Assembly: GCF_000718135.1 (NCBI RefSeq)
Contig: NZ_JOEM01000039.1
Span: 1-19,936 of the forward strand
Origin: Streptomyces cyaneofuscatus
GTDB taxonomy: Bacteria > Actinomycetota > Actinomycetes > Streptomycetales > Streptomycetaceae
Direction of reading: 5' to 3'
Length of the DNA: 19,936 nt
Shown here: positions 1 through 19,936 of the stretch, one piece after another
Layout: every line of letters starts with the position of its first letter
How positions within the stretch are numbered: position 1 is the stretch's first letter
Notes under the pieces: generated by a model
What the model was told of the DNA's origin: nothing
The model's database searches: none
What the model saw: the letters and a program-made list of their open reading frames with translations, nothing else
Made by a program: the position numbers and the translations under genes

Positions 1-1
1 C

Positions 2-1345
2 CTTCTCGCCATCTGGAGCACCCTCCTCGACACCCCCTGCACCGACCCCACCGCCAACTTCTTCGAACTCGGCGGCGACTCCATCACCGCACTCCGGGCT
101 GTCGCCATGGCGGCCGGGGACGGACTGCCCTTCCGGCTCGCCGACCTGTACGTGGCTCCAACGGCGGCTGAGTTGGCAGACCTGGTGGGTCGCCGTCTGG
201 CAGAGGACTATCCTGCGGAGGAGGACCACAGTGCGGAGTTTTCGCTGGCCGAGGCAGACGGCCAGCTGGATCCTGACCTGGTGTTCCGACCGGTAAGCCC
301 GGCACTGGATGGACCGCAGGAGATCCTGTTGACCGGCGTGACGGGCTTCCTTGGCGGACACCTGCTGGCGGAACTTCTGCGCAGCACAGGTGCGAGGGTG
401 CACTGCCTTGTCCGTGCCGCTGATGAGACCGCCGGCCTGGCCCGTGTCGAAGCAGCGTTGGCAACGGCTGGAGCCACCGCCGATTCGGTGCGGATCGGCA
501 TCATTCTTGGCGACCTCGCGGACGAGCGGCTGGGCCTGGCTCCGGAGACGGCTGCCGAGCTGGCCGGTCGGGTGGACACGGTGGTTCACGTCGCCGCAGC
601 CGTCAACGGAGCGCTTTCGTACGCCGCATTGCGGCAAGTCAACGTTCTGGGCACCGAGGCCTTGCTGGCTTTCGTTGCGTCCTGCGCCAGACCGGTGACC
701 TTCCATCATATCTCCAGCGACAGCGCGGCCCGGCCCTGGCAGAGCGGCTACGGCCTCAGCAAGCTGGTGGCCGAGCGCCTGGTGCTGGCGGCGGGCGAAC
801 GAGGCCTGCGTGTGCTGGTCCACCGGCTTGGCAGGATCAGTGCCGCGACTGGCACCGGCCGGTGGCAGGAGGCGGACTTCGCCTCAATGGTGATCCGCGG
901 CTCGATCGATTTCGGCCGCTTCCCCGACCCCGACGAAATGCCCGTCGAACGATGGTCGCCAGTAGACGAGTTGGTCCGGCTGCTGGCCGGGCAAGTCCGG
1001 GATGGAGTTCCCACCGGCCCTGCGCTCCGGTATGTCGTCGGCGAACTGGTCTCCTTCGGCGACGTTGCGGACTGGATTCGCGCCGCCGGGATCAGACTCG
1101 ACATCGTGTCGCTGGCGGAATGGCGCCAGGAATTACGGGACAGTCCGGAGAATCCGGCATTCGGCATCTATCCGTGGTTGGCAGATGCGCCTTCGGTAGC
1201 TCCTCGCAAGGAGGTTCGAGTAGAGGAGGCCTACCGGGTGCCGCTCGGGGCCACGGTCGACGCGAGTTCGCTGCATCGATATCTTGCGTCCGCCGGGCTG
1301 CTCCCGAAACCCGAACCCGACGCGGTGTCACCCGCAACTCACTGA
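2..1345 (+). CDS. NRPS C-terminus: carrier protein plus thioester reductase domain (5' partial)
   Basis: The frame is open from the window edge, so the N-terminus is missing; 447 residues are visible. A carrier-protein motif (FFELGGDS) lies at residues 20-27, with Ser27 as the phosphopantetheine site. After a short linker comes a reductase of the extended SDR type: the NAD(P)H-binding motif TGVTGFLGG near residue 112, then the Tyr-x3-Lys pair in YGLSK (about Tyr250/Lys254). This arrangement is known from synthetases that release the chain reductively as an aldehyde or alcohol instead of by a thioesterase. The start of the gene and its adenylation and condensation domains must lie upstream. 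A rare TTA Leu codon is at 1133-1135. The GNAT gene follows after 10 bases, which suggests one operon. Domain calls are confident; the product is unknown. Confidence 0.9.
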   Translation, partial: LLAIWSTLLDTPCTDPTANFFELGGDSITALRAVAMAAGDGLPFRLADLYVAPTAAELADLVGRRLAEDYPAEEDHSAEFSLAEADGQLDPDLVFRPVSPALDGPQEILLTGVTGFLGGHLLAELLRSTGARVHCLVRAADETAGLARVEAALATAGATADSVRIGIILGDLADERLGLAPETAAELAGRVDTVVHVAAAVNGALSYAALRQVNVLGTEALLAFVASCARPVTFHHISSDSAARPWQSGYGLSKLVAERLVLAAGERGLRVLVHRLGRISAATGTGRWQEADFASMVIRGSIDFGRFPDPDEMPVERWSPVDELVRLLAGQVRDGVPTGPALRYVVGELVSFGDVADWIRAAGIRLDIVSLAEWRQELRDSPENPAFGIYPWLADAPSVAPRKEVRVEEAYRVPLGATVDASSLHRYLASAGLLPKPEPDAVSPATH

Positions 1346-1355
1346 GGAGAGAATC

Positions 1356-1799
1356 ATGGCTGTAGAAATCCAGCAGGTCAGCGAAGTAACCGACGAGATC
1401 GTCGCCGCCTTCGCGCGTCTCGTTCCCCAGCTGTCCCGCTCTGCTGAACCGGTGACCGTCGAGACCATCCACAACGTTGTCGGTTGCTCGGCGAACACGC
1501 TCTTTGTCGCCCGGCTGGACGGCCGCGTCGTCGGCACCCTGACCCTGGTGGTCTTCCCTATCCCGACCGGAGTCCGGGCCTGGATCGAGGACGTGGTGGT
1601 GGACGCCGAGGCTCGGGGGCAGCAGGCCGGCGCCGCGCTGACCCGTGCTGCGATGGACCGAGCAGCCGAACTTGGCGCCCGGACGGTCGACCTCACGTCA
1701 CGTGCCTCGCGGGAGGCGGCCAACCGCCTCTACCGCAAGCTCGGCTTTGAGGAGCGGGACTCCAACCTCCTTCGGTACACCCCGAGCAACCGTGTCTGA
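1356..1799 (+). CDS. GNAT-family N-acetyltransferase
   Basis: 147 residues, the usual size for a single GNAT domain. The start is ATG 1356, because GAGGAGAG at 1344-1351 sits just before it and the frame upstream overlaps the reductase. The acetyl-CoA-binding motif A region is seen as VVVDAEARGQQAGAAL at about residues 79-95, a close match to the Q/R-x-x-G-x-G/A pattern, followed by the typical C-terminal segment with LYRKLGF. The family transfers an acetyl group from acetyl-CoA to an amine. Within this cluster it could acetylate an intermediate or the finished product (tailoring or self-protection); the sequence does not decide. Its last codons overlap the next gene by 8 bases, pointing to translational coupling. 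Confidence 0.85.
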   Translation: MAVEIQQVSEVTDEIVAAFARLVPQLSRSAEPVTVETIHNVVGCSANTLFVARLDGRVVGTLTLVVFPIPTGVRAWIEDVVVDAEARGQQAGAALTRAAMDRAAELGARTVDLTSRASREAANRLYRKLGFEERDSNLLRYTPSNRV

Positions 1800-3765
1800 A
1801 CACATACCGGGCAGCCTGCTGCCCACCAAGGCGGCGGCGCTGCAGACCCTTCGGGCGATGAAGTCGGCCCACTTCGACGTCCCGGCGTTCGAAGTGGTGC
1901 CGCTCCCGCTCGGAGCCCCCGACCGTGAATGCGCGCGGGACTGTCTGCCGGTCCTGAAGTGGCCCTGCGTCAAGGAATTTCCCCCGCCCGGGGTGATCGC
2001 GGCCCGTTCGATCGTGCGGGCTGCTGTCGATCGGCTCGGTCTGGACGGACCGGTATGGCTGCGCACCAGCATGAGCCTGTCGGCGCGTTCGGAGGTCTCG
2101 TATCCGGGGGTGAACTACTCCTGGCGCTGCACCGGCCCCGACGGGCTGGCCCAGGGGCTGGAGGTGCTCGGCTCGGCCCTGGAGCGCCCGTACGTCCGCT
2201 GGTACCGCCACCGCTTCGGCGTGGACGTTCGACGTGAGGGGACCGAACTGATCGTTGGTGCAGCGGCGTCCGGCGACTTCTACGGGGTGGCCTACCTGCG
2301 GGACGGGCGAGCGGCGGTGGACCTCTACGAGGCCGCCCGCCTCCACCGTCAGGTCCGGTGTGCAGAGACCGACCCGGTCCGTATGGTCGGGGCTGGCGAC
2401 GACTGGGGGGACCTGCCGGGCGGTGGTGGTCTCCGCGCTGCCCTGCAGGAGATTCACGAGGCCCACAGCCGGTCCGGATCGATCACCGAGGTCGAGTTCT
2501 ACTGTTCTGAGGGAGTCCGCCCGACCGTCGTCCAGTACCGAACGGTGCCGATGCGCGGCGGTGATGACGGGGCACTGCTTCAACAGTGGCCACCCGGCCC
2601 GGCGAAGCTCATCGATTTTCGGCAGGTTCCCCGAGACCTAGGTCAAATTGCTTCCAGGCTGGCCGAGTTAGCCAAAGACGAGGATGCGGTGGCCGTGGTC
2701 CGGGACCTGGCGTTTCGGGAGTGCGATGCCTTCGCGCTCTACCTCGCAGCCGATCTGACGGGACTACCGGCGCCGCACTCGGTGCTCATCGTGCGCGACG
2801 GAACGTTGCCTCGCTCGCACTTCGCCAGCGTGCTGTGCGAGGACCCTGCGACCCGCCGGGTCGGGCAGCTCAAGGCTGACCGCGTGCCGCCGTCGGTCGT
2901 GGCCCGCTTCGAAGTCAGAGCACGGCACGGCACTCGAATCGACCTGGCACCTGGCCGGTCGCGAACTCACGTCTCAGAAGCAGAGGGAAAAACGACTGTG
3001 AACAATACGCACGTTTTCCAACGGACCGACGTGGCCGAGCGCTACGACCGCAGTCGGTTGCTCCCGGACCGTGCCGTCCAGGAGGTCCTCGACGTCATCG
3101 TCAAGGCCCTGGACGGGGCGAGCCCCGAACTGGTTGTCGACCTTGGTTGTGGCACCGGGCGGTTCCTAGCCCCACTGGCCAACACCCTGGCCGCGAAGGT
3201 GATCGGGGTGGAGCCGTCCGAGGCCATGCTCGCTGTGGCCGCTGGCAAGACTTACCCCGGTATTGAGTTGAGGCGGGGGGACGCCGAACACCTCCCGGTA
3301 CTGGACGACAGCGCGGGTCTAGTCTTCGCCTCGATGGTGCTGCACCACCTGCCGTCGCTGCCCATAGCCATGGGAGAGGTGGCTAGGGTCCTCCGTCCGG
3401 GCGGTGTGGCGGTGCTGCGCAACGCGACCCGGGAGACCCGGCCGAGCACGCCGCACGTCCGGTTCTTCCCCGAGGTGGAGGATCTCGACTGGCTGCGGAT
3501 ACCTTCCCGCGCGGAGGTGGCCGAGGCGGGTGTGCTCCACGGCCTGGTCCCGGCCGAGACGGTGACGCTCGCGCAGGAACACGCCGCCACCTATGGGGCG
3601 TACTACGAACGCATCGCCAGGCGGCCGCTGTCCGATCTGATCGCCATCTCCGATGAGGCCTTCGAACGCGGGCTGGAGCGGCTGTCCGCCCATTGCGCGG
3701 AGCGCTGGGACGACGGCCCAGTGGACATCCCGATCGACTTCATGGTGCTGCGGAAGGCGCTCTGA
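1792..3765 (+). CDS. PPDK/PEP-synthase-like ATP-binding domain fused to SAM methyltransferase
   Basis: 657 residues from GTG 1792, chosen because it overlaps the GNAT stop and places a PPDK-like N-terminus (LLPTKAAALQTL) at the start. The first ~395 residues resemble, in diverged form, the ATP-grasp domain of pyruvate phosphate dikinase, PEP synthase and rifampicin phosphotransferase: VWLRTSMSLSARSE for the usual AVRSSA-type loop, GDFYGVAYLRDG for the SGV-type strand, and VVQYRTVP for the LQVRPV-type end. No phosphohistidine or PEP domain follows. From about residue 403 there is a class I methyltransferase with motif I VVDLGCGTG (near residue 450) and a later VLRPGGVAVLR. An in-frame GTG at 2998, preceded by AGAGGG, could restart translation and make a separate methyltransferase. 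A TTA codon is at 2668-2670. The methyltransferase call is strong; the N-terminal assignment is moderate. Confidence 0.7.
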   Translation: MSEHIPGSLLPTKAAALQTLRAMKSAHFDVPAFEVVPLPLGAPDRECARDCLPVLKWPCVKEFPPPGVIAARSIVRAAVDRLGLDGPVWLRTSMSLSARSEVSYPGVNYSWRCTGPDGLAQGLEVLGSALERPYVRWYRHRFGVDVRREGTELIVGAAASGDFYGVAYLRDGRAAVDLYEAARLHRQVRCAETDPVRMVGAGDDWGDLPGGGGLRAALQEIHEAHSRSGSITEVEFYCSEGVRPTVVQYRTVPMRGGDDGALLQQWPPGPAKLIDFRQVPRDLGQIASRLAELAKDEDAVAVVRDLAFRECDAFALYLAADLTGLPAPHSVLIVRDGTLPRSHFASVLCEDPATRRVGQLKADRVPPSVVARFEVRARHGTRIDLAPGRSRTHVSEAEGKTTVNNTHVFQRTDVAERYDRSRLLPDRAVQEVLDVIVKALDGASPELVVDLGCGTGRFLAPLANTLAAKVIGVEPSEAMLAVAAGKTYPGIELRRGDAEHLPVLDDSAGLVFASMVLHHLPSLPIAMGEVARVLRPGGVAVLRNATRETRPSTPHVRFFPEVEDLDWLRIPSRAEVAEAGVLHGLVPAETVTLAQEHAATYGAYYERIARRPLSDLIAISDEAFERGLERLSAHCAERWDDGPVDIPIDFMVLRKAL

Positions 3766-3768
3766 CCC

Positions 3769-4800
3769 GTGAGCCCTGTACGAACCCTGCGATCGGTATC
3801 GGACCCGCGCGATGTCACTGCACAAGTGGCGAGTAGCCACGGCTGGGAGGACGTGAGCTGCGGTCACCTTTTCCACCGCGCCTCGCACGACACCTACTTG
3901 GTGCGGCACCGTGGTCGCGGCTATGTCTACAAGGTATTCCTCCTCGGGCAAGACGAGGGCGCCGAGCGCGAGGCGGACCTCGCCGCCCATTTGGCCGACC
4001 ACGGCGTGGGCGTAGCTGCAGTGATTCCAGATCGGTCCGGGGAGCTGGTGACCGCGCTCCGCACCGCCGAGGGTCTGCGTGCCGCAGTGCTGACCGAACT
4101 GATCGAAGGACCCGACGGTCCAGCGGATTTCGAGGAGCTCGGCGGTGCCATCGCCGCCCTGCACCAAGCGCTCGACCGCTACCACCACCTGCCGTGGCCC
4201 ACCACTCTCGGAACGGCGGGTACTCCCGCGGTACTGCATGCGTCGCTGGCGCGGATCGCCGCTAGCCGCCACCTGCCGGCACCGCTCCGGCACCGACTAC
4301 TTGAGCTCGGGGAGGAACTGATGGCTATGGCCGCGAGTGTTGACTGGGCTGAGCAAGAGAGCGGCTTGATTCACGGTGACCTCCACCAGGGCAACATCCG
4401 CTGGCGGTATGGAGGGCACAAGCCGGTGTTCCTGGACTGGGAGACGGCAGGGACTGGCCCACGCTGCGCGGATCTGGCCGCCGCCACCTGGTCGCTCCGG
4501 TCGGACCCCGCTGCGGCCCGGGTGGCCGGAGCAGCCCTGGAGCGTGGCTACCGTGAGGTGCGCCCGGGCGTCGAACTGTCCGCCGTGCTGGGGCTGCATA
4601 TAGCGTTGCGCGACTACTGGCGGCTGGCGTACCTGCTCGACCGGAACTCCGACGAGGGTTTTGGGTGGGTTCTGGAAGCCGTTGCTCCGCAAGTGGCGGA
4701 GTGCGCCGCGCGGTGGCTCGGCGGCCACCGCGATGGCCCGTCATCGCTGCTCCCGTCGGCGGTGCTGAGTGATGCCTCATCAGGAGCGGGCGCGTGCTGA
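3769..4800 (+). CDS. APH-family (aminoglycoside phosphotransferase / choline kinase fold) kinase
   Basis: 343 residues from GTG 3769, three bases after the previous stop. The catalytic loop HGDLHQGN (His202, Asp204, Asn209) and the metal-binding Asp in FLDWE (Asp223) are intact, as in APH, choline-kinase and homoserine-kinase-II-like enzymes. The N-terminal lobe has a plausible ATP-site lysine in YVYKVFLL. These enzymes phosphorylate hydroxyl groups of small molecules. In a biosynthetic operon it could be a self-resistance kinase or could phosphorylate an intermediate; no residue indicates the substrate. It has no TTA codon, unlike most neighbours. The stop overlaps the next start by 7 bases. 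Confidence 0.85.
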   Translation: MSPVRTLRSVSDPRDVTAQVASSHGWEDVSCGHLFHRASHDTYLVRHRGRGYVYKVFLLGQDEGAEREADLAAHLADHGVGVAAVIPDRSGELVTALRTAEGLRAAVLTELIEGPDGPADFEELGGAIAALHQALDRYHHLPWPTTLGTAGTPAVLHASLARIAASRHLPAPLRHRLLELGEELMAMAASVDWAEQESGLIHGDLHQGNIRWRYGGHKPVFLDWETAGTGPRCADLAAATWSLRSDPAAARVAGAALERGYREVRPGVELSAVLGLHIALRDYWRLAYLLDRNSDEGFGWVLEAVAPQVAECAARWLGGHRDGPSSLLPSAVLSDASSGAGAC

Positions 4801-6272
4801 GCTACTCAGCTCTGCTGGCCCGGCTGGCCGATGAGCGGCCGGGGGAGGTTGCGGTCACTCAGCTTGCTCGGGCCGCAGCTGCCTACACGGTGACTTGGGA
4901 ATCGCTGTGGCGCGCCGCCGACGCCGGAGCAGGTTGGCTGGTGGAGTCCGGGATCCGTCCGGGCGAGCTGGTGCTCAACCTGCTCGGCAACACCTGGGAG
5001 GCCATCGCCGGGAACTTCGCGATCTGGCGAGCGGGCGGGTGCCCGCTGCCTCTCGACCCTCAGGCCGCTCCCGAGGCGTTGCAGCGTATTGTCGGCCTCA
5101 CGGGCGCCACCGTGGCACTGGCCTCCGCTCCGGTGCTCGGGCTCCGGGTCGGCACTGCCGAGGTACTCTCCCCGGGCAGAGGCCGGTCCACACGGCTTCC
5201 CGAGGACCTGACGCCACCGCGCCGCAAGGCTATAGCTACCAGCGGCACCACTCGCAGCCCGCGGGTGGTGGTCCACCAGGGGCCGGCCGAGTTCGGCGAA
5301 GCCCCGACCGCGGTGCTAGACACCGTCTATGGGTCCTTAGGCCTGCGGAATGGTCAACGGCAGTTGGTGGTAGCTGCGTTGAGTCACAACATGGGCTTCG
5401 ACCTGGCCCACGTCGGTTTGCTGGCCGGTCACCGGCTGGTGCTCGCACCGGCGATGCGTGGGGAGGATCTCTTCGAGCTGGTGCACGGCCACCGGATCGA
5501 GTACGTCGGGGTGCCGCCGTTTTTCATGCAGCAGGCAGTGGACCTCCTGCCGGAGCGGGCAGGGGAACTCGCCAGCCTTGAGGCGGTCAAGCACTCCGGG
5601 TCGGCCTGCCCCGTCCCGGTCAAGACGGCGTGGCTATCCGCACTGGGCCCCGAGCGGGTCTTCGAAGCGTATGGCATGACCGAGGGCCACGGACGGACCG
5701 TCATATCCGGTCGGGAGTGGCTGGAGCACCCCGGCAGTGTCGGCCGTCCCTGGAAGTCGGAGGTCAGTGTGGTGGGCGAGTCCGGGCCTCTCCCACCCGG
5801 GGAGCTCGGCCGTATAGCCTTCCGGGACCTCAGCGGCGGCCGGAGCGTGGTGCTCGGGGAGGATATCCCGGCTGTGGGCAGCGAGGTGTGGCACGGAAGC
5901 GGCCAGGGGTGGCACGAGACCGACGATCTCGGCCGGACTGACGATCGCGGGTACTTGTACCTCAACGGCCGTGCGACCGAGACCGTCAATGTCTTTGGGC
6001 TCCAAGTCTCGCTCCTCGAAGTCGAGTCGGTGCTCAGGAAACATCCCGAGGTTGCCGACTGCCTGGTGGGGCTGGGGCCGTCCGGGCAGTTGGCTGCACT
6101 TGTCGTGCCAACCGTCCCGAAGACGGTACGTCTCGCCGCGAGGCTCCGCTCGTACTGCCGAACCGGACTGCACCCCCACGAAGTACCGGTCAGCTTTCGG
6201 GAGGTGGTCGCGATCCCGCGCAACGCTGCCTGGAAGCCTGACCGGAAGCTTGCCGCTGCCCTGCTGGACTGA
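4794..6272 (+). CDS. Free-standing adenylation enzyme (AMP-dependent acyl/aminoacyl ligase)
   Basis: 492 residues from GTG 4794, with GGAG at 4783-4786 seven bases upstream and the start overlapping the kinase stop. ANL-superfamily motifs are present in order: a diverged A3 loop TSGTTRSPR (near residue 147), A5 AYGMTEGHG (near 291), ETDD for the A7 region, A8 GRATETVNVFGLQ (near 391) and an A10 region PRNAAWKPDRK whose lysine (about Lys481) is in place although the usual preceding Gly is Trp. The enzyme activates a carboxylic or amino acid as the adenylate and then loads it on CoA or a carrier protein. The two ACAD genes directly downstream suggest the loaded acyl group is then desaturated. 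No free carrier protein is in the window apart from the one at 2-1345. A TTA codon is at 5337-5339. Confidence 0.85.
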   Translation: MLSYSALLARLADERPGEVAVTQLARAAAAYTVTWESLWRAADAGAGWLVESGIRPGELVLNLLGNTWEAIAGNFAIWRAGGCPLPLDPQAAPEALQRIVGLTGATVALASAPVLGLRVGTAEVLSPGRGRSTRLPEDLTPPRRKAIATSGTTRSPRVVVHQGPAEFGEAPTAVLDTVYGSLGLRNGQRQLVVAALSHNMGFDLAHVGLLAGHRLVLAPAMRGEDLFELVHGHRIEYVGVPPFFMQQAVDLLPERAGELASLEAVKHSGSACPVPVKTAWLSALGPERVFEAYGMTEGHGRTVISGREWLEHPGSVGRPWKSEVSVVGESGPLPPGELGRIAFRDLSGGRSVVLGEDIPAVGSEVWHGSGQGWHETDDLGRTDDRGYLYLNGRATETVNVFGLQVSLLEVESVLRKHPEVADCLVGLGPSGQLAALVVPTVPKTVRLAARLRSYCRTGLHPHEVPVSFREVVAIPRNAAWKPDRKLAAALLD

Positions 6273-6298
6273 ACCCCTCCCGTACTAGGACCACAGCC

Positions 6299-7438
6299 AT
6301 GTCTCTCTCCGCCATCCGTGACAGCAGCGAACTCGCTTCGTTCCGAGTCAATTTTAGACAGTTCCTGAAGGATCAGGTGGTGCCCGCACACAGCGCGGTG
6401 TTCCGTAGCGACGGCTTCCCTCGGGAGGTTTGGCGGGCCGCGGGGGCTGCGGGGTTTCTCGGACTGGATGTTCCACGGGAGTTGGGCGGTCGGGGGATCG
6501 ACGACTACCGGTACAGCGCCGTGGTGGCGCAGGAGATCGTTGCTGCAGGGCTGAACGGTTTCGCCATCACCTTGCAGAACGACATCGTTATCCCCTACAT
6601 CAGCGCCATCGCCAACCATGAGCAGCGGAAGCGGTGGCTGCCTGCCCTCTGCGCGGGGGAGTCGGTCTCGGCGATTGCGATGACCGAGCCGGAGGCTGGG
6701 AGTGACCTGGCGAGGCTGAGCCTGACGGCCTGCAAGGTCAATGGCGGGTACAGGCTGAACGGGGAGAAATTCTTCATCTCCAACGGTCTCACCCAGAACT
6801 TCCTACTGCTGGTTGCACGGACCGCGGAGGGCCCGATGGGCCTGTCGCTATTCATCGTCGAGGATGCTGCGAATGCTGTCGGGCGGACACCGGTCACCAA
6901 GCTGGGCCTCCGAGCCCAGGACACTGCGCGGCTCGCCTTCGACGACCACTTTGTGCCGGACGGTGCTCTGCTTGGCAGCCCTGGTCGCGCGGCCGGGTAC
7001 CTGATGCGGATGCTGCCGAAGGAGCGACTGGCCATCGCGGTGCGGGCCGATGCGGGCACCCGCAAAAGCCTGATGCTCACTCAGGACCACGTTCGGACTC
7101 GCCAGGTGCGCGGAAGTACTCTCGGTAGCCTGCAGGGAATCCGTTTCGCTCTCGCCGACATGATGGCGGAGCTCCAGGCCAACGAGGCACTGACCGCGCT
7201 GGCGGTCGATCGTCTGAACCAGGGCAGGCTCTCCGAGGCTGACGCCGCTGCGGCCAAGCTGCGTTCGTCCGAAACCTTTCGCGCCGTCACGGACCGCTGC
7301 TTGCACCTGTTCGGTGCACACGGCTACCTGGCACAGAGCGAGATCTCAGAGCTCTTCCTGGACGCCCGGGGGATCACTCTGCAGGGTGGCAGCTCGGAGA
7401 TCATGCGGGAAATCATCGCTTCCGCAGCCCGGTTATGA
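6299..7438 (+). CDS. Acyl-CoA dehydrogenase paralogue lacking both canonical catalytic glutamates
   Basis: 379 residues from ATG 6299 with a weak AGGA upstream. The ACAD fold is clear: AMTEPEAGSDLARL in the middle domain, LNGEKFFISNG, and a C-terminal ITLQGGSSEIMREI. The family uses an FAD and a catalytic Glu to oxidise the alpha-beta bond of a thioester. In most members this Glu precedes GTSE near the C-terminus; here the position is Gly (about residue 363). In long-chain and isovaleryl types the Glu lies in helix G; aligning ERLAIAVRADAGTR by eye puts Arg255 there. The protein may therefore not be catalytic alone, may partner the next gene product, or may use another base. The last sense codon is TTA (7433-7435), just before the TGA stop. 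Confidence 0.85.
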   Translation: MSLSAIRDSSELASFRVNFRQFLKDQVVPAHSAVFRSDGFPREVWRAAGAAGFLGLDVPRELGGRGIDDYRYSAVVAQEIVAAGLNGFAITLQNDIVIPYISAIANHEQRKRWLPALCAGESVSAIAMTEPEAGSDLARLSLTACKVNGGYRLNGEKFFISNGLTQNFLLLVARTAEGPMGLSLFIVEDAANAVGRTPVTKLGLRAQDTARLAFDDHFVPDGALLGSPGRAAGYLMRMLPKERLAIAVRADAGTRKSLMLTQDHVRTRQVRGSTLGSLQGIRFALADMMAELQANEALTALAVDRLNQGRLSEADAAAAKLRSSETFRAVTDRCLHLFGAHGYLAQSEISELFLDARGITLQGGSSEIMREIIASAARL

Positions 7439-7502
7439 CCAGCAGCACAATGGCTCCGGCCGCTGACTGAACCTCACCCCTAGGGCATTGCTGCCCCAAT
7501 CC

Positions 7503-7508
7503 AGGAGG
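7503..7508 (+). promoter_or_regulatory. Ribosome binding site deciding a TTG start
   Basis: AGGAGG lies six bases before TTG 7515 and fixes that codon as the start of the second acyl-CoA dehydrogenase, although the frame is open further upstream to another TTG at 7488. It is the strongest Shine-Dalgarno sequence noticed in this operon. Confidence 0.8.
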
Positions 7509-7514
7509 ATCACC

Positions 7515-8705
7515 TTGCTCGACCACCGCTTTGACCGCGAGTACGAAGAACTGCGGGGCACTGTCGAGCAGTTCGCCAACGACGTGGTGGCCCCGAAGAT
7601 CGGCGACTACTACGAGCAGAACGAGTTCCCGTACGAGATCGTCCGCGAGATGGGGCAGATGGGGCTGTTCGGGCTGCCCCTCCCCGAGGAGTACGGGGGC
7701 ATGGGTGGTGACTACTTCGCGCTCGGCCTGGTCCTGGAGGAGCTGGCCCGGGTGGACTCCTCGGTGGCGATTACGCTGGAGGCGGCGGTCTCTCTCGGCG
7801 CCATGCCGATCTACCGGTTCGGCACCGAGGAGCAGAAGCGGGAGTGGCTGCCGAAGTTAACGTCGGGCGAGTTGCTGGGAGCTTTCGGCCTGACCGAGCC
7901 GGAGGGCGGCTCGGACGCAGGCGCCACCCGGACCACGGCGCGCTATGACGAGGCCACCGACGAGTGGGTGATCAACGGTACCAAGTGCTTCATTACCAAC
8001 TCCGGTACCGAGATGACCGGTCTGGTCACGGTGACCGCACTGACCGAACCGATCGCTCGTTCGAGTGGAGGTGGTGCTGAGGTCGTGTCAAGCCGCGAGA
8101 TCTCCTCCATCATCGTTCCCACCGGTACCCCTGGCTTCACCGTCTCCCGCAAGTACTCCAAGGTCGGGTGGAACGCTTCCGACACCCGCGAACTGTCCTT
8201 CACCGACTGCCGGGTTCCAGCGGCCAACCTGCTCGGCACCCGAGGCCGCGGCTACGCCCAGTTTCTGCGCATACTCGACGAGGGGCGCATCGCCATCGCG
8301 GCCCTGGCCACCGGACTGGCCCAGGGCTGCGTCGACCAGTCCGTCAGCTACGCCGGCACCCGGCACGCCTTCGGGCGGCGGATCGGCGCCAATCAGGTCA
8401 TCCAGTTCAAGCTCGCCGACATGGAGATGCGCGCGCATATCTCCCGCCTGGCCTGGCGGGACGCGGCCTCCCGACTGATCTGCGGCGAGCCGTTCAAGAA
8501 GGAGGCCGCGATCGCCAAGCTGTACTCGTCCGAGGCCGCCGTCGACAACGCCCGTGAAGCCACTCAGATCCACGGCGGATACGGTTTCATGAACGAGTAC
8601 CCAGTCGCCCGCTTCTGGCGTGACTGCAAGATCCTGGAGATCGGAGAGGGCACCTCCGAGGTACAGCGCATGCTGATCGCAAGGGAGTTGGGCGTCAACT
8701 CCTGA
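7515..8705 (+). CDS. Acyl-CoA dehydrogenase with intact catalytic glutamate
   Basis: 396 residues from TTG 7515. A typical ACAD: GLTEPEGGSDAGATRT in the middle domain, INGTKCFITNSG, IHGGYGFMNEYPVARFWRD, and the C-terminal EIGEGTSEVQRMLIAREL whose first GTSE-adjacent Glu (about residue 378) is the usual catalytic base of short- and medium-chain enzymes. It oxidises an acyl thioester at the alpha-beta bond using FAD. It sits 76 bases after its paralogue, which lacks that residue, and three genes after the kinase, so it likely acts on the unit activated by the adenylation enzyme. A TTA codon is at 7857-7859. It is the last recognisable gene of the operon; only 115 bases separate its stop from the insertion sequence. 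Confidence 0.92.
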   Translation: MLDHRFDREYEELRGTVEQFANDVVAPKIGDYYEQNEFPYEIVREMGQMGLFGLPLPEEYGGMGGDYFALGLVLEELARVDSSVAITLEAAVSLGAMPIYRFGTEEQKREWLPKLTSGELLGAFGLTEPEGGSDAGATRTTARYDEATDEWVINGTKCFITNSGTEMTGLVTVTALTEPIARSSGGGAEVVSSREISSIIVPTGTPGFTVSRKYSKVGWNASDTRELSFTDCRVPAANLLGTRGRGYAQFLRILDEGRIAIAALATGLAQGCVDQSVSYAGTRHAFGRRIGANQVIQFKLADMEMRAHISRLAWRDAASRLICGEPFKKEAAIAKLYSSEAAVDNAREATQIHGGYGFMNEYPVARFWRDCKILEIGEGTSEVQRMLIARELGVNS

Positions 8706-8820
8706 TTTCGCGAGGGTGCGGTAGGGTTCCGCCGTCGCAAGTGAGGACCTCAGGAAAGCAGTCGCAGTCGAGCTGAACGCGCCCGCCGCACGTGGACGGG
8801 ACCGACGAGCACACCGTTCA

Positions 8821-8824
8821 CTAG
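8821..8824. repeat. Target site duplication (left copy), CTAG
   Basis: CTAG directly abuts the left inverted repeat of the insertion sequence, and an identical CTAG abuts the right one at 9729-9732. CTAG fits the YTAR target duplicated by IS5-group elements. The CTA of this copy also supplies, on the minus strand, the TAG stop for the transposase frame. Confidence 0.7.
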
Positions 8825-8844
8825 GTTCTGTCTGACAAAGGATC
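8825..8844 (+). repeat. IS terminal inverted repeat, left
   Basis: Twenty bases beginning GTTCTGTCTGAC; pairs with the reverse complement of 9709-9728 at 15 of 20 positions. Confidence 0.8.
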
Positions 8845-9358
8845 TTGGATGGGTTCGCGGAGCCAGAGGATGAGTGAGGCGAGGTGGACTCCGGCCTTGT
8901 AACGGGCGGCGAGTTTGTCGAAGCGGCTGGCGATCGCGCGGAACTGCTTGAGTCGGTTGAAGCAGCGTTCGACCACGTTGCGGGCCTTGTAGAGCTCGCG
9001 GCCTTCCCTCGCCGCAGGCGGTTGGCCTTCTGGTCCGCCCGCTCCGGGATCACCGCCCGGATGCCTCGCCCGCGCAGGACCTGGCGGATCGCCCGGGACG
9101 AGTACGCCTTGTCCGCGATGACCGCGTCGGGCCTGCGGCGGGGACGTCCGGCGCCGGTGCGGGGCACCCTCAGCTCGTCCATGACCGTCTCGAAGACGGT
9201 GGAGTCGTTGACGTTGCCCGGCGTGACGACGACGGCCAGGGGCAGGCCCCGGCCGTCGCAGGCGAGATGGATCTTCGTGGTCAGCCCGCCGCGGGACCGG
9301 CCGAGCGCCTGGTCAGCCGACGGATGTGCCGGATCTTCCAGTTCGTCCCCCGCCTCCG

Positions 9359-9367
9359 CCCCCTTTT
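9359..9367 (-). other. Candidate -1 programmed frameshift site in IS transposase
   Basis: On the minus strand AAAAGGGGG occurs where the orfA frame must pass to the orfB frame. Slipping back one base changes the reading from ARKRG to ARKKGAEAGDELEDP, which leads straight into GRSRGGLTTK. Frameshifted orfA-orfB transposases are known in several IS families; use of this site is inferred. Confidence 0.45.
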
Positions 9368-9708
9368 GCGGGCACCGGCGGCGTGCTGGTGGGCCCGGCT
9401 GATCGTGGAGTCGACCGACACGGTCCACTCCACGGCTCCGACGGAGTCGTCACGGACCTGGACCTGTTCGAGCAGACGGGCCCAGGTGCCGTCCGCTTCC
9501 CAGCGGGCGAACCGTTCATAGGCCGTCTGCCACGGCCCGTAGCGTTCCGGCAGGTCACGCCACGGAGCACCGGTCCGCAACCGCCACAACACCCCGTTGA
9601 TCACCTGCCGGTGATCCCGCCACGGCCGCCCACGACCGTCAACACCCGGCAACAACGGCGCTATCCGACCCCACGCCGCATCCGTCAGCTCACCACGACC
9701 CACCACAA

Positions 9709-9728
9709 GATCAATTATCAGACAGGGC
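9709..9728 (-). repeat. IS terminal inverted repeat, right
   Basis: Read on the minus strand it begins GCCCTGTCTGAT and matches the left end at 15 of 20 positions. It is followed by the right CTAG copy at 9729-9732. Confidence 0.8.
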
Positions 9729-9812
9729 CTAGCGCAGGCAGGCGTCGACAAGATCCCCGCTGGCAACTCCGACCGCGCGTTCAAAGCTAGACGGGCCGCA
9801 GCTAAGAGAGTG

Positions 9813-10472
9813 ATGGGGAAACGCCGCTTGCCACAGAGGGACCTGGATAAGACTCTGCGCGCCCACGCTGCCGAAGCTGGGCTCGAACTACCCCGCTCGC
9901 CAAACACCCTCCCGAACGTCTCCCACCGGGCCTTGACGGATGCCGGCGCCCGGTTGCTGCTCGGAGGAGTTGCTGATCTCGGTAGTGAGGAGTTGCTCGA
10001 AGCCTCGGAAGAGGCCATGCCGAACCACACCGAGATGATCGAACAAATCCGTGATGAGCACCGGCGAGCCGAGCTCTCAGGGACCAACCCGCTGACACGG
10101 TCCCCGTGGGCTCAGGGCCTCCCCGGCATGCTGCGCACGGTTGAGGCGGCCAACGACCGGGACCTATGCCACGCCGTGTACACCTGCACGTTGGCGACCG
10201 GTGCCCTTCACGACCTGATGGGGCGCGCCTCGGCCAAGCCGGAGATCCTCACCCTGCTCACCGAAGATGTGATGTGGCGACAGTGGGCCGTCGTCGGTGG
10301 CATCACTCCAAAGGGGGCGCCAGGCTTGGCCGCAGTTGCCCTCAATACAGTCCAGTACCTGACCGAGCCTGAATGGGCCGCGCAATTGGGTCGCTACATG
10401 TTCCTTATGCACAACTTGGATGTCGCCTACCCCGAGCACCCGGACATCCTCGGAGGCGGCATGGAAGCCTGA
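9813..10472 (+). CDS. Hypothetical protein
   Basis: 219 residues from ATG 9813; GTG 9810 directly before it is an alternative. A GAGAG lies just upstream but is close to the start. I do not recognise a family. The protein has a basic N-terminus (GKRRLPQRDLDKTLR), a charged acidic middle (LGSEELLEASEEAM) and a hydrophobic helical C-terminal half; no signal peptide or clear membrane segment is seen. Codon use looks coding throughout. The same frame stays open upstream of the ATG through the right end of the IS and, with the IS and one CTAG removed, back to 8725, but no ATG, GTG or TTG occurs there. The gene could be 5'-truncated by the IS or could simply start at 9810/9813. It may or may not belong to the biosynthetic cluster. 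Confidence 0.65.
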   Translation: MGKRRLPQRDLDKTLRAHAAEAGLELPRSPNTLPNVSHRALTDAGARLLLGGVADLGSEELLEASEEAMPNHTEMIEQIRDEHRRAELSGTNPLTRSPWAQGLPGMLRTVEAANDRDLCHAVYTCTLATGALHDLMGRASAKPEILTLLTEDVMWRQWAVVGGITPKGAPGLAAVALNTVQYLTEPEWAAQLGRYMFLMHNLDVAYPEHPDILGGGMEA

Positions 10473-10806
10473 GCGCGGGGTGAGCGGGCCATCCGACGAG
10501 GCGGGCGGCCCGCCCACACTCCAGAGCTATCCCCCCTTCGGTTCCGCCCCAGTGAAGGGCCAGCATCAGAGCCCTACCTTTTTCGCGAAGGGCCGTGACG
10601 TTGTCCCTAAAGGCAGAAGGCCCGGCTTCTCCACAGACGCCTGCGGGGACCCGGAGCACCAAGTGCTTGCCGGCGTCGGTGCTCCGAGGCCCCCGATTGG
10701 ACTCGGCTGGAGAAGCCCTCCAGGCCGCCCGTGGGGCCCTGTTCAGCTCCCCACACATCAAATGATGTAGCCCGTCTGAGGGGTCGTCCGGTACTCTGAA
10801 CTACGC
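10473..10806. other. Non-coding gap with several inverted repeats
   Basis: No convincing gene is seen on either strand. Four stem-forming repeats occur: CCCTTC/GAAGGG (10534-10539 with 10554-10559), AGAAG/CTTCT (10615-10619 with 10626-10630), a perfect 9-bp pair CGGAGCACC/GGTGCTCCG (10652-10660 with 10678-10686, 17-base loop) and CTGGAG/CTCCAG (10707-10712 with 10718-10723). None is followed by a T run. They could form an intergenic terminator cluster for the gene ending at 10472 or a structured RNA. Confidence 0.45.
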
Positions 10807-10884
10807 ATTGATTCGCATGAACGACACCTAGAAAAATTGAACATGGATGAGTAATTGATGCATCGCGGCAGCATGAGAATCAAT
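10807..10884. promoter_or_regulatory. Interrupted dyad with a third related copy (possible operator or iteron set)
   Basis: ATTGATTCGCATG (10807-10819) and CATGAGAATCAAT (10872-10884) form a 13-bp inverted pair with one mismatch, 52 bases apart. A third related word, ATTGATGCAT, lies at 10854-10863 in the direct orientation. The segment is clearly more A/T-rich than its surroundings and ends 24 bases before the gene at 10909. It could bind that gene's product or hold its promoter; no good -35/-10 pair stood out. Confidence 0.45.
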
Positions 10885-10908
10885 CCGTAGTTTTCAACAG
10901 GTATCGAT

Positions 10909-11982
10909 ATGCGCCCCAAGGATGGCATGGTCGACGCGCGCCTTGCACACCTTCAGACCCTTCGAACCCGCATGGTTGAGGGCGTCAATCAGGTCATGCG
11001 CCGGATCTGGGAGCAAGGACAGCAGCCCGCCTCCGTTCGGGTCCGCCAGGCCTTCTATCGGCTTGACGAGATGAGGACCCTGGAGGACGAGCGGAAGCCG
11101 CTTCCGAAAGAGCAGCAGCCGTTCGCGGCCCGGATGGTCACGCCTAAGGGACTCCAGCTCCGGCTCATGCTGACGATGCTCTACGCCGCGCAGTGCGCCG
11201 TGGGGCCAGGGAAGCAGTGGGACGCTCCCTACCTCGTGGAGTCGACGGCGAAGCACCCGGTGTCATGGATGAGCTTGTCGGCTTCGATCAGCCAACACGC
11301 CGGTCCTGGCATTCAGCTGGCGTCCGAGGACGTCAACCGCCGACGCCAGATCACGCAGGCCTTGAATACGCTGGAATCGATGGCGCTCGTGCGGGCCAAC
11401 ACCAGGCCTGGCCGCTTCAGCACTGGTCTGCAGCTGCTGTGCGAGAACGGGACCAGCACCGTCAGCTCGGCCATCCCTTACACCGCCGCCGGCGACACCG
11501 AGCCGTACATCGAGATCCCGATCGAGTTCTTCACCCGCGGCTGGGTGCACGTGCTCACCAACAGCGAGATCGCCGCCCTGCTCATGTGGTTCGACCGCCT
11601 CAAGTACACCGGCGCCGTGGTCGGCGCCGAGGAGAGCGAACCACTCACCATCACCTACGTCACCGGCGACGTGAGGCAGGGCCTTTACGGGTTGGGGCGG
11701 AAGGCATACGAGACACACCAAGCCCTCGACGCCTACCAGCTCCTCGACGTGATCAGGCCTGAGAAACGCTACGACTCCGGTAAGTGGGAGGGATATTCGC
11801 AGGGCGATTCGGATCTGCTGTGCCACCGCGTCTCTCTCGTCTCCGCCGGCTTCGACCGCGACGCGGGAGAGGTCGTGGAGGACGTTCTCAAGCGCCGGGA
11901 CACCGGCGGTTACTGGAGACGTCCCATGTTCAGTGCGCCGAAGCGCTTCGATCGCTTCCGCATGGTCTCCGCCGACGAGTAG
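10909..11982 (+). CDS. Hypothetical protein with possible winged-helix segments
   Basis: 357 residues from ATG 10909; the upstream ribosome site is weak (ACAGG). No family is recognised with confidence. The N-terminal part is rich in charged helices. Residues ~118-165 (MSLSASISQHAG, then RRRQITQALNTLE) and ~204-285 (EIPIEFFTRGW, then LTNSEIAALLMW and GRKAYETHQALDAYQLLDV) have the pattern of helix-turn-helix or winged-helix folds, in which a segment choosing helices is followed by a 'leader residue' strand. Proteins of this look in actinobacteria include replication initiators and DNA-binding proteins of mobile elements, but that is inference. The AT-rich repeat segment directly upstream would suit a DNA-binding role. 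Third-position G+C is high, as in normal host genes. Confidence 0.6.
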   Translation: MRPKDGMVDARLAHLQTLRTRMVEGVNQVMRRIWEQGQQPASVRVRQAFYRLDEMRTLEDERKPLPKEQQPFAARMVTPKGLQLRLMLTMLYAAQCAVGPGKQWDAPYLVESTAKHPVSWMSLSASISQHAGPGIQLASEDVNRRRQITQALNTLESMALVRANTRPGRFSTGLQLLCENGTSTVSSAIPYTAAGDTEPYIEIPIEFFTRGWVHVLTNSEIAALLMWFDRLKYTGAVVGAEESEPLTITYVTGDVRQGLYGLGRKAYETHQALDAYQLLDVIRPEKRYDSGKWEGYSQGDSDLLCHRVSLVSAGFDRDAGEVVEDVLKRRDTGGYWRRPMFSAPKRFDRFRMVSADE

Positions 11983-12741
11983 AGCGAGTGCCGAAGTGCG
12001 TTCGGCCCCCAAACGAGCGCGCCATGGCCGGAACCTACGCGGAACTTGCAGAGCAAGCCGGGACGTGAGGGCCGCCCTCGCGTTGCAGCGCTTCTGTACC
12101 AGCAGGGGCCATCATCGGCGACGTGGTCACCAGTGCCGCGATCTCCGGAATTCTGGCCCACGACCAGCGGAGCAAGCACCGCGCCACCGCTGCTGCGCCG
12201 CGAGCCGTTGAAGCGCCAGAGCCGGGCGACGCCCCGGAAGCCAAGTGCAACTGACTCCGGCCATGGCAAGACTCTCGCGCCGGAGAACGATCCGCCTTCT
12301 CGTGCCCCGGCGACCAGGGAGTACAGGATCAGCATGTTCGTGCTCACCAAGACCACGCGTGAGTCTGCCTCGGCTGACACTCGCAGAGAGCCGGTCCTGC
12401 CGCAGGTGTCGTGGATCTGTGCCTGTCACCGCAACGCAATGCCTTCGAAAGCTCCTGCTCGATGTCAGTGGTTTGCGAGATCATCATTGCGGCGTTCGGG
12501 TTCTGCCGGTAACGCTGGGAGGGGGGTTTGTTGGTGTGTTGCGGGGCGGCTGGTCTGGGGTGTTGCTGGTTCGCTGAGAGGTGGAATGGGCGGCTTGGGT
12601 AGGTAGGCGGAGGCTTCTGAGCTGGGGTTATGTGTTCTGTGCTGAGTGGGGCTGGGTGTGTTGTAGTTAGTTCTGGCGTGTAAAGGCCCGGTTGGTGTTT
12701 GTGCTGGTCAGGGCTGTTCTGCCTGTTCGGCGGGGGTGGTC
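11983..12741. other. Gap without a convincing intact gene
   Basis: About 760 bases. From ATG 12024 a frame gives 14 residues (MAGTYAELAEQAGT), stops at TGA 12066-12068, and continues in the same frame to TGA 12252-12254 with a plausible peptide (AIIGDVVTSAAISGILAHDQ), so a small gene may have been broken by a nonsense change. A different frame around 12255-12420 also looks weakly coding. From about 12510 the sequence becomes G/T-rich on the plus strand and lies just beyond the 3' end of the transposition operon; a transposon end could be here, but no matching terminal repeat was found by eye. Confidence 0.3.
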
Positions 12742-13809
12742 TTATCGGCCTTGGCGGGGGCGGTGTTGGGTTTCGGCGAGGTGGTCGAGGCGGATGGTGT
12801 CGAGGGTGGTTTTGGTGATGCGTTCGGTGCCGTCGTGGATGGCGGTGATGGCTGCTTGGCGGATGAGTCGGGTGAGGGATCCGATGCGGCCTGCGGTGCG
12901 CTGGTGGAGGTAGGGGGCGTGGCGTGGGAGGGTGCCGGGTTTGTGCTGCTGGAGGTCGAGGTGGTTTTCGATATCGGTGATGACGTCGCGGAAGGGTTCA
13001 CGTTTGCCGTGGCGGGCGGGGAGGGGGCCGCAGTCGACGAGGGTGGCGCGTCCGGCGAGTTGGGCGCCTCTCACGCCGGTGAAGAGGGGTGTGTCGGTGA
13101 CGTTGATGCCGGCGTAGACGAATGTCGCGGGGAGGCGTTCGCTGAGGTCTTTCAGGAGGTCGGCGGTTTGGGCGCCGGTGGTGGTGCGGGGGTTGAGGCG
13201 GTGGATCTCGTCGATCATCACGAGCTGGATGCCGGCCTGGGTGTAGGTGTGGCAGACGGCTTCGGTGATCTGGGTCTGGGTCATGCGGGCGGTGACGGGG
13301 ATGCCGAGGTAGCGGGCGAATTCGGTGGTAGCGGGCGAATTCGGTGATGAGGGTTTTCGCGGTCGCGCCGGGCGGGACCAGAACATACGCGACGGGCACT
13401 GAGGTGTGCGCTGTCCGGGTGGTGGCGGGTTTTTGCGGGTGTGGGCGAGGTGGCAGGTACGCCCGACGTTCAGGAGCGCGGTGGTCTTCCCGGCTGCGGC
13501 GGGTCCGGTGACGATGAGGGAGGGCCGTGCGGTGGTCTGCTGGTGGCGTCCGAGGATCATCAGGGTGCGGACCTGGGTGGCCAGGGTGTGGATGGCGGGG
13601 GTGCGGATGGTGACGAAGCTGGAGTGGTAGGCGAGGCGTTCCTCGGTACTGCGGGGCGGGTCGCCGGGCCGGGGAGGGACGACGGGGGCGGTGGTGGCGA
13701 AGCGGTGCCAGCCCTGCCAGGTGGTCAGCGGCCAGGACAACTCGGCTCCGCCGCTTTCGTCGGGACCGCCTTGTGTGCTGCTCGCGCTTGGCGGGCTCGG
13801 GTTCACCAT
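12742..13809 (-). CDS. TnsC/TniB-like AAA+ ATPase with an out-of-frame internal segment
   Basis: 355 residues from ATG 13809 to TAA 12742. Walker A GPAAAGKTT (residues 102-110) and Walker B LVMIDEIH (196-203) are clear, and the remainder (ATFVYAGINVTDTPLFTG, a C-terminal lid) fits the TniB/TnsC regulators of Tn7-like transposition, which control target choice and activate the DDE transposase. Residues ~136-161 (CPSRMFWSRPARP onwards) are not family-like; the neighbouring frame reads VPVAYVLVPPGATAKTLITE, the expected strand and helix. The frame is lost near 13401 by a one-base loss (or equivalent) and regained at a 19-bp tandem duplication (13308-13345). The protein is full length but lacks a core segment, so it is probably impaired. 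Its start overlaps the transposase stop by 7 bases. Confidence 0.85.
   Translation of the reverse strand: MVNPSPPSASSTQGGPDESGGAELSWPLTTWQGWHRFATTAPVVPPRPGDPPRSTEERLAYHSSFVTIRTPAIHTLATQVRTLMILGRHQQTTARPSLIVTGPAAAGKTTALLNVGRTCHLAHTRKNPPPPGQRTPQCPSRMFWSRPARPRKPSSPNSPATTEFARYLGIPVTARMTQTQITEAVCHTYTQAGIQLVMIDEIHRLNPRTTTGAQTADLLKDLSERLPATFVYAGINVTDTPLFTGVRGAQLAGRATLVDCGPLPARHGKREPFRDVITDIENHLDLQQHKPGTLPRHAPYLHQRTAGRIGSLTRLIRQAAITAIHDGTERITKTTLDTIRLDHLAETQHRPRQGR
13308..13345. repeat. 19-bp perfect tandem duplication inside the ATPase gene
   Basis: GGTAGCGGGCGAATTCGGT occurs twice head to tail (13308-13326 and 13327-13345). It duplicates the EFARY codons of the ATPase. Nineteen bases shift the frame by one, which offsets the earlier frame loss near 13401. 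Confidence 0.95.
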
Positions 13810-15914
13810 GTGTCGGCTTCCTCGTGCGCGTTGTAGAGCCCGAATCCGGTGGCCGGGGCGGGGCTGACGTCGTCGGGCAGGTTGTCGCGGTCGTCGATGC
13901 TGTCGTCGTTGCCTTCGTCGCCTTGCTGCGCCGGGCTGTCGGCGGGTGCTTCGGTGCCGTGGTCCCCATCGCGGGCTTCGGGGAGAGGGAGGTGAGCGGT
14001 GCGGGCCAGAAGTGCCTGCTCCGTTGTGGTGGCGTGGCCGCTGTGTACGCGGCGCATGAGCTGGTCGAGGGCGTCGGCGAGGCTTGCTTCGTGCTGCTCG
14101 TTGTCACCGTGGTTGCCGTCAACGGCCTGGGTGCGGATGTGTTGCCAGGTGCGTTCATCGAAGGGCCGGTGGACGTGGTCGCGGTGGATCCACGGGATCT
14201 CGGTGAGTTCACCGTCGGGGAGGCGGATCCAGATCTGGCGCACGTCGTGGGGGTTGTAGTGGATTTCCCATTTCCCGCCGCGGCCGGCGACGGGGGATGC
14301 CTGGCCGCGGTTCGGGGCGAGGAGGTCCGCGTCGTGGGTGCGGTGGTGGATGGTGATGCCGCCGGGGGTGATGGCCTGCCAGCGCACGGGGAGCAGTTCG
14401 AGGTAGTCGCGCCCGGTCAACGGGACGGGCACGTACCCGGCGACCGCGACAAGGACGGCCCACATCTGGTTCGGTGTGAGGGCCTTCCTGGGCATCATCG
14501 GGTGGCGCAGCCCTTCGTGGGGCCGGTGGTGGTAGTGCACCAGCCACTCATCGAGGAGGTCTTGGAGCTGGGCGACGCTGTAGCAGGCGTCTTTCTCGGT
14601 GTCGGGGCCGCGGCGGGTGACGTCGGATCCGGTGTAGCCGGGCAGGTGCTGGCAGAACAGGGCGTTGATGGAGCCGAAGGTGCGCTCGACGATGCCCTTC
14701 GCGGTGGGGGCGCGGGGCGGGGTCGGCTGGACACTGATGCCGAGGCTCTCGCAGGCGGTGGTGAACGCCCGGGAGATGAAGACTTTGCCGCGGTCGACGA
14801 CGATCGTCTCGGGCAGGACGACCGGCCGGGCCGCCGCACCGGCCAGGCGCTCGTCCAGCGTGGCCAGCCGCTGGTGGGGGAGTGCGCGGGCGTGGTCCAT
14901 GCGCAGGATGTCCGGCCAGGTCGGGCGGGCGGGGTGGGGGACGGCCATCTCCGCGAGCAGCAGGGCCGCGTCGACGGCTTTGGTCGCGCTGGGGCACAGC
15001 ACGGCGGTGAGGATGGCGCGGGTGGCGACGTCGACGGCGATGGTCAGCTCGGGCCGGGCCAGGTGCCCGTCGTCGAAGAGGGCCAGGACGTCCAGGCGGG
15101 TGGTGTCGATCTGGACCTGCTCGCCCAGCCGCAGCGCCATGGCGGGCGTGAAAGCCCGCCCCTCGACACTCGCGGGCACCTGCCTCACCGGACCGCTGGG
15201 CAGTTCGCCGGGGCGGGCGAGGGAGGTGACGAGCCGGTACAGCGTCGCCTGGGACGGAACGGGCACCGTACCGGGGCCATGCTGTTCCTGAAGGATCTGG
15301 TTGATGAGCGGGAACAGGCCGTTGATGGTGCCTTTGGAGCGCCCGCGCCGGCGGCGCAGCGCTTCACGGACGGCGGCGACGACCCGTTCGTCGGACCGCC
15401 CGGTGGGGCTGGAGGCACGGGTGGTGCGGTGGTCGAGGAGCCCCCACAGGCCCTGCTTGCGATAAGCGAGCCGCATGCGCTGTACCGTGGTGCGCGACAC
15501 CCGCCCGAACCCGAGCGCGGTCAGCTCCTCGGCCTTGGCCTGTTCCCGCTCGGCCAGCGTGTGCCTCTCTGGGTCGTACTGCTCCCGCACCGCTCCAGCA
15601 CTGCCGGGCCCGCCGGCAAGGCCGCATTCGACTTCCCTCACGTGCCGCTGCCAGGCCATGGCCTTCTCACGTGCCGCGGCGGGGGCGGTCTCGAACAGCC
15701 CCCACTGCGGGGCCGCCTGCGGGACATCGGCCCCGATGACGCTGAAGCCGGGATCGGCGAACAGGTACCCGGCGAGCACCGCCTCGCCGCCGCCGTCCGG
15801 GCCGACGAGGTGAATGGTCTGCCCGGACAGGGCGACCACCTGCCACTTCACACCGCGGAACCTGACCTGCACCCCGGCCTTCACCGATGGCCGGGCGTTG
15901 CGCCGCGCGGTCAC
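13803..15914 (-). CDS. TnsB/TniA-like DDE transposase (Mu transposase C-terminal type)
   Basis: 703 residues from GTG 15914, chosen because GGGAGGGG lies a few bases upstream and the GTG overlaps the preceding stop as GTGA; the frame is open further upstream. The N-terminal part has helix-turn-helix-like DNA-binding segments (VSRTTVQRMRLAYRKQG, then RSKGTINGLFPLINQ). The rve-type catalytic core shows QIDTT (Asp270), IVVDRGKVF (Asp374) and GIVERTFGSIN (Glu410), a D-D-35-E spacing as in TnsB, TniA and MuA. A beta-rich Mu C-terminal region follows (PVRWQAITPGGITIHHR), then an acidic tail (EGNDDSIDDRDNLPDD) that may contact the ATPase. This is the one core transposition gene without visible damage. 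Confidence 0.93.
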   Translation of the reverse strand: MTARRNARPSVKAGVQVRFRGVKWQVVALSGQTIHLVGPDGGGEAVLAGYLFADPGFSVIGADVPQAAPQWGLFETAPAAAREKAMAWQRHVREVECGLAGGPGSAGAVREQYDPERHTLAEREQAKAEELTALGFGRVSRTTVQRMRLAYRKQGLWGLLDHRTTRASSPTGRSDERVVAAVREALRRRRGRSKGTINGLFPLINQILQEQHGPGTVPVPSQATLYRLVTSLARPGELPSGPVRQVPASVEGRAFTPAMALRLGEQVQIDTTRLDVLALFDDGHLARPELTIAVDVATRAILTAVLCPSATKAVDAALLLAEMAVPHPARPTWPDILRMDHARALPHQRLATLDERLAGAAARPVVLPETIVVDRGKVFISRAFTTACESLGISVQPTPPRAPTAKGIVERTFGSINALFCQHLPGYTGSDVTRRGPDTEKDACYSVAQLQDLLDEWLVHYHHRPHEGLRHPMMPRKALTPNQMWAVLVAVAGYVPVPLTGRDYLELLPVRWQAITPGGITIHHRTHDADLLAPNRGQASPVAGRGGKWEIHYNPHDVRQIWIRLPDGELTEIPWIHRDHVHRPFDERTWQHIRTQAVDGNHGDNEQHEASLADALDQLMRRVHSGHATTTEQALLARTAHLPLPEARDGDHGTEAPADSPAQQGDEGNDDSIDDRDNLPDDVSPAPATGFGLYNAHEEADTW

Positions 15915-16752
15915 CGAGCCCCTCCCACAGTGTCCGGACCAGGGCCGTTCCAGCCCGCGGGACCGACCAGGACGCGTTCGTGCAGCGGTGTCTCCAGGTC
16001 TGCTGTCACCTGCCCGTGCCATAGGGCGTGGAAGACCACCGGCAGGACCTCGATCGGGTCACCGGCTGCTTCGACGCCCTCGATCAGCGGCCGCGGCCGC
16101 GCGAACGCCTCCACCGCCGCAGGTGTCAGGCCTGGGCGGCCGGCGTTGCGGGGGTGGCGGTAGCCGGCCAGCCATTTCAGATTGGCGGCCAGGGCGTCGT
16201 CGAGCGGCGCAAGACGCCGGTAGGCCCAGCCGATCTCCTCACACGCCGCGCTCACCGCTTCGGCGGCCTTCACCGCCCGGTCGCCACCGGCCTCCGGGTG
16301 GCTGGGGCAGTCGGCCAGCAGACCCGTGCCGTCGCGGTACCGGGCGAACAGCTGCGGCACCCAGGAACGCACCCGCCCCCGCTCCTCGCGCCACAGCAAC
16401 CGCACCGGACGCCCCGGGTCACATCCGGGTCGCGGTCCAGGACCATCAGCTGGGTGCGCATCGCGTTCGAACCCGCGGCCACGTGCCGCCCGGTGGTCGC
16501 CGACCACCACAACCCCGGCCCCCACCGGCGCCCCGGGATCACCGGGAACGCCGACACCGGCCGCAACTCCTCGAATGCCACGGTCATGGCGGCATCCGCC
16601 CACCGCTGCTGAACCGACTGCCCCACCGGATCGAGGAACACCGCCTCGAACCCACTGCGACGATCCACGGCCACTCGCCTCGCCCGGCCCCCAGGCCGGG
16701 CGGCCTCTCCTGTGCTGATCACCCGCGTCAGCCAAGCCGCTCCCGCCGACAA
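15911..16752 (-). pseudogene. TnsA-like transposase endonuclease subunit, frameshifted
   Basis: The N-terminal frame (from TTG 16752, or more likely GTG 16674 giving VAVDRRSGFEAVF) reads to LDRDPDVTRG. The continuation is in another frame: PVRLLWREERGRVRSWVPQL, then FARYRDGTGLLADC, EIGWAYRRL and NLKWLAGYRHPRN. This is the pattern of TnsA-like heteromeric transposase endonucleases, which cut the 5' ends so that Tn7-type elements leave by cut and paste. Adding one G to the G4 run (C4 at 16412-16415 on the plus strand) joins the frames as TRGRPVRLLW, giving 254 residues from GTG 16674. A Glu in GFEAVF and an Asp in LLADC are candidate catalytic residues, though the usual following basic residue is not seen. 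The stop overlaps the transposase start as GTGA. Confidence 0.75.
16412..16415 (-). other. Frameshift point in TnsA-like gene (G-run one base short)
   Basis: A run of four G on the minus strand; five would restore a continuous reading frame through TRGRPVRLL. It could be a true deletion, a slippage site or a homopolymer error. Confidence 0.6.
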
Positions 16753-16831
16753 GCATCGTCGTTTTCAGGGTTTCTGCCACAAACGAGTGCCGTATCAGCT
16801 AACAGGCGATGAGCCAGGTCCCACCTTGCTC

Positions 16832-18371
16832 TCAGCCGTCCTCTTCCTGACTACCTGCCCTCAGCATGCTCCTCAGTGTCCCGGGGGACATATCCGCCCA
16901 CCGGGCCACCTCCTCCAACGGCACCCCGCCGTTCACCGCCGCCACCGCGGTCCGCTTCCAGGCCGCCTCGACCAGACCGGCACTGCGACCGAGGCCCTGC
17001 AGCAGCTGCCAGGCGACCTCGGCGGTCGGCCCGCTCTGCACGCCGTGCAGCTGCAGCAACTGCTCCTCGGCACTACCGAGGAGACTGCCTATCCGCATCC
17101 GCTGCTCAGCCGGCACCACCGCCCGCCACATCGTCCCCGAACCGGGGTCCTTCTTCTCCTTGCCCAGCACCCGCAACTGCCCCGCCATCGTCACCGACTG
17201 ATGCTCCCGGCGCAGCCACCAGGGGGCGTTGTCATATCCCGGGGGCCCACCGGCCCCACGGCGCAGCCGGATCACGCTGCCCATCCACGCGATCAGCGGA
17301 CCGCCATGGTCCGCCGCAGCCAACGGCCCCATCCACTCCCGCCCCACCCGCTCACCGAGCCGACGGCAGAACAGCCCGTCAACGGGCAACGCTTGCGGCT
17401 GCCCGGCACCGCTGTCCACCCACACCAACTGGGCCATGCCCGGATCCAGCAACGCGTCGGCCACGGCCACCACCTCGGGAAAGACCACCGCGTCCCGCCC
17501 CACGATCCGCCACCACTCCAGATCGCCCCCGGCATCACCGCCCGCGACCCGATGCAACTGCCGCGGCCAGACCTTCTCCCGCTCCCACTGCAGCGCCTGC
17601 TCCCACCACCGGGCCACCACCGCCTGCGCCAGCGCGAACACCCGCTCCGGCTCGGCCCCCGCCCGCACCGCCCGCCGCGCCACCCCCGCCCAACGCAACC
17701 GCGCCGCGACCACCTCCGGCAGACGCCGCACGTCCAGATACTCGTGAGGCTGGTCGGCATCCGCATCAAGGAGCCACCGCCCGTGCCGGACACACACACG
17801 GTCCCACCGCGGGGCATACAGCACCGCCCGCCCAGCCGTCCCCGTACGCCGGGCCGTGCACAGACGACAGCCGAACGCCACCGGCCCGGCAACCGCACCA
17901 CCGATCCGCCACGCCGCCGCCGGCTCCCCGGCATCCGCGGCCGGCAGCCTGGCATCCTCCCGCCCCCCAGGACGGCAACGCCCGCGCCAGCACACCCTCC
18001 TCGACGCCGGACAGGCCTGCCAGGAGCCGCCGTCCAGCCGTGTTCAACAGCACCTCGGCATCTGCCCGCCCGCCCCCTCCGTCGTGCCGAGGCTGGTGGC
18101 TGCGCCACTTCCAGCAAGACCGCAACGCCGTCGCTTCCAGTCCGTAGCGGCTGGCGACGCGGCAGATCAGCGACGACGTCGTCTCTCTGTTCAAGGGAGC
18201 GGTACGTAGGAGGCCGGGAGGAAGGATCACTCCACCACGGTCTCGTGTTCGCCGTCCCTGGCGCGCACTTTCGGAACGGATGCCCAGCGGATGAAGCAAA
18301 CCGCAGATCCACGCGGGGCGGCTGTGGAGGGCGGACCCCTTGCCGCCGGGAAGTAGTTGGGCCTCCGTCAT
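16832..18371 (-). pseudogene. TniQ-family targeting protein, frameshifted
   Basis: The first frame starts at ATG 18371 (overlapping the upstream stop as ATGA) or at GTG 18230, from which VILPPGLLRTAPLNRETTSS resembles the TniQ N-terminus, and runs to ARALPSWG. The second frame continues with GREDARLPAAD and a zinc-finger-like C-x2-C (FGCRLC, Cys codons at 17869-17867 and 17860-17858) and C-x2-H (RVCVRHGRW). The C-terminal half ends in a helix-turn-helix-like segment (VPLEEVARWADMSPGTLRSML). Removing one G from the G6 run (C6 at 17963-17968 on the plus strand) joins the frames and gives 465 or 512 residues. TniQ proteins recognise the target site and recruit the AAA+ protein and transposase in Tn7/Tn5053-type elements. 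The family call is fairly sure; the exact start is not. Confidence 0.7.
17963..17968 (-). other. Frameshift point in TniQ-like gene (G-run one base long)
   Basis: Six G in a row on the minus strand; five would restore the frame as PSWGREDARLP. This run is long enough for replication slippage or a sequencing length error. Confidence 0.6.
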
Positions 18372-19726
18372 CGTGATGTCTTTCCGGGGCGGAGGAGTCG
18401 TAGCAGAGCGCGCCAGGTGAACCGCGGATGGGAACCGGACTCCTGGATAGGGGCGACTTGTGCCCGCTGAGGCAGTGGTGGCCCATCGGCCGGGGGTGGC
18501 TGTACCGCTTGTGGGGCCTGCTCGGGCGCGCGATGTACCGCCGAAGCTTTGATGGGCGCCAGGGCGGGGGCGGGTTGAGATGACGGATGTGGCGACGAGG
18601 CTTCGGTAGGCGCAGACGCGGTGGCTACGGCTGTGGTTTCTGGCTTCGGCCGTTGGGCGTGTTCGCGGGCGAGGCGGCGCCGGTGGGCTTCGCGGCCCTT
18701 CTGGGCCTTTTCCAGGGCGTGCATCACCTGGAATGCGGGTGCTGGTCGGAATCCGGTGTGAGCTCCGAAGGTGAGCAGGGGCAGCGGGACCAGGCCCCAC
18801 CAGGCGGCGCTGTCGGCCGGGTAGGGGTGGGAGATTTTCCAGTCCTTCGCCCATGAGGCCATCTCGCCGCTCCAGTCCTCCCCGTCGTGGGCGGGGTAGG
18901 TACCGGGGTGGCCGCCGTAGGGGATGAGGACGGTGTCCTTCGCGATCCAGCACACGGCGGCACCGTTGTGGACGAGCTGCCGTTGGGCGGGAGTGGGGCG
19001 CACCTTGGGGTGGGTGTCCGGTGTGCCGTGGGGGCGGATCTTGACGGTGCCGGCGCTGAGGTACTGCTGGGTGTCGTCGCGGTCGAAGAACCACCAGTGC
19101 GCCGTGCGCTCGCCGTAGGTGGCGCGCACGTGCTGCCGGCGGGTTTCGGCGGTCGTTTTGGTCAGCGGGCGGCGAGGGCGTTCGACGACGACGGCCTGGT
19201 CGCCCTGGTGGATGACGAGGGCTGGAGGCAGCGTCCAGCGCTGTCCGGCGAGCTGGGGTTGGGCTGTCAGGGAGATGACCGTCCCGGGCAGGGCGCGGGC
19301 CAGCCGCTCGCGGAGGTCGAGGACGGTGGTGAGGTCGCTCTGGATGTCGGCCTGGTGAGGTGCAGGGGCCGTGCACCGGTCGGTGCCAGGGCTTCCCGGG
19401 TGGCGGAAGCGGGGGGTGAATGCCGAGTCGGGGGTGGCCGGCCCGGTGAAGATCAGGGCGTTGCCGCAGGCGCAGCACCGGTAGCGTCCGCCGGCCCTGC
19501 CCCGGGGAAGACGGTTCGCGGCGTCGGGCTCGCGGGACAGGTCGATGATCCGTCCGTGATCGCCGGTGTCGATGGCGAGTTCACTCATGCGGGGCAGCTT
19601 GCTCGGCGTACGGGGGGAGCGGGAGCGCTGGGTGGGCGGGACCAGTTGGAGGGGGCCGGCGGTGCGCGGGGAGGAGTGGAGGGTGCGGGGGCGGGCTGTC
19701 TGGGCGGGGAGGGCCTGGTGCGTCAT
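18368..19726 (-). CDS. CoiA-like protein (zinc finger plus possible nuclease domain)
   Basis: 452 residues from ATG 19726, which has GGAGAAG seven bases upstream; an in-frame GTG at 19783 is a weaker alternative. After an ~80-residue low-complexity N-terminus comes YRCCACGNALIF (Cys84/Cys85/Cys87), RFRHPG (His109) and RCTAP (Cys118), the zinc-binding arrangement of CoiA-like proteins. A segment with QAVVVERPRRPLTK (Glu182), then RTAHWWFFDRDD, matches the position of the restriction-endonuclease-like fold in that family. A WWGLVPLPLLTF motif precedes a Pro/Ala-rich tail (about 360-430) and a basic end (TWRALLRLLRPGKTSR). CoiA proteins take part in DNA processing during transformation in Firmicutes; the role here is unknown. 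The gene heads the transposition operon and overlaps the TniQ-like start as ATGA. Confidence 0.65.
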   Translation of the reverse strand: MTHQALPAQTARPRTLHSSPRTAGPLQLVPPTQRSRSPRTPSKLPRMSELAIDTGDHGRIIDLSREPDAANRLPRGRAGGRYRCCACGNALIFTGPATPDSAFTPRFRHPGSPGTDRCTAPAPHQADIQSDLTTVLDLRERLARALPGTVISLTAQPQLAGQRWTLPPALVIHQGDQAVVVERPRRPLTKTTAETRRQHVRATYGERTAHWWFFDRDDTQQYLSAGTVKIRPHGTPDTHPKVRPTPAQRQLVHNGAAVCWIAKDTVLIPYGGHPGTYPAHDGEDWSGEMASWAKDWKISHPYPADSAAWWGLVPLPLLTFGAHTGFRPAPAFQVMHALEKAQKGREAHRRRLAREHAQRPKPETTAVATASAPTEASSPHPSSQPAPALAPIKASAVHRAPEQAPQAVQPPPADGPPLPQRAQVAPIQESGSHPRFTWRALLRLLRPGKTSR

Positions 19727-19936
19727 GAACGTCTTCTCCGGTGGTCGGGGTATGCGGGCCGGGGTGGTAGAAGAGTTGCCCACTGCTGTTTGTCCCTGAC
19801 GCTGTCCACCGCATCACCGCAGGTGAAGTAGAGACATTGAACCGCTCCGGGATCGGTGGAGGCTCTATGCGTTGACTCCAGCCGCCGGTTGGGGCTGGTG
19901 TTGAGCGTAGTGGTTGGTCTCGTGCTCGTGGGGCGG
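19727..19936. other. Sequence upstream of the transposition operon
   Basis: Two hundred bases up to the window edge. The operon promoter must lie here or beyond, but no promoter pair was recognised. No transposon end repeat was recognised either, so the element may continue outside the window. Confidence 0.4.

Follow-up and report, generated by a model that had tools for sequence, protein, structure and literature searches.

A decayed Tn7-like operon of Streptomyces cyaneofuscatus, very probably from a telomeric transposon family whose TnsA has lost its active-site residues

The window, meaning the whole stretch of DNA that was analysed, is the complete contig NZ_JOEM01000039.1 (19936 bp) from a source genome of 7.9 Mb in 126 contigs. 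On its minus strand, at 12742-18371, lies the tniQ-tnsA-tnsB-tnsC operon of a Tn7-like element, with the following features in and around it.

10645..12509, no strand assigned: host DNA flanking the insertion site, subtelomeric elsewhere in Streptomyces (matches in G189, G138, G168, G082 and G075)
12510..12741, minus strand: specific transposon end (similarity stop in 23 of 79 loci, common terminal sequence, one copy in the window)
12742..13809, minus strand: tnsC, TniB-type AAA+ (PF05621, 7e-9; intact relatives; out-of-frame block near 13320-13415)
13803..16022, minus strand: tnsB, DDE transposase (PF00665, 3e-8; open frame; D306, D410, E446)
15911..16764, minus strand: tnsA (NCBIfam NF033179 match in two frames, plus alignments; broken near 16400)
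16832..18371, minus strand: tniQ (PADLOC TniQ plus alignment with intact relatives; broken near 17960)
18368..19726, minus strand: CoiA-like gene (frame open to 19783; adjoins tniQ)
19837..19936, no strand assigned: end of an IS3-family insertion sequence (the same ~100 bp ends contig C3)

The four core genes are backed by profile searches and by alignment with the intact genes of relatives, which bears out the initial annotation of an actinobacterial Tn7-like TnsABC set with TniQ. Among the profile searches that it had proposed, those for TnsB (PF00665), TnsC (PF05621) and TnsA (NF033179) found their targets, TnsA with both family membership and fold, but the CoiA-like protein of the window gave no Pfam match at E values up to 0.05. 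TniQ profile scores are weak, the window piece reaching E 0.003 with PADLOC and two intact relatives scoring 20.0 and 21.6 bits against PF06527 (cut-off 27). The start of tnsB is likely the GTG at 15914. Start/stop overlaps join the genes of the operon as originally described, except that there is none between tniQ and tnsA. Two further Tns operons, on contigs C5 and C10 of the source genome, have a catalytic-type TnsA. The earlier view that RNA-guided targeting is not indicated stands, and an RNA-guided element is unsupported: the window has no Rfam match, no regularly spaced short repeats appear among the 20 repeat families listed, of at least 60, for 11500-19936, and no cas gene was seen in the part of the ORFs that was searched.

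Frame lesions had been noted in three core genes and are present in the sequence: tniQ carries one frame change, tnsA is split over two frames, and tnsC exits its frame and returns. The sole core gene open throughout is tnsB, whose three acidic residues are intact. The window copy is probably inactive. It is less likely, though far from negligible, that the lesions are sequencing errors in an intact copy; the tnsC block leaves the frame for ~90 bp and then comes back, as two indel errors would give, and the assembly, in its 126 contigs, is a draft, but three of the four core genes are hit by breaks, the six plus-strand flank genes with Pfam matches are open (judged without comparison to relatives), and an IS3 insertion adjoins the operon.

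Comparison with homologous operons, proposed at the outset as the way to find the ends of the element, located one specific end at 12510. Similarity from the operon leftwards (blastn) stops at window positions 12505-12512 in 23 of 79 named loci, these representing the best 80 of 103 TnsB relatives. The end (5'-TAACGCTGGGAGGGGGG) has 5'-TAACGCTGGGAGGGGGGTTTGTTGGTGTG as its outermost bases on the plus strand, and in most loci the outermost sequence, read outward, is ...ACACCAACAAACCCCCCTCC(C/G)AGCGT(T/C)A, with small variants. In five of the stopping loci (L068, L070, L073, L076 and L078) the contig itself ends exactly at the motif, as expected if the end bounds a terminal repeat; L075 runs into Ns at the element end, and the others continue with differing sequence over the stretches shown (up to 40 bp). 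With eight mismatches allowed, the 29-base end is present once in the window and, among 12 stretches of relatives, once in seven, as a tandem pair in L064 and not at all in four; the double end of L064 was discounted, its join containing an N. Of 19 readable ends, 8 (the window's included) are followed by CC as the first two flanking bases, a possible target preference.

The position of the junction was defined by an empty site, sought in 295 Streptomyces genomes with the flank at 10800-12509 as query and then aligned. Genomes G189, G138 and G082 match the flank to 12509, and G168 to 12508, before continuing without the element, and thus 12509 is the last base of host DNA and 12510 the first of the element. 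Beyond this point ~1.1 kb is common to G189, G168 and G082, with G138 sharing the first bases only. In G189 (C1, 9.12 Mb) the empty-site point is 4.9 kb away from either contig end, within terminal repeats of at least 14 kb, and the flank is matched at both chromosome ends, at 92% over 10645-12148 and 91% over 12424-12509, 12149-12423 being missing. The matches in G138, G168 and G082 are shorter, and G075 matches 10650-12008 at both chromosome ends, 3.4 kb from each. The element of the window sits in DNA whose counterpart in another genome (G189) is subtelomeric. By this comparison the biosynthetic genes to the left of 12510 are host DNA outside the element, which is read as one-ended, with its end at 12510, and not as an ordinary transposon with two ends. 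The window has only one junction, so that a target duplication is unreadable. The telomere-side DNA that follows the empty site in G189 is absent from the window, and a search for such DNA elsewhere in the source genome returned just 64-71% helicase similarity on contig C7 and a 35-bp stretch at 89%. A partial DDE transposase domain (PF01609) at 8088-9428 on the minus strand is an insertion-sequence remnant within the host flank.

Relatives of the element are concentrated at replicon ends. In plasmid records (TnsA identity 58-95%; the first 33 of 127 records, at our cut-off of at least 58%) 32 of 33 relatives are no more than 21 kb from a record end against 8.0 expected, and 27 of 28 do so against 3.2 expected in records of at least 100 kb. 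Catalytic-type Streptomyces records (22 within the first 53 of 213 records) show no such excess, with 4 of 22 within 21 kb against 3.6 expected or, set beside the 27 of 28, 3 of 21 against 2.6. The two types differ in end location with a Fisher p of 9e-10, class having been assigned by nearest relative and residues read in 9 of the 33 window-type and 1 of the 22 catalytic-type records. In 29 of 33 plasmid records the element is oriented as its nearest end would require. Exceptions in location are a copy in Streptomyces nigrescens, 142 kb away from the record end, and a CB01881 copy 306 kb from the end. In a Kitasatospora aureofaciens plasmid (L188:15253-21364) the tnsC side faces the record end, contrary to the family rule.

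Comparison of the two ends of single replicons defines the extent of the repeated unit. Both ends of the S. longwoodensis plasmid CP107736 are 100% identical over 14329 bp, the identity reaching the final base of the end motif. In strain NBC_00984 the two ends of plasmid 1 match over ~9.2 kb, to 1-2 bases past the motif, and then diverge, and a terminus of plasmid 2 agrees with the plasmid 1 ends to the same point before likewise diverging. The two ends of plasmid 2 itself agree for at least 20 kb, past the element end, the terminal repeat of S. clavifer extends ~2.1 kb beyond the motif, and end agreement in NBC_01650 halts ~270 bp before it; repeats that do not stop at the motif could reflect later recombination between ends. 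Judged from these alignments, the mobile unit is the stretch from telomere to end, that is, a telomeric transposon, with the telomere as second boundary seen in two related strains. Hsieh and colleagues reportedly described, in 2025, telomeric transposons at Streptomyces replicon ends that have one specific end, the telomere as second boundary, and tip replacement; the window family resembles these in outline. The window very probably holds a decayed member of such a telomeric Tn7-like family, in which, by comparison, the order runs from the specific end at 12510 through tnsC-tnsB-tnsA-tniQ to a variable cargo zone that in relatives leads to the replicon end. In the window this zone is cut short: the contig stops 153 bp past the CoiA frame, inside the IS3-family copy, and its last 200 bp, which close in that copy, show no sign of a telomere and no unusual fold (z -0.5).

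The flanks also retain traces of lost tips. A match to the telomeric helicase lies within 2.5 kb in 6 of 27 flanks, and in five of these it begins inside the protein (residue 530-817), at most 86 bp from the junction, the telomere-side part being gone; in the sixth the helicase is complete, and the other 21 flanks, the window's included, have no helicase within 2.5 kb. A chromosome contig of S. fulvorobeus carries one element at both ends (99.96% across 2.5 kb, reaching position 2516 of L133), and on one side the next base falls in the tnsC of another element with its own end at 3629. This inner element is missing its telomere-side genes and would be the older. A helicase near the tip is known from the TtrA-type terminal regions of Streptomyces telomeres (PMC8743542), and in relatives of the window element a helicase gene that encodes HA domains and lies close to the replicon tip likewise reads inward. 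It is a neighbour and not part of the element, and in the window it is the CoiA-like gene that stands next to tniQ.

That CoiA-like gene had been placed at the head of the operon, but its distribution does not support a conserved place there: similarity occurs in 1 of the 79 loci from the best 80 of 103 TnsB relatives, as a 126-bp remnant, and in none of 20 further loci, though several loci hold little DNA upstream of tniQ. From this pattern the gene is best read as variable cargo rather than core. Of four relatives searched at E up to 1, three have no Pfam match and the fourth matches DUF7830 only, at 0.14; modelling points to a nuclease-like fold, and no E-x-K is invariant in the alignment. 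Most relatives whose source is named come from Streptomyces, and 34 plasmid records hold a relative, some distant from any end. A 93% relative from S. cyaneofuscatus (L141:18501-19907) lies near a plasmid end, ~3 kb from a different tnsABC set and on its telomere side; the TnsA residues of that set are also replaced, and the two families may exchange telomere-side cargo. Other loci carry, between helicase and tniQ, a Gabija system (HUAS CX7, L174:4633-8240; GajA 3e-226, GajB 1e-242) or E1-E2, JAB and patatin genes (NBC_01220, L173:10868-15799), defence-type cargo that lies telomere-ward of tniQ.

A further property of the family concerns TnsA. Alignments place M, Q and P in the window protein at the positions of the active-site E, D and basic (K/R) residues, and the same three are replaced across its TnsA clade, one member (L040) retaining the D; in a conventional two-ended relative in the genus they are present. 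The alignment comprises 100 open frames (>170 aa, match >80 aa), not de-duplicated and including the same or near-identical pairs L036/L115, L037/L038, L042/L043 and L180/L182, and the tree 84 of these. Selection on the residue-less TnsA is purifying, with a median omega of 0.235 over 66 pairs, beside 0.241 over 15 for TnsB (L067 left out for a stop in the chosen frame). Compared by sequence with solved structures, the TnsA and TniQ clade profiles found no relevant match, and a catalytic-class TnsA profile matched CAST TnsA at E 0.003. Cut-and-paste transposition, as first supposed, is thus doubtful, the window and its clade being without the TnsA catalytic residues. Their replacement while selection keeps the protein predicts replicative copying of telomeres, and the loss in close relatives suggests that chromosome ends are copied, not cut and pasted. 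A TnsA-fold protein of a telomeric clade with E, D and basic residues replaced, yet kept by selection, is new as far as could be checked; a literature search, most subscription papers lying outside its reach, found no report of catalytic loss in a telomeric TnsA.

These observations bear on whether the element could be a conventional Tn7-like transposon that moves by cut and paste and has two ends, the second of them outside the contig. This is very improbable: the full tnsABC-tniQ set is present and a related operon in the genus is two-ended (TGT..ACA ends, 5-bp duplications), but no inverted pair of the 29-base end occurs among the 12 stretches of relatives, telomere-to-end units are common to replicon ends in two strains, and the TnsA catalytic residues are lost. 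The conventional 6.0-kb element present twice in G025 has the order tnsA-B-C-tniQ, two ends, 5-bp duplications and E/D/R kept, whereas the window element differs from it and from Tn7 in having tniQ first, one end and M/Q/P.

For the telomeric family, transfer would begin when TnsB, together with TnsC and TniQ, joins the specific end by its 3' strand to a second linear replicon, within the terminal or subtelomeric DNA. The inner arm of this target replicon would gain the element and its telomere and lose the old tip. Less surely, the donor would keep its own copy, as TnsA would be unable to cut 5' strands, and the transfer would be completed by replication that starts at the target and passes through the element as far as the telomere. 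We tentatively propose, with slightly less than even confidence, that TnsA without its endonuclease is kept as a scaffold, that transposition is replicative and one-ended, with telomeres copied between replicons while the donor keeps its own, and that it was by losing TnsA cutting that a cut-and-paste element with two ends became a telomere copier. TnsB acts without TnsA 5' cutting in type V-K CAST and in the Vch TnsA D90A mutant, where cointegrates make up >85% and >95% of reads, respectively (PMC8188705). By analogy the window family may likewise give cointegrates; it differs from those systems in retaining the TnsA protein and losing the residues alone, and in having no CRISPR.

Purifying selection on the residue-less TnsA (the median omega given above) and the frequent proximity of the gene set to a telomeric helicase would also suit a domesticated telomere-maintenance or end-exchange function that no longer transposes. 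This is improbable, if somewhat less so than a hidden second end, as the window TnsB retains D-D-E, and telomere-to-end copies on two plasmids of one strain, with sharp junctions in differing flanks, indicate movement.

Streptomyces telomeres turn over rapidly and are exchanged between chromosomes and linear plasmids (PMC7205883). The telomeric family, for which junctions are resolved to the base, an empty site is at hand and older elements are seen truncated, gives such exchange a concrete agent, and the joint loss of the TnsA active site and the second end would be a simple, testable reason for these elements to copy whole chromosome tips. Genes adjoining such ends should be treated with caution, in that they may be target DNA and not cargo.

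Some relatives have rearranged core genes. In two genomes tnsB is interrupted near residue 495, by a ~6 kb insert with two phage-integrase-family genes in L040:9146-15052 and by a ~9.7 kb insert that repeats residues 448-495 in L052:7710-17382; tnsB may hold an integration site. G022 (L037:1924-12566) has two tandem tnsB genes, of 55% and 43% identity to that of the window, and its tnsC is in parts that lie several kb from each other; L138 has two tnsC genes.
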